This document shows, one piece after another, positions 1 through 64,000 of a stretch of 64,000 nucleotides of DNA (its first letter is position 1; the number at the start of each line of letters is the position of its first letter). This stretch comes from Halorhabdus rudnickae. GTDB taxonomy: Archaea; Halobacteriota; Halobacteria; Halobacteriales; Haloarculaceae. Made by a program: the position numbers and the translations under genes. The stretch covers positions 558,001 to 622,000 of the forward strand of contig NZ_CAAHFB010000001.1 in assembly GCF_900880625.1 (NCBI RefSeq). The letters run 5' to 3'. The notes beneath the pieces are model-generated. The model ran no database searches. It worked only from the letters and a program-made list of their open reading frames with translations, and was not told the origin of the DNA.

Positions 1-195
1 ACGGGTAGCGCGCTGCATCATGCCAGGACAGTCTGCCGGCGAGCCGAACGGCGTGCGGTCGCGCTGGCCGAAGAGACAGGGACGATCCGGGAGCAACCGC
101 TGACGTATCTGAACCGACTGTCGGATCTGTTGTTCGCGCTGGCACGCCTTCGCAACCACCGCGAGGGCGTCCCCGAAGAGTCACCCACGTACTGA
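1..195 (+). CDS. ATP:cob(I)alamin adenosyltransferase, PduO type (C-terminal part)
   Basis: Reading frame 1 is open from the window edge to a TGA, giving 64 residues that match the C-terminal helix bundle of PduO-type adenosyltransferases. The visible motifs are the arginine-rich [10 protein letters not shown] helix and the final [14 protein letters not shown] helix, both characteristic of this family. The enzyme transfers the 5'-deoxyadenosyl group from ATP to cob(I)alamin in the cytoplasm, the last step of making adenosylcobalamin. The N-terminal two thirds lie outside the window, so start and regulation cannot be judged. The motif match is clear. Confidence 0.85.
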
Positions 196-250
196 CCGCT
201 GACAAAAGGGCGTTTGGGATGCTATCCTACCGAACAGGTCGCGACAACCG

Positions 251-257
251 TTTTATT
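251..257 (+). promoter_or_regulatory. TATA-like box of the 280-537 gene
   Basis: An AT-rich TTTTATT stretch lies 23-29 bases before the ATG at 280. That spacing suits a haloarchaeal leaderless transcript and supports the ATG at 280 over the in-frame ATG at 214, which would lie upstream of the promoter. Confidence 0.5.
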
Positions 258-279
258 CGTGGTTGGCGTACTGAATAGT

Positions 280-537
280 ATGAACAAGCACTTCGAAGAC
301 GCACGGTACTACCTCAAGCGGGCGGGCAAAACAGCCAAGAAAGGCGTGTCAGAGGAACTCGAAGTGGTCATGGAGCGGTTCGACGAGATGACCGGCAACG
401 AGAAAGAACCCGAACCGAGCCGCCTCGATGCGGTCAAAGCCGATCTGACCGAGCTACAGGACAACGCCGAGGGCGAGGCAAAAGAGGCCACCGCGGACGC
501 CCGTGAGAAGATGGAGGACTATCGATCGGACAACTGA
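280..537 (+). CDS. small acidic helical protein, DUF7553-like
   Basis: An 85-residue protein beginning MNKHFEDARYYLKRAGKTAK. It is highly charged, with a basic N-terminal third and a very acidic C-terminal half, and is predicted all-helical with no cysteines or membrane segment. I place it in the haloarchaeal DUF7553-type family from memory of the N-terminal pattern; no function is known. The start at 280 is preferred because a TATA-like box sits at the leaderless spacing. It stands alone between the adenosyltransferase and a sensor kinase, with nearly 200 bases of apparently empty sequence after it. Confidence 0.7.
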   Translation: MNKHFEDARYYLKRAGKTAKKGVSEELEVVMERFDEMTGNEKEPEPSRLDAVKADLTELQDNAEGEAKEATADAREKMEDYRSDN

Positions 538-735
538 AGACTCCGGATTCAGGGGCCAGCCGACAGCTTGGTGTTCCCACTGGACGATAGCGAGCGATCG
601 GACACCCCCCAACAGGGAAGCGACAGTCGTTCGAACGGCTCAGTGGAACAAGTACTATCACTCGAGAGAAGGTATGGTTATCGGATTCGAAAACCCCGGA
701 GGTAACTATATTACCGTCTCAGGCCGATATTCGTT

Positions 736-2184
736 ATGATTGAGCCGTCGTCGATCGACGTGTTGCTCGTCGACGATAGTGGATTCTTCCGGACTGTCGT
801 TTCCGATAAACTCACCGATTCGGAGGCACTGTCGGTACGAAAGGCGGGTTCCGGGCCGAAAGCTTTGGAGGTGCTTGAACGTGAGGCCATCGACTGCGTC
901 GTGAGTGACTTCGAAATGCCGGAGATGACCGGCCTCGAGCTGTACGAACGTGTCGAAGCGAAGTACGGCCTTCCCTTCGTGTTATTAACTGGCCAGGGCG
1001 ACGAGGAAACTGCCAGCCTAGCGATCGGTGCCGGCGTCGACGACTACCTGCGGAAAGAAGAGATCGCAGAGAGCGGGCAACTGGACCTGCTCGCCAATCG
1101 GATTCGGAACGTCGTCACACAGCGACAGGCCCGCGAGAAGTACGAGTTGCTGGTGAACAACACGCCCGACGAGATATCACAGGTCGGCAACGACGGGACG
1201 ATCATGGCAACCAACGAGGCGACAGCACGGTCGTTCGACACGACACAATCCGCGCTGGTCGGGCAACATCTGACGGACATTCTGCCGAAAGAGACGGCGG
1301 CTGGACGTCTCGAAGAGGGCCGGAAAGCCCTCACGGTCAATTCGGCGGTCACATTCCAGGACAGCGTCGGGTATCGCCACTTCCACAACATCGCCGTGCC
1401 AGTGAGCGTCGGCAACGAAGCGGACTCGTTTCAATTAATCACGCGGGACATCACGCAACAGAAACGACGCGAGCAGCAACTCGAAGCAAGGACTGAGAAG
1501 TTGGCGGTTATCAATCGTCTCGTCCGCCACGACATCAACAACGACATCCAGTTGCTCATCGGGTGGGCTGATGGTGTCAGCGGGCACGTCAACGACGAGG
1601 GCCAGGACTACCTGGAACGCATTCAGGACACCTGCGATCACATCTCAGAGTTGACGACTATCGCGCGTGACTTCGTCGAATCGATCGGGAGCGACACGGA
1701 CCTAGAGTACTCGAGCATGAATCTGCGCTATATTCTCAAGTCCGAAGTCGAAAAAGCCGAGAGACGACACGAACGTCTCGTCGTCGAGCGGGACGGCGAG
1801 ATTCCAAACGTGTCCGTCAGGGGGAACGAACTCCTCTCGTCGGTATTCGGGAATCTCCTGAGCAACGCCGTCCGTCACAACGACAAGAGCGAACCGAGAG
1901 TGACCATCTACGTCGAGGAGGGCGAGATGGACGTACAGATTTACGTCGCGGACAACGGGCCCGGTATCCCCGAAGCAACTATCGACGGGATCTTCGGCAA
2001 GGGAGAGATGGGTCCCGAGAGCCCCGGAACCGGGATCGGCCTCTATCTGGTTCACACGATCGTCGAGCGCTTTGACGGGCACGTCAGCGTCGAGAACGCT
2101 GCTGACCGAGCCGCTGAAGGGGACGCAACTGTGACCGGCGATGGTGGCTGTGTGTTCACAGTCGAACTCCCGAAACGGCTCTGA
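736..2184 (+). CDS. receiver-PAS-histidine kinase
   Basis: A 482-residue cytoplasmic hybrid sensor kinase. Residues 8-125 are a receiver domain with the acidic pair D13-D14 and phosphoacceptor D58 in SDFEMPEMTG. Residues 132-245 are a PAS domain, followed by a dimerisation helix with the phosphorylatable H265 in RLVRHDINND. The C-terminal ATPase has an N-box (LLSNAVRHND), G1 (VADNGPGIPE) and G2 (GTGIGLYLVHTI). There are no membrane segments, so the signal is intracellular or arrives by phosphotransfer to the receiver. Receiver-first kinases of this order are frequent in haloarchaea. No separate output regulator lies beside it; the input signal is unknown. Confidence 0.9.
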   Translation: MIEPSSIDVLLVDDSGFFRTVVSDKLTDSEALSVRKAGSGPKALEVLEREAIDCVVSDFEMPEMTGLELYERVEAKYGLPFVLLTGQGDEETASLAIGAGVDDYLRKEEIAESGQLDLLANRIRNVVTQRQAREKYELLVNNTPDEISQVGNDGTIMATNEATARSFDTTQSALVGQHLTDILPKETAAGRLEEGRKALTVNSAVTFQDSVGYRHFHNIAVPVSVGNEADSFQLITRDITQQKRREQQLEARTEKLAVINRLVRHDINNDIQLLIGWADGVSGHVNDEGQDYLERIQDTCDHISELTTIARDFVESIGSDTDLEYSSMNLRYILKSEVEKAERRHERLVVERDGEIPNVSVRGNELLSSVFGNLLSNAVRHNDKSEPRVTIYVEEGEMDVQIYVADNGPGIPEATIDGIFGKGEMGPESPGTGIGLYLVHTIVERFDGHVSVENAADRAAEGDATVTGDGGCVFTVELPKRL

Positions 2185-2315
2185 GCACTCAGAGTGGGTC
2201 AGCGAGCGTTTCCTCGGGTACCGAAAGGACCGTCTCGTTGGTGCTTCGAAACTACGGGACCTTCGAGATCGGAAAACAACTGTTAAGTTGGGTGCTGGAT
2301 TAGGCTGGAATGGCC

Positions 2316-2390
2316 GGGTTGGTGATCTAGTCCGGTTATGATACCTCCTTCACACGGAGGAAGTCGGCGGTTCAAATCCGCCCCAACCCA
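2316..2390 (+). tRNA. tRNA-Val (anticodon CAC)
   Basis: A full cloverleaf can be folded by eye. The acceptor stem is GGGTTGG with CCAACCC, the anticodon arm is CCTCC-TTCACAC-GGAGG giving anticodon CAC, and the T arm is GGCGG-TTCAAAT-CCGCC. The discriminator base is A and CCA is not encoded. No intron is visible. A T-run follows at 2392-2395. The last 24 bases are repeated at 2471-2494, which marks this tRNA as a past integration target. Confidence 0.95.
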
Positions 2391-2470
2391 CTTTTGCCGC
2401 GAACAACTCGTGAGCGGCAAATGCGGTTAGGAGAATTTGAGACCCAGAGGACGAGCGTAGCGGAGGCCTT

Positions 2471-2494
2471 GCGGTTCAAATCCGCCCCAACCCA
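2471..2494 (+). repeat. duplicated 3' end of tRNA-Val (att-like repeat)
   Basis: These 24 bases are identical to positions 2367-2390, the T-arm and acceptor end of the tRNA gene. The copies are 104 bases apart in the same orientation. The intervening 80 bases hold a small hairpin (TGCCGC with GCGGCA, 2395-2416) and no gene. Tyrosine recombinases of haloarchaeal viruses and plasmids commonly integrate into tRNA 3' ends and leave such direct repeats. No integrase gene lies next to it, so this looks like a scar left after loss of an element. Confidence 0.75.
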
Positions 2495-2580
2495 TTCTTA
2501 GGACGCACCCGGCCTGTGTGGAGAACGTGTGATCGTGGAGAGTCGATCCGGGATCACGTGCCAACGAGGGGAACGAACGT

Positions 2581-4929
2581 CTACTGATCGTCGTGAGTGC
2601 CTGACGTCTCAGACGACATATCAGCCGTTGACTTGCGCTGGTCTTCGACAGAGAACGCTTCGAGTGAAGCGGCCAGTTCGGTCGCCCGGTCTTTGAGTTC
2701 GGTCGCGTTGTTGGCGATCTCTGTGACGGACGCCGTTTGTTCCTCGGCGGCAGCGGAAACCTGTTCGGCGTCTTCGGTAACGGTTTGGCTGATCTCAGAG
2801 ACTTCGTCGACACGGCTCACAACGCGTTGTGTCGAGTCGGCCTGTTCGTCGGTCGTCGTGTTGATGTCCTGAATACCCTGGTTGGTGTCTTCGATAGCGT
2901 CGACGATCTCCTCCAGTGCGTTGGAAGCTTCTCTGACTGTCGCAACGCCGTCGCTGATCTGGTCGCTCGTCGTCCGGATATCTGAGACGGTCTCGTCGGT
3001 CGCTTCCTGAAGCTCCTCGATCTGGGTCTCGATCTGTTCGGCGGAGGATCTGGTCTCTTCGGCAAGGTTTTTCACTTCGTTAGCAACGACGTCGAACCCG
3101 TCGCCGCTGTCGTCGGCGTGTGCCGCTTCGATGTTCGCGTTGAGGGCCAGTAGGTTCGTCTGCTCGGCGATATCGGTGATGAAATCGACGACTTCGCCGA
3201 TCTCATCCATCTGGGACTGGAGTTCGAGGATCTGCTCGACAGCCGTCTCCGAGCGAGCCTCAATTTCGGCCATGTCGTCGATAGCGGATTGGGCCGCCCG
3301 GCGGCCTTCTTTGCCACGTGTAGCCGTGTCGTCGGCCCGTTGGGCGACAGTTTCGGACGCGGAGGCAATCTCTTCGATACTCGCCGAGAGGTCGTTCATC
3401 TCGCCAGCGGTTTCCTGAAGCGTCTCGTTTTGTTGGAGTGCTCCGTCCGAGATTTGCTGGATGCGGGTGGCGACAGTTTGGCTTGTTGTCTCGATCTCTC
3501 CGGCACCGGACGCGACTTCCTCACTTGCCGTTGCGACCTGCTCTGCAAACGCCTTGACGCCACCGACAGTCTCTTCTAGCTGCTCGATCATCGCGTTGAA
3601 TTCGCGTGCGATCTCGGCCATTGCTTCTTGTTCGACATCGGCGTCCATCCGGCGCGTGAGATCACCATCGGCGACGGAGCGCATCACCTCGCTGTAGGCC
3701 GCGGCGCGCTGTTTGAGCTGCCTGCTGACCGCTTCGGCTTCCTGCCTGGCCGCTTCCGCTTCTGCCTGAGCCGACTCCGCTTCACTCCGGGCACTTTCCG
3801 CGTCTTCGAGTGCCTCTTCGGCCTCGGTAATTCGTTCACGGAGGGAATTGCGCATTGCGTCGAAGCTGTCGTACAGCCGCCCGATCTCGTCTTCGCGCTT
3901 GGTCGCTAGGTCCACGTCGAGTTCGCCGGCTTCCATCTGCTGGGCCCGTGACCGGAGTTGTGTCAGGGGACCGATCGTCCGCTTTCCGAGGACGATACCG
4001 ACAACAACGAGAGAGACCAAAGCGAGTGCCACTAACAACAGGACCGACTGGGCAACGTCGTCACGGACGGCGAAGGCCGTGGAAGTCTCAACGTCAGTCA
4101 TGGCCACCCAGTCAGTCCCCGGCACCGACGCGTAGGCATAGACCCGATCGGAGCCGATCCGCGACGTTGTTCCGTTGGCCGTTCCGTTGCGGATCATTTC
4201 GAATTCCGTGGCGTGACTGGTAGCCGATACTGTCCGATCGATATCGAGCACCGTCTCGCCGGCAACGTTGACGATGGTCGTCCGCTGGTCGCTGTTGGAG
4301 CTCTGGACGCGTTCGAGCTGTGGCTGGATTCGACTGACGACGACCAAATAGGAGCTGGGTCGCTGTGGGACAGAACTGGCAAAAGCCATCACCGGCCGAT
4401 CGTTGAGAACGGGGGAGCGATAAGAGCGGGTAGACTGCCAGACGCGGCTGTTCTCTCCAGGACCTTCCGGAACCTCGGCGTCGGTCCACGGTGCCGTGAG
4501 CTCCTCAAGTGTCCGTCCCTCGATCGGGCGCTCAGTACTCGCGACGACCTGGTTTTGGCTTTTGTTGACGTAGTGCATGCTCACGATGTCTTCAGAGAGC
4601 AGCTGATCCTGGAGGAGGATATGTGCGGCAGCCGTGCGATCGCTCTGGAGGCCGTCACCGCTGGAGACCGACCTGGTGCTTGTTCGCATCTCTTGGACCC
4701 ACGAACCGATCGACTCACCCTGGAGGCTACTGGTCTCCTCTAACTGCTGGGTGGTGCTCGATTCGACGGTCTGCCCCGCCTGTACGTAGGTGAAAGCTCC
4801 GACACCCGCGATCACGAGCACGACAGCGAGAAACGCGATCGCAAACTGTGCAGCGTACCGCTGACGGACGAATTCGGGGACGATTCGACGCCCGTACCGT
4901 GCAAGTCCTGTTCTGGGGCTGTCGGCCAT
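2581..4929 (-). CDS. methyl-accepting chemotaxis transducer (Htr type)
   Basis: A 782-residue membrane chemoreceptor. An N-terminal helix around residues 28-48 and a second around 290-312 enclose a roughly 240-residue extracellular sensor resembling a dCACHE domain. A HAMP region follows, then a long coiled coil and the signalling hairpin with the conserved tip ([19 protein letters not shown]-type sequence) that binds CheA/CheW. Gln/Glu pairs suitable for methylation flank the hairpin. The gene starts six bases after the stop of an upstream substrate-binding lipoprotein, the arrangement seen in the BasB-BasT and CosB-CosT pairs of Halobacterium. I infer taxis toward the ligand of that binding protein. 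Confidence 0.92.
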
Positions 4930-4935
4930 CCGTAA

Positions 4936-6045
4936 TCACTCCTTGACCTCTGTTGGGACCGTAATGTCACCAGCGACGATGTCCTCTCTGGACTGCTGGA
5001 TTGCTGTCTTGACGTCGTTCGGTATCGCTGGTTCGAGTGACGTCCCGTAGACCAGATCGACACCTTTGGATTCAACGCCGAGTGGGACGACGCTCCCACC
5101 CTGGAATCCGCCCTCGACGACGTTGCTAGTGGCTGTATAAATAGCGTTGTCGACGCGCTTGACCATACTTGCGAGGATGACGTCTGCATATCGTGGATTG
5201 CTTCGGGACTGGTCGGCGTCGACGCCGATCGCGTACCGGTTTGCAGCCTGAGCAGCTTGAAAGACGCCCAGACCGGCCCCTCCAGCCGCGTGATAGACGA
5301 TATCCGCACCGTCGTCGTACATTGCCTGTGCCATGTCGAACGCCGTCTGTACGTCGGCGAAGTTTCCGACGTAGGACGTACGGACGGTTACCTCGGGGTC
5401 AGCGTAGGTCACGCCCGCTCGATATCCGGCCTCGAATCGTTCCATCAGATCGTTTTCGGGCCCACCGACGAACCCAACGATCCGTTCCTCGGGGTTCGTT
5501 GTTCCGGTCCCAAGCGTAATGTCTCTGCTAGTTAACTTGCCAGCGAGATGGCCTGCCTCGAATGAGCCCTGGTGCTCTTTGAAAACGTAACTGGCGACGT
5601 TCTCGGCGTCGACAGTCGCATCGACGATCATAAACTGCTGATCTGGGTATTCGGACGCGATCTCGCTCAGCGATTCCTGCTGGACGAAGCCGATACAACA
5701 GAGCAGATCGTACGTCGGTGTCTCACTGCGTGCAAGCTCTCGTTGTAGCCTCGCCATATCCTCGGCCGAGTCCGGCTCGTGGTTCGAGAACGAAATGCCG
5801 TAGTCGAGTCGTGCTCGCTGGATCCCCCTGTTGGCCGCATCGTTGAACGAGCGATCGTCAAGGCCAGCGAGCGCGTAGATCATGCCGACCTGCGTAGCGT
5901 CTTCGTTTGTGTCTTCACCCGTCGCGGGAGCCGTTTCGGTTTCGGTATTTGCAGTGCCATCGCCGAGACAACCGGCGAGCCCAGCAATACCGATGCCAGC
6001 AGTGGCACCGAGTAACTTTCGTCTACTATATTTTTTTGAACGCAT
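4936..6045 (-). CDS. BMP-family substrate-binding lipoprotein (nucleoside type), chemotaxis partner
   Basis: A 369-residue exported protein. The N-terminus carries a Tat signal (SRRKLLG) and a lipobox (LAGC, Cys26), so it should be anchored to the outer face of the membrane. After an acidic Thr/Glu linker comes a BMP/Med/PnrA-like periplasmic-binding fold (for example AGLDDRSFNDAANRG and the YHAAGGAGLGVF segment). Family members bind purine nucleosides; the ligand here is inferred. No ABC permease or ATPase is adjacent. The next gene is a transducer six bases away, so it probably serves taxis rather than uptake. An 18-base perfect palindrome lies upstream of its promoter. Confidence 0.88.
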   Translation of the reverse strand: MRSKKYSRRKLLGATAGIGIAGLAGCLGDGTANTETETAPATGEDTNEDATQVGMIYALAGLDDRSFNDAANRGIQRARLDYGISFSNHEPDSAEDMARLQRELARSETPTYDLLCCIGFVQQESLSEIASEYPDQQFMIVDATVDAENVASYVFKEHQGSFEAGHLAGKLTSRDITLGTGTTNPEERIVGFVGGPENDLMERFEAGYRAGVTYADPEVTVRTSYVGNFADVQTAFDMAQAMYDDGADIVYHAAGGAGLGVFQAAQAANRYAIGVDADQSRSNPRYADVILASMVKRVDNAIYTATSNVVEGGFQGGSVVPLGVESKGVDLVYGTSLEPAIPNDVKTAIQQSREDIVAGDITVPTEVKE

Positions 6046-6080
6046 TGATGCTAACTATCCGGTACAGGTAGGTTCGAAGC

Positions 6081-6086
6081 TATAAG
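6081..6086 (-). promoter_or_regulatory. TATA-like box of the binding-protein/transducer operon
   Basis: On the minus strand CTTATA is centred about 38 bases before the ATG at 6045. It sits inside a short inverted repeat (AAGCT-ATA-AGCTT, 6077-6089). Confidence 0.45.
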
Positions 6087-6098
6087 CTTGTACTTCCT

Positions 6099-6116
6099 AA
6101 TATCAGTACTGATATT
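6099..6116. promoter_or_regulatory. 18-bp perfect palindrome upstream of the taxis operon
   Basis: AATATCAGTACTGATATT reads the same on both strands. It lies just upstream of the TATA-like box of the binding-protein/transducer operon, where an activator or a repressor blocking the BRE would bind. It could also serve the divergent leuA promoter about 190 bases away, but it is much closer to the taxis operon. Confidence 0.55.
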
Positions 6117-6301
6117 GTCACTATACAACACAATAAATGAGGCCAGTCTCGGTGCGTGGGCCGACTGGGTCTCCCATCGAGAGGAGACAGAGACTCGTGT
6201 GGCGCCGCTCACACCTAATCACGCAACAATCGCTGGATTGTAGACGCTAGGCTGAGGTATGACTTGATGATTGCCCGATCTGGACTGCAGGTTCGAGAAG
6301 A

Positions 6302-6308
6302 TTTAAAT
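6302..6308 (+). promoter_or_regulatory. TATA box of leuA
   Basis: TTTAAAT is preceded by a purine-rich BRE-like stretch (CGAGAAGA). It predicts a transcript start near 6328-6332, which would make the ATG at 6336 nearly leaderless and leave about 25 untranslated bases before the TTG at 6355. Confidence 0.6.
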
Positions 6309-6354
6309 ACGCCGACGCCATCCCAACGAACGCAAATGTCCAACACATCCGAGG

Positions 6355-7560
6355 TTGCGTCGGGATCCCCGGCGGATCGAGTTCTTCCAGGGCACACTCG
6401 ATAGTACGTCCGAAATCACGGACGCACGGATTTTCGATACGACGCTTCGCGACGGGGAACAGACGCCGCGCACCTCGTTTTCTTACGAAGATAAACGAGA
6501 AATAGCGGCGCTACTCGACGAAATGGGCACCCACGTCATCGAGGCTGGGTTCCCCGTCAACTCCGACGCGGAGTTCGAGGCGGTGCGTGACATCGCCGAA
6601 AGTACCACGACGACCACCTGCGGGCTCGCCCGCGTCGTCGAGGAGGACGTCAAAGCGGCCATCGACTCGGGCGTCGAATTGGTCCACGTGTTCGTCTCGA
6701 CCAGCGACGTCCAACTCGAGGACTCGATGCACGCGACCCGCGAGGACGCCGTCGAGCGGGCCGTCGAGTCAGTCGAGCGCGTCAAGGAGGCTGGTGTCGA
6801 GTGCATGTTCTCGCCAATGGACGCGACCCGTACTGACGAGGACTTTCTGCTCGATGTAGTCGAGGCCGTCACCGAGGCGGGCACCGACTGGATCAACATC
6901 CCCGACACGACCGGCGTCGCGACGCCCGGTCGCTTCACGGAGATAGTTGGCAAAGTCGTCGCCCACACGGACGCCCGCGTCGACGTCCACACCCACGACG
7001 ACTTCGGGCTGGCAACGGCCAACGCTCTCGCAGGCTACGAGGCCGGCGGCGCACAGGCCCAGGTCAGCGTCAATGGCATCGGCGAACGCGCTGGCAACGC
7101 GGCCTACGAAGAAGTAGTCATGGCCGTAGAAAGCCTGTACGACGTGGATACGGGCATCGACACGACTCAGATCACCGAACTGTCCCGACTGATCGAGGAA
7201 AAAAGTGGCGTCGACACGCCGGGCAACAAACCCGTCGTCGGCGAGAACGCCTTCTCCCACGAGTCGGGCATCCACGCCGCGGGCGTCATCGAAAACAGCG
7301 ATACGTTCGAACCTGGCGTGATGACTCCCGAGATGGTCGGTGCCGAGCGCGAACTCGTCTTGGGCAAGCACACCGGTCAGCACTCGGTCCGGGAACGACT
7401 GGTCGAGGCCGGGTTCTCGCCGTCGGACAGTGACGTACGAGAAGTAACCCGCCGCGTCAAGGAGTTCGGTGCCGAGGACAACCGCGTCACGATGGACGTC
7501 CTCGAACGGTTCGCACGCGACGTGGGCGTCGAGCAGACACGTGAGGAGGTCAGTGCCTGA
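6355..7560 (+). CDS. leuA: 2-isopropylmalate / (R)-citramalate synthase family
   Basis: A 401-residue DRE-TIM metallolyase. It has the catalytic FDTTLRDGEQTPR motif near the N-terminus, the HTHDDFG metal-binding motif and the family signature around NGIGERAGNA. It condenses acetyl-CoA with 2-oxoisovalerate (leucine branch) or pyruvate (isoleucine branch); it lacks a long C-terminal regulatory domain, so sequence alone does not decide the substrate. The start is uncertain: the conserved N-terminus (RRIEFFQGTLDST) is in frame with a TTG at 6355, while the leaderless-position ATG at 6336 is in another frame that stops at 6404. A one-base shift would join them. It stands at the head of the leu/ilv cluster. 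Confidence 0.88.
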   Translation: MRRDPRRIEFFQGTLDSTSEITDARIFDTTLRDGEQTPRTSFSYEDKREIAALLDEMGTHVIEAGFPVNSDAEFEAVRDIAESTTTTTCGLARVVEEDVKAAIDSGVELVHVFVSTSDVQLEDSMHATREDAVERAVESVERVKEAGVECMFSPMDATRTDEDFLLDVVEAVTEAGTDWINIPDTTGVATPGRFTEIVGKVVAHTDARVDVHTHDDFGLATANALAGYEAGGAQAQVSVNGIGERAGNAAYEEVVMAVESLYDVDTGIDTTQITELSRLIEEKSGVDTPGNKPVVGENAFSHESGIHAAGVIENSDTFEPGVMTPEMVGAERELVLGKHTGQHSVRERLVEAGFSPSDSDVREVTRRVKEFGAEDNRVTMDVLERFARDVGVEQTREEVSA

Positions 7561-7647
7561 CGATGGCGTCCACGTCGTTCGCGCCGATCGGCCAGCGATT
7601 GCTGTACGCCACTCCCTCCGGCGTTCGTGGATCCATCTCACGGAACG

Positions 7648-7654
7648 TTTATAA
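7648..7654 (+). promoter_or_regulatory. TATA box of the ilv leader ORF
   Basis: TTTATAA is centred 30 bases before the ATG at 7681, the spacing of a leaderless haloarchaeal transcript starting at or next to that ATG. No other sensible ORF begins there, so the promoter points at the leader ORF. Confidence 0.7.
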
Positions 7655-7680
7655 CGAACGACTACGATCATCCAGTACCG

Positions 7681-7767
7681 ATGCGCCTGCTGGTCACGTC
7701 CGGGGTTCGATCCGGCGCTACCAGTGGGTCCGCCCTGCTTCTCGTCGGTATTGTAGGGGCTCTATAG
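7681..7767 (+). CDS. Leu/Val/Ile-rich leader peptide before ilvB (putative attenuator)
   Basis: A 28-codon ORF with an ATG placed exactly where a leaderless start is expected from the TATA box at 7648-7654. The peptide begins MRLLVTSGV and ends ALLLVGIVGAL. Leu, Val and Ile make up 11 of 28 residues, with seven of them in the last ten codons, and those three amino acids are the products of the downstream pathway. The TAG stop lies in the loop and 3' arm of a hairpin (7756-7771). ilvB starts 148 bases further on. By analogy with bacterial ilv and leu leader peptides I infer control by ribosome stalling. The function is untested, and the ORF has no similarity to a structural protein that I recognise. 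Confidence 0.65.
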   Translation: MRLLVTSGVRSGATSGSALLLVGIVGAL

Positions 7768-7771
7768 CCCC
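7756..7771 (+). promoter_or_regulatory. hairpin overlapping the end of the leader ORF
   Basis: GGGGCT pairs with AGCCCC around a CTAT loop. The leader stop codon begins in the loop, so a ribosome finishing the peptide would melt this stem, while one stalled on the Leu/Val/Ile codons just upstream would alter it. A further CCCC at 7779-7782 offers alternative pairing with the same GGGG. Confidence 0.5.
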
Positions 7772-7840
7772 AACAGTACCCCATTCTCCACGACGATCGG
7801 ACGGCGCTTCGACCACCAGCGAGCAGACCAAATCCATGAC

Positions 7841-7847
7841 ATATAAG
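7841..7847 (+). promoter_or_regulatory. possible second TATA box before ilvB
   Basis: ATATAAG lies 70 bases before the ilvB ATG and would start transcription near 7870, inside the GC hairpin at 7864-7888. It could give an ilvB transcript that bypasses the leader ORF. Only position and composition support it. Confidence 0.4.
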
Positions 7848-7863
7848 AGACAATACACGTCGG

Positions 7864-7888
7864 GGCCGCGGGCAGGTCGTCCGCGGCC
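7864..7888 (+). promoter_or_regulatory. strong GC hairpin before the ilvB ribosome-binding site
   Basis: GGCCGCGG (7864-7871) pairs perfectly with CCGCGGCC (7881-7888) around a nine-base loop. It ends 14 bases before the GGAGGT ribosome-binding site at 7903-7908. No T-run follows, so it is not a canonical intrinsic terminator; it could pause polymerase or hinder ribosome access. It is the natural second element of an attenuator with the leader ORF. Confidence 0.55.
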
Positions 7889-7915
7889 GGCACCCACCGC
7901 ACGGAGGTATCGACC

Positions 7916-9691
7916 ATGAGTGAACGCGCGTTCCATCAAGATCGCGAGCCGGAACCGCCGGCCGAAGAGGATGAGGAAGCGAGCGACGACACTCGTGAAG
8001 TGACGACGGGGGCGGAAGCCGCGATAATCGCCTTAGAGGAGGCAGGGGTCGACATGGCCTTCGGCGTCCAGGGCGGGGCGATCATGCCCGTCTACGATGC
8101 GCTCTATGACTCGGACATCGAGCATATCACGATGGCCCACGAGCAGGGGGCAGCCCACGCCGCCGACGCCTACGGGATCGTCTCGGGCGATCCCGGCGTC
8201 GCAATGGCGACTTCGGGACCAGGAGCGACCAATCTCGTGACGGGCATCGCCGACGCCTCGATGGACTCGGATCCGATGATCGCGCTGACCGGCCAGGTCG
8301 CGACGGACTTCGTCGGTAACGACGCCTTCCAGGAGGTCGACACTGTTGGCATTACCCAGCCGATCACCAAACAGAACTACTTCGCCGGCGATCCGGACAC
8401 CCTCGGTGCGGACGTCAGCGAGGCCTTCGCACTGGCCGATGCCGGCCGACAGGGCCCGACGCTGGTCGACCTCCCGAAGGACGCCAGCAAGGCCGAGACC
8501 GACGTCCAGCCGGTCTCCCCGGAGACGCCGAACACCTATCATCCACCGGAGACCGCCGACGAGGCAGTCATCGAGGCTGCGGCGGAGACCTTAGCGGAGG
8601 CCGATCGGCCGGTCATCCTCTCGGGTGGCGGCGTCATCAAGGGCGAGGCACACGACGAACTGCGTGCGTTCGCTCGCGAGTACGATATCCCCGTGATCAC
8701 GACCATGCCCGGCCTGGGGAGCTTCCCCGAGACCGACGACCTCTCGCTGGGCATGGCGGGGATGCACGGGACCGGCGCGGCCAACCTGGCGATCACGAAC
8801 TGCGACGTGTTACTGGGCGTCGGGACGCGCTTCGACGACCGCCTCACCGGCGGCGTCGATAGCTTCGCGCCGGACGCCGAAGTCATCCACGTCGAGATCG
8901 ATCCCGCCGAGATCAACAAGAACATCTATGCCGAATACCCGCTGCTGGGCGACGCCGAACGCGTCCTCGAACAGCTCGACGACGGGCTGAGGGACGCACC
9001 CGAGGCCGACGAATGGCGCGAGCAGTGCCAGACCTGGAAAGACGAGTACCCGCTGGACTACGAGACGCCCGAAGACGAACCGCTGAAACCCCAGTACGTC
9101 GTCGAGCGCTTCGCCGAGCTGGCAGACGACGATGCGATCGTCACGACCGGTGTCGGCCAACATCAGATGTGGGCCTGCCAGTTCTGGACCTACACCGAGC
9201 CACGGACCTGGGTCTCTTCGAATGGCCTGGGGACGATGGGCTACGGCGTCCCGTCGGCGATCGGTGCCAAACTGGGCGCGCCGGACAAGGAGGTCGTTAC
9301 CTTCGACGGCGACGGCTCGTTCCTGATGACGATGCAGGAACTGTCCGTGGCGGTCCGCGAGGATCTGGACATCACGTACGTCATCCTCAACAACGAGGCC
9401 ATCGGGATGGTCCGCCAGTGGCAGGACGGGTTCTACGAGGGACGACGGATGGCAAGCGAGTATCCGTGGATCCCCGAGTTCGACCTGCTGGCGGAATCGT
9501 TCGGTGCGCGCGGGTTCCGACTGGAAGAGCACGACCAGGTCGACGACGTGATTCAGCAGGCTCGCGAGTACGACGGCCCCGCAGTCATCGACGCGATCAT
9601 CGACCCCGGTGAGAACGTCTATCCGATGGTTCCCAGCGGCGGAGACAACGGCCTGTTCGCACTCTCGGAAGAACAACTAAACAACCTCTAA
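7916..9691 (+). CDS. ilvB: acetolactate synthase, large subunit
   Basis: A 591-residue ThDP enzyme that makes 2-acetolactate or 2-aceto-2-hydroxybutyrate, the committed step to valine, leucine and isoleucine. It has the catalytic glutamate in AHEQGAAHAADAYG, a central FAD/ADP-binding region (VGTRFDDRLTG), and the ThDP-Mg motif beginning GDGSFLMTMQE and ending VILNN. A 35-residue acidic N-terminal extension precedes the fold. The start is supported by GGAGGT seven bases upstream. The ilvN gene follows after two bases. A peptide ORF and two hairpins precede it and suggest attenuation. Confidence 0.95.
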   Translation: MSERAFHQDREPEPPAEEDEEASDDTREVTTGAEAAIIALEEAGVDMAFGVQGGAIMPVYDALYDSDIEHITMAHEQGAAHAADAYGIVSGDPGVAMATSGPGATNLVTGIADASMDSDPMIALTGQVATDFVGNDAFQEVDTVGITQPITKQNYFAGDPDTLGADVSEAFALADAGRQGPTLVDLPKDASKAETDVQPVSPETPNTYHPPETADEAVIEAAAETLAEADRPVILSGGGVIKGEAHDELRAFAREYDIPVITTMPGLGSFPETDDLSLGMAGMHGTGAANLAITNCDVLLGVGTRFDDRLTGGVDSFAPDAEVIHVEIDPAEINKNIYAEYPLLGDAERVLEQLDDGLRDAPEADEWREQCQTWKDEYPLDYETPEDEPLKPQYVVERFAELADDDAIVTTGVGQHQMWACQFWTYTEPRTWVSSNGLGTMGYGVPSAIGAKLGAPDKEVVTFDGDGSFLMTMQELSVAVREDLDITYVILNNEAIGMVRQWQDGFYEGRRMASEYPWIPEFDLLAESFGARGFRLEEHDQVDDVIQQAREYDGPAVIDAIIDPGENVYPMVPSGGDNGLFALSEEQLNNL

Positions 9692-9693
9692 CG

Positions 9694-10311
9694 ATGAGCA
9701 GTGGAGAACTCCCAGGGCCGGCCCCCGGCGATCGGATGCGACCCGAGGGACGGCGCAACATGCAAGGTATTCGTATCGACCCGGAAGCAGAAGCGACCCA
9801 CCAGCCCCGCTATGCGGTGCTCTCGGCGCTGGTCAAACACGAGCCCGGCGTCCTCGCCGAAGTGTCGGGGCTGTTCAGCCGCCGGCAGTTCAACATCGAG
9901 AGCCTCACTGTCGGGCCGACGACCGAGGAGAACGTCGCCCGGATGACGATCGTCATCGAGGAGGCCGAGCCGGGCATCGAGCAGGCCAAAAAGCAACTCG
10001 AGAAGCTCGTTCCAACCATCGCCGTCGAGGAGCTACAACCCGAGGCGATGCGGCGGGAACTCGCCCTCGTGAAAGTGCGGGGCGAGAAGCCCGACGACAT
10101 CCAGTCGGTCGCGGAGATGTACGGCGGCCAAGCCGTCGACGCCTCGACGAACGCCGTGACCGTCGAGATCACGGGCAGCAAGCAGAAGATCGACGCCGCC
10201 GTTGAGGCATTCAAGCAGTTCGACGTCGAGGAGGTCGTCCGGACCGGCGCGGCGGCTCTCGAACGCGGCGCGGAGACGATGGACGCAAACGGGTACGCGA
10301 GTAAGAAGTAG
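9694..10311 (+). CDS. ilvN: acetolactate synthase, small (regulatory) subunit
   Basis: A 205-residue protein with an N-terminal ACT domain (YAVLSALVKHEPGVLAEVSGL, then FNIESLTVGPT) and the C-terminal small-subunit domain. The ACT dimer binds valine or leucine for feedback inhibition and activates IlvB. The first 30 or so residues form a polar extension; an internal ATG at 9760 (MQGIRIDP) is a possible alternative start. It begins two bases after ilvB, so the subunits are co-translated, and ilvC follows after about 70 bases. Confidence 0.93.
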   Translation: MSSGELPGPAPGDRMRPEGRRNMQGIRIDPEAEATHQPRYAVLSALVKHEPGVLAEVSGLFSRRQFNIESLTVGPTTEENVARMTIVIEEAEPGIEQAKKQLEKLVPTIAVEELQPEAMRRELALVKVRGEKPDDIQSVAEMYGGQAVDASTNAVTVEITGSKQKIDAAVEAFKQFDVEEVVRTGAAALERGAETMDANGYASKK

Positions 10312-10383
10312 CCAGATAATCGAACACGGCGACACGATAGATTGAACACTGACCCAATCGGAATCGAAAACGACACACTACCG

Positions 10384-11394
<1,011 letters not shown>

Positions 11395-11451
11395 ACGACC
11401 CGAGACAATGAAACCACGTTATCGAGCGCAGACGACAGACAGAGTGCGAGT

Positions 11452-12873
11452 ATGAGCCAGGGAACGCTGTACGACAAGGTGTGGGATCGCCACAAGGTAA
11501 CGACGCTGCCCAATGGGCAGGATCAGCTGTTCGTGGGGCTACACCTCATCCACGAGGTCACCAGCCCGCAGGCCTTCGGCATGCTTCGGGAACGGGACAT
11601 CGAGGTCGCCCGGCCGGACCTGACTCACGCGACCGTCGATCACATCGTCCCGACGGCCGATCAGTCTCGGCCCTACAGCGACGACGCGGCCGAGGAGATG
11701 ATGTCCGAACTCGAAGAGAACGTCCACGATGCGGGCATCGAATTTTCCGACCCGACAACGGGCGATCAGGGCATCGTCCACGTCATCGGCCCGGAGCAGG
11801 GCATCACCCAGCCCGGCAAGACGATCGTCTGTGGCGACAGCCACACATCGACGCACGGGGCCTTTGGCGCGCTGGCGTTTGGCATCGGAACCTCTCAGAT
11901 CCGGGACGTCCTGGCCACCCAGTGTATCGCCATGGAGAAACAGAAGGTCCGGAAGATCCAGGTCGATGGCGAACTGGGACCGGGTGTCGAAGCCAAAGAT
12001 ATCATCCTGGAAATTATCCGGCGATTGGGCACCGACGGCGGCGTCGGCTACGTCTATGAGTACGCTGGCGAGGCCATCGAGAACCTGGACATGGAAGGCC
12101 GAATGAGCATCTGTAACATGTCCATCGAGGGTGGCGCTCGCGCGGGCTACGTCAACCCCGACGAGACCACCTACGAGTGGATGGAAGACACCGACTACTT
12201 CCAGGAGAACCCCGAGGCCTTCGACGAGCTGAAACCGTACTGGGAATCCATCCGTAGCGACGAGGACGCCCAGTACGACGACGTGGTTCACATCGACGCG
12301 AACGAACTGGAGCCGGTCGTCACGTGGGGCACGACTCCGGGCCAGGGCATCGGTATCTCCGATCCGATCCCCGCACCCGAGGATCTGCCCGAGGACAAAC
12401 AGGAGACGGCCCGGCGTGCCCAGGAGCACATGCGGGTCGAACCCGGCGAGACCATGGCGGGCTACGACATCGACGTGGTCTTCCTGGGTTCGTGTACGAA
12501 TGCACGCCTGCCCGACTTGCGCCGTGCGGCCAACATCGTCGAGGGCCGAGAGGTCGACGACAGCGTCCGGGCGATGGTCGTCCCTGGTAGCCAGCGCGTC
12601 CAGCAGGCCGCCGAGGAGGAGGGCCTGGCGGACATCTTCCGCGAAGCCGGTTTCGAGTGGCGCAACGCCGGCTGTTCGATGTGTCTGGGGATGAACGAAG
12701 ACCAACTGGAGGGTGATGAGGCCTCGGCCTCGTCGTCGAATCGGAACTTCGTCGGTCGCCAGGGCAGCAAAGACGGCCGGACCGTCCTGATGAACCCCCA
12801 GATGGTCGCCGCGGCGGCGATCACCGGGGAAGTAACTGACGTGCGCGAACTGTCGGAGGTGACTCCCGCATGA
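11452..12873 (+). CDS. leuC: 3-isopropylmalate dehydratase, large subunit
   Basis: A 473-residue aconitase-family subunit. It binds the 4Fe-4S cluster through cysteines in the [13 protein letters not shown] and [10 protein letters not shown] segments, plus one in the [14 protein letters not shown] region. With LeuD it interconverts 2- and 3-isopropylmalate in leucine synthesis and may act on citramalate for isoleucine. It overlaps leuD by four bases (ATGA), so the two subunits are translationally coupled. The length is normal for the bacterial-type large subunit. Confidence 0.95.
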
Positions 12874-13490
12874 GCGACTTCGACGCCGACATCCCTGAAG
12901 TGCGCGAAGTGACCGGGACAGGCGTGCCCATCCGCGGGAACGACATCGACACCGACCAGATCATCCCCGCGCGGTTCATGAAGGTCGTCACCTTCGACGG
13001 CCTGGGCCAGTTCGCCTTTTTCGATGTCCGCTACGACGACGATGACAACCAGAAAGACCACCCGATGAACGAGGACCAGTTCCGGGGCGCCAACGTGATG
13101 GTCGTCAACGACAACTTCGGGTGTGGGTCCTCCCGGGAACACGCGCCCCAGGCCCTGATGCGTTGGGGAATCGACGCGTTCATCGGCGAGTCCTTCGCGG
13201 AAATCTTCGCTGGCAACTGTCTCGCGCTGGGGATGCCGACCGTGACGGCCGATCACGAGACGATCGCCGACCTGCAGGACTGGATCGAGGCGAATCCCGA
13301 CGGTGAGATCGACATCGACGTCGAGGCCGAAACTGTCACCTACGGCGAACAGATGGTAGAGGTCACTGTCGACAATGCTCAACGCCAGGCTCTGGTCGAT
13401 GGGATTTGGGATACGACAGCGTTGATGAGTGCAAACGAAACCGAGATCGATCGAACGGCCGAATCGTTGCCGTACGTCAAAGAGGCCTGA
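12870..13490 (+). CDS. leuD: 3-isopropylmalate dehydratase, small subunit
   Basis: A 206-residue swivel-domain subunit. It has the [16 protein letters not shown] segment and the signature [15 protein letters not shown] that contacts substrate. It partners LeuC, whose stop it overlaps by four bases. In many haloarchaea leuB follows directly. Here the next genes are on the opposite strand and unrelated, so the operon ends at leuD. Confidence 0.95.
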
Positions 13491-13506
13491 ACGCCGTCGA
13501 TCCCGC

Positions 13507-14058
13507 TCACCGGTCTACGGTTCGTCGGTCCCCAAGTGCGACCTCGAAGGCGTCTTCGTCGTCGAGTTCGGCTACGACTGCGTCGAGTTCTCGTTTCAGC
13601 GAGTCGAGTTCTGCGTCGGTTGCTGTCGGTTCCCCGTCGGCCGTCGCTTTCTCGTCGTTACGTTCGTGTCTACGGGCGAGTTCATAAAATCGGGTGAGCA
13701 GTCGGTCGTATCGTGCCCGTCGCTGTAGCCGTTCGACGATCTTGCGGGAGGCGTCCTCGATACGATCGAGATCGAGGACTGCGTCAGCACGACCGGCGAC
13801 GGATCCGTCCGAGCTACCCAGCCACAAGATCTGAAAGGAAAGTTCATCCGATGCACGCGCCACAAAGAGATCCGACGGCGGCCCTTCCATGGATTCGTCG
13901 ATGACGGTTACGGCAATCGAGGCGTCGAGGCTGTCCAGCGCGCTGTCGAGCGTCGTCGCGATCCGGACAGGCCAGTGGTCTCTGAGAATCGACGTGATCG
14001 ACAAACGTCGTTTTTCCTCCGGAGAGGCGACCAACACAGCGTCCTGCGTCGAGGGCAT
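13507..14058 (-). CDS. HalX-type regulator with a receiver-like domain
   Basis: A 183-residue protein. The N-terminal 110 residues resemble a receiver domain but the motifs are weak: the acidic pair is not obvious, and the candidate phosphoacceptor is the Asp in VTVIDESMEG. The C-terminal part (RYDRLLTRFYELARR onward) is the helical HalX domain found only in haloarchaea. I start at MPSTQD (14058); an upstream ATG at 14076 is possible. It lies about 90 bases downstream of the DUF7504-type gene on the same strand, so the two may be co-transcribed. The receiver may work without phosphorylation. Confidence 0.75.
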   Translation of the reverse strand: MPSTQDAVLVASPEEKRRLSITSILRDHWPVRIATTLDSALDSLDASIAVTVIDESMEGPPSDLFVARASDELSFQILWLGSSDGSVAGRADAVLDLDRIEDASRKIVERLQRRARYDRLLTRFYELARRHERNDEKATADGEPTATDAELDSLKRELDAVVAELDDEDAFEVALGDRRTVDR

Positions 14059-14145
14059 CGTGCAGAAGAGTATCACGGGCAGCGACCAAAATGATCGGGG
14101 CGCGATCGGTGGACCGGAGCGACGGGGGGCTTGCGTCGAGGCGCT

Positions 14146-14742
14146 TCACTCCGAACGAGAGTCCGCACAGACCGTTGCGTCGAACAGCGGTGCTAGCGTA
14201 TCGAACGTCCGGTCAGGATGGCCGTCAGCGTCGATGTGATAGTGTGCGATCGCGCCGGCTTGCTCGACCCGCGCGGTGAGCACGTTGAGGAAGCGATGGA
14301 GCGTGCGTTCGGACTCGAACTGCAAGAGATCCGTCAACGAATCGATACAGACGACGACGGGGCCCTGATCGGCGTTCTCGAGTTGCGTGGCGAGCTCGCT
14401 TCCGATACGCTGGAGATCGACGTCCTCGACCTCGGCAACGTTGACAATCGCACCGTTCTGACCGCCGAACCCGTCGGCCGACATCGCCGCGGACCGACCG
14501 CCGTGGGAAACGTCGACAAACGATAGCGTGGTTTCGACAGGGTCGATTACGGTACTCCACTCGGACATCCGTTCGCCGGGAGAGGACGCGATCGTCACAC
14601 TGAGGACCGTCCCGGGCGCTCCCGCGCGGGTCAACAGGTCACGACAGTGTTGGTTCTTCGCGTTACCGATCGCCGGACAGACACAGAGGACGTTTGAGAC
14701 TGTTTCGGCAGCGTCGACACCCTGCGAGAGCTCGTCACTCAT
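14146..14742 (-). CDS. RecA/KaiC-like haloarchaeal protein (DUF7504 type)
   Basis: A 198-residue cytoplasmic protein whose pattern resembles a degenerate RecA/KaiC core: an N-terminal strand (NVLCVCPAIGN) without a usable Walker A lysine, and a Walker B-like strand (GPVVVCIDSLTDLLQF) followed by a helix. Proteins of this kind are common and multi-copy in haloarchaea; I place it in the DUF7504-type group from memory. The role is unknown, with signalling suspected because of its neighbours (HalX gene downstream, CHAT protein nearby). It is transcribed divergently from the 14999 gene across a very AT-rich spacer. Confidence 0.7.
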   Translation of the reverse strand: MSDELSQGVDAAETVSNVLCVCPAIGNAKNQHCRDLLTRAGAPGTVLSVTIASSPGERMSEWSTVIDPVETTLSFVDVSHGGRSAAMSADGFGGQNGAIVNVAEVEDVDLQRIGSELATQLENADQGPVVVCIDSLTDLLQFESERTLHRFLNVLTARVEQAGAIAHYHIDADGHPDRTFDTLAPLFDATVCADSRSE

Positions 14743-14879
14743 AGACGAACCCTCCCGGGGGCACCGTAAGTATTTCTCTCATTTGTGTTACCTACCAACG
14801 ATTACAATACTAACAATTAAGTAAGTTACGGGAGGGGCTATCTACACGTTCGCACCGGCGAAAGAAGGCATTGTGCGGT

Positions 14880-14975
14880 CTCCTCTCTTCGTATCCCATA
14901 TTTATATATTTAATATTACCTAACCTTACATTAATTATATAATTATTAAATATCTTTAGAAATTCATTTTCAACC
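14880..14975. promoter_or_regulatory. very AT-rich divergent promoter region
   Basis: The stretch around 14896-14965 is almost entirely A and T, with several overlapping TATA-like runs (ATTTATATATTTAATATT and TTATATAATTATTAAATA). It separates the DUF7504-type gene (minus) from the small membrane protein gene (plus). It could carry promoters for both and would melt easily. Confidence 0.5.
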
Positions 14976-14998
14976 CAGCAATAAAGTGGAGAGTGGCT

Positions 14999-15139
14999 AT
15001 GAGCCAATCAGAATCGGAGGGAGAGAACTTCCTCGCAGAGCACCCGCGAATGATCGGCGTCCTGTTCATGCTGCTCGTGTTGCTAACGCAGTTCGGAGGG
15101 ACGGCAGCAGCAATCAGTAGTGCCAATCCAGGCCCCTAA
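14999..15139 (+). CDS. 46-residue membrane protein, DUF7503-like
   Basis: A small ORF that begins with ATG at 14999 and encodes MSQSESEGENFLAEHPRMIG, then a hydrophobic segment (VLFMLLVLLTQFG) and a short AAAISSANPGP tail. The pattern of an EHPR motif, one membrane helix and a final GP matches the short haloarchaeal DUF7503-type proteins as I recall them. The stop overlaps the 3' end of the CHAT gene on the other strand by four bases. It lies between the DUF7504-type gene and the CHAT gene, so a shared role is likely but unproven. Confidence 0.7.
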   Translation: MSQSESEGENFLAEHPRMIGVLFMLLVLLTQFGGTAAAISSANPGP

Positions 15140-17259
15140 ATCTCGGACTGCATTTCTTTACTCCAGACGAGTTGCTCCTCGTACAAGACTGGGAAGTCAC
15201 CGTTCTCACAGAGACGGTTGAACTCCTCACTAGTCATTTCCACGTTTTCGAGAGATGCCATCACTAGGCAATTCGCTTCGAACGGGGAAAAGTGCCAATC
15301 ACGTAGACTCCCGTTTGAGATGTCTGAAATGGGGTATCCCTGGATGTCCAAGTCCAGCATGTCTGATTCGATGGATTTCAATTCCATGTGCAAGGGCGCG
15401 CCCATTTGGCTCTCGACGATGTTCGCGTGTCCGTCCCCCACGACCATATACCGGCTTGCGAGTTGCTCGTCTTCCTCCAACAAGGTCCGTGCCGTCGAGA
15501 GCGAGAAACCGCTGTCCAGTAATCGAGCCAATGTTTTCCCGACGCTCGTCGCTGTCGGGTTCGGAATGTTCGCGAGCGTGACGATCCCACCCAGCGCGCC
15601 GGCATCTACCAGTTCCCGGCCCTGCGCGTATGAGTTACACGCGTTGAGCAGGAACGCGCCAACGCCGACATCAGAAAGGGATCGCGCGTCAAGATGTCCA
15701 TCGGCACACCGGAATCCTTCGTCCTCGACGTGGCCGATGTAGTGGAAAAAGTCCGTCTCCTCCTGTAGTACGTCGGCAAGTTCGGCTTGCGTCAACTCCT
15801 CGTGGATCGTGACGTCGAAGTCGATCCAATCTCTGGCGCCGTAGACATTCGAGACGACGGACTCGTCGCTCATCGCATCCTCGTTGTTCACCACGTCGAC
15901 AGAGATCCGTCCGGATTCCGTCGGTTCGTACTCGAGACGCCGTTTGAACGCGTCGAGGGTCATCTTCGTCGCGCCCATCGGGATCCCGTCGCCGACGAAC
16001 GTCTGCATCAGGCTGTCGGCCGGTTCCGGCCGGAACACGCGCTCCTCGACTGACGGCCGACTCGTGGTACTCTCGGATCGGACGGCGGTGGACGGCCCCC
16101 TGAGCAGGACCGGCTCGTCGCGAAAGAGCGACTCGACGTCGGGGGACGTGTCTTCGAGGACTCGCGGCGTGATATTGCCACGGCGTGGACAGCGAATCTC
16201 TGCCAGATCGGCCGCAAGGAACGAGAGGACCGGAACGTTTTCGGCTTCAGGCTGGACATCGGCGGTCAGCTTCCACTCCGGCGACACGGGTTCGACCACT
16301 TCGAACGGAACGTCGAGATACGCTCCGGTGCGCTCGGCGAGAGACTGGTTGTACAGCGCCTCGAAATCCAGCGTTGTCCGCTCCTCGAGTATCGACCGTT
16401 CGCGCAGATCCACATTGTATAGCCCTTCGGTCCGCGTGACACAGTCAAGCGTGAAGACGTGTCGCAGAATGCGTGCCACGTGCTGCTCGAAGCCGTCCGG
16501 TCCATCCAGCGGGATTGATCGCCCGTCGGCGACCAATCTAGGTCGGGCACCCGGTTGGATGTCCGCGTCGAGATAGTACGCCAGCGGTGCGGCGGGGATG
16601 ACGCGGTCCCACCGGTCCGGTACTTCGATTGAGACGGACGGTTCTCGGTCGACAAAGCCGCTCGGGACCGACAGTTCCTCGCCTCGTTTCAGCACGGGAG
16701 GATGGCCGCGCAACGTCGGGAACGACCGCTCGGGAGAAGTCGTCTTTAACGCCGCTCTGAACTGGGAGAGCGCAGTCATCACGTCGTCGATGTCGTCGGT
16801 CGTCGTGATGGTACGGGCCGGTTGTTCGTGATACGAACGGATGCCGACGATCACCTCGGTCGCTTCCGGAAACGATAGTTCGACGTAATCTCCAGTCGCA
16901 TCGACCGAGAAGGCTCCCTCGATGCCAAGATACAGTTTGAGTTGAACGGAGGAGAACTCTACGACGTAGCTGCCCGGATCGAACGCCGCTTCGTCGCCAC
17001 CCGTACACTGTGCGACCAGGTCGAACTCCGCGTCCCTGATCCAGACCCCGACGAGATACGGGGTCCGGACGACATCGACGTCGACCGAAACGGCGCTGTC
17101 GACGGGAATCGGTAGCGCATCGGAGGAACACGGTGTACACTCGACCGGTTCGGCCGTCAGCAACGTGAACCGCCCGCCGTCGATCGGATCGACGAGGTGG
17201 ACACCTGGCGGTGTCTGCAGCGTCTCGAACCGCGGTTCTGAGGACGGGACTGCGGTCAT
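15136..17259 (-). CDS. CHAT-domain (caspase-like) protein
   Basis: A 707-residue protein. Residues 1-450 have no domain I can name and look beta-rich in the first 150. The C-terminal 230 residues are a CHAT domain with the catalytic His510 in DFFHYIGH and Cys541 in LLNACNSYAQG, in the usual strand-end positions. The peptidase family is related to caspases and separases, and bacterial members act in defence and cell-death pathways. The start overlaps the upstream small membrane-protein gene by four bases (ATGA), so both are translated together. Targets and trigger are unknown; the catalytic pair appears intact. Confidence 0.85.
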   Translation of the reverse strand: MTAVPSSEPRFETLQTPPGVHLVDPIDGGRFTLLTAEPVECTPCSSDALPIPVDSAVSVDVDVVRTPYLVGVWIRDAEFDLVAQCTGGDEAAFDPGSYVVEFSSVQLKLYLGIEGAFSVDATGDYVELSFPEATEVIVGIRSYHEQPARTITTTDDIDDVMTALSQFRAALKTTSPERSFPTLRGHPPVLKRGEELSVPSGFVDREPSVSIEVPDRWDRVIPAAPLAYYLDADIQPGARPRLVADGRSIPLDGPDGFEQHVARILRHVFTLDCVTRTEGLYNVDLRERSILEERTTLDFEALYNQSLAERTGAYLDVPFEVVEPVSPEWKLTADVQPEAENVPVLSFLAADLAEIRCPRRGNITPRVLEDTSPDVESLFRDEPVLLRGPSTAVRSESTTSRPSVEERVFRPEPADSLMQTFVGDGIPMGATKMTLDAFKRRLEYEPTESGRISVDVVNNEDAMSDESVVSNVYGARDWIDFDVTIHEELTQAELADVLQEETDFFHYIGHVEDEGFRCADGHLDARSLSDVGVGAFLLNACNSYAQGRELVDAGALGGIVTLANIPNPTATSVGKTLARLLDSGFSLSTARTLLEEDEQLASRYMVVGDGHANIVESQMGAPLHMELKSIESDMLDLDIQGYPISDISNGSLRDWHFSPFEANCLVMASLENVEMTSEEFNRLCENGDFPVLYEEQLVWSKEMQSEI

Positions 17260-17438
17260 AGGTGGCTGAACGACGGCGACCCGTCGACGTGCTGACGGCC
17301 CGTGTCTACCGTCCTGTCGGGGACGTCAGCTAAAAAGGGTTCTGACGGGAGAAAACCTGCAAAGAGGAATACCACGCCGTTCAAAAAGAGTGTCAGTACC
17401 ACCGCGATCAGTTTCTGAGCGAACGTCATTCGAGTCAT
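17256..17438 (-). CDS. small membrane protein upstream of the CHAT gene
   Basis: A 60-residue protein with one strong membrane helix (LIAVVLTLFLNGVVFLFAGF) and a polar tail. An internal ATG at 17429 (MTFAQK) is an alternative start. Its stop overlaps the CHAT start by four bases, which implies a coupled pair. It could be a membrane tether or regulator of the CHAT protein. No homologous family is recognised. Confidence 0.6.
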   Translation of the reverse strand: MTRMTFAQKLIAVVLTLFLNGVVFLFAGFLPSEPFLADVPDRTVDTGRQHVDGSPSFSHL

Positions 17439-17576
17439 GGAACGTGTCTATTGACAAGATGTCTTAACTTTACTCGTTACCTCTGTATACCATCTCTCCA
17501 GACCGTTGGAAGACCTATTTTCGGAAGATGTACCGCTACAGCAGCACTCAGCCCCGTCAGGCCGTCGATACCTGAT

Positions 17577-19409
17577 TTACTCCGGAGCGTAATAGTATTC
17601 GCCAGCTTGCTTTTGCTCTCGATCCAGACGGCTCCCGGGTTTGTTGATCCGTGGCCGTGAGGTGCGTTCGTCCCGTCGGAAGGTAATGTCGAGATTACCC
17701 AGGAAGTCGTTCATCCCGTCGCGCATCGACTGGGGCGTACTGGCGTGGCCGGAGACAGCGGGTTCGCCGTCGAACACCAGTAGGCGATCGGCCAGCAGGT
17801 CGATCATGTAGATGTCGTGGTCGATGACCATCGCCGTCGCGTCGTGGTTCTCGGCGTAGCGACGGATCGCGCTGGTCGCCAAGACCCGCTGCTCGACGTC
17901 GAGGTGGGCGCTCGGCTCGTCGAGCAAGTAGAGGTCGGCGTCCCGGGAGAGACACGCCGCGATCGCGACGCGCTGGCGCTCCCCGCCCGAAAGGTCGGTC
18001 AGTTGCTGCTCCATGATCCCCTCTAACTGGAGGGGCTGGGCGATCTCGGTGTTCCAGTAGGAGGTCCCGAAGTCGTCGGCGATCGATCCGAGGAACGCGT
18101 CGACGCGCATCGGCTGGTCGACCTCGACGTACTGGGGCTTATAAGAGATGTCGAGACTCGCGTCGATCTCGCCCGCGTCCGGTTCGAGACGCCCTGCGAG
18201 CAGCTTTGCGAACGTGGACTTCCCGATCCCGTTGGGGCCGACGACGCCCAGCACCTCACTCTCACGGATCTGTCCCGATTCGACGGCCAGCGAGAACTCG
18301 TCCTCGCCGTAGCTCTTCTCGATGTCGGGATACTCGATCACCACGTCGCCCGCGCTGACCGACCGCGGGGCGTGTTCCTCGAACTCGATGGCTTGCTCGC
18401 GGATACGCATGTTCTCGTTCTCCAGATAGCCCGCGAGATATTCGTTGATCCCGCTTTTGACGGACTTGGGATCGGTGATGACGCCGAACGCGCCGGGCCG
18501 ACCGTACCCGACGTGGATGGCGTCGGCGAGCAGGTCCAGAATGGCGAGGTCGTGCTCGACGACGAGCACCGACCGTTCGCCATCCTCTGCGAGTTCCTGG
18601 ATCAGCCTGGCGGCGGTCATCCGCTGACCGATGTCGAGGTACGGCGAAACCTCGTCGAGGAAGTAGAAGTCCGCGTCCCGTGCCAGCGCCGCAACGAGGG
18701 CGACCCGCTGAAGTTCACCACCCGAGAGCGTGTCGATGTCTTGGTCTACCACTGGACCGATCCCGACGCGCTCGATCAGTTCATCGAGGACGCCGCGCTC
18801 GTCGGTCTCCGCGAGCAGATCGTGGGTCGTCCCGTCGAACTGGTCGGGGATTCGGTCGACGTACTGGGGCTTGCGCGCGACCGAGACATCCCCGTCGAGC
18901 AGCGACTCGAGGTAGTCCTGGAGGGCTGTCCCGCGGTACTCGTCGAGGACGGTCTCCCACTCTGGCGACTTGCCGAACTGGCCGAGGTTCGGCGTGAGTT
19001 CGTCGGCCAGAATGTGGACAGCAGTAGTCTTCCCGATGCCGTTCGGACCGAGGATACCCGTCACACGACCTTTTTCGGGTGCCGGCAGCCCATAAAGCGC
19101 GAAGGCGTTCTCGCCGTAGCGATGGACGGGTTCGTCCTCGAGTTCCTGCGGGAGATTGATGATCTCAATGGCGTCGAACGGACACTTCTCGACGCAGATT
19201 CCACAGGACTCGCCGAGACAGATCTCCTCACTGATCCAGATCTGATCGGCCCTCCCATCGAAGGGTTCGCCCTCCTCGTAGTGCTCGTCGCGGGTGACGA
19301 TACACTCCTTTCCCGTCCGGTTGGGTGGACAGAAGTTCGCACACTCGTAGTTACAGCGGTCGGGCTGACAGCGATCGAGGTCGACGACGGCGATTGAATC
19401 ATCTGCCAT
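17577..19409 (-). CDS. ABCE1/RLI ribosome-recycling ATPase
   Basis: A 610-residue protein with an N-terminal ferredoxin-like region carrying two 4Fe-4S cysteine sets (CQPDRCNYECANFCP and ICLGESCGICVEKCPF), followed by two ABC ATPase domains. Both have Walker A motifs (GPNGIGKTT and GPNGIGKST) and signature motifs (LSGGELQR and LSGGERQR). ABCE1 splits ribosomes after termination in archaea and eukaryotes and is essential. The length and cysteine pattern are normal. The EMC6-like gene lies 18 bases upstream on the same strand. Confidence 0.97.
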   Translation of the reverse strand: MADDSIAVVDLDRCQPDRCNYECANFCPPNRTGKECIVTRDEHYEEGEPFDGRADQIWISEEICLGESCGICVEKCPFDAIEIINLPQELEDEPVHRYGENAFALYGLPAPEKGRVTGILGPNGIGKTTAVHILADELTPNLGQFGKSPEWETVLDEYRGTALQDYLESLLDGDVSVARKPQYVDRIPDQFDGTTHDLLAETDERGVLDELIERVGIGPVVDQDIDTLSGGELQRVALVAALARDADFYFLDEVSPYLDIGQRMTAARLIQELAEDGERSVLVVEHDLAILDLLADAIHVGYGRPGAFGVITDPKSVKSGINEYLAGYLENENMRIREQAIEFEEHAPRSVSAGDVVIEYPDIEKSYGEDEFSLAVESGQIRESEVLGVVGPNGIGKSTFAKLLAGRLEPDAGEIDASLDISYKPQYVEVDQPMRVDAFLGSIADDFGTSYWNTEIAQPLQLEGIMEQQLTDLSGGERQRVAIAACLSRDADLYLLDEPSAHLDVEQRVLATSAIRRYAENHDATAMVIDHDIYMIDLLADRLLVFDGEPAVSGHASTPQSMRDGMNDFLGNLDITFRRDERTSRPRINKPGSRLDREQKQAGEYYYAPE

Positions 19410-19427
19410 GAATAGGTCCTCCGAGGA

Positions 19428-19727
19428 TCAGGCCGGTGCGGTTGTCAACAGGATGCTCCAGGTGACGAACCAAAGCGAGAAGGTCATGAATCCGATGTAT
19501 AGATAGTCTTTCGTCGAGAACTCGTCGATGTCGACGCCGACGACTTGCAGGATCGGGAACTGGACGAGGATCGCCGCAGCGAGGACGCCCAGTGCCGTCC
19601 TCGAACTCGGATCTAGTTCGAGGACACTGGAGGCGATTCCCGCGCCCATGCCCAGGACCGTCGTCAGGCCCGTGACCACCACGCTCTTGAGGTGGCCGGT
19701 CAGCTGGCGCGTCGTTTCCGTAGCCAT
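19428..19727 (-). CDS. EMC6-like membrane protein
   Basis: A 99-residue protein with three hydrophobic segments: LKSVVVTGLTTVLGMGAG, TALGVLAAAILVQFPILQV and YIGFMTFSLWFVTWSIL. Size, topology and the cytoplasmic N-terminus fit the archaeal EMC6/Rab5-interacting family. In eukaryotes the homologue belongs to the ER membrane insertase; a membrane-insertion role here is inferred from that. It is directly upstream of the ABCE1 gene and probably shares its transcript. Confidence 0.75.
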   Translation of the reverse strand: MATETTRQLTGHLKSVVVTGLTTVLGMGAGIASSVLELDPSSRTALGVLAAAILVQFPILQVVGVDIDEFSTKDYLYIGFMTFSLWFVTWSILLTTAPA

Positions 19728-19939
19728 ACCACAAGGTGTGCCACCGGGGCTAAAAAGGCGTTCGTTCCCTTCTCTGGGTCCCGCACATCGAGTTTGTGTC
19801 CCGGACGCCCCGAAGTCGAACGTCTGCCTCCGGCGTTACTACTCGGTGATGATCACATCCCAGGCTGCCTCCTCGAAGCCGAACGTGTGCGATTGGCGGT
19901 CGTCTCGAACGACAGGTCGGCCGACTCGACTCCTCAATC

Positions 19940-19946
19940 TTTATAC
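19940..19946 (+). promoter_or_regulatory. TATA box of the winged-helix regulator
   Basis: TTTATAC lies 25-31 bases before the ATG at 19971, giving a leaderless transcript and deciding the start of that gene. Confidence 0.65.
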
Positions 19947-19970
19947 GGACGGCGTTCCGAAGAGGCAATA

Positions 19971-20243
19971 ATGGCTGAAACCGAGGAGGAAGAGGGTATC
20001 GAAGACCTCCCGCCGAGCGCGAAACTCGTCTACAAGGTCCTCGAATACAAGGGACCGCTGACCCAGAAAGGGATCGTCGAGGAATCGATGCTCTCGGCCC
20101 GGACGGTTCGATATGCCCTCGAACGACTCGAAGAAGTCGACGTCGTCTCCGAGGACGTCTACTTCGCCGACGCCCGGCAGAACCTCTACGAACTCACTAC
20201 TGAGGACGCCGAAGAGACACAAGACCAAGCTGTCTCTGACTGA
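19971..20243 (+). CDS. winged-helix transcription regulator (MarR/TrmB-like)
   Basis: A 90-residue protein with an acidic N-terminal tail, then a single winged helix: PPSAKLVYKVLEYKGPLTQ, then IVEESMLSARTVRYALERLEEVDVV (recognition helix) and a short wing. The C-terminus is acidic. Such one-domain regulators are widespread in haloarchaea. The start is fixed by a leaderless-spaced TATA box; in-frame codons further upstream lie before the promoter. It stands alone between the EMC6-like gene and the archaellin gene, and no regulon can be inferred. Confidence 0.8.
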   Translation: MAETEEEEGIEDLPPSAKLVYKVLEYKGPLTQKGIVEESMLSARTVRYALERLEEVDVVSEDVYFADARQNLYELTTEDAEETQDQAVSD

Positions 20244-20513
20244 GCCCTTTTCGCTCCTGCACCTCTGTGCACGGACTAGCAGTTGCTTCTGGCTGTCTCG
20301 ATGGCTTCAATTTGAGTCTCGACCGAAAAGTAGTCCAAAACGACCGCTCGATGGTGGCGCTGTTGGGGTGTAGTCTTAGTTTCCGTCGTCTTCTTAGGAC
20401 CACTCACCCGGAACACTCCCTGAGTGCTATCAAACGAGATAATTTGAGAACTATGTTTAATTGAGTGCGTCGAGTAATGACGCATACACTAATTAGCGGT
20501 ATCCCAGACGAAA

Positions 20514-21122
20514 ATGATGCTCGGATACAATATGCGTGATGGCGAGCGAGCGCAAGTGGGAATCGGCACGCTTATCGTATTCATCGCGATGGTGCTGGTT
20601 GCGGCTGTCGCGGCAAGCGTATTGATCAATACCGCCGGATTCCTCCAGAGTAGCGCTGAGCGGAGCGGCGTCCAGGCAGCCGATCAAGTCACCAATCGCT
20701 TGGTCGAAGAAGACAGCGTTGGCATAGTCGATGCTGCTTCCGGCACAGTGACTACCGTCGAGATGACAGTCACACCTGCTCCCGGATCTCAGGACGTTGA
20801 CCTGAACGATACTACCATACAATGGGTATCGTACGATGGGAGTCAACAATTGGTCTACATCCAGCCCGGAAGCGCATCTGTCGGTGAATTCAACTGGACG
20901 ACGTTGCGTGATAACGATGGCTCGATAGCGAACGACGACATCTTGAACCACCCAATTGATAAGGCTGTGTTAACGATCGAACTCGGATCGGGCGATCAGC
21001 CATCAGAACTCGAACCGGGGACAAAAGCAAAGGCTATCATCGTAACCGGGTCGGGAGGCAAGACGACAGAGGCCCTTGTCGTCCCTGACTCGCTCTCCCA
21101 GAAAGAAACTGTTAGAATCTAA
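20514..21122 (+). CDS. archaellin (orphan)
   Basis: A 202-residue archaellum filament protein. A short polar leader ([14 protein letters not shown]) is followed by the class III signal core [20 protein letters not shown], cleaved by the prepilin peptidase FlaK/PibD. The remainder is a beta-rich, Thr/Asp-rich head domain with possible N-glycosylation sites (NDT, NWT). No other archaellum or chemotaxis gene is adjacent, so it lies apart from an arl/fla cluster. ATGs at 20514, 20517 and 20532 are all possible starts. It may be a minor or alternative filament subunit. Confidence 0.88.
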
Positions 21123-21180
21123 CGATGGTATGCTGTGGTTCTCAGTGCGACGTTCGCTCCCGTCCGGAAGGTACCCTTCC

Positions 21181-23031
21181 TCAAGCTTGAACGACACTGA
21201 TCTGCCGGCCATAATCGATCGCCTGCTCGAGTTCCTCGGCGATCGCACTCCCGCGTGAGACCTGCACTTCGCCGCCACGACTCACTGTTGCTGTAAAGAG
21301 ATACTCCCCATCAGCTCGCACTTCGACCGTCTCGCCGGCGAGCCCCTCGGCTGGGACGACGACGTGCCGGGAGGTGATCTCGGGCGTGACGGTCCGGCCG
21401 GCGTCGGCGCCACCTCCGTCACCCGATCCTGACGAGCCAGAACGGCTCTCCTCGCGTTCGTCCAGCGTTCGAACGTCGATATCGATGCCCAGCCGGTTCT
21501 CGACGTCGCTGATCCGGCCGCCACCTTTGCCGATGACCTGTGAGATGTCCCGCTCTTCGACCCAGACGACCGCCCGGTCGCGCCCCCGCACTTCCACCTC
21601 GACGTGCCCGTTGGCGATCGAACGGATCTCGCGTTCGACCTCCTGGCGCGCGATGCGGTCGACACCGCTCTCAGCTCCCGCGTCGTCACCCAGTGGCACC
21701 GTCACGACCTGACGGTTGAACGTGTAAATCTCGTACTCCGGGACTCCCGTCTCGAAGTCCTCGATGACGATCACCGGGCGCGCGAGGTCCTCTTCCATGA
21801 GCCCCTCCGGGACTTTTACCTCCGTATTGACATCGTAGACGGTCTCGATCTCGCCGGCCTCGATATAGACGACAGTGTCGACAACTTGTGGGATCATTCC
21901 CAGTTCAACGCGACCAACGAGACGCTGCAGGGCGTCGATCGCGCGGGTCGCGTGAACGACACCGATCATGCCGACGCCCGCCAGGCGCATGTCCGCGAAC
22001 ACCTCGAAGTCGTCGGTCTTGCGCACCTCGTCGTAGATCGTGTAGTCCGGCCGGACCATCAACAGGGAGTCGGCGGTCCGCTCCATCGATCCCGCGAGCT
22101 CGGTGTACTGGGTGATCTCCGGGCCGACCTGGAGGTCCCTCGGCTTCTCCATGGTCTTGACCGAGAAATCCGACTCGGCAAGGAACTCCCCGACGGCCTG
22201 GGCGAACGTCGATTTACCGGCGCCGGGCGCCCCCGAGATGAGGACGCCGCGCTGGCGTTCGAGCAATCGCTCGCGCAATTGGTCGGCGTACTCGTAATCG
22301 TCGAGTTCGGTCTGGACGATCGGTCGGACGGCCGTGATCTCCAGGCCGTCCGCGAAGGGGGGCCGGGCGATCGCGATGCGGTACTCCCGGAACTGGACGA
22401 TCGTCATCCCCGGTTCGTCGATCTCGATGAACCCATCCGGGCTTGCGCGGGCGCTCTCTTCGATGTCGTGTGCATACTCCTTGAGCTGGCCCTCCGTCGA
22501 TGCCTCGTCGCGGATCGCTTCGTAGTGCATATCGCCGATCGCACCACGCTTTGCCATCGGCTTTGCACCGACTTTGAGGTGGACGCTCATCGTCGTCTCG
22601 TCGAAGAACTGGGCGATCTCGAGGGATTCGACGTCCCTGCCAACTGGCTCGATAAAGACGACATCTAGCCCCTTTGCGCGGGCGACCTCGCTCTGGACGA
22701 CGTCGCTGGTCACGAGCGTCGCGCCGCGGTCGGCCGCGAGATCTCTGATCAGCGCGTCGACGTCGCCCTCGTCGGCGGCGTGTTTTTCGGAAGCCTCGGG
22801 GCGACGACCGACGTACTCGACCTCGATCGCCCCCTCGTCGGCAAAGTCTGCCAACTGCTGTAGTTCCTCCAGACCGTCCCAGCCGGTCTGTCGGCCGTCG
22901 TTGGCCTGAGATTCGAGTTCACCGACGACCGCTTCGGGGACCGAAACCGTCGCGTCGGCGAACTCGCCGTCGGCGACGCGATCGGACACGCGACCGTCGA
23001 TTATCACGCTCGTGTCCGGTACGATGTTCAT
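21181..23031 (-). CDS. PIN-domain / PilT-like ATPase / KH protein
   Basis: A 616-residue protein. The N-terminus is a PIN nuclease fold (MNIVPDTSVIIDGRVSD, with further Asp residues around GDVDALIRD and VTSDVVQSE). The centre is a secretion-type ATPase with Walker A GAPGAGKSTFAQ and the PilT-like YDEVRKTDDFEVFADM segment. The C-terminal 120 residues contain a KH domain (VIGKGGGRISDVENRLG). This PINc/VapC-ATPase architecture is conserved across archaea and points to an RNA-directed role that is still undefined. I start at the ATG at 23031; the reading frame extends further upstream but family members begin MNIVPDT. Confidence 0.9.
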   Translation of the reverse strand: MNIVPDTSVIIDGRVSDRVADGEFADATVSVPEAVVGELESQANDGRQTGWDGLEELQQLADFADEGAIEVEYVGRRPEASEKHAADEGDVDALIRDLAADRGATLVTSDVVQSEVARAKGLDVVFIEPVGRDVESLEIAQFFDETTMSVHLKVGAKPMAKRGAIGDMHYEAIRDEASTEGQLKEYAHDIEESARASPDGFIEIDEPGMTIVQFREYRIAIARPPFADGLEITAVRPIVQTELDDYEYADQLRERLLERQRGVLISGAPGAGKSTFAQAVGEFLAESDFSVKTMEKPRDLQVGPEITQYTELAGSMERTADSLLMVRPDYTIYDEVRKTDDFEVFADMRLAGVGMIGVVHATRAIDALQRLVGRVELGMIPQVVDTVVYIEAGEIETVYDVNTEVKVPEGLMEEDLARPVIVIEDFETGVPEYEIYTFNRQVVTVPLGDDAGAESGVDRIARQEVEREIRSIANGHVEVEVRGRDRAVVWVEERDISQVIGKGGGRISDVENRLGIDIDVRTLDEREESRSGSSGSGDGGGADAGRTVTPEITSRHVVVPAEGLAGETVEVRADGEYLFTATVSRGGEVQVSRGSAIAEELEQAIDYGRQISVVQA

Positions 23032-23137
23032 ACCTGACGGTGGGGCCCCAGCGGTGATAAACGCCAGCATCCCGGCGGCACGGCCCCAGCGGATCACCCG
23101 CACTCAGCGGGCGAATCCGGAGTCCGAACACGGGGAA

Positions 23138-23145
23138 AGATAAAC
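23138..23145 (+). promoter_or_regulatory. TATA box of the PfkB kinase at 23167
   Basis: AGATAAAC lies 22-29 bases before the ATG at 23167, suiting a leaderless transcript. Confidence 0.5.
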
Positions 23146-23166
23146 CGTCGTGCCGTAGAGCCGCCG

Positions 23167-24129
23167 ATGTCCTCACCAGACACACTTATTGCCGGGGAAA
23201 CCCTCGTCGACATGTTTCCGACGTCGTCGGGACCACTCGCCGACGTCGAGACGTTCGAGCGCCGGGCCGGTGGCGCACCCGCGAACCTGGCGGTTGCGAT
23301 GACGCGCCTCGGGTCGGCACCGTATCTCTGGACGAAACTCGGATCGGATCCGTTCGGTGACCATCTGGCAGATGTCCTCGACACGGAGGACGTTCCCGAT
23401 CGGTTCATCGAGATCGATCCCGATCGAAAGACCGCCCATACACTCGTCGGTGACGACCCCGCGGCCGATCAAGCGTTCGTCTTCTACAAGGAGGGAACCG
23501 CAACGATGGCCATGGAACCGGGAACGGTCGCTGATGATGCTCTGGCGGACCTCGAATGGGTCCACTTCGGCGGCGTCATGCTCTGTGAGGAACCGGCCCG
23601 GACGGCGATGCTCGACCTCGCCGAGCGAGCACAGGCAGCCGACTGCACCGTCTCGTTCGATCCCAACACCCGCGAAGATCTCTGGCCCGATCCGACGAAA
23701 CTCGAACCCACGATGCGGGACGCCCTCGAACTCGCTGACGTCATCAAAACTGATCGTGAGGACCTGGCAATGCTGCTGGATTCGGTCGAGAATTCTATCG
23801 AGACGGTGGCCGAGGAGCTGACCGGATACGGTCCACACTCAGTTTTCCTCACGCAGGGATCCAAGGGCACGTACGCCCTCGCAACCGATGATTCACCCTG
23901 GGGGCCCGCTGAAACGGACCAACCGACTCTGCACGTCGATGCCATCGACACGACGGGGGCTGGGGACGCGTTCACGGCCGGTGCGATCACGGCACTGCTG
24001 GAAGGTAAGTCCCTCGACGAGGCGATCCGATTTGCCAACGCTGTCGGTGCACTCACGACGACAGAGACCGGCGCTATGGCCCCACTCCCGACGCGGGAAG
24101 CCGTCGAAGGATTGCTGGAGTCGGCCTGA
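23167..24129 (+). CDS. PfkB-family sugar kinase
   Basis: A 320-residue ribokinase-fold kinase. The N-terminal substrate signature is FERRAGGAPANLAVAMTRLG and the C-terminal catalytic motif is DTTGAGDAFTAGA, with the anion-hole GAGD and catalytic Asp. Overall it resembles fructokinases and 2-keto-3-deoxygluconate kinases; the substrate cannot be assigned by eye. It is divergent from the PIN-ATPase gene and is the last core gene before the accessory island. Confidence 0.85.
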   Translation: MSSPDTLIAGETLVDMFPTSSGPLADVETFERRAGGAPANLAVAMTRLGSAPYLWTKLGSDPFGDHLADVLDTEDVPDRFIEIDPDRKTAHTLVGDDPAADQAFVFYKEGTATMAMEPGTVADDALADLEWVHFGGVMLCEEPARTAMLDLAERAQAADCTVSFDPNTREDLWPDPTKLEPTMRDALELADVIKTDREDLAMLLDSVENSIETVAEELTGYGPHSVFLTQGSKGTYALATDDSPWGPAETDQPTLHVDAIDTTGAGDAFTAGAITALLEGKSLDEAIRFANAVGALTTTETGAMAPLPTREAVEGLLESA

Positions 24130-24381
24130 TGGGCGATTGAAGAACTTTTCGACCCATCTATCGTCGATCTGGATTCTCCTCGACGAGCGTTCACAGGTTC
24201 GGAGGGTAGAGCCAACTACAAACAAATCTGACTGAGATCGTACGATTTCACCAACGCAGAACCGAGTGTACCTCTACCCACTACCTACGACCTAGAGAAC
24301 CGTAAGAAAACTAGTGCGAAGTGGACCAAAAAGAGAATTTAGGACAGAGAAATCGCTACCGAGCCAGGGAAACCACCGGAA

Positions 24382-26283
24382 TTAGGGCGTCACGTCAGGA
24401 GGGTCCAGTCCTGCACGAAACAATAGGACAATCGACGACGCAAGGAAATCCGCTAGCGGCAATACCGGATCCAATCGCTCCTCGTGAGTACCGCGACCGT
24501 ACCCATCAAACTTCTCTGTCGCTAATACCTTCAGTGAGTGATCGACTAGCCGCCACAGATTGTACAGTAGACAGCTGAAAGCAAATGAGAAGAACCGCAT
24601 CCGATAGTCTGTAGATGCAATAGATGGCACCAGGGGCGTAATCATCTTGTACTCAATTTCAATATCCCACCGGTCGGAGTACCGGTTCACAAGCCCCTCT
24701 GCATCCAGTGGGGATACATCATCCCGGTTCGTCGCGAACAACGCGTACCCTGTGTCGTCTTCATGCCGAACAATCCAGTCATTCCGCTGCGCTGGAACAT
24801 GCATTAACGTCACGTCGTGACTGTACCCGTTTTCATCAACCGTCTCATCTGCTTCAGGATCGATGTACGGTGTGGAATTCCTCAAGTATAGAGCTGCGTC
24901 TTGTTCTACCCGCGCAGTCACCGCCGGGTCGTTCCGTACATCAGCAGCGTCACGTCGCAGTCGCTCCGAGTTTTTCTTCTTCGGGATCAAGTAGTCCACA
25001 TCGTAGTACTGATCTAGCACGTGGAACACACCGTGCTGGTCGAACGCGCGGTCAGCCATCACCAGATGGATATCCACCAACTCCGTCGCCTGCGCCATTA
25101 ACCTGTCAACGACTTCCGCCCACGACACGGACTCCCCATCCCGCTCCCACCTCGAATTGTGCCGAATCGGCTCTACGGCAATAACGAGCGGCGTATTTCG
25201 GCCAACAATCGTTAGCGTTGCATACTGGTACTCGTACGCCTCATCCTCTTCTCCACCGTTTACCATCTCTGGATAGTTCTCCTTCGGGTACTTCGGAGTC
25301 CCATGTACCATAATCGGCTCCTCATTGTCCGATACAACATCGGTATCACCTTTCCATGGGGTGACGTGATATGGCACATTCGTTACGTCGATGGCTGCTG
25401 CAACCGGTTCTGAGAACATTTCCCCAGAAGCTACCGTGTCCAACATCTGGTCTACTGCATCACCAAATTGATCTTGGACAGTGTCAGCAACTCGCCGCCA
25501 GTCCGGCACCGGACGCTTCTCATCTGATCCAGTAGGAAAATCATCGAACGTGTACTGGTACCCGCTCGGTGTCCCGAGCTTTTTGACTGCTCGGACGTGC
25601 GTATCGTGATGAAGTGCGTTCTCTCGAAACTTGTTAAATGAGCGGTGAGCTGATCGTGTCCCTGCGGTGTCCATCAAACTCATCAACAACTGGTGCTCCC
25701 AGACGGTTTCGTCTTCGTGGACAACATTATGGCTCCGTCCAGTATCTAATGCTGGCGCCACATCATTCAACATCGATTCTATGACCCCCGGTGCTTGCTC
25801 ATCGACGTACTGATAGAGTGGTTGTGAACTCTCAGCGATTTCATCTGGGGAAGGATTAGCATTAGGTGAATGAGCAGCGTGTGTCTGTACTCTATGCTGT
25901 TCACCGGCGCTTCTAATTCGATCTGCGACACGGTTGAGTAGCCGACGGAACTCAGCTGAAAACCGGTTTCGTATCGTGTAAGAGATCGCTTGCTGTGTTG
26001 GTGGGCGGTCAAACCCAAATCGAAGTTGTAGATACGGCCAGGTTTCGATTCGCTCGGAGAGTTGTTTCTGGCTCAGCTCTGCAACTTCTTTATATAGGAA
26101 AAGTCGAACCATAGACTCAAATTCGAATGAGTCGCTCGTTGTGATATTGTATGCGTCGTGAACTTCCTCGAATGGGAGTGAGAGGTCCTCTATTACCCGG
26201 GAAATACTTTCATGGATGTCGAAGAGGTTAGCTGCCTGTGACACCAACCGATTTTCCAGCGACTGTGAATCCTCTTCAGTCAT
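24382..26283 (-). CDS. DDE transposase of an insertion sequence
   Basis: A 633-residue transposase from the ATG at 26283; a TTG at 26352 would add 23 residues. The RNase-H-like core shows AAAIDVTNVPYH (first Asp), MADRAFDQHG (second Asp) and the YSDRWDIEIEYKMI segment with the catalytic Glu, as in IS4/IS5-like DDE_Tnp_1 enzymes. Large transposases of this type occur in many haloarchaea. No frameshift is visible, so it may be active. I could not identify terminal inverted repeats in the flanks (24240-24381 and 26353-26520). It marks the left edge of the accessory island. Confidence 0.8.
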   Translation of the reverse strand: MTEEDSQSLENRLVSQAANLFDIHESISRVIEDLSLPFEEVHDAYNITTSDSFEFESMVRLFLYKEVAELSQKQLSERIETWPYLQLRFGFDRPPTQQAISYTIRNRFSAEFRRLLNRVADRIRSAGEQHRVQTHAAHSPNANPSPDEIAESSQPLYQYVDEQAPGVIESMLNDVAPALDTGRSHNVVHEDETVWEHQLLMSLMDTAGTRSAHRSFNKFRENALHHDTHVRAVKKLGTPSGYQYTFDDFPTGSDEKRPVPDWRRVADTVQDQFGDAVDQMLDTVASGEMFSEPVAAAIDVTNVPYHVTPWKGDTDVVSDNEEPIMVHGTPKYPKENYPEMVNGGEEDEAYEYQYATLTIVGRNTPLVIAVEPIRHNSRWERDGESVSWAEVVDRLMAQATELVDIHLVMADRAFDQHGVFHVLDQYYDVDYLIPKKKNSERLRRDAADVRNDPAVTARVEQDAALYLRNSTPYIDPEADETVDENGYSHDVTLMHVPAQRNDWIVRHEDDTGYALFATNRDDVSPLDAEGLVNRYSDRWDIEIEYKMITPLVPSIASTDYRMRFFSFAFSCLLYNLWRLVDHSLKVLATEKFDGYGRGTHEERLDPVLPLADFLASSIVLLFRAGLDPPDVTP

Positions 26284-26535
26284 CTCTCGCGAGGACAAAA
26301 ACCTGGCTTGTGTAGACAAGAAGAGCAAGCCGGACTCGTTGTGGCGGTTCAAGCCTGTCGCCTCTGAATTTCACCTCTACTTGCTTTCTCTGGAGTGACA
26401 GATAGTCATCTTGAGTAAGGGTAGTCTGGTTGTAGCGTGAAGGCTGCTGAAGGGTGTCTTTCGAGATCAAACTTGATCTCACCTCAGTCTCTGATTCAGG
26501 TTGTTTAGATAGCAAGTTAGTTCGTTACGACCTCG

Positions 26536-26550
26536 TGTTTGATTCGAACA
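26536..26550 (+). promoter_or_regulatory. operator-like repeat, upstream copy
   Basis: TGTTTGATTCGAACA matches the copy at 26594-26608 at 13 of 15 positions. It lies 22 bases upstream of the TATA box, overlapping where activators bind. AACATCTGTT at 26547-26556 is the exact reverse complement of 26588-26597, so the TATA box is framed by an inverted repeat. Confidence 0.6.
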
Positions 26551-26572
26551 TCTGTTTTTCGTCCCTCGCCAC

Positions 26573-26579
26573 ATATAAA
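26573..26579 (+). promoter_or_regulatory. TATA box of the 26609 regulator
   Basis: ATATAAA lies 30-36 bases before the ATG. Operator-like repeats lie on both sides. Confidence 0.65.
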
Positions 26580-26593
26580 CCTTCGCGAACAGA

Positions 26594-26608
26594 TGTTTAG
26601 TTCGAACA
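26594..26608 (+). promoter_or_regulatory. operator-like repeat, abutting the start codon
   Basis: TGTTTAGTTCGAACA ends at the base before the ATG at 26609. Bound protein would cover the transcript start, so repression is the simplest reading. Confidence 0.6.
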
Positions 26609-27082
26609 ATGAGCAGCGGCGAGTCCGACCCCCCTCTGAGAGACGCGAATACAGCTAACTTCCTGCAAAAGAAGGGAACAATGGAGATAATCGTCGAAAT
26701 CGGGGAGTATGACTCTCGACGTCATACCGATCTTCGCAAGGAACTGCTATTGAGTTCCAGTACGATTCAGCAGCGACTCAACGAAGGGAAACAACAGGGG
26801 TTCTGGGAGCAGACGTTGGAAGAGCGTGGTGATGTTGCTGCAAAAGTCTACCAGCTCACCACGCTTGGGAACGAGATTTATCAGAAAGCAGTTTCGGTGA
26901 ACTTGAATCAACTGTATCAATCAAAACGCGACATTATTCGCTCGATAGATAATCGAGAACGTCGTGTTATCGTTGATTCATCGCCACCTGATGCAGACTG
27001 GATATCTGATATAGATATGGAAGAACATGAACTGCATTCTGTTCAACAGTTTCTCCAACAATTTGGAGAGAATAATTCCTGA
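26609..27082 (+). CDS. winged-helix regulator, probably autoregulated
   Basis: A 157-residue protein. Residues 18-95 form a winged helix (MEIIVEIGEYDSRRHTDLRK, then LSSSTIQQRLNEGKQQGFWEQ as recognition helix and a VYQLTTLGNEIYQ wing), like PadR/HxlR-type regulators. The C-terminal half is polar and acidic. Its promoter contains two near-identical 15-base repeats and an inverted repeat around the TATA box, which argues for self-regulation. It is the first gene of the island to the right of the transposase. Confidence 0.75.
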   Translation: MSSGESDPPLRDANTANFLQKKGTMEIIVEIGEYDSRRHTDLRKELLLSSSTIQQRLNEGKQQGFWEQTLEERGDVAAKVYQLTTLGNEIYQKAVSVNLNQLYQSKRDIIRSIDNRERRVIVDSSPPDADWISDIDMEEHELHSVQQFLQQFGENNS

Positions 27083-27197
27083 TGGGACCCGTACCACTGC
27101 TGCGTTGTTGGAACAAGTCAATATTTCGTTGGTGAACCCAAATATAGATCCTATATAGAAATATTCTAAGCGAATACCCTATCCAGTCCTCCAACAA

Positions 27198-27216
27198 ACC
27201 CCTAGTTTGGACTGAG
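27198..27216 (+). repeat. ORB-like repeat, copy A
   Basis: ACCCCTAGTTTGGACTGAG differs at one position from the core of copies B and C. Only the core is conserved; the G-rich left arm is missing. Confidence 0.55.
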
Positions 27217-27331
27217 TAGAACGCACACTATTAGCTACGATTGATATCTTGAGAGGCTCTAGTGGGTGATCTGAAAGAAACTACGCATATTGCTGATACG
27301 GTCCCGGTTCTCACTTCAGCAGTCGGTTTTG

Positions 27332-27373
27332 TACATTTCGCAAAAGGGGGGCCCACCCCTAGTTTGGAGTGAG
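27332..27373 (+). repeat. ORB-like repeat, copy B
   Basis: This 42-base element contains TCGCAAAAGGGGGG, then CCCACCCCTAGTTTGGAGTGA. The G-run and C-run can pair as a stem. The reverse complement of the core resembles haloarchaeal origin recognition boxes (a CCAAAC...GGGGT pattern), though imperfectly. Confidence 0.55.
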
Positions 27374-27532
27374 GTTATATGATTGTGAACACTTTTTAGA
27401 TTACTCTTCCAAAGTATGAGACCTACTGAGAATCGAAAGCTTACACAAATACTGAGTCCTCTGGGAGTTGCGCAGGTTTACGTCCACTTCAACGGGCACT
27501 CAAAGAAGGATACTAGAAATAGTAGTTTTCGA

Positions 27533-27985
27533 TCAGGAGAATGGGTCGTAGTCGGGGAAGACGGTTTGCGCTTTCTGAACAACGCTATGTGGAGGCGATC
27601 TCGTGGGCTTGTTGTCGTGTGAGATATAATACCGGTCTGTATCGAGTTTTTGTATATGGTAGTTCTTTCCGTCAGGACCTTCAATAAGAACACGCACCTC
27701 CTGCTCTTCTACAGTGTTCGTTGTTTCAGGGCTCAGACGGTGAGAAAAGCCGGCTTGGTCGAAATATGGTTTCATCGTAGCTTGGACGTCGTCAGGGAAG
27801 ATTCTACCACTGCTAACTAACGTATACCGCCCGCCCCGTGTGTTCCGCATCTCCGACTCCTGTATGATGGTGGCATGTTCGTAGTCGTCTTTGGTTTTCA
27901 GCAGCTCGTATCCTAGAGTCTCGTCATCATCGGTTTCTGAAGGTACAGTCTTGACGAACACCGATTTGATGGTCGCATTGGACAT
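27533..27985 (-). CDS. hypothetical protein (150 aa)
   Basis: A moderately acidic 150-residue protein with no cysteines and no membrane helix. It starts MSNATIKSVFVKTVPSETDD. The pattern of alternating short strands (ATIIQESEMRN, RYTLVSSGRIF, VRVLIEGPDGKNYHIQKL) suggests a small beta-rich fold. I recognise no family. It is transcribed convergently with the regulator at 26609 and sits at the end of a minus-strand group of small genes. Confidence 0.6.
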   Translation of the reverse strand: MSNATIKSVFVKTVPSETDDDETLGYELLKTKDDYEHATIIQESEMRNTRGGRYTLVSSGRIFPDDVQATMKPYFDQAGFSHRLSPETTNTVEEQEVRVLIEGPDGKNYHIQKLDTDRYYISHDNKPTRSPPHSVVQKAQTVFPDYDPFS

Positions 27986-28100
27986 CGCTGAACCTCTTAG
28001 ACCACATTTCCAAGCCGGTGAACATCAACCTTTGTACGGCAGTAACCTAAAGAGAGTGCGAGTCACACCACTGTCTCCATATTCTAGATTCTATCGCGGC

Positions 28101-28460
28101 TCAAGGATTATTGTGCTCGCAAGAGTCTAATTTCTCTTCCCATCCATTCTCCGAGTAGGCATCGTTATTTGATGCGATATCGTGTAGCTGTTTAGCGGAG
28201 TCCACTGACTTCAACCGCTGTTGGAGATACTTAGCACTCTCTGAGTTAAGGTAGTATTCTCCTTGAGATCGGACAGCGGTTCCATGCTTAAGAAGGTAAG
28301 ATAACACGTTTGAGACTGTTTGATCAGCGATGTCGAGATCTGAAGCAATCTCTGACGGGGTGAAGCTACTTTTTCGATTGCGGACAAGAAAGCTAATCAC
28401 CTCATACTTGTCGGTCTCCGGCTTCACTAGGAATGGTTCACCGTCTTTGTCTTCTCTCAT
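28101..28460 (-). CDS. winged-helix DNA-binding protein
   Basis: A 119-residue protein. Residues 20-75 form a winged helix (YEVISFLVRNRKSSFTPSEI, then LDIADQTVSNVLSYLLKHGTA and a wing GEYYLNSES). This resembles MarR/HTH regulators that read a short operator. The C-terminus is polar and without a ligand domain. It lies among other small minus-strand genes, with about 50 bases to the upstream gene. Its target is unknown, possibly the local island genes. Confidence 0.7.
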   Translation of the reverse strand: MREDKDGEPFLVKPETDKYEVISFLVRNRKSSFTPSEIASDLDIADQTVSNVLSYLLKHGTAVRSQGEYYLNSESAKYLQQRLKSVDSAKQLHDIASNNDAYSENGWEEKLDSCEHNNP

Positions 28461-28514
28461 AATTCAGAATAGTGGATGACTACTGATTTCCCGTCATATC
28501 TGGATTAGCGGTTT

Positions 28515-28847
28515 CTAAACGTATTCTACTGTTCCCTCAATCTCGAATTTGACGATGCAACTCTTTCCCTCACGCTCTTGGCCACTACACGAGACTTTAT
28601 CTTTGAACTGGTTGTGGTTTTGACTTATGTGTTTTTCTACCTTCCAACCTACAGCTGCCTTCGTACCGCAAACCGGGCAGTTCACGTGACTTGGTAGATC
28701 AGATTTACCGTATCTCTTATACCTAAGACGATCGCCCACGGGCTTACTCATTTTAACTTCTACATCCAGTGACTTCAGGTTTGGATACTGGTCAGAAATT
28801 GAGTCAGCTTCTCCCGACGAGAAAAACGGCTGGAAGTCATCCGTCAT
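28515..28847 (-). CDS. zinc-finger-like hypothetical protein
   Basis: A 110-residue protein from the ATG at 28847; the frame extends to a TTG at 28901. It contains a C2H2-like zinc site: CPVCGTKAAVGWKVEKHISQ followed by NHNQF, which places two Cys and two His in the usual spacing. A third and fourth Cys (VSCSGQEREGKSC) follow. It may bind nucleic acid. It lies 74 bases from the upstream broken DsbA-like gene. Confidence 0.55.
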   Translation of the reverse strand: MTDDFQPFFSSGEADSISDQYPNLKSLDVEVKMSKPVGDRLRYKRYGKSDLPSHVNCPVCGTKAAVGWKVEKHISQNHNQFKDKVSCSGQEREGKSCIVKFEIEGTVEYV

Positions 28848-28921
28848 AACTCGAAGGTACTCAGCACCCGCACTTAGAATTATCCTCGCAAAAGCCTCCA
28901 AGCAACACCTTGTGAGGTTGT

Positions 28922-30125
28922 TCAGAGGGTCCAGAACTGTTCGCCGCCGATCTTAAACGACGAAACACCGTCTAAATTCTGGAGACGCTGAGTAGCTTCC
29001 TCACGCTGAACTCCGTACACTTCCATCACTTCCGGAACGGCCACAGGCCCATACTCCGCAACGAAACCTTGCAGTTCCTGAGCCTCTTTCTCCTCGATTC
29101 CCTGGAACGTGAACTGGGTTTTGAAGTCCGAATACCGGATACGGCCACTCTTCGGAACGGGCTTCCCTTGGATCTCCATAAACGTGAACGGAAGCTCGCC
29201 GCGCTCACCGGTCTCCAACTCAATCTCGTCCAGATCCTCCTCAAACTTCCCCGAGTCCAAGCCCAGATCCAAGGCCAAGTCAATCAGGACGTTTCGGTCG
29301 TTGATGTCGCGGCCAGCTGCAACACCGCGACGCCACAGCGCCCTAATGTACTCCACGCCTCGGTACTGTTGGATAGCTGCCTCGAACGCCCGGTTGATCA
29401 ATTCCGTCGACTCCGGAGGGTCATCATCCCAAAACGAAAGATCGACCGGCATACCCAACTCCTGACTGACTTCCGCCCATTCCTGCTTCGCCCGTACTGG
29501 ATCGATTTTCCGTACAGGAGCCGGTTTGTAGAAGAGCTCAACCTTTTACCGTAGCACTCTTTGACACGCTTCATCACCGGTTGGACGCCCCAAGACATCG
29601 CGCTCAACGCATCGACTTCCTGAACTACAACCAAGACCTCATCTTCTTCCTCTTCATCGTTTTCGTCCTCCTCGTCGTCGGCATCCTCCAAGTCTTCGGA
29701 TTCGTCGACATCGTCTTCCGGCTCCCTACCCGGATCTTCGAGATCCGGCTCCTCAACCTCTGGTGGTTCAGGTTGTAACTCTTCTTTGTCCTCACACTCC
29801 TCACCATGCTCGTTGTGTTCGGAACCGTCACTGTCTCCCGGATCGTTGACGCCTGTCGGGTCAGTAACGGAGCCAACCCAGCACTGGCACCAGTGCCGCC
29901 ACCAGAAGCACCACCAGCACCCGCAGCGCCTGCTGCAGCACCAGCGGTACCAGCAGTGGCCCCAGCAACTCCTTCCCCGCCACTACTGGAACCGTTGTCT
30001 CCGCCATCCCCGTTGAAATCGTCTACACCGGTTTGCGTATGATCGTCAGTCGATCCTTCGTCCTGCGAATCATCACCCGACGAATCGTAGTCACCGCCGC
30101 TGTATGAACCCATAAATATGGCCAT
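28922..30125 (-). pseudogene. DsbA-like thiol oxidoreductase relative, disrupted by two frameshifts
   Basis: Three reading frames must be joined. Frame one (30125 to about 29870) encodes a Gly/Ala-rich N-terminus (MAIFMGSYSGGDYDSS). Frame two (about 29870 to 29545) encodes a very acidic linker and the start of a thioredoxin-like fold (VLVVVQEVDALSAMSWGVQP). Frame three (about 29545 to 28922) continues KVELFYKPAPVRKIDPVRAK and the C-terminal helices (RALWRRGVAAGRDINDRNVL), as in FrnE/DsbA-type proteins. The active-site CxxC is replaced (ALSAMSWG). Both shifts are of the same sense, so real decay or base-calling error are both possible. The last frame alone would give a 178-residue product from 29458. 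Confidence 0.6.
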
Positions 30126-30128
30126 CGT

Positions 30129-30851
30129 TCAGTTGTCCTCCTTCCTGCCACTAAACTCGTTTACAGGCCTCTGCTCCTGGCCGTCATTGACCGACAGTTT
30201 AGCCTCTCTGGTTTCCTGAAACTCCGTCCACAGATCTTGCGACAATCCGTTCCCAGTAGAACAAGCGTCCGTCCACTGCCGAAGTCCAGTTGCGCCATGC
30301 ACACGCGGCGCGAAATCCAACAAGTCATCCTTCGCAAGCCGCCCGATCAGGAAAACGTCCTCCATATCCAAGGCGGCAATTGAGTTCCTGACGTGGCTCC
30401 GAAGGACGTTGATCGCGTTTCCAGCGTCACCTCCGGTGTACTGAACCGCGTAAAACGCGAACTCCTCGTAATCGAAATCGTCGAACAATTCCCGGTATTC
30501 CACGAAGTGCTCGTACTTCCAGCCCTTGTTCGTCGGTATCAACCGTATATCCAGACTGTTTTCGATGACTAATTCTTGCAGGTTTCTCACGTACCCAGTG
30601 TACGCCCTAAGAGCGTATTCCTGAATCTCGTCTTCCATCCAATTGTAGCTGTAGACCACGTCCGGGACGTGTATCGCTGGTTGTGCCACCTCTAGCACGT
30701 CTAAAACATCTTGTCCCGTCCGCTCGTTCACGCCCTTGTCGTGTTCCGTGCCGAGAATCACCGGGATATGCCACGGCTCCAGTACCTGACTCAGGCCACC
30801 GTCTCGCTCTATAACCCCTTTGGCGTCAGAGAAGTTGATAATCACGTACAC
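30129..30851 (-). CDS. hypothetical protein (240 aa), N-terminus uncertain
   Basis: An acidic protein with no membrane helix. Segments such as AIHVPDVVYSYNWMEDEIQE, DIRLIPTNKGWKYEHF and EDVFLIGRLAKDDLLDFAPR suggest a TIM-barrel-like alternation of strands and helices. I recognise no family with confidence. The annotated start at 30851 is a GTG, yet the frame stays open with plausible coding (HRIYEPIRGVHPRAELPDKE) up to about 30973 with no ATG or GTG before the stop, so the gene may be 5'-truncated or frameshifted. Its stop is three bases from the DsbA-like pseudogene. Confidence 0.55.
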   Translation of the reverse strand: MYVIINFSDAKGVIERDGGLSQVLEPWHIPVILGTEHDKGVNERTGQDVLDVLEVAQPAIHVPDVVYSYNWMEDEIQEYALRAYTGYVRNLQELVIENSLDIRLIPTNKGWKYEHFVEYRELFDDFDYEEFAFYAVQYTGGDAGNAINVLRSHVRNSIAALDMEDVFLIGRLAKDDLLDFAPRVHGATGLRQWTDACSTGNGLSQDLWTEFQETREAKLSVNDGQEQRPVNEFSGRKEDN

Positions 30852-31240
30852 AACTTCCTGATTGCCTTCAAGCCATTCCTCGAACTCCTTGTCGGGAAGT
30901 TCGGCCCGAGGATGAACTCCTCTAATCGGCTCGTAAATACGGTGAGAATTAACCGCCCCGTGCAGTGTTTGTTAGTCTCTACCGAGACCTTGGGGTTCGG
31001 CGTGCGAACTCAATTTTTGCTCCTTGTCTCCGGTTGTGTTTTCAAGTGAGAGACATGCTACCATACGATATCTTTCTCCATATAACCACCGCCGTAAAAC
31101 CGCTAGGCAGCCCTAGAAACACTCAATTTCAAGGGGTCTATGAAGAGGGCGTAATGATCTAGGATGTGATCGTCATAACACAGAATAATACCTAGCAGGT
31201 GGCCGGGTATTCTTACTACACGCAAGAAAATAATCCGACT

Positions 31241-31444
31241 ATGGACGACACAATCTACGCACTCGGCCCGATCAAATGCCGTGAATGTGGGACAGAACTC
31301 GAAACCATCGAGGAAAGGCATTTGCAAAGCCAGAACTGCACCGGTGAAATAGAAGACGTCGAGAAATACCGAGCGAAGTACTCGGAAGCGCCGACACGCA
31401 CCATCGAAATGCGAGACAAGATCGTCGATGGATTAAAAGACTGA
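31241..31444 (+). CDS. small zinc-finger protein
   Basis: A 67-residue acidic protein. It has a zinc-site pattern CRECGTELETIEERHLQSQNC (two Cys, a His and a further Cys), followed by VEKYRAKYSEAPTRT. That layout is reminiscent of Ros/MucR-like and phage HNH-associated zinc fingers. I start at the ATG at 31241; an earlier in-frame ATG at 31199 would add 14 polar residues. It stands alone on the plus strand and is probably a DNA-binding or adaptor protein. Confidence 0.6.
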   Translation: MDDTIYALGPIKCRECGTELETIEERHLQSQNCTGEIEDVEKYRAKYSEAPTRTIEMRDKIVDGLKD

Positions 31445-31597
31445 CCATACCATTGTCATTTCATATCTGGGACTCAGTGGACAACCACCTGTAACTTTGT
31501 AGAGCCTAGTCCTCACAGCGAAGAATAGCTGTTTTGCAAACTGGAAAACCCTATCACTGCAGCATGGGAAAGCACGCTGTTCGCGGTGGATCGGGTG

Positions 31598-33148
31598 TCA
31601 TGAGCTGATGTATGAAGTCCCCTCGAATGATTTTCGGCAGTCCGTTCCCCGCTGATCATCTATAGGTTCGTACCACCATGTGTTAAATGCACGATCGAGT
31701 TCATTTACGACTCGCTGTGGGAGTTCTGTTATGATTGATACATTTGTTTCGAGAGAATTAAATGAGGTCCCGAGAACCCAGCCACGCAACCGATCACCGT
31801 TTGTGAGGATAAATCTATCATGCAGTGGGGTGCCTGATGGGCTACCATCGTCATCAAGAAGTCGGAGGAATTCAATACAACGTCCAGCAGTTCTCCATGA
31901 TTGGAGTTTAGTTGTAAGTTGCTGTGTGTCGATCGGCTGCGAGGTGATTCCCCAGACTTCGGTATCCTCGTCAATTTCCTCTACAAAGTCAATGAGGTGG
32001 TCCTCATCAAGGTACGGATCAACCACCTTGACGATGGGACCGAATTCTGTTTGTATCGACGTTAAGGCTTGGGCTACAGTGAGTTCGTCTGCGTCGGTGC
32101 ACCATCCACGAGACGTTTGTTGACTGCCGAATTCAATTCGGCGCTCATCCCAGATGTGCCGTCCGATGACTAAACTCATCCCTGGTTGATCTGTGGGTGC
32201 GTTATAGTGCAGTGCTGGAGGTCCAGACTCAGATTCCCTCTCCGATTCTGAACTCCCAACCTGAATGTTCGTCGTGATAATTCGCATCAGTGGGAGTTCA
32301 GTCCAGTCAATCGTTATTCCATCTTTCACGAGGCTAATACGGACTTCTGATGCACCCGGAGTCAAGAGATTCATTTCCTCCGTGTCGGCGAGATCAACAG
32401 TGAATTCTTCATCTGAAGTACTGACCTCTAGGGGAATTCCTGAGGAGCGATTCTGTGATTCTCTCTCGTCGTAGCTGAGTTGCTGTAAGTCATCGAAATG
32501 AACAGATCGAGACCAAATCGAATCTCCATACTCTCGCCATTCAGTCGTAACAAATAGAGATTCAGTACTCAGGAGATCGGAATCAATTTCCAGTTGTGGC
32601 GTATCGTCAGCAGTAAGTTTTATTCGCTGATCTTCTAAAACGAGGAGTATATTTCCCCGGTAATCTGGATGTTTATCCAAGTCAATACCTGAAAGTCCAC
32701 TGATTTCATTATGGAGTTCGTCTTGGTCCTCTGTTGGACCGATCGGAACATTAGACTCCTTTACCCATCCCTCTACGCGAAGTGCTGATCTATCTGTTCC
32801 CCATCGATTTTGGTCGCCAGAATAGGTTCTTTCAACACGAAAATCTCCCCTCCGTGAGGATTGGTATTCTACATCACCTATTGCGGTTTCTGTTATCTGA
32901 GCTGGCCGGCTAAGTGAAGTTTCTTCCGGAGGCAAGTAGTCATCTACAGTATTGAGCGGACGCCTTTCACAGACTACGTAGTACCTGTCTTGTTGGTCCC
33001 GAATTTCTCTTTCCGGTATTGAACTGGTTGTCAGAAGAGAAAAGTAATGCTCCCAGCTATCTTCTGTATTCACCCACGCCTGTAAATACGACAACCTTGA
33101 GCCCGATTTAACGCGTTCTTCGACCCACTGCTGAATTTGGTTAGTCAT
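31598..33148 (-). CDS. large protein with C-terminal PLD-like nuclease region
   Basis: A 516-residue protein from the ATG at 33148; a further in-frame ATG at 33205 would add 19 residues. The C-terminal 160 residues show VKVVDPYLDEDHLIDFVEEI, then PLHDRFILTNG and RGWVLGTSFNSLETN, the arrangement of PLD-like proteins in which an HD(R) motif replaces the classic HKD. The N-terminal 340 residues are beta-rich and unrecognised. Similar proteins occur in bacterial defence loci (VPA1262/DpdK-like), so an effector role is plausible but inferred. The neighbours are unrelated small genes and the SMC operon. Confidence 0.6.
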   Translation of the reverse strand: MTNQIQQWVEERVKSGSRLSYLQAWVNTEDSWEHYFSLLTTSSIPEREIRDQQDRYYVVCERRPLNTVDDYLPPEETSLSRPAQITETAIGDVEYQSSRRGDFRVERTYSGDQNRWGTDRSALRVEGWVKESNVPIGPTEDQDELHNEISGLSGIDLDKHPDYRGNILLVLEDQRIKLTADDTPQLEIDSDLLSTESLFVTTEWREYGDSIWSRSVHFDDLQQLSYDERESQNRSSGIPLEVSTSDEEFTVDLADTEEMNLLTPGASEVRISLVKDGITIDWTELPLMRIITTNIQVGSSESERESESGPPALHYNAPTDQPGMSLVIGRHIWDERRIEFGSQQTSRGWCTDADELTVAQALTSIQTEFGPIVKVVDPYLDEDHLIDFVEEIDEDTEVWGITSQPIDTQQLTTKLQSWRTAGRCIEFLRLLDDDGSPSGTPLHDRFILTNGDRLRGWVLGTSFNSLETNVSIITELPQRVVNELDRAFNTWWYEPIDDQRGTDCRKSFEGTSYISS

Positions 33149-33205
33149 TGGAAGGATACATTCAGTCAAGAAGCGTGAGACCACATATCCTTTCGGCCCA
33201 GTCAA

Positions 33206-33668
33206 TCTTCACACTCCTTGCCTATTCTGACTTCGAACTTTTGGCACGGAAAGAGTTGATAGTCATCCAAGTGATGGTTTTAGCTGAGAATATATGGATA
33301 TTTGAGAGGTCACAGAATCTCAGATTCAGACTCTTTCAAAAGCATTGGAAGGCGAACTCATGCTACCCCACTCGTCCGGTTCTTTGATTACTGGCTTAAC
33401 GCCAGTGAGTTCTACACATCGCAAAGGGGGTGTCCACCCCTAGTTTGGAGTGAGTTTGTTGACATACTCATAATTGTGAAATTGTCATTCTAAATTATAG
33501 GATGGCAGCAAATACAGGTTTACGACCACCGATAGAGGTACGCGGGTGGCCTGTTGTTATCCGTAAGCCGACTTGTGATACCTCATAGTGACGTACTAAC
33601 TTCTCGATGTGAGAATCTATTTGCCCCTCCTTCCGATATGTAGATTTCAAAGGAGTGATGGTCTAATC
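33206..33668. other. intergenic region with the third repeat copy
   Basis: Divergent promoter region between the PLD-like gene (minus) and the SMC operon (plus). It is AT-rich and contains repeat copy C (33413-33454). No ORF longer than about 60 codons looks like a real protein here. Confidence 0.55.
33413..33454 (+). repeat. ORB-like repeat, copy C
   Basis: It shares CATCGCAAAGGGGG and CCACCCCTAGTTTGGAGTGA with copy B, in the same orientation about 6.1 kb away. The C-run and G-run can pair. Confidence 0.55.
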
Positions 33669-34481
33669 ATGACAGAAGATACCTACAACAATTACCTCCA
33701 CGAATACGTAACATTCGGTTTAGGAGTCCACTACGTGCTGAAAGCGGTTATCATCCAGTTTGTAGCACTGCTTCTAACGTACCAATTCGCCCGCCCTCTT
33801 ACTATCTCTGTAAGCAAACCAAATCTCTTCATCGTAATCTATACGGCTATCTCTTTGATGTTCGTAGCTGTCACCTTCCTCTTCACTCGAAATATGTGTA
33901 GGCGGTCTATCTCACCGAAAATGCATAGCCGGGTAGCAGTCTTTCTATCAACTGCTCTCTATCACCTTATTGCAGCAACTGTCGTAGTTTCCGGATACAC
34001 CCTGCTGATCGTTGCTGTAAGTGGACTTAAACAAATAAATACTCTAGACATGTTCATTAGCCTACTTTTCACCACTGCTTTTGCATCTATTCTCACTGTC
34101 GGCTATCATGACGAATTGGATAACCACCTGCCGGCCGTAGAACGTCTTGAAGAGGCCATCGATGAGTGGATTGAAAACACAGCATGGATAGAAGAAGAAG
34201 ACAATACACAAGCACAGCGAGATGGTTTGAAAGCATTCGAGGACAGCAGCAACGATCTTGAGAGCATCTTTTCGAATGCCCACACTCAAGCTGGCAAGCA
34301 ACTTTCTGAAGAGTTCGGAAGTTGGGTGTCCAGCTTCAAACAACACAATGGCCAAGCGAAGGAACTCGTTATTGAAGGGCAAAAACATAATAAAGGCGGC
34401 AATCAAGAACTTCGGACGGAACACGAAGAATTTCGGCGTATCAAATCAAGACTACAGGATCTCTCAACTCGCTATGATTGA
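33669..34481 (+). CDS. membrane protein, first gene of the SMC operon
   Basis: A 270-residue protein from the ATG at 33669. Four hydrophobic segments occupy about residues 15-150 (for example AVIIQFVALLLTYQFA, FIVIYTAISLMFVAVTFLF, IAATVVVSGYTLLIVAV and FISLLFTTAFASILTV). The remaining 120 residues are a charged helical, probably coiled-coil, cytoplasmic tail. It overlaps the next gene by eight bases. In SMC-based defence systems one component is an effector that acts on the cell, and a pore-like membrane protein would fit; this is inference. No named family is recognised. Confidence 0.7.
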   Translation: MTEDTYNNYLHEYVTFGLGVHYVLKAVIIQFVALLLTYQFARPLTISVSKPNLFIVIYTAISLMFVAVTFLFTRNMCRRSISPKMHSRVAVFLSTALYHLIAATVVVSGYTLLIVAVSGLKQINTLDMFISLLFTTAFASILTVGYHDELDNHLPAVERLEEAIDEWIENTAWIEEEDNTQAQRDGLKAFEDSSNDLESIFSNAHTQAGKQLSEEFGSWVSSFKQHNGQAKELVIEGQKHNKGGNQELRTEHEEFRRIKSRLQDLSTRYD

Positions 34482-34986
34482 AGAACGCTACGAGGATTTG
34501 GACGCTGTAAGCCCCCACGAACAGTATCTCCTCATCCTCTCCGAAAGCGGCAGGTGCTTTGGCTCCGACTTCTCTGATCTTGCCGTCGAAATCAAAGAAC
34601 GGATAGACGGCGATGAACTTACGGTACAAGAATATTTCCACCCCCTAGAGGAGGTGACAAACTCATCGCGGCTCCTCCAGAATTCTGTTTGGCTCATCCA
34701 CTGGGAAGAATGCCTCGAAGGAGAGAACTATTCTTGCCTAGATTCTTTCTTAGACCCCTCTATGTTTCCGAACTACGCGGAAGCAATAATCTGTACAGAG
34801 GATGGCGGGTACGACAAAGCGAAGGAGATTGAACGGGAGTATAAACGAACCTCTGTCGCTTACAGCAAGGATACTTTATTTGCATGCGCCAAGATTCATT
34901 TCTCCGATTTCAACCCGACATATACAAGTGGGAAAGAACGAGTCAAGTCCTGGAACAACGAAATCTGTGAACGGCTGGGGATATAA
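34474..34986 (+). CDS. hypothetical protein (170 aa), second gene of the SMC operon
   Basis: An acidic soluble protein starting MIEERYEDLDAVSPHEQYLL at 34474, within the stop region of the previous gene. It has four Cys residues in scattered positions, so no clear zinc site, and no membrane helix. The helical N-terminus and the C-terminal strand pattern do not match a family I know. It overlaps the next gene by one base. The longer ORF from 34258 is in frame but overlaps the first gene by more than 200 bases and is rejected. Confidence 0.65.
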   Translation: MIEERYEDLDAVSPHEQYLLILSESGRCFGSDFSDLAVEIKERIDGDELTVQEYFHPLEEVTNSSRLLQNSVWLIHWEECLEGENYSCLDSFLDPSMFPNYAEAIICTEDGGYDKAKEIEREYKRTSVAYSKDTLFACAKIHFSDFNPTYTSGKERVKSWNNEICERLGI

Positions 34987-35927
34987 TGCCCAATGAATGG
35001 AAAGTTCTGACACGGGTTATCGAACAGGACTCAGCGTTTGAGTTTACCGATGGCGATTACGAGCAGTACATGACCGCTGTTTCTGAAGCGTATGCTGACG
35101 CAACAACGAGGTGTGAAGGAGCTCCTACAGCAGAAGATGAGTATCATTCCTTCTTAGTAGAAGAAGTTCTGTCCGATGACCGAGTATTAGCGGTTTTAGA
35201 GGACGCAGACGTTCCCTCCTCTAAGATCAGTTCTATCCATAATGGTACGATCGATTTGGAGGGTTCAGTTGACCAGTGGAATGAAATTCGGTTCACCCTT
35301 AATGAACTCCTTGACCTTCTGATGCTCCTGAAGCTGATTCGTGACTATTCGGAAGAGAGCAATTCAAAACGAATCGAATCTAGATTCAAGCTTCAGAAGC
35401 TCATCTACCTAGTGAATAATAATCTGATGAATCAAGAAGACTACTCAATGGACAAGAACCGATTTGGACTCCTCAGTAAAACCGGATACCGATATCACTA
35501 CTCTAACCGTGAGTCAGGTCCATATTCTGAGGAAGTCTACGAAGACAAGAATCGGCTCTTTGCGTGGGGTCTGATTGATGAACCAGTAACAGATGCTGAT
35601 GGCACGGGAGAGGTAGCAGAACGAAACCGACAGTATGCCATCGAACTCTCTGCTCAAGGCGAGATTATGGTTGAGAGATTCTACAACCAAATTGAGAGCA
35701 CAGACAGTTTCATCATTAGTGCATGGAATAATGCACAGACGGAAGAGATTCAAAAGGTGGCAGAGATGACTCATTCAGAACTAATGGAGCACGTGAACAA
35801 GATAGACGGTGTCCAGACGACTGCCAAAGGCGGTGAACTCCTGATCGGCCCGGAAAACAAGTTCCAGGAAACGGAAATAGAGTACTTGGAGGAGCTTCGA
35901 GGAGAGTTCGAATATGCCCGATCGTGA
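34986..35927 (+). CDS. YwgA/DUF4065 (Panacea)-like protein, third gene of the SMC operon
   Basis: A 313-residue protein. The N-terminal 110 residues are an unrecognised helical domain. Residues about 130-240 carry the pattern FKLQKLIYLVNN, then RYHYSNRESGPYSEEVYED and RLFAWGLI, which is typical of YwgA and the phage-associated DUF4065/Panacea fold. Panacea domains neutralise toxins and YwgA-like ones occur in ABC-type multi-component defence loci. Here it may be the regulatory or middle component between the membrane protein and the SMC ATPase. The start overlaps the previous stop by one base and its end overlaps the SMC gene by 14. Confidence 0.65.
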   Translation: MPNEWKVLTRVIEQDSAFEFTDGDYEQYMTAVSEAYADATTRCEGAPTAEDEYHSFLVEEVLSDDRVLAVLEDADVPSSKISSIHNGTIDLEGSVDQWNEIRFTLNELLDLLMLLKLIRDYSEESNSKRIESRFKLQKLIYLVNNNLMNQEDYSMDKNRFGLLSKTGYRYHYSNRESGPYSEEVYEDKNRLFAWGLIDEPVTDADGTGEVAERNRQYAIELSAQGEIMVERFYNQIESTDSFIISAWNNAQTEEIQKVAEMTHSELMEHVNKIDGVQTTAKGGELLIGPENKFQETEIEYLEELRGEFEYARS

Positions 35928-37944
35928 CGAGGTAATCAACGAGATCCTGGAGCGGGTCTCCAACGAAGGGGTTCCAGATGAACATATGGATCTCTGTGAG
36001 TCCCTTCTGATGGACAACTATGGGAGTCTTGAGTATACAGTTGATAAGTTGAAGCTCCAACACTTAGACATCGAGAATTTCAGGGTGATTGATGGGGATT
36101 CTATTGATTTCAGTAACGAGAAAACGATCTTGTTTGGGGAGAATGAAGAGGGGAAAACAAGCTCATTAGAGGCTGTCCGATTTAATCTCCTTGGGCTGCA
36201 AGAGGATCAGCGGATCAAGCTCACAGGACCAATTCGAGATGGTAAGTCGGCGCTTTCCACGACTGGGAACTGGTCAGTAGATGGATCTGACCATTTGATT
36301 CGACGAACTCTAACTAATGGTAGCGGTTACACCGAAACTATTCGACTTAACACAGATCCACAAGACTTGAATGATATTGGGTGGGGTAGTCCGAATACCC
36401 AAGAAGAAGTTTCACGAGCCGTTGGGCTTTGGCCGATTGAGTCCAAGCAACTTGGAAGATACAATACATTCTCTCTGTTCTGCTTGATGCCAGGTAATTT
36501 CAAGATATTCTTGAAATGGCAGAAGAAGAGCAAATTTATCGATATGCTCTTCGGGATAAATCTTGCTTCCGTCATCACTGAAAGTTCTCGATACCGCAAT
36601 AACGAACTTGAATTATCAGAGGACGAGAAGACTGCCGCAGAAGATCTTGCTGACGTGGAAAGTAGGATATCCAACCTCCAAGAAGACTTAGAGGATCTTA
36701 GCCAGGATAAAGAGAACGTAGAAGCGAGACTTAATGATCGTAAATCAGAACTTCGTAGAGTCCAGGAATTACTGGGTGATAAAGATGAACTCGAGGACTT
36801 AGAAACGCAAGAGACAGAGATCAAAAGGCAGATCAATAAGCTTCAGGACGAGCGTCAGGAGCATCTATCCGAACTCAGGGCAGTCGAGCAGAAGATTAAT
36901 CGGTACCAGGAGATGGACATGGGGGAGCATCTTCATGAACCTTCCCAGGAACTTCAGAAGTTTATGAGTGTCCCGGATAGATGTCCGATTTGTACAAATG
37001 ATGTTGATGACGATCAGCGTCGTCGACTCTTGAACGATGGAGATTGTCCTCTCTGTAGAAAAAGCGTTCCGTCGGATCGTATTGAAATTGGGACGGAACG
37101 GGACGTTGAGGAAAAGATCGTTGAACGCGAACAACGAGAAGAAGCGTTGGAAGAAGCACTGGAACAGCGGCAACGGATTGATGGAGAAATAGAGTTCCTT
37201 GAGTCTCGTATCGACGATTACGAGGAGGAACTTCAAAACGTCAGATCTCAGATTCAACAATCGGATGAGAAAGAACTGCTCGACAGGAAAGACGAATTGC
37301 GGTCTACTGTGGAGGACTTGGAGCAGAAGGCAACCAATATACAAATCGATCTTAATGCTAGGACTGAGAAGATTGAGGACCTACGAGACGATCGCCTCCC
37401 TGAGCTAGAAGAACTCTACGAGAGTAGGAAGGAGAAGGTCGAGAAAAAAGATTCCCTCAAAACATTTGAGAGAGTTGTTCAGAACCAAATTAATAGAGAA
37501 CGCGAAGGGATAAGAGAGAATCTGGCGTCGTCGATGAAGAAGCTCTTAAACTTGTTCGAAAAAGGGACGTTCTCTGACGCCTTTGACGTAGATTTCAGTT
37601 CAAACGGCGGATATGAATTCACTATCCGAGTTCGGGATGGAGACGACATACCCTCTAATCGACCGAATGAGAACTCTAATGAGGGCAAACTTACGGCCCT
37701 TCTGTTCCACACAGCTATACTCGAACAGTTGATGGAACACGACGAGACGCTTCCACTTCGTCTATTCATCATTGATTCCCCCTATTCTGAGTCACCAGAT
37801 ACTCGGAACACACCGGATATCACAAACTTCCTTCAGCAACTCCCCCAAATCCTTCCAGAATTCCAGCTTATTCTTGGGATTGCAGACACCGATATGGCTG
37901 ACATAGATACATTTTCCGACCAATATAATATAGTTGAGTTCTAA
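35914..37944 (+). CDS. Rad50-like SMC ATPase with zinc-hook, fourth gene of the operon
   Basis: A 676-residue protein. Residues 60-90 contain a Rad50-type Walker A (FGENEEGKTSSLE, residues 74-86; GENEEGKTS with Asn before the lysine loop). Two long coiled coils (about 235-345 and 395-540) flank a central zinc-hook-like site with CPIC (357-360) and CPLC (378-381). The C-terminal part has a Walker B (LRLFIIDSPYSES). It is much shorter than Rad50 and carries a 60-residue N-terminal extension before the ATPase. Small SMC proteins of this build are the motor of Lamassu and ABC-3C systems. It should bind DNA ends or ring-shaped DNA. Confidence 0.85.
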   Translation: MPDRDEVINEILERVSNEGVPDEHMDLCESLLMDNYGSLEYTVDKLKLQHLDIENFRVIDGDSIDFSNEKTILFGENEEGKTSSLEAVRFNLLGLQEDQRIKLTGPIRDGKSALSTTGNWSVDGSDHLIRRTLTNGSGYTETIRLNTDPQDLNDIGWGSPNTQEEVSRAVGLWPIESKQLGRYNTFSLFCLMPGNFKIFLKWQKKSKFIDMLFGINLASVITESSRYRNNELELSEDEKTAAEDLADVESRISNLQEDLEDLSQDKENVEARLNDRKSELRRVQELLGDKDELEDLETQETEIKRQINKLQDERQEHLSELRAVEQKINRYQEMDMGEHLHEPSQELQKFMSVPDRCPICTNDVDDDQRRRLLNDGDCPLCRKSVPSDRIEIGTERDVEEKIVEREQREEALEEALEQRQRIDGEIEFLESRIDDYEEELQNVRSQIQQSDEKELLDRKDELRSTVEDLEQKATNIQIDLNARTEKIEDLRDDRLPELEELYESRKEKVEKKDSLKTFERVVQNQINREREGIRENLASSMKKLLNLFEKGTFSDAFDVDFSSNGGYEFTIRVRDGDDIPSNRPNENSNEGKLTALLFHTAILEQLMEHDETLPLRLFIIDSPYSESPDTRNTPDITNFLQQLPQILPEFQLILGIADTDMADIDTFSDQYNIVEF

Positions 37945-38547
37945 TATTTTCACAGCCCAAATTCAAATCGAGTTTTCTAAACGAAGCCGCGTTCATCCTA
38001 ATCGTACCTTGTGATAAATTATCAATAAGCCAGGAGTATCGCGCGTTTCACGGCCTCTATCAGCTGCCTCATATGCGAGATATACGGAGCCGTGAACTCT
38101 TTATCGGCAAAGAGACCCGGACCTTACTGAACATCGAACTGATTCTCCCGATATAGGGACCAACAATAAGTGCGCTGTGGGCAGCAACGGAATAGGAATC
38201 AAAGGGCAGTAAGTCCGGTGTGGCGTGACAGCGACCGCGCCTCAACGTATGCATTGTCGTCGTCACTTGGATGCAACAATTAAACGACTACAGTTCTCCG
38301 GAACCAGCCTGCAAAGAGTTGTGGAAAAGATATCGATTTTCGATGAAAGTCTACTTATATTTCCGCGCTTCTGAACCTATGATAACTAATTGCGAGGGAA
38401 TCACTAGCCAAACAAGCAGAATTACAAGGGAAAACCAGTCCTGAAGGTGGAACGGAATATTTCCACCATACACTTCTGGACTCAACACATTCTGTCCGCG
38501 GACCAGTCCCTGAACTGCGACTTCATACGATGCAGATGGACTCAGCC
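37945..38547. other. AT-rich intergenic region before the IS6 element
   Basis: No supported gene. A minus-strand ORF at 38069-38266 is basic and unlike its neighbours. The sequence just left of the IS could be the 5' part of the gene whose 3' end survives at 39245-39460, but the frames I read contain stops. Confidence 0.5.
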
Positions 38548-39244
38548 GGTCGTGTTAACTTTGGCATCGATTCCACCAGACGGCGAGAGCTTGGAGCCAC
38601 GATTCTGCTGTCGTCGGCTCCACGTGACTAAACGTATTTGAAAATGAAGGGGTTCGTCGTTTTACCTCTCTAAATATACGCTCGACGGCATCCGATTGCC
38701 ATGGAGTTCGTATCTGCAATCGAGGCCGTGTCGGTCGAGGGCAGTTTTGAGCCACCGAGCATCGTCGACGAGAAACACGGCGGTTTCGACGTCGTGTTTC
38801 TGTCGTAATTCGCTCAGGAAGATTTCGGTGAGATTGGTTGTATACGTGTTAAAGAGCCGAACATGAAGGAATTGGTTTGTTTCGGGATCGAGAGCAGCAT
38901 ACAGCCAGTATTGCTGATCGTTGATTCGAATCCCAGTTTCATCAAGCGCAACGTGATTCTGGCTTGCTCCACCGTCGGGCTGTAGATTGGCCTTCTGTAA
39001 CCACTTGTGAGCGGCAGTTCGAGAGCGTTCGACACCCAACCTCTCAAAATCGAGATGGTATTCAAAAGTGATAGTCCTGCTATGTGCATCTGAATACCGA
39101 GCCGCATCGCGAACCCGGGTGTCCGCTGACGCTCCACAAAATCTAATTCGATCCAGTCGGTATTTCCACTGAGGCGGCTGATTTCGGGCATAGACTACTC
39201 AGAAATCAGCGCGCCTCACTCTTCACACTTAACTTAACACGACC
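38548..39244 (-). mobile_element. IS6-family element (ISH15-like), 697 bp
   Basis: The ends are imperfect inverted repeats: GGTCGTGTTAACTTT at the left and the complement of GGTCGTGTTAAGTTAA at the right. The length and single transposase are typical of the IS6 family in haloarchaea. The flanking eight bases are different (ACTCAGCC and AACGGAAC), so no target duplication is kept. Confidence 0.7.
38555..39191 (-). pseudogene. IS6-family transposase, two frameshifts
   Basis: The N-terminus (MPEISRLSGNTDWIELDFVE) is in one frame down to about 39040. The middle (from VERSRTAAHKWLQ to the second Asp segment around VFLVDDARWLKTALD) is in a second frame, with DETGIRIND as the first catalytic Asp. 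The C-terminus (VERIFREVKRRTPSFSNTFS, with the catalytic Glu) is in a third frame from about 38690. The order and motifs match intact ISH15-type transposases, so this copy is inactive. Confidence 0.75.
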
Positions 39245-39460
39245 AACGGAACAGCGACAAATCTTGAGTCGCTGTTCGCCCCACTGGGGATCCCCTTCGT
39301 CATCTGCACGTCAGGATGGTTGCTTATTACGGCATTACAAACGCTGAAGTATGATATTGTTCCTATTCTTGTGCAGTTCCGACAGGACCCTGCCGCTACA
39401 GTAAAAGAAGGATTTAGAAACCTAATCAAGGATCCGGGGAAGAAAGTGCGGAAAGTATAG
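39245..39460 (+). pseudogene. C-terminal remnant of a membrane protein cut by the IS6 element
   Basis: A 71-codon frame open from the right end of the IS to TAG at 39458. It reads like genuine protein: NGTATNLESLFAPLGIPFVI, then a hydrophobic helix (VICTSGWLLITALQTL) and a basic C-terminal tail (NLIKDPGKKVRKV). No start codon is available. The IS probably inserted into this gene. The full product is not identifiable. Confidence 0.5.
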
Positions 39461-39673
39461 GATGATTTGTAGATTTGATTTCTGAGGGCCTGAAGGGGTA
39501 GTACTGGTATACGCGTCCGCCGTGGAATTCGATTTCTATGGCATTCCCAAGAGAGTCTTCACAGCGTGATCTGGGGCAAACTCGAGCTATCACACTGGAC
39601 AATTAGTGAAAATCTTCGACAGGCGGAAGCCAGATGGTGGTATAAGAGATTAGAATGGCGAAATCGTTGCTTA

Positions 39674-39683
39674 TGCTTAATAG
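39674..39683 (+). promoter_or_regulatory. possible TATA box of the 39706 gene
   Basis: TGCTTAATAG is centred 27 bases before the ATG at 39706, consistent with a leaderless transcript. Confidence 0.35.
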
Positions 39684-39705
39684 AATCCTTCTCTACAGGA
39701 CGAAC

Positions 39706-40599
39706 ATGGAGAACCAATCATTCCCGTCGGATCTCTCTAAGTGGACGTGGGAGACTATTGAGTCCCTCTCTGATCTCAATCACCCAGAGAACACGTATCT
39801 CGAATACAAGCAGTACCTCCAGTATCCCGGCAGTCCTGGCACAACTGAATCTGAGTGGCGACAGAACGTTGAGCGAGAATTCACCGCGTTTGCGAACGCG
39901 AGTGGGGGAATCATCGTCTTCGGGATGCGTGACGACACTAAACCTCGACCCTTCGAGCCGCCAGAACACGACATATCGCAGACCGTCAAGCAGTATATTC
40001 ATGACACAATACCCATCGTCCAGACGGAAGTTACCACGATTCCTACCCCGAGTGAGGACACAAATAGGGTCCTCGTCGCAGTCCGCATCCACGAGGCAGC
40101 ACGCAAACCTGTCGCCACTTCTGATTCTTCTTTCTACGTTAGGATTAACGACCAAAAACAGCCGATGAATCGAGAACAGGTCGAGTCACGATTTGTCGAA
40201 ACTGACCGACGCCAACAGGCCGTTCGACAACTAGAAATGGAACTGGATACCTTTGTCGAGACCTACGAAGAAACATTCTGTGACTACCGTCTCCTTGACC
40301 AGCCCCCAGACTACCATCTAATAGATCGAGAGGGACTCAAAGAAGTATTCCGAGAAAACACGCACCTCTATACCGACGAACGTACTTCAGAGATTATTCA
40401 GAGTATCTTGGCTAAACTTCGAGAAATAGACTCTCATGAGCGTCATTACGGTCGGATGCTCAATGGTGTCGTATTTAACCCATACGAGGATCGCAAGCAG
40501 ATGAATAAGAAGACACGAATGCAGTTCCGAGATATGGTGGATAAATTATACGAATTGGTGCAACAGCTCTGCGAACAGACTGACATCCAGACACCCTAG
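39706..40599 (+). CDS. AlbA_2 / Schlafen-type domain protein
   Basis: A 297-residue protein from the ATG at 39706; an in-frame ATG at 39655 is possible. The N-terminal 130 residues carry the family pattern TYLEYKQYL, then REFTAFANASGGIIVFGMRD and further on FYVRINDQKQPMN. This fold occurs in proteins that bind nucleic acids or nucleotides and is common in phage-defence islands. The C-terminal half is helical and has no recognised domain. It is surrounded by an IS element and the AAA-DUF6414 pair, so a defence or regulatory role is inferred. Confidence 0.7.
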   Translation: MENQSFPSDLSKWTWETIESLSDLNHPENTYLEYKQYLQYPGSPGTTESEWRQNVEREFTAFANASGGIIVFGMRDDTKPRPFEPPEHDISQTVKQYIHDTIPIVQTEVTTIPTPSEDTNRVLVAVRIHEAARKPVATSDSSFYVRINDQKQPMNREQVESRFVETDRRQQAVRQLEMELDTFVETYEETFCDYRLLDQPPDYHLIDREGLKEVFRENTHLYTDERTSEIIQSILAKLREIDSHERHYGRMLNGVVFNPYEDRKQMNKKTRMQFRDMVDKLYELVQQLCEQTDIQTP

Positions 40600-40806
40600 G
40601 ACCAAATACCGCTTACAAGGCCATCTAAAGATCACTGATTCGTGCTACTACACGCATAACTGCCTGCACGAACGACGATGCATACCGTATGGAGAACTCG
40701 CCAAACGAGACCGGCATGAAGCAATCAGCATACTTTCTTCGTACCCGATTAGGTGGCTGTACGGAGTAGACCCCATCTGAACCGGTTAACTGAACCCGAA
40801 CTAGCG

Positions 40807-42114
40807 TCACCAATAGATGGCGACTATTTGCGATTCGATTTGGAGGGGATCGTCATCTGTTATTTCTCCTTCGGTACTCATAGACGTGTATTCGTCGAAT
40901 ATCATGTAGTCAGTAGCCTCCGCTTCATCTCCTTTCGAGAGGGTGACATCGTGGTCCCGGAGATACGCTGCATAATCAGAGTAGAAGTCAATCAGTTCTG
41001 TCCCAGCAGATGGAGAGAGTGCAGGAATTCCCTCTTTGACTACATACTCAGTCATGAATTGCCGGTGAAGGTCGTCCCCGACTTCATCAAGGCCTGCTCG
41101 CTCATCAAATTCCGCAAGCGTATCTATCCAATCACATAGGTCCACATCGTCACTGGTCTGATTGTCCGCCTCCTCTTTGGCGAGGGCCGCCGCACGTTCC
41201 ATAAACTCGGTTAATAGCTGAGCCAGCGGCGGGGAGACCGTTTCGATTTTTTGTGCGAGGCTCAGCGGGTGCCACGACTCTTCGTCATATATCTCCTCGA
41301 CACGGCAGAAGATTGTGTATTCTTCCTCGTCAAAAAGGGCATCAGGAACGTCTTGCCAGAGCTTCAGCGCATTCAACTGACCCACGATACGAAGCGGCTC
41401 TCCGTCGGAATCGTCCGGGTCACCAGACTGAATTCGCCCATCCCTCACCTGGAAACCGAGAACGCGTCCACTCACTGGAATCTCCGTTCCAAACATCGAC
41501 TCAATAAGCTTCAGTACATCTTCGTCCTCTGGACCGACTGCCTCGGGAATATTCTCTTGAAGATACATCATAACCTTATAAAACCGATACAGGTAGTGCG
41601 TATCCAATTCAACATCAACCCGTAGAATTTTTCCTCGGGTTACTTTGGACACATCTACCTCAATTCTCTCCGCAGCATCAATGAGACCGATATCCTCGTC
41701 ATGCTGCCGATGCTGATCTAACTGATCGAAGAGCGACTGAATCGCGTAGTTGTGTACCACTTCAGAGGAACTCTCCCCCATTTCCACCTGCTCGCCCTCT
41801 ACCTTCGCGCCTACTCCAGAAATACTCGCATTCACACCACCAGCAACACGCTCCGTTGACCGACTCCCAATCTGCTCAATCCGTTCCTGCTTGATGGCAC
41901 CCTCGATCGACGCAAGAAGACTCACAACACTATCTCGATCCAGATAAACAAACTCCCGGAGCTCCCTCTCGTACCTACGATCGTCTGCTTCAACATCTGG
42001 TTCTCCGTCACTGGATTCCCCGGTAGACCCGCTCTCCGACGACTCACCGCTAGGAGATTGTTCGTCTCCAGTCTTTCTGCCCAGTAGATTCGAAAGCCGA
42101 TCTCTAAATCCCAT
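40807..42114 (-). CDS. DUF6414-family protein
   Basis: A 435-residue acidic soluble protein. An acidic Ser-rich N-terminal tail of about 45 residues precedes a core that begins REFVYLDRDSVVSLLASIEG, a pattern I associate with DUF6414. There is no catalytic motif I can name and no membrane helix. It starts one base into the stop of the upstream AAA ATPase gene, so the two are a tightly coupled pair, and it is probably the substrate or partner of that ATPase. Function is unknown. Confidence 0.7.
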   Translation of the reverse strand: MGFRDRLSNLLGRKTGDEQSPSGESSESGSTGESSDGEPDVEADDRRYERELREFVYLDRDSVVSLLASIEGAIKQERIEQIGSRSTERVAGGVNASISGVGAKVEGEQVEMGESSSEVVHNYAIQSLFDQLDQHRQHDEDIGLIDAAERIEVDVSKVTRGKILRVDVELDTHYLYRFYKVMMYLQENIPEAVGPEDEDVLKLIESMFGTEIPVSGRVLGFQVRDGRIQSGDPDDSDGEPLRIVGQLNALKLWQDVPDALFDEEEYTIFCRVEEIYDEESWHPLSLAQKIETVSPPLAQLLTEFMERAAALAKEEADNQTSDDVDLCDWIDTLAEFDERAGLDEVGDDLHRQFMTEYVVKEGIPALSPSAGTELIDFYSDYAAYLRDHDVTLSKGDEAEATDYMIFDEYTSMSTEGEITDDDPLQIESQIVAIYW

Positions 42115-43361
42115 TAGTCTGCACCCTCCTCAGCTTCTTGCTCTCGTCGTCGTTGCGCCTCCTTGTTATTGATTTGTGCCTGCACTCTCTCATATGCACG
42201 CTCGACATCCATTCGATGAATCGTCGGGGTCCCCTCCCGGTCCCGTTCTTCCTTCAAGAGAATCTCCCCAATCTCCCCGAACAATGACTCAATATGAGCA
42301 CCCGTCCATCCTTCCGTCTTCTCCACAAGGTTATCAAGTGACACGGTATTAGCAAATTCAATATCCGGTTTGTGGATGTCGAGAATTTCTCGCCTGCCTT
42401 CACGTGATGGGCGATGGAATTCGATCTCGCGTCCAAACCGGCCAGGGCGTCGGAGTGCTGGATCAATTGCCTCTATCAAATTGGTCGTCCCGACGACTAC
42501 CACCCGACCGCGATCCTCAATGCCATCCATCAGCGATAGCAATTGACCGACGGTTCTGCGGCCAGAATCCATCGTCTTGTCTCGTCGTGGTGCTACAGAA
42601 TCAATCTCGTCAAAGAAGATGATCGCTGGCGGGTTGTTCTGGGCCTTCTCGAATACCCCGCGAAGTAACCGCTCCGTCCTTCCAACCAATTCGGCAGACA
42701 GCTCTGGACCCCGGATACTGTAAAACAACGCGTCCTCTACCTGGTTGGCGACTATTTTCGCCAGATATGTTTTGCCGGTTCCTGGCGGGCCGTAGAACAG
42801 TACGCCTTTCGGAGCATCCATTCCGACATCTTCGAACCGCTCTGGTTCCTTGAGCGGGACTTCTACCTTGTATTTCACTTCCTCCACAACCTCGTCCATC
42901 CCACCGAAGTCTGAATATTGCTTGTTAGGGACGTTATCCGGGTCAAGATCAGATGGATTAGTATCGTTCACTTCGCGCCCCAGATTTTCTCCGTCATTAC
43001 CAAGGTCAACGATATCCTCCTCAAACACCTTGTAGAACTCTCCAAGGTCCGTCAGCAGCACGCCATCACCAGGTGAAACATCTACATCTGGTTTCGAGAG
43101 AATTCGTTTCCCTGTCTCTGTCTGCACCAGTAGATGCTCACCAGTGCTCCTCTCAACAATTGCATGTTGACCGGCTGGATCGTCCTCTCGTGCAACTCTT
43201 TTTGCTTGGTCCCTCCCGTATTGATTTGCCACTTCGACGAAGTCGCCGGGAGTTACTTGCCGCGAAATATCGTTAGCAACTCGAATGATATCGCCGTTGT
43301 CGTTAATCAATAGATGCTGGCCCTCTGTAGCGAGCACCTGTAACACCCGGTTATCCGCCAT
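42114..43361 (-). CDS. AAA ATPase (PAN/Cdc48-like) with N-terminal beta-barrel repeats
   Basis: A 415-residue protein. Residues 13-105 contain two similar repeats (QHLLINDNGDIIRVANDISR and EHLLVQTETGKRILSKPDVD), each followed by a VxPGD turn, probably OB-like barrels. One AAA domain follows: Walker A GPPGTGKT (191-198), Walker B IIFFDEIDS (247-255), sensor 1 (VVVGTTN) and the arginine-finger region RRPGRFGREIEF. It resembles proteasome-activating nucleotidase and Cdc48, but the C-terminus (EAEEGAD) lacks the HbYX motif that docks the 20S proteasome. It probably remodels a specific partner, most likely the DUF6414 protein. Confidence 0.85.
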   Translation of the reverse strand: MADNRVLQVLATEGQHLLINDNGDIIRVANDISRQVTPGDFVEVANQYGRDQAKRVAREDDPAGQHAIVERSTGEHLLVQTETGKRILSKPDVDVSPGDGVLLTDLGEFYKVFEEDIVDLGNDGENLGREVNDTNPSDLDPDNVPNKQYSDFGGMDEVVEEVKYKVEVPLKEPERFEDVGMDAPKGVLFYGPPGTGKTYLAKIVANQVEDALFYSIRGPELSAELVGRTERLLRGVFEKAQNNPPAIIFFDEIDSVAPRRDKTMDSGRRTVGQLLSLMDGIEDRGRVVVVGTTNLIEAIDPALRRPGRFGREIEFHRPSREGRREILDIHKPDIEFANTVSLDNLVEKTEGWTGAHIESLFGEIGEILLKEERDREGTPTIHRMDVERAYERVQAQINNKEAQRRREQEAEEGAD

Positions 43362-43563
43362 TTCCCGCTACTTCTCATCTACTACTTAAGATAGCTTCGC
43401 CAACCCATCCCAGTTATATAAATAATATTATGGGAGGGCGCTATCTGGGGTTCGTTAATTGCGTAGCCCAGCATATTTGTCAACAATATTTTGGTTTGTA
43501 GGTTTCTACCTTCCGAACCTGTGGAGCGTTCGACCATTGCGAATAGATATATTGATATATGAT

Positions 43564-44616
43564 TTATGAGTTTGAACCAGTACAGTACTCCGGAGTGGGA
43601 AGTTCGTAGACATTCCGTTCGTAGACATCTCGGACTCGGCCGCCCCAATCGTGAGTGTACGTGTCAATCACGTCTTGGGCGACGTCACCACGGAGGTACT
43701 TGACGATCCCACGATCCCCAGTGCGATCACGGAGGTGTGTCGTGAAGAAATGCCGAAAGTAGTGCGGAGTGACGTTCTCCTCGACGCCACCGCCGTCATC
43801 GTACCAGCCCCACTCCCGCGCATGAGTCGTGACGACGTGATGAACGGCGTCGGTCGTCAGCCGTCGGCCCCAGTTATCTCGCGTACTGACGAACAGCGGA
43901 TCGGCCTGGGAGACAGGATCCGGGCGTACGTCCAGCCACGCTCGAAGCGTCGTCGCCAGGTCGTCGTCGACTGGGATTACTGTATCCCGGCGGCGCTTGT
44001 TGGATGCCGAGCGCTCCTCGCCGTTGATGACCTCTCCGCGCGCCGGTTCGCTGGAGACATACAGCGTGTTCGCCCGGCCCTCCAAACTCGGCCGGATTGT
44101 GACGTCTTCCCGGAGGTCCTCGGCGAGGTGCAGATCACGCTGATCGAGGTTGCAGAGTTCACCGACACGCATTCCTGTTTTCACCAGCGTCACGATCACT
44201 GCCCGCTCAAGAGGGTGAGCGACCCCGTCGACGAACCGCTGCATCGCTTCGATCGAAACGTCACGCCGAGCGGGATCCGAATCGATACTCTCGTCGAGTT
44301 CCTCAACGACAATCGCCATCGGGTTCGATTCGAACGTCCCGATTTGGGTCATATACGAATAAAACCGATGGAGGTACGACGCATACGTGGCGATCGTACT
44401 TTCGGAGTGACCATTACGCTGGTCGTGGATCCAGGCCATACAGTCGCGATGAGTCGCTTCCGCGAGCTCGGTCCTGTCGAGCGAGGCCGCAAAGTCCCGC
44501 AGAACGCGTTCGTAGGCTTCCTGTGTCCGCTCGCTTTTGCCCTGGAAGGCGATGTCGGTCAAGAAGTACTCGATCGGGTCCTCGACGCTCTCAGGAGCAG
44601 TTCTGTCCGTACTCAT
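43564..44616 (-). CDS. XerC/D-like tyrosine recombinase
   Basis: A 350-residue site-specific recombinase. It has an N-terminal SAM-like DNA-binding domain (about 12-100) and a catalytic domain with Arg150 (TGMRVGELCN), His285 and Arg288 (HYFRHFF), His322 or Trp324, and the nucleophile Tyr332 (RVRDVYERN). The whole catalytic set is present. It overlaps the DUF5805 gene by four bases. This recombinase-DUF5805 pair recurs in haloarchaeal chromosomes, so it is more likely a resident enzyme than the integrase of this island. Confidence 0.9.
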   Translation of the reverse strand: MSTDRTAPESVEDPIEYFLTDIAFQGKSERTQEAYERVLRDFAASLDRTELAEATHRDCMAWIHDQRNGHSESTIATYASYLHRFYSYMTQIGTFESNPMAIVVEELDESIDSDPARRDVSIEAMQRFVDGVAHPLERAVIVTLVKTGMRVGELCNLDQRDLHLAEDLREDVTIRPSLEGRANTLYVSSEPARGEVINGEERSASNKRRRDTVIPVDDDLATTLRAWLDVRPDPVSQADPLFVSTRDNWGRRLTTDAVHHVVTTHAREWGWYDDGGGVEENVTPHYFRHFFTTHLRDRTGDRGIVKYLRGDVAQDVIDTYTHDWGGRVRDVYERNVYELPTPEYCTGSNS

Positions 44617-45014
44617 GATCGAGTGAGCGTGTAACCGCCGTCTCGACCACTGTACTTGACCGTGTTCGACGCTTGGAGTTCGTCGAGACCCTCGTCGAGT
44701 CGTGACTCGACGTCGTCGGTCAACGCCGCGAGCAGTTCTTCCCAGGTAAGTGGGCCTTGTTCCGCAAGCAGCGTCTCGATCTGTTCGGTGAGGTCCTCAG
44801 AGTCACGGGCCTCCTGGGAATTCGACCCCGAGAGTTCGTCCGGAGAGAACTCCTCATCCGAAGCGTAGTGTCTACGGCCGGCCTGGACCATCGTCCGGAC
44901 AAACTCGCTTTGACTCATATCGAGGTCGTCAGCGTGTTCGCGCCAGGCATCTTTTTGGTAGGCCGGAATGTACGTCTTGACAGCAGACCTTGACGTCGAC
45001 TCTTCGTCCGGCAT
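44613..45014 (-). CDS. DUF5805-family protein, recombinase partner
   Basis: A 133-residue acidic protein from the ATG at 45014; the open frame continues upstream without need. The N-terminal part (AVKTYIPAYQKDAWREHADD, then MSQSEFVRTMVQAG) resembles a ribbon-helix-helix or similar DNA-binding fold. The C-terminal part (PLTWEELLAALTDDVESRLD) is a winged-helix-like region. Its stop overlaps the start of the recombinase gene by four bases, so it probably guides or regulates that enzyme. Confidence 0.8.
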   Translation of the reverse strand: MPDEESTSRSAVKTYIPAYQKDAWREHADDLDMSQSEFVRTMVQAGRRHYASDEEFSPDELSGSNSQEARDSEDLTEQIETLLAEQGPLTWEELLAALTDDVESRLDEGLDELQASNTVKYSGRDGGYTLTRS

Positions 45015-45114
45015 AGGAAACGTTTCGACCGACCCGTTCTTCAATCTATCCCTATCTATGCAGATAAGGGGAGTTATCAGTGTTGATGACCCTGTATACA
45101 CGGCGACTTGATAC

Positions 45115-46750
45115 GATTATACTGAATTATGGTACCCCAATTTCTCTTGCGGGAGTCGAATCGAAAGAAGTCCGTCCAGGGTACTGAGAACGGAGCTCTG
45201 TGACGATAATCGCCATGGACGTGCCGGGCGAAGTAAACGGTGATCTTCGACGGTCAACCCCTGGGGACAACAGCGGAGAAACGGGGAAAGACGAGGATGC
45301 CCCCCACGACCGAATTCGATGCACAACCGTTGCCCGGATCGGCGACCGCTCCCCAAGAGGCCGCCGAGTACAACTGCGCGAGGCTTCGAAAGCGGATCGA
45401 ACAATTCATATTCGACCCCCAGTGGTACGGCCAGTGTTACGCCGAACGAGATCGCGACCGTCGAACAGCTGCTCGTCTTATGCCGAACGATTCCAGACTG
45501 TATCGGAAGTTTAGCGGAACAGATACCTGGAGAGTCGAATTGAATGGCAGCCTTCGGCCCAGACCGAGAATGCGATGCTTTCGGCGCGAACGTAGCAGCA
45601 TTCCGAGGAGGAAATATGAAATACGTTCCGGCCATCGTGAAATTTCTGATTCTGCTCAACGGCGGGAGTATCAGATTCACAGTCAAACGACGGGCAACCA
45701 GTTCTTTCGGATCCGAACGTCTGAAGTGATCAAACTGATAGAAAGCTGTCGGTGCCAAACCGCCGTTTCTCTCTCGACTGTCTACGGTGTCCTGGAGATG
45801 TGTTACTCTCGGAAATGCATACGGGAGCCAGCAAAGTCGAGGGTATCGTGCCACGAACGTTGAACAGCTAGCCCGTGGTACGCCCTCACGGCTGTAGAGA
45901 TCACCGGCTGCTCGTGAGGATACTGCCTTGGTACGGAAGCAGACCTGTCGCCTACAAAGAGGATTCGGAATTAGCCCAGTGCCGACCAAATCCGCTTTCA
46001 CAGTAGAATCGTCTTTCACCGTAGGCTCGAATTCAATGTAGAATATACCGGGACACAAACACGATCTAACGGTAGATCCACTCCCAAGTGCAGGGCGTAT
46101 TCACGAAGTGAACGCCATGGTCCACGCTTATACAGTGTATAGCCGGGACGTTCTGAATCGAACACAATCCTGATTGGCCGATGGACTCCGAAAGCGGCCC
46201 TCAAACCACGTCAACATGGCATGGCCATATCTCGTCCGGGAAAAGTGCTCTCGGATATATACTCGACTGCATTGCCTTCTCGACAACTCGAAGCAACGAC
46301 GGACCCGCCGAAAGTAAGGGCGGAGCCCCGAGAGGGTAACCAGGCCCGTCGCGTATCCGGAGCCTACAGAACTGATGAAGGACGATTCCAGGAGTGGGCT
46401 CAACCGTCTCGATCTAATTTTCAGGTGGTTTGCCACCACGATAGACAAATGAGGGTCGAGCAGCCACCGATCGATATGTGTCCCGGCGCCAGTGTCCAGT
46501 TCGTGACGATTCGGATCGGGGCCAATTCGGACGATGCCCCCAGAGCACGTCGCCAGTGCTTGACGGCTGCGAGTTTGCTGGCCCGGAATCACGAACCTCG
46601 CTCTCCACGGGTTCGATTGGTGGCTTGGTCTGCAGCCATCGATCGAGCAAACCTCCAATCGAGACAGGATATATTCTGCCTCGCAACCCACCGTCGGCAG
46701 TCGCTCGAAACGCCCGGTCGGTAAAGAGCAATGTGCGAGAATTCACTTGT
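45115..46750. other. long non-coding or decayed region
   Basis: About 1.6 kb without a protein that looks haloarchaeal: every long ORF is basic, cysteine-rich or a reverse-strand shadow. In plus-strand frames around 45300-45730 there are stretches that read like a broken gene (EIATVEQLLVLCRTIPDC, then GNMKYVPAIVKFLILLNGG) interrupted by shifts. I see no tRNA, rRNA or IS. It may be the eroded remains of one or two genes. Confidence 0.45.
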
Positions 46751-46755
46751 AAACT

Positions 46756-46769
46756 ATATAGCGCTATAT
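46756..46769. promoter_or_regulatory. 14-bp perfect palindrome upstream of the fructokinase gene
   Basis: ATATAGCGCTATAT reads identically on both strands and lies 165 bases before the ATG of the 1-phosphofructokinase gene. It may be a distal operator. No gene starts between them. Confidence 0.35.
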
Positions 46770-46876
46770 CGAATTCCCTATGGACTCAAGCTATCATCCT
46801 CACGCTTCATCAGTATTCTCGGGGTGCAGATCACGACGTTCGGCCGCCATAGAAGCGACCGTCGTTCGCGTGTGAA

Positions 46877-46886
46877 CTATTAATAG
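46877..46886 (+). promoter_or_regulatory. palindromic TATA box of the 1-phosphofructokinase gene
   Basis: CTATTAATAG is a perfect palindrome and contains the TATA-like ATTAATA. It implies a transcript start near 46907. Confidence 0.45.
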
Positions 46887-46903
46887 CCTGGCCAAACGTT
46901 TCA

Positions 46904-46919
46904 GGGAGCGAGGGCTCCC
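46904..46919 (+). promoter_or_regulatory. 5'-UTR hairpin before the 1-phosphofructokinase start
   Basis: GGGAGC pairs with GCTCCC around a GAGG loop. It is followed by GGAGG at 46923-46927, the ribosome-binding site of the gene at 46934. Unusually for this window the gene has a leadered transcript. Confidence 0.4.
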
Positions 46920-46933
46920 CACGGAGGAAACAC

Positions 46934-47845
46934 ATGATATTGACAGTCACACCGAATCCAGCAGTCGACCAGACGATCAAGCTGAACGAGGAAATAGAAT
47001 CGAATATCGTCCAGCGGAGTGCCGAGGCACAGTTCAACTCGGGAGGCAACGGGATCAACGTCTCACAGTTCCTCCGGGCACTGGGGTCCGAAACGGTCTC
47101 GACCGGCATCGTCGGCGGATTCACGGGCTATTTCATCGAGCAGGATCTCGAGGGGTACGACGTGCCCACGGACTTCGTCTCGGTCGAGGGTGAAACTCGC
47201 ATCAACACCACGATACTCACACCCACAAGTGAGTACCACGTAAACCAAAAAGGCCCGAAAGCAGACGAAGACGCCGTCGACAATTTGATTGAAACCGTCC
47301 GGGAGTACGATCCGACGACGATCAACATCGGTGGCAGTCTGCCGCCGGAAATGGGTCCGGCGGACATCGATCGGATCGACGCGGCCGGTGACTGGAACAC
47401 CGCTGTCGAGGTCCATGGCGAGGTCTTGACCGCCCTTGATCGGGAGTACGAGTACTGCAAGCCGAACCGCGAGGAATTGGAGGCCGCGACCGAGATGGAG
47501 ATCGATTCGGTCGACGACTGTGCCGAGGCGGCGAAGGCACTACAGGAGAAGGGATACGAACGCGTGATCGCGTCGATGGGGAGCGACGGCGCGGTGATGG
47601 TCACACCCGGGGAGACACTCTATGCACCGGCGCTGGAAGTCGACGTCGTCGATACGATCGGCGCGGGCGATTCCATGTTGGCTGCAATCCTGTGGGCGTA
47701 CGAACAGGGCTGGAACAACGAACAGGCCCTTCGGGCCGGCATCGCCGCGTCTGCTCAACTCGTCAGTGTGATGGGACCGAGTGTCCACGAGCTCAACCCG
47801 GAAACGACGATGGATCAGGTCACGGTCTGGTCGCTTGACGGGTAA
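46934..47845 (+). CDS. 1-phosphofructokinase (PfkB family)
   Basis: A 303-residue kinase. It begins MILTVTPNPAVDQTIKLNEE, the signature N-terminus of FruK-type PfkB kinases, has the substrate motif FNSGGNGINVSQFLRALG and the C-terminal DTIGAGDSMLAAILW motif with catalytic Asp. It phosphorylates fructose 1-phosphate to fructose 1,6-bisphosphate in the cytoplasm; haloarchaea use this after PTS uptake of fructose. A GGAGG site lies eight bases before the ATG. It is not next to PTS genes here. The upstream palindromes suggest sugar-dependent control. Confidence 0.88.
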   Translation: MILTVTPNPAVDQTIKLNEEIESNIVQRSAEAQFNSGGNGINVSQFLRALGSETVSTGIVGGFTGYFIEQDLEGYDVPTDFVSVEGETRINTTILTPTSEYHVNQKGPKADEDAVDNLIETVREYDPTTINIGGSLPPEMGPADIDRIDAAGDWNTAVEVHGEVLTALDREYEYCKPNREELEAATEMEIDSVDDCAEAAKALQEKGYERVIASMGSDGAVMVTPGETLYAPALEVDVVDTIGAGDSMLAAILWAYEQGWNNEQALRAGIAASAQLVSVMGPSVHELNPETTMDQVTVWSLDG

Positions 47846-48000
47846 GACGGTGCCACCCCTGCCGAACGAGTCTGCAGCACCAGGCCCCTCCAAGCCGGCG
47901 CATTCGGACCGCAGCGGAAACTTGAACGTCTAGCGCTCGAACCCACCCGTATGGGCCGAAATGGCATAGACTCAGTCGAGTACTACGGGGGTGAGTTGCG

Positions 48001-48825
48001 ATGACCAACGTCCGCGATCCAGCTGTCTCCGGGCGGTTCTACGCCGGCGACGAACGGGCGTTACGCGAACAGATCGCCTCAGTTTACGCCCACGAGATCG
48101 GACCGGGATCCCGTCCAGACGTCCAACCCGGAGAGCCGTCGATCGCCGGGCTGGTCGTTCCACACGCCGGACTGCCGTTCTCCGGTCCCGTCGCAGCACA
48201 CGCTTACGCTGCGCTGGCTGTGTCAGGGCGTCCGGACACCGTTGTCGTCGTCGGCCCGAACCACACGGGCGTCGGGGAGCCGGTGGCACTCCCCGGATCC
48301 GATGACTGGCGGACGCCGCTGGGTGACCTCCCCGTCGACAAAGCGTTACGAGGCGTACTCTCTGAGACGACAGAAGCCACGGTCGACGAGCGCGCTCACG
48401 CCGGGGAACACGCCGCCGAGGTACAACTGCCCTTCCTTCAGGACCTGTCCGATGAGCTCTCGATCCTGCCGATCAGCCTCCGGCGACAGGACGGCGAGAC
48501 GGCCCGTCGACTCGGATCGACGATCGAGGAGGCGATCGACGAGGCGACCGTCGTCATCGCCTCCAGCGACTTCACTCACTACGAGCCCCACGAGAAGGCC
48601 CTCGAACGCGACGAGCTCGCTCTCGACCGGATCCGCGCCGACAATCCGGACGGACTCCTCGAAACGGTCGAACGCGAGGGACTGTCGGTCTGTGGCTACG
48701 GCGCGATCGCGACGATGCTGCGGGCCGTCGACGGCGAGAGTGAGGTACTCGCCCACGCGACGAGCGGTGACACTGCCGGCTCGAAGGACGAGGTGGTCGG
48801 GTACGCCGCAGTGGCGGTCGAATGA
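48001..48825 (+). CDS. MEMO-family protein (AmmeMemoRadiSam protein B)
   Basis: A 274-residue protein of the MEMO family, related to extradiol dioxygenases. Features are the N-terminal VRDPAVSGRFYAGDE, the VVPHAGLPFSG segment, VVVVGPNHTG and SSDFTHYEPHE with conserved His. Archaeal members often pair with an AMMECR1-type and a radical SAM protein; neither is adjacent here. The start overlaps by four bases the stop of a 17-codon ORF (47951-48004), which could be a coupling leader or chance. Confidence 0.88.
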   Translation: MTNVRDPAVSGRFYAGDERALREQIASVYAHEIGPGSRPDVQPGEPSIAGLVVPHAGLPFSGPVAAHAYAALAVSGRPDTVVVVGPNHTGVGEPVALPGSDDWRTPLGDLPVDKALRGVLSETTEATVDERAHAGEHAAEVQLPFLQDLSDELSILPISLRRQDGETARRLGSTIEEAIDEATVVIASSDFTHYEPHEKALERDELALDRIRADNPDGLLETVEREGLSVCGYGAIATMLRAVDGESEVLAHATSGDTAGSKDEVVGYAAVAVE

Positions 48826-48879
48826 TTGCTTGGGCGTATAGTGACGGGCGAATGATTGCTTGGCGTCAGAGCGCTGCAG

Positions 48880-50133
48880 TCAGACGGGTTCACCCAGGGC
48901 GTAGACGGTATTGTGGCCGGTGATCTCGACGTCGACGAACTCGCCCAGCGCGAGCCCCATCGACTCGGCCCCGGGAACGGCGACCTGCCGGTGGGCCTCG
49001 TCGTAGCCGACCAGCGAATCCTCGGTTCCGTCCTCGACGAGCAGCAGCCGCCGCCGCTCGCCGACCATCGCCTCGTGGGCGGCGCCGACCACGTCCATCT
49101 TCAGGTCAGTCATCGCCTTCGATCGCTCCTTCTTTTTCGTGCCGCCCAGCCCGTCCATCTCGGCGGCGTCGGTCCCGGGCCGCTTCGAGAAGCGCGTGAC
49201 GTTGAGCTTCTCCGGTTCGACGCGTTCGAGCAGGTCCATACTCGCCCGGAAGTCCGATTCACTCTCGGTCGGGAAGCCGACGATGAAGTCCGTCGCGAGC
49301 GTCCAGTAGTCGAGTCGCTCCTCGAACGCGTCGATGATCTCGATAAACTGCGGGGTGCGGTGGCGACGACGCATGTCGTCGAGGACGTCATCACTTCCGG
49401 ATTGGACGGGTGCGTGCAAGAAGTTGTAGAGTTCGTCGTACTCGGCGAAGACAGCGGCGAGTTCCTCGCGCATGCCGTAGACACCCTTTGGATTGGCCAT
49501 GCCGACGCGAACGCGGAAATCTCCGGGGAGTTCACAGATCCGTCGGAGGAGTTCCGGGAGCTTGTGTTCGCCGTCGTCGAGTCCGTAGACACCGGTATCC
49601 TGGCCCGTAATCCGGATCTCGCGAGCGCCGGCTTCGAGCAACCGGCGGGCCTTTCCGACGTTGTCCGCAATAGAGGGAGAGTCGATCGTCCCCGTGGCCT
49701 GCTTGGTGATGCAGTACGAACAGTCCGACAGACAACCACGAGCGATGGGCAAGATTCCCGTCACTCCGTCCATGAGGATCTCAGTATCTGGGGTCGTGGT
49801 CGGGCACTCGCCGTTGCGAACGTACTCCGGGACGTCGTCCCAGTGGAGGATCTCGGCGTCGATGCCGGCCTCCCGGAAGGCATCTCCCTGGGCGAGGGCC
49901 ATACAGCCGGTTATTACGAGGTCTGCCGGCGTCTGTGCGTCGAGTTCTTCGGCCCGCCGGAGCATGTTGCGCTCGGTCTTCTCGACGACCGTACAGGTGT
50001 TGAGGATCGCCACGTCAGCCCGATCGGGGTCGGGCGCCGGGTGGTGGCCGCCGTCGCGGAGGGCCCGCTCGATCGCCTGGCTCTCGCCCCGGTTGGACGT
50101 ACAGCCGTAGGTCTCGATGTGGTAGCGGGCCAT
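48880..50133 (-). CDS. tRNA-t6A37 methylthiotransferase (MtaB/CDKAL1 type)
   Basis: A 417-residue radical SAM enzyme. It has the N-terminal methylthiotransferase domain with cysteines in ETYGCTSNRGES, NTCTVVEKTE and TGCMA for one 4Fe-4S cluster. The radical SAM motif is ARGCLSDCSYCITKQ, and a C-terminal TRAM domain binds tRNA. It adds a methylthio group to t6A at position 37 of ANN-decoding tRNAs. I start at the ATG at 50133 (MARYHIETYG); the frame stays open upstream but that part is a low-complexity antisense shadow. Confidence 0.93.
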   Translation of the reverse strand: MARYHIETYGCTSNRGESQAIERALRDGGHHPAPDPDRADVAILNTCTVVEKTERNMLRRAEELDAQTPADLVITGCMALAQGDAFREAGIDAEILHWDDVPEYVRNGECPTTTPDTEILMDGVTGILPIARGCLSDCSYCITKQATGTIDSPSIADNVGKARRLLEAGAREIRITGQDTGVYGLDDGEHKLPELLRRICELPGDFRVRVGMANPKGVYGMREELAAVFAEYDELYNFLHAPVQSGSDDVLDDMRRRHRTPQFIEIIDAFEERLDYWTLATDFIVGFPTESESDFRASMDLLERVEPEKLNVTRFSKRPGTDAAEMDGLGGTKKKERSKAMTDLKMDVVGAAHEAMVGERRRLLLVEDGTEDSLVGYDEAHRQVAVPGAESMGLALGEFVDVEITGHNTVYALGEPV

Positions 50134-50266
50134 CGTAGTACACCATTCTACGGGTGGACGACTAAAAGCACGACGCATCGGGAACGGCCTCGGCTGTCGG
50201 AACCGTTCAGTTCTGCCGGAACACGTCGAAAGCATTATCTGGCGCTTCGCTGAAATTGCAGGTGGT

Positions 50267-52183
50267 ATGGCACGTCGAAGCCTTGCTGCCCTGATCGCAG
50301 TCGTGACCCTCCTTCTCGTTAGTGGGGTGGTGGTCGCGGCCGAAACGGGCGCCCAACAGTTAGACGAACCGACGCCGAACCAAACTGACACGGCCCAAGA
50401 GGCCTACGTCACTGAGAACGGTGACGTAATCCTCGCCTACGAGGACAGCAACACGGGCGAAGGGAGTGGACACTTCGGCCTCAACGTCTCCGAGGGGCTC
50501 CTCTACGGAATCTACGAGGGGCCTAACCGGGACTCGAACGTGACCGGGTCGTTCTCGATGACCGCCGACCAATCGCAGATGAACGGCTCCGGCAGTCTCT
50601 CGGCACCCCGGCCGGACGAACTCGAGTCTCTGGATTTCGAGGTCGATAGCGTGACCTCGCCCACTGAGGCACGCAGTGACGTCACTCTCGACACGTCGAT
50701 CGCCCTCCCCGAGGATAGCGCAATGATCGCCGCGGTGTTCGACGAGGCGAAGACGAACGGCGAGATTCGGACGACCGGGACGACTCTCTCAACGACGGGC
50801 AGTGCCGAATGGACGATGACGTTGCCCGGGACATCCGCGGAGAGTTACGATTACAACCTGCGCGCGACCGATGGCGGGCACGTCCTCGAAGTCGAGCGCA
50901 AAAGCCAGGTCTCCGAGCGTAAGGCCGGAATGTGGGACACGCGTGAGAACGCGACCGAGCAGATCCGCCGGCAGTTCGAGGGGATGACGTCCTCAGTCGG
51001 TGGATCCAGTGACGTCACGATCGACTCCTACAGCTTCGAGGCGACCGAGAGCGGTGGACAGCTCTCCCTCGCCTACACGGTCGAGATCGAGGGGCTGAAC
51101 GAGCTGCTTCGGCAATCGATTGCGACGGGAATGTCGGGGCCGATGGCAACCGGTACGTCGTCGTCGTTCGGTCCGAATCAGGACGAGATCAGTGAAGACC
51201 TCTCGAACCTCTCGATCGAACGCGCGTCGGTATCCATCGAGACAGGATCGGACGGTGGCTCGGCGGAGTGGAACGTCAGCGTCGAGAACTACGACGGACT
51301 GATGCAGAGCTACTTCGCGGCGATGGAGGCCAGTGACGAAAGCGGGTTCATCGCCAATCAGTCCGAGCGTTTCGAGGAGCAACTCGCAGCCATGGATGCT
51401 GCGGACTACGTTCAGACCGGCACCTGGGACGCCATAGTGGAGACGACGTCTGACGGTGCGATCACCGCAAACGTCTCTCTACAGCAGCGGTCGGAAAACT
51501 GGGAGGCGTACGTCACCGAACGGGAGAATCGGGATCTCCCGCCGGTCGGAACCCAAGAGTTCGGACTGTCGGTCCTGGCCGAGGGTGACCACGTCACTGC
51601 CGACGGGTCGTTCCTGATCCAGCAGGAAGATCTCTACAACCGAACCCTCGAGAACTACGAACAGAGTCTGCAAGCGGGAGGTACTGCCACGCCGTCCGTC
51701 AGAGAGGCCTTCGCCGTGATCGAGGAGGTCGGCTTCCGCGGTGCCCGACTCGACGCCTCCCTCAACGAGTCGACTGTCACTGTCGAAGGCGGCGCCGCCG
51801 TCGACAACCTCTCGGCCGCAGTCGAGTACCTCGACATGCCTGGGAACGCCTCGGTCGAACAGGCGTACATGTCCCAGGACGCCGATGGAACAAAGGGGAA
51901 CGTCCGGCTCAGCGACGCCGTCGACGCCAACGACGAGTCGACCGTCCGGCAACTCGAGTACGTCTCCGAGGAGACGACCGTTCACATGCCCGGCGATTGG
52001 GACGGCGACTCCAAATCGTTCCAGTCGCTGAACACCGAGCAAGTTCGCTCGTACGTGCCCAACGCGGACGGCACGGGAGACGATAGTTCTGAGGGAATGT
52101 CGACGGTACTCCTGGCCGGCGGCGTCGGCGCGCTGGCCCTGGTGGGCATAGTCGTCGCCGTCGTCTGGCGGAGACAAGGGTAA
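50267..52183 (+). CDS. secreted, membrane-anchored surface protein (hypothetical)
   Basis: A 638-residue protein. The N-terminal signal sequence (LAALIAVVTLLLVSGVVVAA) is cleaved after about residue 25. The long external part is very acidic, rich in Ser/Thr and with many NXS/T glycosylation sites (for example NVS, NGS, NES). A single C-terminal membrane helix (VLLAGGVGALALVGIVVAVV) with a short RRQG tail anchors it to the cell surface, as in many haloarchaeal S-layer-associated proteins. No catalytic motif or known domain is visible. It is flanked by unrelated genes and appears monocistronic. Confidence 0.8.
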   Translation: MARRSLAALIAVVTLLLVSGVVVAAETGAQQLDEPTPNQTDTAQEAYVTENGDVILAYEDSNTGEGSGHFGLNVSEGLLYGIYEGPNRDSNVTGSFSMTADQSQMNGSGSLSAPRPDELESLDFEVDSVTSPTEARSDVTLDTSIALPEDSAMIAAVFDEAKTNGEIRTTGTTLSTTGSAEWTMTLPGTSAESYDYNLRATDGGHVLEVERKSQVSERKAGMWDTRENATEQIRRQFEGMTSSVGGSSDVTIDSYSFEATESGGQLSLAYTVEIEGLNELLRQSIATGMSGPMATGTSSSFGPNQDEISEDLSNLSIERASVSIETGSDGGSAEWNVSVENYDGLMQSYFAAMEASDESGFIANQSERFEEQLAAMDAADYVQTGTWDAIVETTSDGAITANVSLQQRSENWEAYVTERENRDLPPVGTQEFGLSVLAEGDHVTADGSFLIQQEDLYNRTLENYEQSLQAGGTATPSVREAFAVIEEVGFRGARLDASLNESTVTVEGGAAVDNLSAAVEYLDMPGNASVEQAYMSQDADGTKGNVRLSDAVDANDESTVRQLEYVSEETTVHMPGDWDGDSKSFQSLNTEQVRSYVPNADGTGDDSSEGMSTVLLAGGVGALALVGIVVAVVWRRQG

Positions 52184-52322
52184 TCAACCCTCGTTTTGTC
52201 TCACCTTGGCCGTCAAAAGCATAGAGCTGACTGAACGAATGCGAACGTCCGATCGTTCGCCACAAGAATCGCGATCGCCGATCCGTTTCACTTCAAGGAC
52301 GTGATCGCGGTGTTCTTCGATG

Positions 52323-52532
52323 CTATTTGGACTGAAATTGCCAGTAAGCGACGGCAATGATGAGGGGCCCGAGGCGACACCAGATACCCGACGAAACCAT
52401 CCAGACACGGGAGATAAGGCGAGAGCTGCTACGGGCAACCGTCGAACAGATTGGTGACCTGGATACGGCGTCGAACAGCGCAGAGAGCAGCCACAGGATG
52501 GCTGATCGGAAGTTTTTCCACAGTTGCCTCAT
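52323..52532 (-). CDS. possible small membrane protein divergent from the DUF63 gene
   Basis: A 69-residue frame starting at an ATG at 52532, eleven bases from the divergent DUF63 start. It begins MRQLWKNFRSAILWLLSALF and ends with a hydrophobic stretch (WCRLGPLIIAVAYWQF). The protein is basic, which is unusual for a haloarchaeon but normal for a small membrane protein. The longer ORF up to 52595 overlaps DUF63 and is not used. Real function and expression are uncertain. Confidence 0.35.
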   Translation of the reverse strand: MRQLWKNFRSAILWLLSALFDAVSRSPICSTVARSSSRLISRVWMVSSGIWCRLGPLIIAVAYWQFQSK

Positions 52533-52543
52533 TGTCGAAATAT

Positions 52544-53395
52544 ATGGTCTTACCGAGTGGGTTCGTCGTTCCGGACGTCCCATACCTGGTGGCACTGGGA
52601 CTCGGCACCCTCCTCACGACGTTGCTCCTGTGGGGCTTGGAGCCTCCGGTGACGAGAAAACATGTCGTTGCTTTCCTCCCATGGACCGCTGTCGGCGGCG
52701 TTACCCACGCTTTCTATCAGATTTCGATCCCCCCGGCAGTCACTACTCCGCCGGGGTTGTACCCCGAGGGGGTCGCCCCACTGTTCTCGGCGCCCGCAGT
52801 GTACGTCACCGTGTACATCGTAGTTGGGATCGTCTGGCTATTACTCCTGTTTGTCGGGACGATCAGCGGCACTCTTGACCGCACGCACCTGCATCTGGGG
52901 ATCACTGGCCTGGGCGTGCTGATCGTGTTCCTGACCGCAATGGTGTGGCAGGGCCTGGAGATTGGGCTGTCGCCGATGTGGCCGATCGTTGGATTCATCC
53001 TCGCGTTGCCGATCACCGCGGCTGCGTACTTCGTGTTGAGTATCAAGTGGACGAGCGTGGTCGCGCGAACGGGTCTAGCCGGAGCGTCTGTTGTCTTCTC
53101 TCACGTGTTCGACGGGGTGATCACTGCGATCGGCTACGACGTGCTCGGAGCGTCCGAGCGTACCCCGCTCCCGGCGATGATTATGTCGTTTGCGGGCGAT
53201 CTCCCGACGGCGCCATATCTCGGGGCGGGCTGGTTGTTCGTGATCGTCAAGGTGATCGTCGCCACGCTCGTGGTCGCCGTGGTCGCGGACCTCATCGATG
53301 ACCGTCCCGCCATGGGGGGCCTCCTGCTCACGTTCGTGGCGGCGGTCGGTCTCGGGCCGGCAGCCAACAACTTCGTGTTGTTCTTCCTCGGATAA
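52544..53395 (+). CDS. DUF63-family membrane protein
   Basis: A 283-residue integral membrane protein with about seven hydrophobic segments. It starts MVLPSGFVVPDVPYLVALGL at the ATG at 52544, which is the usual N-terminus of archaeal DUF63 proteins; upstream in-frame codons give a non-family extension. Conserved features include THAFYQI and HVFDGVITAIGYD. The function is unknown. The next gene follows on the same strand after about 120 bases. Confidence 0.85.
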   Translation: MVLPSGFVVPDVPYLVALGLGTLLTTLLLWGLEPPVTRKHVVAFLPWTAVGGVTHAFYQISIPPAVTTPPGLYPEGVAPLFSAPAVYVTVYIVVGIVWLLLLFVGTISGTLDRTHLHLGITGLGVLIVFLTAMVWQGLEIGLSPMWPIVGFILALPITAAAYFVLSIKWTSVVARTGLAGASVVFSHVFDGVITAIGYDVLGASERTPLPAMIMSFAGDLPTAPYLGAGWLFVIVKVIVATLVVAVVADLIDDRPAMGGLLLTFVAAVGLGPAANNFVLFFLG

Positions 53396-53516
53396 GGGGT
53401 GGTCCCATAGCAACAGACGGCCGAGAGCGAGCGCTGTGACACTACCATGGCAGTGAGTCCGGTCTCCCAAACGAACCGTGCGAGTTTTCACGGCCCCATC
53501 CAATGACAATCTAACG

Positions 53517-55034
53517 ATGTCAAATCCGGTCAAGAAGGCGTCCCGACGGCTCAGACGCCCGCTCGAACACCGGATATCGGCGTTCCGTCGATGGGTCGAA
53601 CACACACAGAACCTCTTACATCTGACGATTCTCGTCGTCATCCCGCTGTTGATGGGAATCGTAACCACACTGTCGAACACCGTCGATGCACTGCCGTACT
53701 TGCTCTTTCCGCCGCTGGCATCGGGATCGTATACGTTGTTCTCGGATCCGGAAGGCGAGAAGGCCTCACCACGGCGGTTCGTTGGTGGACTGAGCGTCGG
53801 CGCGCTGTGTGGGTGGCTCGCACTGACCGTTATGACGCGTTACTGGGAGCACATCCCACCGGGTCAGTATCGGGTCCACGCGAGCGCAGTCGCCTTTGGT
53901 CTGTTCCTGACTGGGGCGGTAACGTGGGCTCTCGACCTGCAGGAAGCCTCCGCGTACTCCACTGCGTTGCTCGTCCACGTCACGGGAGCCACCCAGATCG
54001 GGTACGTCCTGAGCGTGTTCCTCTCCAGCCTGCTGGTTGCCGGGGTCTTTCTCGTCTGGCGGGAAGGGCTCTACGAGAAACGGGCGGAGTTCCTGTACGA
54101 TTCGATCCATGGCGACGACCACGTACTCGTCCCGATGACCGGCGATCAACCCGACGCAACTGCGATGTTGGGTGCGCGCCTGGCTGGGGCGCACGATGCA
54201 GGCAAGGTCGTCCTGCTGGAGGTGGTCGACGACGAGGCAGTCGCCCGCGCCGAGCGAGAACTACTCGATGCCGAGAGTGGTCCAGCGATCGGGAAGACAC
54301 TTGACGATACCCGGATCACCGAAGCCGACCGAGAGACGCTTCGGGAAACCGCGGGGTTCGACGAGGAGATGTTGGACGAGGTCGCCAGAGATCGGGCGGT
54401 CTCGGAGGTTGCGGACCGCCTGGAGACGACGGCCGATCGTATCGAGACGAAAATCGGCGTCCCGACCGACGTGGCTGTCGCGGTTGAGGGCGAATCGTCC
54501 GGAACGACGATTCTGGGGGCGGCACACGAAGCCAACTGTGATTTGATAGCGCTCCCGTACGCCGAACGCCACGGCGGGCTTTCGCCGACGATCCGTCAGC
54601 TGTTCGACGGCGACGTAGACGTCATCGTCCATCGCTCGCGGGACGGCCGGACGCGCTGGAAACGAGTTATGGTACCAGTCCGCGAGGCTGGCGGCGTCGC
54701 TCACAGTATGATTGACTTCGCGACCCGCCTGGTGGGCAAAACAGGACACATCAGTGTTTGCCACTGTATCGAGAACGAACATCGGCGTCGCCAGGCTGAG
54801 GAAATGCTGGCCGATCTCGTTGAGACCGTCCCCAGACGGCTGGAGACACGGGTCGCCGCCGCCGACATTCAACCGTTCCTCACGGAGAACACCGCCGGAT
54901 ACGACCTCGTGATCATCGGCTCGAGCCAGGATCGGAGCGGTGCGTCGCGATTCGTCTCGCCACCGACTTTCGAGCGACTGGACCACGTCGATGCGGACGT
55001 CGCAATCGTCGATAGGAACTACAGGCGAGGATAA
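53517..55034 (+). CDS. HPP-family membrane domain fused to Usp-like domains
   Basis: A 505-residue protein from the ATG at 53517. The N-terminal 185 residues form the HPP-type membrane domain (LLMGIVTTLSN, then PYLLFPPLASGSYTLF and four more helices). The C-terminal 310 residues contain two universal-stress-type domains (first around VLVPMTGDQPDATAML, second around RVMVPVREAGG and DLVIIGSSQDRSG). The HPP domain resembles transporters of nitrite or anions, with the Usp part possibly sensing nucleotides. It ends seven bases before the convergent potassium-channel gene. Confidence 0.85.
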   Translation: MSNPVKKASRRLRRPLEHRISAFRRWVEHTQNLLHLTILVVIPLLMGIVTTLSNTVDALPYLLFPPLASGSYTLFSDPEGEKASPRRFVGGLSVGALCGWLALTVMTRYWEHIPPGQYRVHASAVAFGLFLTGAVTWALDLQEASAYSTALLVHVTGATQIGYVLSVFLSSLLVAGVFLVWREGLYEKRAEFLYDSIHGDDHVLVPMTGDQPDATAMLGARLAGAHDAGKVVLLEVVDDEAVARAERELLDAESGPAIGKTLDDTRITEADRETLRETAGFDEEMLDEVARDRAVSEVADRLETTADRIETKIGVPTDVAVAVEGESSGTTILGAAHEANCDLIALPYAERHGGLSPTIRQLFDGDVDVIVHRSRDGRTRWKRVMVPVREAGGVAHSMIDFATRLVGKTGHISVCHCIENEHRRRQAEEMLADLVETVPRRLETRVAAADIQPFLTENTAGYDLVIIGSSQDRSGASRFVSPPTFERLDHVDADVAIVDRNYRRG

Positions 55035-55040
55035 AACCGC

Positions 55041-56207
55041 TCAGATGTCGTCTTCTTCCTTGACGTCGAGGATTCGATCGGCGATCGCTTCCATCCCCTC
55101 CCCACCCATCGCCGACTGGACAAGAAGGTGCCCGCCGAGGACGGCCGGGCTGATGACCGAGTCCGCACCGGCCCGCCGGAGTTTCTCGATGTTCTCGCGG
55201 TCGGTCGCGGCAGCGACGATCCGGGCGTCGGGGTTGAGCTGGCTGGCAGTCAGGATCGCGAGGGCGTCCTGGGCGTCATCGTTGGTTGCCACGAGGACCG
55301 CGCGAGCACGGTCGATACCGGCACGCTGGAGAGGTTCGTCGTCACTGGGATCGCCGACGATCGCGTTGATATCGCGCTTGCCGAGTGCTGTCGCGGCGGT
55401 ATCGTCGGGTGTCACGACGATGAACTCGACCGTCGTCTGGAGTTCTTCGAGGATCGGTTCCGTGAGGTCGCCGTAGCCGAGCACGAGGACGTGGTCCTCG
55501 AGCCGATCGAGTTGTGAACGTGTCATAGTACCGAGTGCTTTTGCGAAGCGGGCCTGGATCATCGGGCCGATCAGCGAGCCCAGCGCCAGTGCGAACGAGG
55601 CAGTCCCGAGAACGACCACCGAGAGGGCAAACAGCCGCGGTCCGTCCTTAGTGGTGGGGATCACATCGCCGTACCCGACAGTCGAGGCCGTCACGACCGT
55701 GTAATATAGCGCGTCCGTAAGCGTATCCACCCCGCCGAACTCATCGCGTAACGCGTAAGTCCCGACCGTTCCGTAAGCCATCGTCCCGATCAGCGCCAGC
55801 AGTGCGGCCAGCTGGGCCGTCGAAAGATCGATCCCTCGATCGAACCGTCGGTAGCTCACCAGGACCGCCGGCAGCGAGAGCACCGAGAGGGCGATCAATG
55901 GAGTGGATGCAACGTTCGTCTGAACCAATCCCTGGAATGCTGTCACCGGCAAAAGTACGATCGTCGACAGCCACGCCGCCCGCAAGCGACGTCGGAGTCC
56001 GGCGACTGAACCCAGCATGAGAAATCCCGTCAGTGCACCCGTAAACCCCGCTGTCCGCTGGATCACGGCCGGAATGAACGGCTCGAGCGGCCCGGAGATC
56101 GACTGCGCGCCGACGTTGACCAGTCCCGTCGCGACCGAGAGAACGGCCACCGCGGTCGTCAGATAGATCGCCAGCTCCGGTCCAAGCCAGTCCCGAGCCT
56201 TGCCCAT
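55041..56207 (-). CDS. potassium channel with RCK/TrkA domain
   Basis: A 388-residue membrane protein. The N-terminal part has about four hydrophobic segments, then a two-helix pore with selectivity filter TVGYGD (residues 176-181). A cytosolic RCK domain follows with the Rossmann motif LVLGYGDLTEPIL and ends in a C-terminal lid that reads NPDARIVAAATD. RCK channels open or close with Ca2+ or NAD(H). I start at the ATG at 56207; the open frame beyond runs into a tandem repeat. It is divergent from two further RCK_C proteins. Confidence 0.88.
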   Translation of the reverse strand: MGKARDWLGPELAIYLTTAVAVLSVATGLVNVGAQSISGPLEPFIPAVIQRTAGFTGALTGFLMLGSVAGLRRRLRAAWLSTIVLLPVTAFQGLVQTNVASTPLIALSVLSLPAVLVSYRRFDRGIDLSTAQLAALLALIGTMAYGTVGTYALRDEFGGVDTLTDALYYTVVTASTVGYGDVIPTTKDGPRLFALSVVVLGTASFALALGSLIGPMIQARFAKALGTMTRSQLDRLEDHVLVLGYGDLTEPILEELQTTVEFIVVTPDDTAATALGKRDINAIVGDPSDDEPLQRAGIDRARAVLVATNDDAQDALAILTASQLNPDARIVAAATDRENIEKLRRAGADSVISPAVLGGHLLVQSAMGGEGMEAIADRILDVKEEDDI

Positions 56208-56237
56208 ACCCGGATACTCCGCCGGCCCGGAGTAAAG

Positions 56238-56321
56238 TCTGCCGGGATGCCGTCCGGGAGTGGAATCTGCCGGAATAGCGTCCGGGAGTGGAATCTGCCG
56301 GAATAGCGTCCGGGAGTGAAA
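56238..56321. repeat. 28-bp tandem repeat, three copies
   Basis: Units start at 56238, 56266 and 56294 with TCTGCCGG, each ending in CGTCCGGGAGTGG or a near variant. Units two and three are almost identical, unit one differs at three positions. The repeat lies between the divergent channel and RCK_C genes. Confidence 0.75.
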
Positions 56322-56421
56322 ACTGCGGGGACAGCGCGGCCGGGACAGATCGACATCGTCCCGGTCGGGAGAAAACGGGACAGCCGGTACTGATTTCATA
56401 CTGGCCGCGGTCGGTTCAACC

Positions 56422-57654
56422 ATGCCATCGTTGCCGGTCGCGTTGCTGTTCGGCGTCTACCTGGGGATCCTCACGGGCATCATCCCTGCCCTGGTCGCCT
56501 GGGTCCTCGGGTTCCTGTTCAAGTACCTCACCGGCGTCACGCTCCCGGGATTCGGTGTGGTGGTCCTCGGCGTGGCGCTGGCCGGGGTCAACGGCGGACT
56601 GCTAGCCCTGGCAGACCCCTCGATCACGGGGTCGGCCAACGCCCCCTCGGTCGTCGTCGCTCTGCTGATCATCATGATGATGGTGCTATACGCCCACAGC
56701 AAGGGCGATCAACTCGGGGCGAGTGCGCCACGGAAGCTGTCTCTTCGGAAGCTCGGCGAGCGGACGCTCTCGCTTGACCTGATAGAATCGGTAGGGAGCA
56801 ACGAGGTCCGCGTTCGAGTTACCGGAGAAGTCGCCGACATTGAGGGATACCCGCCGCTGCCAGAGGACCTACGCGAGGAGATCACAGGCGGCGAGTGGAC
56901 TTTCCCGGCCGACCTCGACTTACCGGAGCTGGAAACCCGACTGGCCGAACGCCTCACAAACGAGTACGAACTCGGGGACGCCTCTGTCTCGATCGACGAG
57001 CGCGGGCGGGCGACCGTCGCCGCCGCGCCGCCGTTCTCGGGACTCTCGAAACGGATCGAGTCCGGCAAGCGCGCGGTCTCGGTCGACGCACTGGTGCCGA
57101 CCGGTCTCGCCCGCGGGGACGTAGCGACCGTCGTGACGGCGGACACGCAGGTCCGGGGAACGGTGCTGAGCGCCCGATCGGCCCGCAGTGACGGTACTAC
57201 GCCACCCTCGACGGCACCGGACACAGGACCCGATGGGACGGTCGAGAACACAGAGGATCCGGACCCGGTCAGGGCACCGACGACGATGGGCGGCGACGGC
57301 CAGGTGACGATCGCAGTCGGGCGGACCGACGCCGAGGCGCTATTGCGCTCGGACCGGGGGACGATCATCGTTGAGGCGCGTGGCACCCGCCGGGAGTACG
57401 CACTTATCTCCCTGCTCCGGCGGGCGGGCAAACGGTTCCGTCGGGTAACCGTCCGAGCCGGCGGCGAACTCGAGGGCGAAACGCTCGGCGCGGCCGGACT
57501 CGATGCACGGTTCGGTGCCGTGGTCCTCGCGGCCAGAGACGGCAGCGGCTGGCAATTCGACCCACCGGGAACGTGGGAACTCGAACCCGGGACCGAGCTG
57601 TACGCGGTCGGGACCCGGGACGGGCTGGACGAACTCGGGGAGGCAATAGCGTGA
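56422..57654 (+). CDS. membrane protein with RCK_C (TrkA-C) domains
   Basis: A 410-residue protein. Three hydrophobic helices occupy residues 1-95 (LPVALLFGVYLGILTGIIPA, then VVVLGVALAGVNGG and VVVALLIIMMMVLYA). The cytosolic part carries a Lys-to-acidic region and two RCK_C-like modules (VGSNEVRVRVTGEV and LRRAGKRFRRVTVRAGGELE). It lacks a pore signature, so it is a regulatory or transport companion to the adjacent channel. Its stop overlaps the GTG start of the next gene by four bases. Confidence 0.75.
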   Translation: MPSLPVALLFGVYLGILTGIIPALVAWVLGFLFKYLTGVTLPGFGVVVLGVALAGVNGGLLALADPSITGSANAPSVVVALLIIMMMVLYAHSKGDQLGASAPRKLSLRKLGERTLSLDLIESVGSNEVRVRVTGEVADIEGYPPLPEDLREEITGGEWTFPADLDLPELETRLAERLTNEYELGDASVSIDERGRATVAAAPPFSGLSKRIESGKRAVSVDALVPTGLARGDVATVVTADTQVRGTVLSARSARSDGTTPPSTAPDTGPDGTVENTEDPDPVRAPTTMGGDGQVTIAVGRTDAEALLRSDRGTIIVEARGTRREYALISLLRRAGKRFRRVTVRAGGELEGETLGAAGLDARFGAVVLAARDGSGWQFDPPGTWELEPGTELYAVGTRDGLDELGEAIA

Positions 57655-59486
57655 TTCGGTCTGTTCCGATTCGATTCGAGGGCGTCCCGGCACCGCCGCT
57701 GCAAACGTCGGGTACGACGGCTGGGGTACTGGAGGCGGCTGCCCAGATCGGTGGACTCGCGATCATCGCAGGGGCGGTCGCGGGCGCGGTCGCGATCGCG
57801 TTCCGCTGGTACGCCCGCAAGAAGGTTTCGACCCCGCCGGCAGTCCTACTTGCAGTGGCGGTCGTCGCGGCCTACCTGAACGCGACCACCGCGCTCGGGC
57901 AGGTGATGGGCGGCGATGCCGTGCTGAGCGTCAGGGTCGCGCTGTTCAACGTGAGCGCACTTCTCGTCGGGACTGTCGGGGCGCTCGTCGGGATCACCAT
58001 CGGCGACCGACTCGCCCGCACGGTACTCGGCGGGACCGGTCCGATGGCCGTCGATCAGTCCCTCGGCCGCGTCGTCAGGGCCGTCGGTCGCGTCATCACC
58101 GTCGAGTTGCCCGCGGAGATCGACGACGTTCCCGGATACGACCCCGTCGATCCAGACACGAAGGCCACCCTGGAGGGCAAGACGTTCGTCTTTCCCCGCG
58201 GTCTGACCGTCGAGGAGTTACGCGAGCGCCTGGCTCGTCGCCTGCGGGAGGACTACCGCGTCGGCCACGTCGACGTGGAGATCGACGCCGACGGGACAGT
58301 GACGCATCTCGGGTTGGGATCGCGCGCGGCAGGGATCGGGCCGACGCTTCCACCCGAAAGCGCCGCACTGGCGATCCGGGCTGACCCCGCCCACGCGGCC
58401 AGCGCGGGCGACCTCGTGCAGGTGTGGACTCGCAACCCTCACACGCGGCTGCTCAACGCCGAGGTCCGGGGCACGGCCGGCGAGGTCGTCACGCTGGCGA
58501 TCGACGCGGCTGATGCGTCGAAACTCGATACCGACGAGCGGTACAAACTCGTCACGCTACCTGTCGAGGAACGAGCCGATCGGGAGCTGACGGAACTGCT
58601 TCGGGCGGCCGAGGAGACACTCGGCGTCGTCGAGGTCGGCGACGGGAGTTCCCTCGCGGGGACGCCCATCGGGGCACTGGACGTGACAGTTGTCGCCGTC
58701 CACGCCGGCGGACCAGATGATCGAATCGAGGCGCTTCCCGCGCGTGATCGCGTTCTCGCAGCCGGGGACTCGCTGTACGTGATCGCTCGACCAGACGTGA
58801 TCCGACGGATCGAATCGGCGGCGGACGCGTCCGAAGGAACGGGCGAGCGCGCTTCGAGTACACTCTCGTCGGTGACGGAACCGACGAGCCGCGATCCGCC
58901 GACGAATGCAGCCGAGCGGGACGCAAACGCGGATGACGAATCAACGGAGGACCGACCACCCGGGGACGAATCAACGGAGGACCGACCACCCGGGGACGAA
59001 ACAACGCTGACCGACGAGGAGCTGCCCGAGCGAGCGGCCGACGAAACGGCTTCACGATCGGACGAGGAGACATCCGACGAGAGCACGAAAGGGGCGGGAG
59101 ACGACACGTGGGGAGATACCTTCGACGAGAACACGAAAGAGACGGAAGAGGACACATCAGGGGGCGCCTTCGACGAAGACACAAAGGAGACGAGCGAAGA
59201 CCCGGCGACGGGACCGTTCGACGACGAGCCGTCTGACGGAACGCCTGCAACGGACACCGAGGGAGAGAGCGAATCGGAGTTCGCGGCGGAGTCACTACAG
59301 CCCAGCGAGGGCCATTCCGGGGAGTCGGTCGATGAAATATCCGGCGTGGACAGTCTGACCGAAGAGGATGAGCTGTCCGATCTGGACGAATTGGCCGACA
59401 CAAATGACTTCTCAGACGTGGACGAATTGGCTGACGAGAGAACTGACGCAGATGACGAGGAGTCTACCGATCGCAACACCGAGTAA
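57651..59486 (+). CDS. membrane RCK_C protein with acidic C-terminal tail
   Basis: A 611-residue protein that starts with GTG at 57651, overlapping the previous stop (GTGA). Four hydrophobic segments lie in residues 18-120 (for example GLAIIAGAVAGAVAIAF and PPAVLLAVAVVAAYLN). RCK_C/TrkA-C-like modules follow around VEELRERLARRLREDYRVG and LVQVWTRN. The last 200 residues are an acidic, Ser/Thr-rich tail with two identical 30-base repeats (58935-58994), probably unstructured. It probably forms a complex with the adjacent RCK protein. Confidence 0.75.
   Translation: MIRSVPIRFEGVPAPPLQTSGTTAGVLEAAAQIGGLAIIAGAVAGAVAIAFRWYARKKVSTPPAVLLAVAVVAAYLNATTALGQVMGGDAVLSVRVALFNVSALLVGTVGALVGITIGDRLARTVLGGTGPMAVDQSLGRVVRAVGRVITVELPAEIDDVPGYDPVDPDTKATLEGKTFVFPRGLTVEELRERLARRLREDYRVGHVDVEIDADGTVTHLGLGSRAAGIGPTLPPESAALAIRADPAHAASAGDLVQVWTRNPHTRLLNAEVRGTAGEVVTLAIDAADASKLDTDERYKLVTLPVEERADRELTELLRAAEETLGVVEVGDGSSLAGTPIGALDVTVVAVHAGGPDDRIEALPARDRVLAAGDSLYVIARPDVIRRIESAADASEGTGERASSTLSSVTEPTSRDPPTNAAERDANADDESTEDRPPGDESTEDRPPGDETTLTDEELPERAADETASRSDEETSDESTKGAGDDTWGDTFDENTKETEEDTSGGAFDEDTKETSEDPATGPFDDEPSDGTPATDTEGESESEFAAESLQPSEGHSGESVDEISGVDSLTEEDELSDLDELADTNDFSDVDELADERTDADDEESTDRNTE
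58935..58994 (+). repeat. 30-bp tandem repeat in the acidic tail
   Basis: Two identical 30-base units beginning GACGAATCAACGGAGG at 58935 and 58965, with a partial third at 58995. They encode DESTEDRPPG twice in frame. Confidence 0.8.
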
Positions 59487-59531
59487 GCCCACCCCGGAAC
59501 GTTCTTTCCCTCGGCGTCCTGCACGCCAGGT

Positions 59532-59813
59532 ATGAACGTCACCTGGCGACTGTTTGCGACGCTGGGCGAAGCAGCGGGCGACAACGAGGTTACTCTTGAG
59601 GTGCCAGCCGAGGCGACCGTCGCTGATACCCTGGAAACGCTGTTCGCGCAATACCCTGCCGTCGCCGAAGAGGCACGCGACGAGGACGGATCGGTCTACG
59701 AGCACGTCCGGACGCTCCACGAGGGCGAGGACGTCGACGAGCCGCTGGATTCGGATCGGGCGATCGCTGACGGCGACGAACTGGCACTGTTCCCGCCAGT
59801 CAGCGGCGGGTGA
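59532..59813 (+). CDS. ubiquitin-like small modifier / MoaD-type protein (SAMP1-like)
   Basis: A 93-residue beta-grasp protein ending in the diglycine tail (FPPVSGG) needed for adenylation and conjugation. It starts MNVTWRLFATLGEAAGDNEV and has the family core (ALFPPVSGG). In haloarchaea SAMP1-type proteins act both as sulphur carriers for molybdopterin and as protein modifiers activated by UbaA. No activating enzyme is adjacent. The length is normal. Confidence 0.88.
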   Translation: MNVTWRLFATLGEAAGDNEVTLEVPAEATVADTLETLFAQYPAVAEEARDEDGSVYEHVRTLHEGEDVDEPLDSDRAIADGDELALFPPVSGG

Positions 59814-59861
59814 GTCGAACACCGATTCACGAGCGGGATCGACAGCCGCGACTTGATCGGG

Positions 59862-61103
59862 TTAGTTCCAGGGAACCGATCGCTCAGTGATCTCGCCGGC
59901 CAGCGGTTCTTGCATAGCTGCCCCAGGATCGTCGCGGTTGGCCAGTACCCACATCAGCTTGACCATTGCCGTACCGGGAAGCATATCTTCGCCTTCGACG
60001 ACGCCCGCATCGAGGAGGTCGCGGCCCGTATCGTAGACGCGATCACAGACGCGACCGTCGAGACACTGGCTGGTCATCACGACCGTCGTCCCGTCGTCGG
60101 TCAGGGCGTCGATCCGGTCGATCCAGTCCGTGTTGACGTGGCCCAGGCCCGTCCCTTCGATCACGACGCCCGCCGATCCCTCGACGGGATCGAGCATCGA
60201 CGGTTCCGCGCCGGGGACGAACTTCACGAGGTCGACGTCCGTTTCCAGGTCCGCTTGCAGTTCCAGGTCCGGTTCGCCACGTTCGTCGTACTCTTCTCGG
60301 AACGTGATCTCGCGGTTGTCGTAGTCGACCTCGCCGAGTGGGGCCCGACCGACCGTCTCGAAGGCATCCCGACGAGACGTGTGGTTCTTGCGAGCGCGGG
60401 TTCCACGATGAAGCGCACAGACGTCGTCGCTCTCGGTAGCATGCATACAGACCATGACCTCTGCGGCGTCACTCGTTGCGGCCTCGACGGCACAGACGGC
60501 GTTCATCACGTTGTCGCTGGATGGGCGATCGGCGGACCGCTGGCTGCCGGTGAAGACGATCGGTACCGGGGTCTCGAGCATGAAGGAGATGGCGCTAGCG
60601 GAGAAGGCCATCGTGTCAGTACCGTGCATGACGACGACGCCGTCCGCGCCGGCTTCGATCTCCTCGTGGATAGCACGAGCCAGATCAACCCAGACGTCGG
60701 GTGTCATGTTCTCCGAGAGGATGTTTGCGACGACACGGCCCCGATAGTTGGCCAGGCCGGCGAGTTCCGGGACGGCCCGGAGGACGTCCTCGGCGTCGAA
60801 CTGCGCGGTGACGGCCCCGGTCCGGTAGTCGACGGTCGAGGCGATGGTCCCGCCGGTCGAGATCAGTGAGACGGTCGGCAGATCCTCGTCGAATTCGACG
60901 GCCGACTGTTCGCTGGTTTCGCCCGGTTCGATGTCGTAGACACCCGATTCGAGGACGGTCATCTCGGTGGTCTCGCGATCGACGCCGACGTTGTATCCAT
61001 TCGGGAGTTTCACCACGATGGTCTCCTCGGTCGAGGAGGGGAGGACGACCCCCTCGATAGACCGGTCGTCGCGATCGACCCGCACGCGATCTCCTGAGTT
61101 CAT
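59862..61103 (-). CDS. gatD: Glu-tRNA(Gln) amidotransferase subunit D
   Basis: A 413-residue protein. After an N-terminal beta domain (MNSGDRVRVDRDDRSIEGVV) comes an L-asparaginase fold with catalytic threonines in STGGTIAS and HGTDTMAFSA, and the conserved Lys/Asp region around SDDVCALHRGTRARKNHTSR. It releases ammonia from glutamine for GatE, which makes Gln-tRNA in archaea. gatE is not in this window. I start at the ATG at 61103 (MNSGDRV); the 24 residues added by an upstream start lack conservation. Confidence 0.93.
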   Translation of the reverse strand: MNSGDRVRVDRDDRSIEGVVLPSSTEETIVVKLPNGYNVGVDRETTEMTVLESGVYDIEPGETSEQSAVEFDEDLPTVSLISTGGTIASTVDYRTGAVTAQFDAEDVLRAVPELAGLANYRGRVVANILSENMTPDVWVDLARAIHEEIEAGADGVVVMHGTDTMAFSASAISFMLETPVPIVFTGSQRSADRPSSDNVMNAVCAVEAATSDAAEVMVCMHATESDDVCALHRGTRARKNHTSRRDAFETVGRAPLGEVDYDNREITFREEYDERGEPDLELQADLETDVDLVKFVPGAEPSMLDPVEGSAGVVIEGTGLGHVNTDWIDRIDALTDDGTTVVMTSQCLDGRVCDRVYDTGRDLLDAGVVEGEDMLPGTAMVKLMWVLANRDDPGAAMQEPLAGEITERSVPWN

Positions 61104-61188
61104 GTACCCGTCGCTATCGGGTCGGGTGACGTAAAACCATCTTTCCCGGGCGGGAAAGGTCCATGTGGCTGGCACACTCAGGACCTAC

Positions 61189-61704
61189 ATGGTCGAACGT
61201 TCCGAGGAACAGACGCGCGAGCGGTCGGTGGGTGTGGACGCGGACGCGGTGGATGTCGATCTCGCCGAGAGAGCCGAGGTCGACGGGGACACTCCCGACC
61301 GCGGCGTCGGAGGGGAGTCGACCGGCCGATTGGGTCGACTCCGGAGGCGGTTCGGTTCGATATTCTCGGTACGATCGTTCCTTCTGAGCCTGCTCACGAC
61401 CGTCGTTGGGGCCATCACGTTCGGATTCGTGATCCCCTTCTTCGGCTCACTGGCAGCTCTGGGAGGCGTCTTCGCCGTCGCGTTCGCGTTCGGCGCCCTC
61501 GGAAGCAGACGCCGGTATCTGGAAGTCGGCCTGGCCGGTGCGGTGACGGCGGCGCTGGGCACACTCACCGAGTTTCTGGTCGTCACGCTGGTTGGAGAGA
61601 GCCAGCTACTCGTCGTCTTCGGTGCAGGGAGCGGTCTCCTCGCAGCATTGGCCGGCCACTACTTCGGCCGGGACCTACGGTCGGGCATGACCCGAAACGT
61701 CTGA
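61189..61704 (+). CDS. small membrane protein, DUF456-like
   Basis: A 171-residue protein from the ATG at 61189. The first 55 residues are acidic and polar. Three or four helices follow (FLLSLLTTVVGAITFGF, LAALGGVFAVAFAFGAL, VGLAGAVTAALGTLTEF and LLVVFGAGSGLLAALAG) in a glycine-rich pattern. This is reminiscent of DUF456-type proteins but the match is uncertain. It converges on the ArsR-type gene with only five bases between the stops. Confidence 0.6.
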   Translation: MVERSEEQTRERSVGVDADAVDVDLAERAEVDGDTPDRGVGGESTGRLGRLRRRFGSIFSVRSFLLSLLTTVVGAITFGFVIPFFGSLAALGGVFAVAFAFGALGSRRRYLEVGLAGAVTAALGTLTEFLVVTLVGESQLLVVFGAGSGLLAALAGHYFGRDLRSGMTRNV

Positions 61705-61709
61705 AACGA

Positions 61710-62360
61710 TCAGACGGCGAGTTTCCAACCGTCATCCGTCTGTTCGACGACGTCGCGGGATTGTAAGGTCTCGATGACGTCTTCGACCACTGACGGCGGG
61801 ACCTCGGCCTCACGCGAGACAGTCTCGACGTCGGTCGGGCCGTCGGCGAGAACGCCCATGATCTCGACGTACAGGCGCCGTTCGCCTTCTTCGATCTCGT
61901 CGCCAATCTGCTCCATGACGTCCGTCATGCGACCCTGCACCCATCGCTGAGCCAGTGACAGTTCGTTCTGGAGGCAGCGCAGCCGGCGCAATTCGACGGC
62001 GAGTTCCGGAAGGTCTGAGGCACCGTCCGGATCCACGTCGATCGAGAGGTGTTTCGTCGCAGTGATATCAAGCCCGGAACTCGCCGGATAGGCAGTCTTC
62101 GTCCCGAAGTCGTACGGTGAGGCCGAAACTTCGAGTCGAAACCCCCGTGAAATATAGAAGTACTTCCGACGGCGGTCGTCGGTCCGGCTCTCGACCAGTC
62201 CGGCCTCCTCAAGTTGACGGAGGTGGTCGATGACCGCTTTCGGACTCACGCCGAGGTAGTCGCTGATCTCGGTAACGAAACAGGGCTTGCGTGCCAACAA
62301 CCGCAGGATGCGACGCCGGTTGGCGTTCCCCAGTAGATCCAGCAACTCGGCGGATTCCAT
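61710..62360 (-). CDS. ArsR-type winged-helix regulator
   Basis: A 216-residue protein. The N-terminal 65 residues are an ArsR-type winged helix (MESAELLDLLGNANRRRILR, then FVTEISDYLGVSPKAVIDHL and a DDRRRKYFYI wing). A coiled-coil middle (about 120-165) and a second winged-helix-like region (ADGPTDVETVSREAEVPPSV) complete it. A CTTATCA stretch at about 62384-62390 on the minus strand serves as TATA box at leaderless spacing. This architecture is frequent in haloarchaeal transcription regulators; no ligand pocket or operator is evident. Confidence 0.85.
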   Translation of the reverse strand: MESAELLDLLGNANRRRILRLLARKPCFVTEISDYLGVSPKAVIDHLRQLEEAGLVESRTDDRRRKYFYISRGFRLEVSASPYDFGTKTAYPASSGLDITATKHLSIDVDPDGASDLPELAVELRRLRCLQNELSLAQRWVQGRMTDVMEQIGDEIEEGERRLYVEIMGVLADGPTDVETVSREAEVPPSVVEDVIETLQSRDVVEQTDDGWKLAV

Positions 62361-62510
62361 TTACGTGACGTTACCGCTTCTCCTTGATAAGCGTGTCTGT
62401 CAGCATTGGGGAACGCGGGCCATCTCACGAAGGACAGTTACGTCCATCCCACGGACGACTGAGCAAGAATCGACCGTCGATCACGCGTCCGTCGAGCTGC
62501 CTTCGGATTG

Positions 62511-63449
62511 CTAGGTTGATCGCTCGTCCGGCGGCCCTGCTCCGTCATCTGGTGGGCCAGTCCCGCCATCGTTGGATGGTCCTGTTTCGTCGTCATCGGG
62601 TGGGCCAGTCCCGCCATCGTTGGATGGTCCTGTTTCGTCGTCATCGGGTGGCCCTGTTTCGCCATCGTTGGATGGTCCTGTTTCGCCGTCATCGGGTGGT
62701 CCTGTTTCGTCGTCATCTGGTGGTCCTGTCTCGTCATCGTCTGGCGGCCCCGCTCCGTTATCATCCGGCGGTCCCGCCGTATCGTTGGTGGGCGGACCGG
62801 CGGGCGCGTTGGCCGGTGGACCGGTCTCGTTGTCGTCCGGCGGACCGGCGGGCGCGTTGGCCGGCGGGCCACCCGGGACACCGTCCGGTGGGCCGAGCGA
62901 GAGATTGCGGGCCATCGAGGCCACCTCGTGCCCCGACAAATTGGCCGCCTCTGTGCGGAGTCGGTCGAGCCGCACCGCGTTGACGCCAGTGCGATCAGCG
63001 ACGCGTTCGGTCTCGTTGATCGACCGCTGGAGGTTCCGAACGCGTGTGGTGAGACGCGCGACCTCACCAGCGGTCGCCGGATCAGTGACGTTGACGCCCT
63101 GTCCTTGCATTCGATCCAGGGACGCCTCGAGTCTCTGGAGGCGGTTCTCGAGGCGTTCAGTCCGGCTTTGAACCTGTCTGGCGGCCGTCGACGCGTTCTC
63201 GTCGACACGCTGGACCCACATGCCGGTCTCGACAGAGTCGCTCGCCGTGGCCGCACTCGACTGCATGAAGGCACTCATCTGACTGCCGAACGTGCCCTCG
63301 CTCGCGTTTCCGCCCGTCACCTGGGCGACACCGACCTCTGCAGTCGCCGCCGATTCCCCATCGACGCCGGCCGTCGCGTAGGCCAGCGCCGGCACGGCAA
63401 CGAGCGCGAGGACCACCAACAAGACGACGAAGGCACCTCGTGGCTGCAT
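62511..63449 (-). CDS. secreted coiled-coil protein with a GPPDDD repeat tail
   Basis: A 312-residue exported protein. A signal peptide (AFVVLLVVLALVAVPALAYA) is followed by a helical coiled-coil region (about 85-180) with several NXS/T sites. The last 130 residues are repetitive: units of GPPDDDETGPSNDGGT and related forms, very acidic and proline-rich. It is probably a cell-surface or secreted protein. It has no catalytic motif and is monocistronic. Confidence 0.75.
   Translation of the reverse strand: MQPRGAFVVLLVVLALVAVPALAYATAGVDGESAATAEVGVAQVTGGNASEGTFGSQMSAFMQSSAATASDSVETGMWVQRVDENASTAARQVQSRTERLENRLQRLEASLDRMQGQGVNVTDPATAGEVARLTTRVRNLQRSINETERVADRTGVNAVRLDRLRTEAANLSGHEVASMARNLSLGPPDGVPGGPPANAPAGPPDDNETGPPANAPAGPPTNDTAGPPDDNGAGPPDDDETGPPDDDETGPPDDGETGPSNDGETGPPDDDETGPSNDGGTGPPDDDETGPSNDGGTGPPDDGAGPPDERST
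62553..62648. repeat. 48-bp repeats encoding the PPDD tail
   Basis: The 48-base unit starting TGGGCCAGTCCCGCCATCGT at 62553 is repeated with few changes at 62601; shorter variants continue to about 62760. In the minus-strand gene each unit encodes 16 residues (GPPDDDETGPSNDGGT). Confidence 0.7.
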
Positions 63450-63651
63450 AAGAGATTCTACACCCCCACTACACTAAAACGTCAGCGGCCGTTCGGAACC
63501 GTTCACGGGCCGATGAAACGCTATGAGACAGTCCAAGACCGTTTTTCAATCCGTCTGGATAGGTTATCGGTTACTGTCCAGTATCGGTGGCTCAACGGTC
63601 GAGATACCGTTCGTCAGAACGTCCCGAAAGCGATTCGACCGCTGGAAAAGG

Positions 63652-63658
63652 TTTATAT
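63652..63658 (+). promoter_or_regulatory. TATA box of the 63689 gene
   Basis: TTTATAT lies 31-37 bases before the ATG at 63689, suiting a leaderless or nearly leaderless transcript. Confidence 0.5.
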
Positions 63659-63688
63659 GATTCGGTATGTCATATGTTATTGTACCGC

Positions 63689-64000
63689 ATGTTTGAACAG
63701 TTCTCGCGATCCTACTACCTGGGTCGGCTGTACGTACAGCCCAACAGCGGGGACGCCCCAGCGATGTGCGAACGACAGCACCGGGCCATCCGCCGGCAAC
63801 TGTATGACGACTCCGGCGATGAACGACCGCCACTCGTAATGAAACTCGGTTCGCGGCACTTTCCGGTGTCCGCCGTCGAGTCTGTGCCCGCGGACACCCT
63901 CGCAGTGCCGCCTGCGGTACTGAGCGAGTCGGGCATCGAGAACCCGCCGTCGCTCCGGGAAGTGTTGCTCGCGACTGACGACCGTGCCGAACAGTTGCTC
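63689..64000 (+). CDS. DUF5802-family protein (N-terminal part)
   Basis: The first 104 codons of an open frame that runs off the window. The protein begins MFEQFSRSYYLGRLYVQPNS and continues PPLVMKLGSRHFPVSAVES and ADTLAVPPAVL. That pattern, short with an alternation of strands and a conserved MKLGxxHFPV, matches DUF5802, a small haloarchaeal family of unknown function. A TATA box lies at the usual spacing. The 3' end is missing. Confidence 0.7.
   Translation, partial: MFEQFSRSYYLGRLYVQPNSGDAPAMCERQHRAIRRQLYDDSGDERPPLVMKLGSRHFPVSAVESVPADTLAVPPAVLSESGIENPPSLREVLLATDDRAEQLL

Follow-up and report, generated by a model that had tools for sequence, protein, structure and literature searches.

A candidate Ile/Val-sensing, ribosome-mediated leader switch upstream of the ilvBNC-leuCD cluster in Halorhabdus and other haloarchaea

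A short open reading frame (ORF) separates a promoter from the branched-chain amino acid biosynthesis cluster of Halorhabdus rudnickae, raising the question of whether an archaeon could control such genes in the manner of the bacterial branched-chain attenuators that operate under ribosome control, such as ilvL, ivbL, and leuL of Escherichia coli. Within the window (the whole 64,000-nucleotide stretch of DNA analyzed here, in which the leader and the neighboring ilv and leu genes lie on the forward strand), the gene order is a leuA/cimA-type gene, the leader, and then the ilvB-ilvN-ilvC-leuC-leuD cluster. The acetolactate synthase large subunit gene ilvB (7916–9691) matches TIGR00118 with 700 bits, over the cut-off, and has a relative in Halorhabdus salina with 94% identity; the remaining genes of the cluster, ilvN, ilvC, leuC, and leuD (9694–13490), have NCBIfam matches over the cut-off. 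The leuA/cimA-type gene (6355–7560), located 5′ of the leader promoter, is assigned at the family level only because its scores against NF002085 and TIGR02090 (458 and 422 bits) are below the cut-off. The interpretation favored here, with a probability of roughly 0.8, is that the leader of ilvBNC-leuCD would function as a translation-dependent, cis-acting, ribosome-mediated switch that senses Ile and Val.

The leader begins with a promoter composed of a BRE-like GGAACG and the TATA box TTTATAA (7642–7654, with the TATA box itself at 7648–7654), followed by ORF1, a leaderless 28-codon ORF (7681–7767, ATG at 7681) for the peptide MRLLVTSGVRSGATSGSALLLVGIVGAL. Near its end, the codons ATT (Ile) and GTA (Val), both rare in the haloarchaeal genomes examined, occupy positions 7750–7755 and are followed by an RNA hairpin (7756–7771) with arms GGGGC (7756–7760) and GCCCC (7767–7771) and with the stop codon in its loop. 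A pyrimidine-rich stretch, weak in the window and clearer in relatives, lies 3′ of the hairpin (7772–7795). Missed by the initial annotation was ORF2 (7836–7919), which encodes MTYKRQYTSGPRAGRPRPAPTARRYRP, a peptide free of Leu, Ile, and Val, and whose stop overlaps the ilvB start as ATGA; the ilvB Shine-Dalgarno sequence (SD) GGAGG (7903–7907) is located within it. In the window, ORF2 also forms the 3′ part of a longer open frame of 118 codons (7563–7919), which could be mis-annotated as a gene.

The distribution of the leader was assessed with a core motif, ATYGTAGGGG-N3..9-CCCC, representing the Ile-Val codons, the GGGGC stem, the in-loop stop codon, and GCCCC. It is present in 374 of 391 Halobacteria genomes, usually in one copy each and about 85–450 nt 5′ of the ilvB match, and the reversed-pattern control is near zero in the same genome set; beyond Halobacteria, in the same phylum, matches are sporadic, at background level, and mostly devoid of an in-loop stop codon. 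When the regions upstream of ilvB at 147 loci from eleven families were oriented and compared, 140 contained the leader (130 with the exact motif and 10 variants). Loci lacking it are few, and in some of these (L204–L207) ilvB follows the upstream gene almost without a gap. In the genus, the leader as a whole is 74–84% conserved between the window and six further genomes, with ORF1, TATA box, ATG, and stem intact in 7/7, and the hairpin can be extended to an imperfect inverted repeat (7747–7780) that none of 100 shuffles of the window reproduced. Judged by the shuffles, the seven genus genomes, and the 374 genomes of the class, the combination of leader ORF and hairpin is far beyond chance. 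Both the leaderless ORF behind the TATA box and the placement of its stop codon within a hairpin, as proposed in the initial annotation, are thus upheld.

A fixed promoter geometry accompanies this conservation. Relative to the leader ATG, an A-rich BRE position at −37/−36 and TTAT at −32 to −29 were found across 128 loci, with the distance from TATA/BRE to ATG unchanged; use of a TATA-like match in choosing the ATG sharpened the TATA signal but not the BRE signal. The ATG of ORF1 is placed at the expected start point of a leaderless transcript. An alignment of haloarchaeal ilvB upstream regions had been advised in the initial annotation, and in it the ORF, the Ile/Val codons, the promoter spacing, and the stem are conserved class-wide, with compensatory changes; the second hairpin and the bypass promoter suggested at the same time fail this comparison. 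The window does contain the all-GC hairpin at 7864–7888, but even among the genus genomes the stem of this hairpin is not conserved, and it was rejected as a terminator on that ground. The TATA-like box at 7841, taken for the bypass promoter, is CACACA-like in the other six genus genomes.

Which amino acids the leader might sense is indicated by its end. Peptides encoded by ORF1 are mostly 22–33 residues long and have a stable terminus, Ile-Val-Gly-(Ala/Val) followed by the stop, with the terminal Ile-Val present in 128/128 leaders; the combined share of Leu, Ile, and Val rises from 7% at position −9 to >50% at −5, −4, and −2. Leaders use GTA for Val in 130/130 cases, whereas in 61 ilvB genes this codon makes up 0.3% of the 2905 Val codons; although the search pattern itself required GTA, 96% of genomes met that pattern. 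GTA is also retained in 10/10 variant leaders, which were found by reading the sequences and in which the Ile position is replaced by Val, Leu, or Phe. The Ile codon is ATT in 73% of leaders versus 7.9% in ilvB. Since Leu is not conserved in ORF1, the amino acids sensed are most likely Val and Ile, which the pathway started by IlvBNC yields directly. The initial annotation had regarded the Leu/Val/Ile richness of the peptide as the sensor; of this, the terminal Ile-Val is conserved and Leu is not, which rules out Leu sensing and a general Leu/Val/Ile sensor. In a different genus, the second copies of ilvB (L096, L098) have their own leader, ending in FVGAA and a stop, in which Phe replaces Ile while the GTA codon and a GGGGCC/GGCCCC stem are unchanged.

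The stem next to these codons shows compensatory changes. It is retained in 140 loci according to a stem finder that misplaced a few of them (e.g., L183/L184), and this count is superseded by a covariation count over 46 distinct arm sequences. In the latter, 99.1% of cells are paired, a percentage biased towards structure by placing the arms to maximize pairing, and both sides have changed at three of the five pairs; none of 500 shuffles reached any of the measures, and slid controls were 48–75% paired. By eye, the fifth pair switches among C-G, U-A, and G-C, and single C-G swaps occur at pairs 1 and 4. Variant leaders carry IVRAR with CGGGCC/GGCCCG or IVGPA with GGGCC/GGCCC; because the amino acids change with the stem, the stem is the constrained unit there. 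In the first 20 nt 3′ of the stem, pyrimidines make up 69–76% (about 130 loci), and TTTT occurs within 40 nt of the stem in 40 of 129 loci versus 13.8 expected. No mutually exclusive antiterminator was detected: the ORF1 body is depleted in CCCC, and there is no enrichment of GGGG further downstream. Pairing of an anti-hairpin in ORF1 or downstream was rejected since complementary segments are not enriched, as was a duplex between the pyrimidine tract and the ilvB SD, which is less stable than shuffles. An intrinsic terminator (GC stem plus U-tract) was not found within the window.

Anatomy, conservation, codon choice, stem covariation, and the avoidance of branched-chain residues by ORF2 form the observed basis from which we infer stalling, the direction of control, and the mode of stall read-out. 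The leaderless transcript would begin at the ORF1 ATG and be loaded immediately by a ribosome, which would arrive at a terminal Ile-Val encoded by the rare ATT GTA and abutting the GC hairpin with its stop codon. By its geometry, this hairpin would fold depending on ribosome position; as a point against the model, a ribosome at the stop codon covers the stem too, so that the hairpin could report only after release. When both Ile and Val are abundant, the ribosome would get to the stop and depart, the hairpin would close, and the RNA beyond would be left untranslated, giving low expression. The low expression would most likely result from premature transcription termination in the naked RNA, i.e., polarity of the FttA type, the factor to which archaeal polarity has been attributed (PMC12548453); alternatively, ribosomes may fail to load at ORF2. 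If Val or Ile were short, the ribosome would stall on ATT/GTA and keep the left arm (GGGG) open, such that the downstream RNA could be used: ORF2, needing almost no branched-chain residues, would be translated, and ribosomes would reach ilvB via termination-reinitiation at ATGA.

The sensor half of this mechanism is well supported by the sequence comparisons. Transcription termination as the read-out is a tentative assignment, only slightly short of an even chance. It has odds similar to those of a purely translational control, likewise short of even, in which the same sensor would, on stalling, alter access to ORF2 or reinitiation, ilvB would be expressed by coupling only, and transcription would be unaffected. 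An ATG-started ORF2 overlapping ilvB as ATGA was found in 103 of 125 loci, compared to 5 and 2 for the other two frames. In 97 distinct ORF2 peptides, Leu, Ile, and Val account for 37 of 1953 residues (1.9%), versus 10.7% and 8.3% when the same DNA is read in the other frames; T is found at 2.9% of second codon positions, whereas its share is 9.6% at first and 10.4% at third positions. IlvB, too, has few Leu, Ile, and Val among its first 30 residues (6.2%, with Leu at 0.2%). An SD-like sequence precedes ORF2 in 7/103 loci and ilvB in 92/103, and, as a point against the model, 18% of loci have no recognizable ORF2 of at least 8 codons. We interpret the poverty of this frame in branched-chain residues, together with the ATGA overlap, as selection to keep the stretch translatable under starvation, and ORF2 is probably a translational runway, readable when branched-chain amino acids run out and delivering ribosomes to ilvB.

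Overlapping stop and start codons, as expected for termination-reinitiation, are present at the ORF2-ilvB junction, and the overlap is exactly that of the ATGA-type gene pairs for which coupling was strict in 13 of 14 cases tested in Haloferax volcanii and E. coli (PMC6728339); compared to the H. volcanii pairs, the ORF2 partner is very short and depleted in the end products of the pathway. This tight coupling, an ORF2 that lacks an SD and is nearly free of branched-chain residues, and a window without a terminator-like signal all agree with a translational read-out. On the other hand, ilvB has its own SD in most loci, the pyrimidine and TTTT enrichment 3′ of the hairpin fits termination, and no conserved structure that would hide the ORF2 start was found.

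A different sensor, in which the IVGA C-terminus itself would act inside the exit tunnel to arrest the ribosome, with amino acids as the ligand, is improbable. Arrest by a nascent peptide in the exit tunnel occurs in the TnaC and Erm leaders, and IVG followed by Ala or Val is terminal in nearly all ORF1 peptides. However, Gly and Ala track the stem sequence and change with it (IVRAR, IVGPA, IRVRA), Ile can be replaced by Val, Leu, or Phe, and elsewhere the peptide varies, also in those residues that would sit further down the tunnel; the amino acid sequence is thus not conserved independently of the RNA, and the rare GTA would be left unexplained. Less probable still is that the repeat serves, 3′ of the promoter, as a DNA operator bound by a transcription regulator, a reading for which the 14 bases per repeat arm in Halorhabdus could be cited: outside the genus only 4–6 bp are kept, at times plus GUA:UAC, the stem contains G-U pairs, and the constraints on codons and frame would not be accounted for. 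Moreover, the spacing between arms varies from 3 to 7 or more, with the stop codon tracking it, as expected of an RNA loop rather than of a fixed operator.

In close pairs, the ORF1 body differs 275, 254, and 309 times at the three codon positions, and changed codons comprise 460 non-synonymous and 180 synonymous cases. Since the peptide body drifts in this way, being hardly constrained, ORF1 looks like a cis-acting sensor rather than a functional protein. The suggestion that ORF1 merely encodes an independently functioning small protein, with the hairpin as a terminator of ORF1 or leuA, is as remote as the DNA operator, for its leaderless promoter and conserved ORF are set against a body almost without amino acid constraint, terminal codons among the rarest available, and the presence of the leader 5′ of second ilvB copies in another genus.

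Measured against bacterial systems, the ilvB leader, by its sequence features, is attenuator-like in its predicted working, but it is not a textbook attenuator. As in ilvL, ivbL, and leuL of E. coli and in ilvBNC of Corynebacterium glutamicum (PMC11857589), a short leader ORF lies 5′ of a biosynthetic operon, contains rare codons for the regulated amino acids, and has a hairpin beside the critical codons. The ORF appears translated, is located between the promoter and the first gene, and has its rare regulated codons near the end. Unlike bacterial attenuators, the haloarchaeal leader is archaeal and leaderless, only its Ile-Val is conserved, a single short hairpin contains the stop, and a second ORF poor in branched-chain residues follows and would couple to ilvB. 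The two structural hallmarks, an antiterminator hairpin and an intrinsic U-tract terminator, were not found, so that the attenuator initially proposed holds as a conserved leaderless leader, apparently branched-chain-sensing, beside a hairpin, and not in its classical structure. Actinobacterial amino acid leader elements likewise rest on comparative genomic evidence of leader ORFs with regulatory codons and conserved hairpins, but differ in having a bacterial transcription and translation apparatus and other structures (PMC1262725).

Similar leaders may precede other haloarchaeal genes. Scans that sought the expected residue, and hence provide leads with one negative control (no His leader at hisG in the sampled genomes) rather than a blind test, identified a leader ORF with a Phe-rich end, e.g., GFGFFFAA, in 14 of 23 pheS upstream regions (L261, L265, L267, L269–L273, L275, L276, and L278–L281, with L279 from the H. 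rudnickae genome itself, G000:C1) and a leader with Trp codons (WRW, RWHP, or RRWHP) in 14 of 21 trpS upstream regions (L285–L288, L290, L292 from the same genome, L293, L295–L297, and L299–L302). The pheS leaders, candidates for a Phe leader switch, have 25–29 codons, end in GFGFFFA or AFGFFEGF a few hundred nt 5′ of pheS, and show a TTTT-type TATA near −30 as well as a conserved element, GGTGGACTC...GACGAAAC, 3′ of the stop codon. At trpS, the Trp codons lie between complementary arms, CCACTTCC/GGAAGTGG in one group and CGCTCCC/GGGAGCG in another, and this difference between genera looks like covariation.

Together, the Phe and Trp leaders suggest a wider haloarchaeal system. Leader-peptide attenuation is somewhat likely to be general in haloarchaea (Ile-Val at ilvB, Phe at pheS, and Trp at trpS) and the first in archaea, with a leaderless sensor ORF, one stop-codon hairpin, and an end-product-free ORF2 that passes ribosomes on. 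To our knowledge, this combination is not known from bacteria, and we know of no ORF2-like element in actinobacterial leader elements. The literature search returned neither an ilv leader nor ribosome-mediated attenuation from archaea; this novelty is provisional, as most subscription papers were outside the scope of the search. If the proposal is true, amino acid control by the translating ribosome would extend beyond bacteria, and in haloarchaea the ribosome and RNA polymerase (or successive ribosomes) would have to stay near enough to one another for stalling to be relayed. The unannotated ORFs of 20–30 codons in haloarchaeal 5′ UTRs would also gain functional meaning, and a simple test system in the genetically tractable H. 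volcanii would give direct access to archaeal transcription-translation coupling and polarity.

In H. volcanii, ilvB1 is HVO_1508, and a transposon insertion in it leads to Val/Leu/Ile auxotrophy (PMC4300041). Table 2 of a 2016 transcription start site study of this species contains uORFs of 15–31 amino acids in long 5′ UTRs, including those of pheS and a trpS, the genes with amino-acid-matched leaders here (PMC4983044). As a point against the switch, the ilvB gene is absent from the 16 uORFs in that table, although 5′ UTRs of 150–250 nt only were screened for it, and the uORF section of the paper is silent on amino acid composition or attenuation (PMC4983044).

An Rfam covariance-model search of the window returned a tRNA at 2316–2390 only, and no known leader, T-box, or riboswitch; a tRNA-like GGGTTCGATCC in ORF1 had no match in the covariance search, and the plasmid collection contained no similar DNA. 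A second copy of the motif with an in-loop stop, seen in two genomes of one genus (G244/G403; L118 and L119, ~1501–1521), lies beside a ferritin/rubrerythrin-like gene and points away from it. Further upstream in the window, a leaderless-looking 22-codon ORF, MSNTSEVASGSPADRVLPGHTR (6336–6404), overlaps the leuA start in another frame and is conserved in 7/7 genus genomes, which points to a uORF of leuA or else to an incorrectly set leuA start.

Follow-up and report, generated by a model that had tools for sequence, protein, structure and literature searches.

A convergent gene pair encoding a CHAT-like protein and a 46-residue DUF7503 protein in haloarchaea

A CHAT-like gene and its neighbours

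The window, a 64,000-nucleotide stretch of the Halorhabdus rudnickae genome, carries the following features in the region considered here.

13507..14058, minus strand: HalX-like protein with a degenerate receiver, a lineage-specific neighbour below the Pfam cut-off
14146..14742, minus strand: 198-aa DUF7504 protein, divergent from DUF7503 (PF24336, 125.7 bits, cut-off 27, E 3.8e-36)
14954..14973, plus strand: AT-rich promoter-like element, at -45 to -26 relative to the start of DUF7503, placed from the family-wide pattern
14999..15139, plus strand: DUF7503 mini-protein, 46 aa (PF24335, 65.3 bits, cut-off 27)
15136..17259, minus strand: putative CHAT-like cysteine protease, 707 aa (an open reading frame (ORF) with a conserved dyad, assigned to CHAT by its relatives)
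15730-15732 and 15637-15639, minus strand: codons of CHAT residues H510 and C541, respectively
17256..17438, minus strand: 60-aa hydrophobic ORF, probably not a gene

An earlier note on this DNA, made from the sequence alone, had described a CHAT-domain protein with an intact H510/C541 pair, and both the CHAT-like ORF of 707 aa and this pair are confirmed. As the window protein matches no Pfam family at E<=1, the assignment rests on its relatives and on profile-profile comparison: PF12770 (CHAT) is matched by 14 of 65 relatives (best 1.8e-8), and hhalign against archaeal CHAT proteins gives a probability of 96.6% (E 5.4e-10, 172 columns), with both dyad residues in register. H510 and C541 are invariant in all 65 relatives and in all 114 CHAT proteins linked to a DUF7503 gene, and each is kept in 30 of 32 unlinked relatives, contrary to the lack of conservation that the note had named as refuting its reading. 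The protein is a putative endopeptidase. Relatives are present in 173 of 195 Halobacteriales genomes, that of Halorhabdus amylolytica being 87% identical; none is encoded in the 23 viral stretches checked.

The large N-terminal part of the protein has no assigned domain, neither TPR nor any other Pfam domain being found there at E<=1. With regard to the caspase-hemoglobinase fold, a profile search of the PDB yielded no convincing relative, its single match (a lumazine protein, E 0.58) being taken as chance, and AlphaFold models built from two-sequence alignments, in which the window protein was paired with its relative from H. amylolytica, reached pLDDT values of 27 and 37. Searches with the HalX-like, DUF7504, CHAT and 60-aa sequences against the PADLOC models of anti-phage systems returned no family at E<=1.

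The neighbouring genes fared differently. DUF7504, correctly placed next to CHAT by the note, is found no more than 1.5 kb from CHAT in 65 of 108 loci, often immediately upstream and on the same strand; it matches phrog_38159, a PHROGs family with no functional annotation, and occurs in 112 of 117 genomes, including genomes that lack CHAT. The supposed HalX regulator does adjoin as a HalX-like gene, but it scores 15.8 bits against a PF08663 cut-off of 23.2, the pair of acidic residues found in functional receivers is, on visual inspection, missing from its N-terminal receiver, and HalX-type genes lie near CHAT in just 14 of 108 loci; this neighbour is lineage-specific. The 60-aa ORF, which the note had taken for a small membrane protein coupled to CHAT, matches nothing in Pfam or NCBIfam, retrieves only its own copy when 71 loci are searched with an iterated profile, and is absent as an ORF in H. 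amylolytica. The DNA that it covers, upstream of CHAT, is conserved in each of the five Halorhabdus copies, and the ORF is probably spurious.

Pairing of CHAT and DUF7503 genes

The note had also placed a DUF7503-like peptide beside CHAT; the family is confirmed, and its gene, encoded on the plus strand, runs toward CHAT, the ORFs, stops included, overlapping by 4 nt. In order to count such pairs, repeat fetches of one place were excluded, the window protein replaced locus L001, and ORFs not spanning profile positions 120-600 were set aside (24 of 170, leaving 146); the tree leaves out a degenerate copy (L099). Two truncated duplicates (L101 of L108, L093 of L082) were kept among the 146 and, for lack of flank, counted as being without a partner.

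A convergent DUF7503 gene accompanies 114 of the 146 near-full CHAT ORFs, and 114 of 124 in clade A, to which the window protein belongs; among the ten clade-A genes with no detected partner are L022, which has a diverged peptide, and the cut copy L101. The linkage also holds from the other side: of the 62 DUF7503 ORFs, located in 60 regions, 59 have a CHAT gene or a piece of one facing them, and two of the other three lie at a contig end. Across 117 genomes, 95 have both families, 5 CHAT only, none DUF7503 only, and 17 neither (Fisher p 2e-16, not corrected for phylogeny). Besides DUF7504, no flanking family is common to more than 4 of 35 loci, which argues against passive synteny.

The real unit is thus a two-gene pair, CHAT and a convergent DUF7503. 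The survey of five families that the note had suggested links these two in both directions, with DUF7504 a frequent third, and drops HalX and the 60-aa ORF; since HalX is near so few loci and the ORF is not conserved, the five-gene module is rejected. The sensor-regulator-protease cascade read into the cluster has no support outside the Haloarculaceae arrangement. A conserved haloarchaeal module with a tiny, presumptive membrane protein does exist, as the note had supposed, with a different make-up.

Spacing between the two genes has a median of 7 nt, and just 2 of 114 loci have a TTTTT no more than 30 nt from the end of CHAT. With convergent genes, almost no spacer and no T-run, the two transcripts are likely to overlap and to run against one another. 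Six residues are specific to DUF7503-linked CHATs (E177, T277, E278, R288, D524 and Q546), and these could reflect ancestry.

Constraint on the DUF7503 mini-protein

The DUF7503 protein in the window consists of HPR, a hydrophobic helix, AAA, a variable tail and a Gly-Pro end, and is predicted to be a membrane protein with a single helix. The family is under protein-level selection: dN/dS is 0.17 in the helix core, and the terminal Gly-Pro, present in 100 of 114 copies, shows a pN of 0.000 against a pS of 0.59, with all four codons of each residue in use. Measured from the HP[RK] histidine to the C-terminus, the length is fixed at 32 residues in 75 of 104 copies; the 7 residues preceding Gly-Pro vary freely. 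Amino-acid change is not in excess in the variable tail (dN/dS 0.25, with dS near saturation), which is uncharged (2.9% charged residues). In most copies V/A-A-A precedes the tail; the arrangement HP[RK]-helix-xAA resembles a signal peptide. Tail type (Gly-Pro versus Thr-Ile-x) associates with CHAT K108R and other changes, in a comparison for which just 4 independent pairs exist.

Upstream of DUF7503, A+T content ranges from 0.57 to 0.87 at a constant position over the 114 loci. A TTWWW motif in the TATA window is not above control (31 loci, versus 50 in the control window); the element is called promoter-like solely on this position-specific A+T pattern.

Possible functions and comparison with known systems

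We propose a two-gene protease module in which DUF7503 is the dedicated membrane partner of CHAT, as regulator or substrate, a reading that we credit about as much as we doubt. One gene would encode an intracellular, caspase-like CHAT cysteine protease; the other, read toward it from a promoter of its own, a single-helix membrane protein of ∼46 aa with a fixed-length tail ending in Gly-Pro. DUF7503 would either hold CHAT at the membrane or serve as its substrate, and CHAT would be turned on when conditions at the membrane or the supply of DUF7503 change. The scheme further supposes proteolytic activity, direct contact of the two proteins, an effect of antisense transcription and involvement in stress or regulated death, and DUF7504 is likely an accessory regulator. 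A bolder version, in which every DUF7503 serves its own CHAT as an obligate membrane ligand, with opposing transcription and a Gly-Pro recognition code, and in which CHATs are among the missing genes for archaeal caspase-like activity and stress-induced death, seems to us unlikely.

The convergent arrangement, short spacing and near absence of T-runs, together with the tiny single-helix product, would also suit a type I toxin-antitoxin-like system, in which DUF7503 is a toxic peptide silenced by the antisense CHAT transcript and perhaps also cleared by the protease. However, an antisense partner needs no conserved protease with an invariant dyad, and systems of this type are seldom near-universal across an order; we find this rather unlikely. 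Alternatively, DUF7503 might monitor export or translation, its Gly-Pro-stop lying a tunnel-length from the helix start and sensing insertion or stalling the ribosome, so that unexported DUF7503 triggers CHAT. The Gly-Pro end, fixed length and signal-peptide-like N-terminus fit this idea, but the known arrest peptides, such as SecM and TnaC, conserve the stretch before the stall end, which here varies freely, and we consider it very unlikely. Highly doubtful, too, is a secreted signal, in which cleavage after A-x-A would release an 8-9-residue peptide ending in Gly-Pro to be sensed by the module: the V/A-A-A site and uncharged tail are as expected, but conservation of the helix far exceeds that of an ordinary signal peptide, the tail lacks excess change, and no Pfam receptor family was found in CHAT. 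A gene-order relic without functional contact is extremely improbable, as the pair is kept in unrelated contexts and DUF7503 is almost never alone.

The proposed protease module matters for several reasons. CHAT is a near-universal candidate for caspase-type regulated proteolysis in haloarchaea, which are genetically tractable; a small protein kept tail-to-tail with a putative protease across many contexts is an unusual conserved gene pair; and the pairing opens the function of a 46-aa protein to testing. Our literature search found no description of the pair, and its retention in almost all copies suggests an archaeal protease switch not described before.

Bacterial gasdermins adjoin a caspase-like protease, and the present pair likewise sets such a protease beside a putatively membrane-acting partner; in contrast to gasdermins, DUF7503 is a 46-aa single helix, the genes are convergent, and the pair is near-universal in its order rather than patchy. 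As far as the available part of the source goes, the type III-E CRISPR protein Csx29 (TPR-CHAT, dyad H615/C658), which acts with its substrate Csx30 (PMC10028731), shares with the window protein a CHAT-type His-Cys dyad and a dedicated partner gene. Unlike that system, the N-terminal part here holds no TPR or other Pfam domain, the partner is of 46 aa and convergent, and none of the directly adjoining genes in the window is a CRISPR gene. Prokaryotic metacaspases and orthocaspases, for which the accessible portion of one survey gives 93 archaeal p20 sequences (PMC6426788), likewise have a Clan CD dyad; unlike their p20, the match here is to CHAT, in most Halobacteriales genomes. In the sections at hand of a further report, archaea are said to have no clear caspase genes, and caspase-type cleavage in Haloferax volcanii is described with no gene assigned (PMC3615174); this haloarchaeon carries DUF7503, as found in a control search.

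CHAT assignment and the catalytic dyad

The locus of the CHAT-like gene lies between leucine-biosynthesis genes (named by eye) and an ABCE1-like gene, with a DUF7503 mini-protein gene downstream of CHAT; the two ORFs stand tail to tail, overlapping by 4 nt.

Features of the locus in the window
13507-14058, minus strand: HalX-like gene, past DUF7503 as seen from CHAT
14146-14742, minus strand: DUF7504, past DUF7503 as seen from CHAT
14999-15139, plus strand: DUF7503 mini-protein, 46 aa, MSQSESEGENFLAEHPRMIGVLFMLLVLLTQFGGTAAAISSANPGP (PF24335, 65.3 bits)
15136-17259, minus strand: CHAT-like protein, 707 aa, motifs HYIGH (510) and FLLNAC (541)

On its own the window protein, whose closest named relative is from Halorhabdus amylolytica (87%), had no match at E<=1 in Pfam, NCBIfam or PADLOC. 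PF12770 was matched by 14 of 65 relatives (best 1.8e-8), and comparing nine archaeal PF12770 proteins against the 65-row alignment by hhalign (96.6%, E 5.4e-10) puts the CHAT dyad in register with H510 and C541; the CHAT identity proposed in the earlier note rests on these two results. The intact His-Cys pair described there is borne out: the dyad is unchanged in all 65 relatives and in 114/114 DUF7503-linked relatives, and each residue is present in 30 of 32 unlinked ones. L099 and L164, relatives lacking the dyad, are possible pseudo-proteases. AlphaFold (two runs on two sequences each) gave no usable model.

CHAT relatives occur in 173/195 genomes and 57/66 genera of the Halobacteriales; a profile search across the phylum was positive in 50 of 294 genomes, four of which, from one family, fall outside the order. 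None was found in the viral contigs searched. Plasmid records carrying a relative number 25 and span nine genera. There NCBI labels most of the relatives ‘hypothetical protein’; ‘caspase family protein’ and ‘CHAT domain-containing protein’ each appear once.

Linkage of CHAT and DUF7503

Among 170 unique CHAT ORFs, 146 were near full length; 114 of these are linked to a convergent DUF7503 ORF (within 500 nt) and 32 are not. All 114 linked CHATs fall in a single clade of 124 in a FastTree tree of 145 rows; DUF7503 is absent from a second clade (18 rows) and from the three rows that belong to other orders. The ten first-clade CHATs without DUF7503 include L101, a cut duplicate, and L022, which, like three second-clade loci, has a diverged convergent peptide that the DUF7503 model matches weakly or not at all.

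Diverged convergent mini-proteins beside CHAT, with HP[RK] (HPR in the second clade), a helix, and Gly-Pro at or near the end
L169 (second clade): 3653-3853
L170 (second clade): 6043-6309
L177 (second clade): 3746-3925
L022 (first clade): 3546-3722

Conversely, at 60 places among the DUF7503 matches listed, mostly excluding those already collected via CHAT, 59/62 DUF7503 ORFs are convergent with a CHAT ORF, in some cases fragmentary; of the remaining three, one stands by itself and two are located where a contig ends. Of 117 genomes searched for both families, 95 have both, five CHAT only, none DUF7503 only and 17 neither (two unlisted negatives per family search being deduced by elimination; Fisher 2e-16, kinship ignored). 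The CHAT-only genomes are G003 and G098, in which only a second-clade CHAT was found, and three assemblies 61-76% complete. Coding ends are separated by a median of 7 nt (<=20 nt in 90/114 pairs), and the 4-nt overlap of the window recurs in 33/114. The pairing is not passive synteny, because no family except DUF7504 flanks more than four of the 35 loci with sufficient flank. On a Halorussus salilacus plasmid (L205, 6262-6652), the PLSDB table, itself incomplete, has no CDS past the CHAT gene; L152, apparently the same plasmid judging from its record length and coordinates, has DUF7503 at the corresponding place.

DUF7503 is a real protein, since across 84 close pairs its helix core has a dN/dS of 0.17 and its final Gly-Pro shows no amino-acid change despite common silent change. 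Gly-Pro ends 100/114 copies, with all four codons of each residue in use; 11 of the others terminate in Thr/Ala-Ile/Val-x. The His of HP[RK] lies 32 residues from the C-terminus in 75/104, and the seven residues preceding Gly-Pro are variable, small and nearly uncharged (2.9% charged). An AT-rich element lies at a fixed distance before the DUF7503 start, so DUF7503 is probably transcribed from a separate promoter. TTTTT occurs within 30 nt past the CHAT end at 2/114 loci and within the DUF7503 gene at 7/114, and from the near-absence of such runs the two transcripts are likely to overlap.

Other neighbours

The earlier note envisaged a five-family module, of which the CHAT-DUF7503 pair stands. 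DUF7504 lies within 1.5 kb of CHAT at 65/108 first-clade loci (41 upstream on the CHAT strand, frequently almost touching it); it occurs in 112/117 genomes, many without CHAT, and is therefore accessory at most. HalX does not hold as a general member: HalX-type matches lie near only 14/108 first-clade loci, several being other receiver proteins by eye. The receiver part of the window HalX-like protein lacks the usual acidic residues (by eye), and its gene ends 17 nt from leuD, on the opposite strand. Nor does the supposed small membrane protein coupled to CHAT, a 60-aa hydrophobic ORF (17256-17438, minus strand), appear to survive: among 71 loci it is present in the window only, and its frame is broken in H. 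amylolytica. A CAGAACnCTTTTT-like stretch upstream of CHAT at this place (window ~17330-17345; also L002-L004 and L031) is common to five Halorhabdus copies.

Elsewhere in the window, a low-GC stretch (24000-45000) looks like an integrated defence island.

Features of the low-GC stretch
24000-45000 (within): Schlafen AlbA_2 protein
35914-37944: LmuB-like (Lamassu) ATPase
42114-43361: AAA ATPase, adjoining a DUF6414 protein
43564-44616: phage-type integrase

A putative protease and its proposed partner

Because DUF7503 is almost never alone, while second-clade CHATs mostly lack it, the distribution suggests that DUF7503 depends on CHAT and not the reverse. Beyond the directly observed genes, dyad, linkage and constraint, DUF7503 would be a dedicated membrane partner of a CHAT protease, and may restrain it, anchor it or be cut by it. 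We found no description of the pair in open-access PMC literature on CHAT, DUF7503/DUF7504 or caspase in haloarchaea. Haloferax volcanii, whose genome carries DUF7503 (a control of our DUF7503 search), has a reported caspase-like activity, with no gene assigned to it in the available part of the source (PMC3615174). A CHAT protein that cleaves a dedicated partner, using a His-Cys dyad, is known in Csx29 (PMC10028731).
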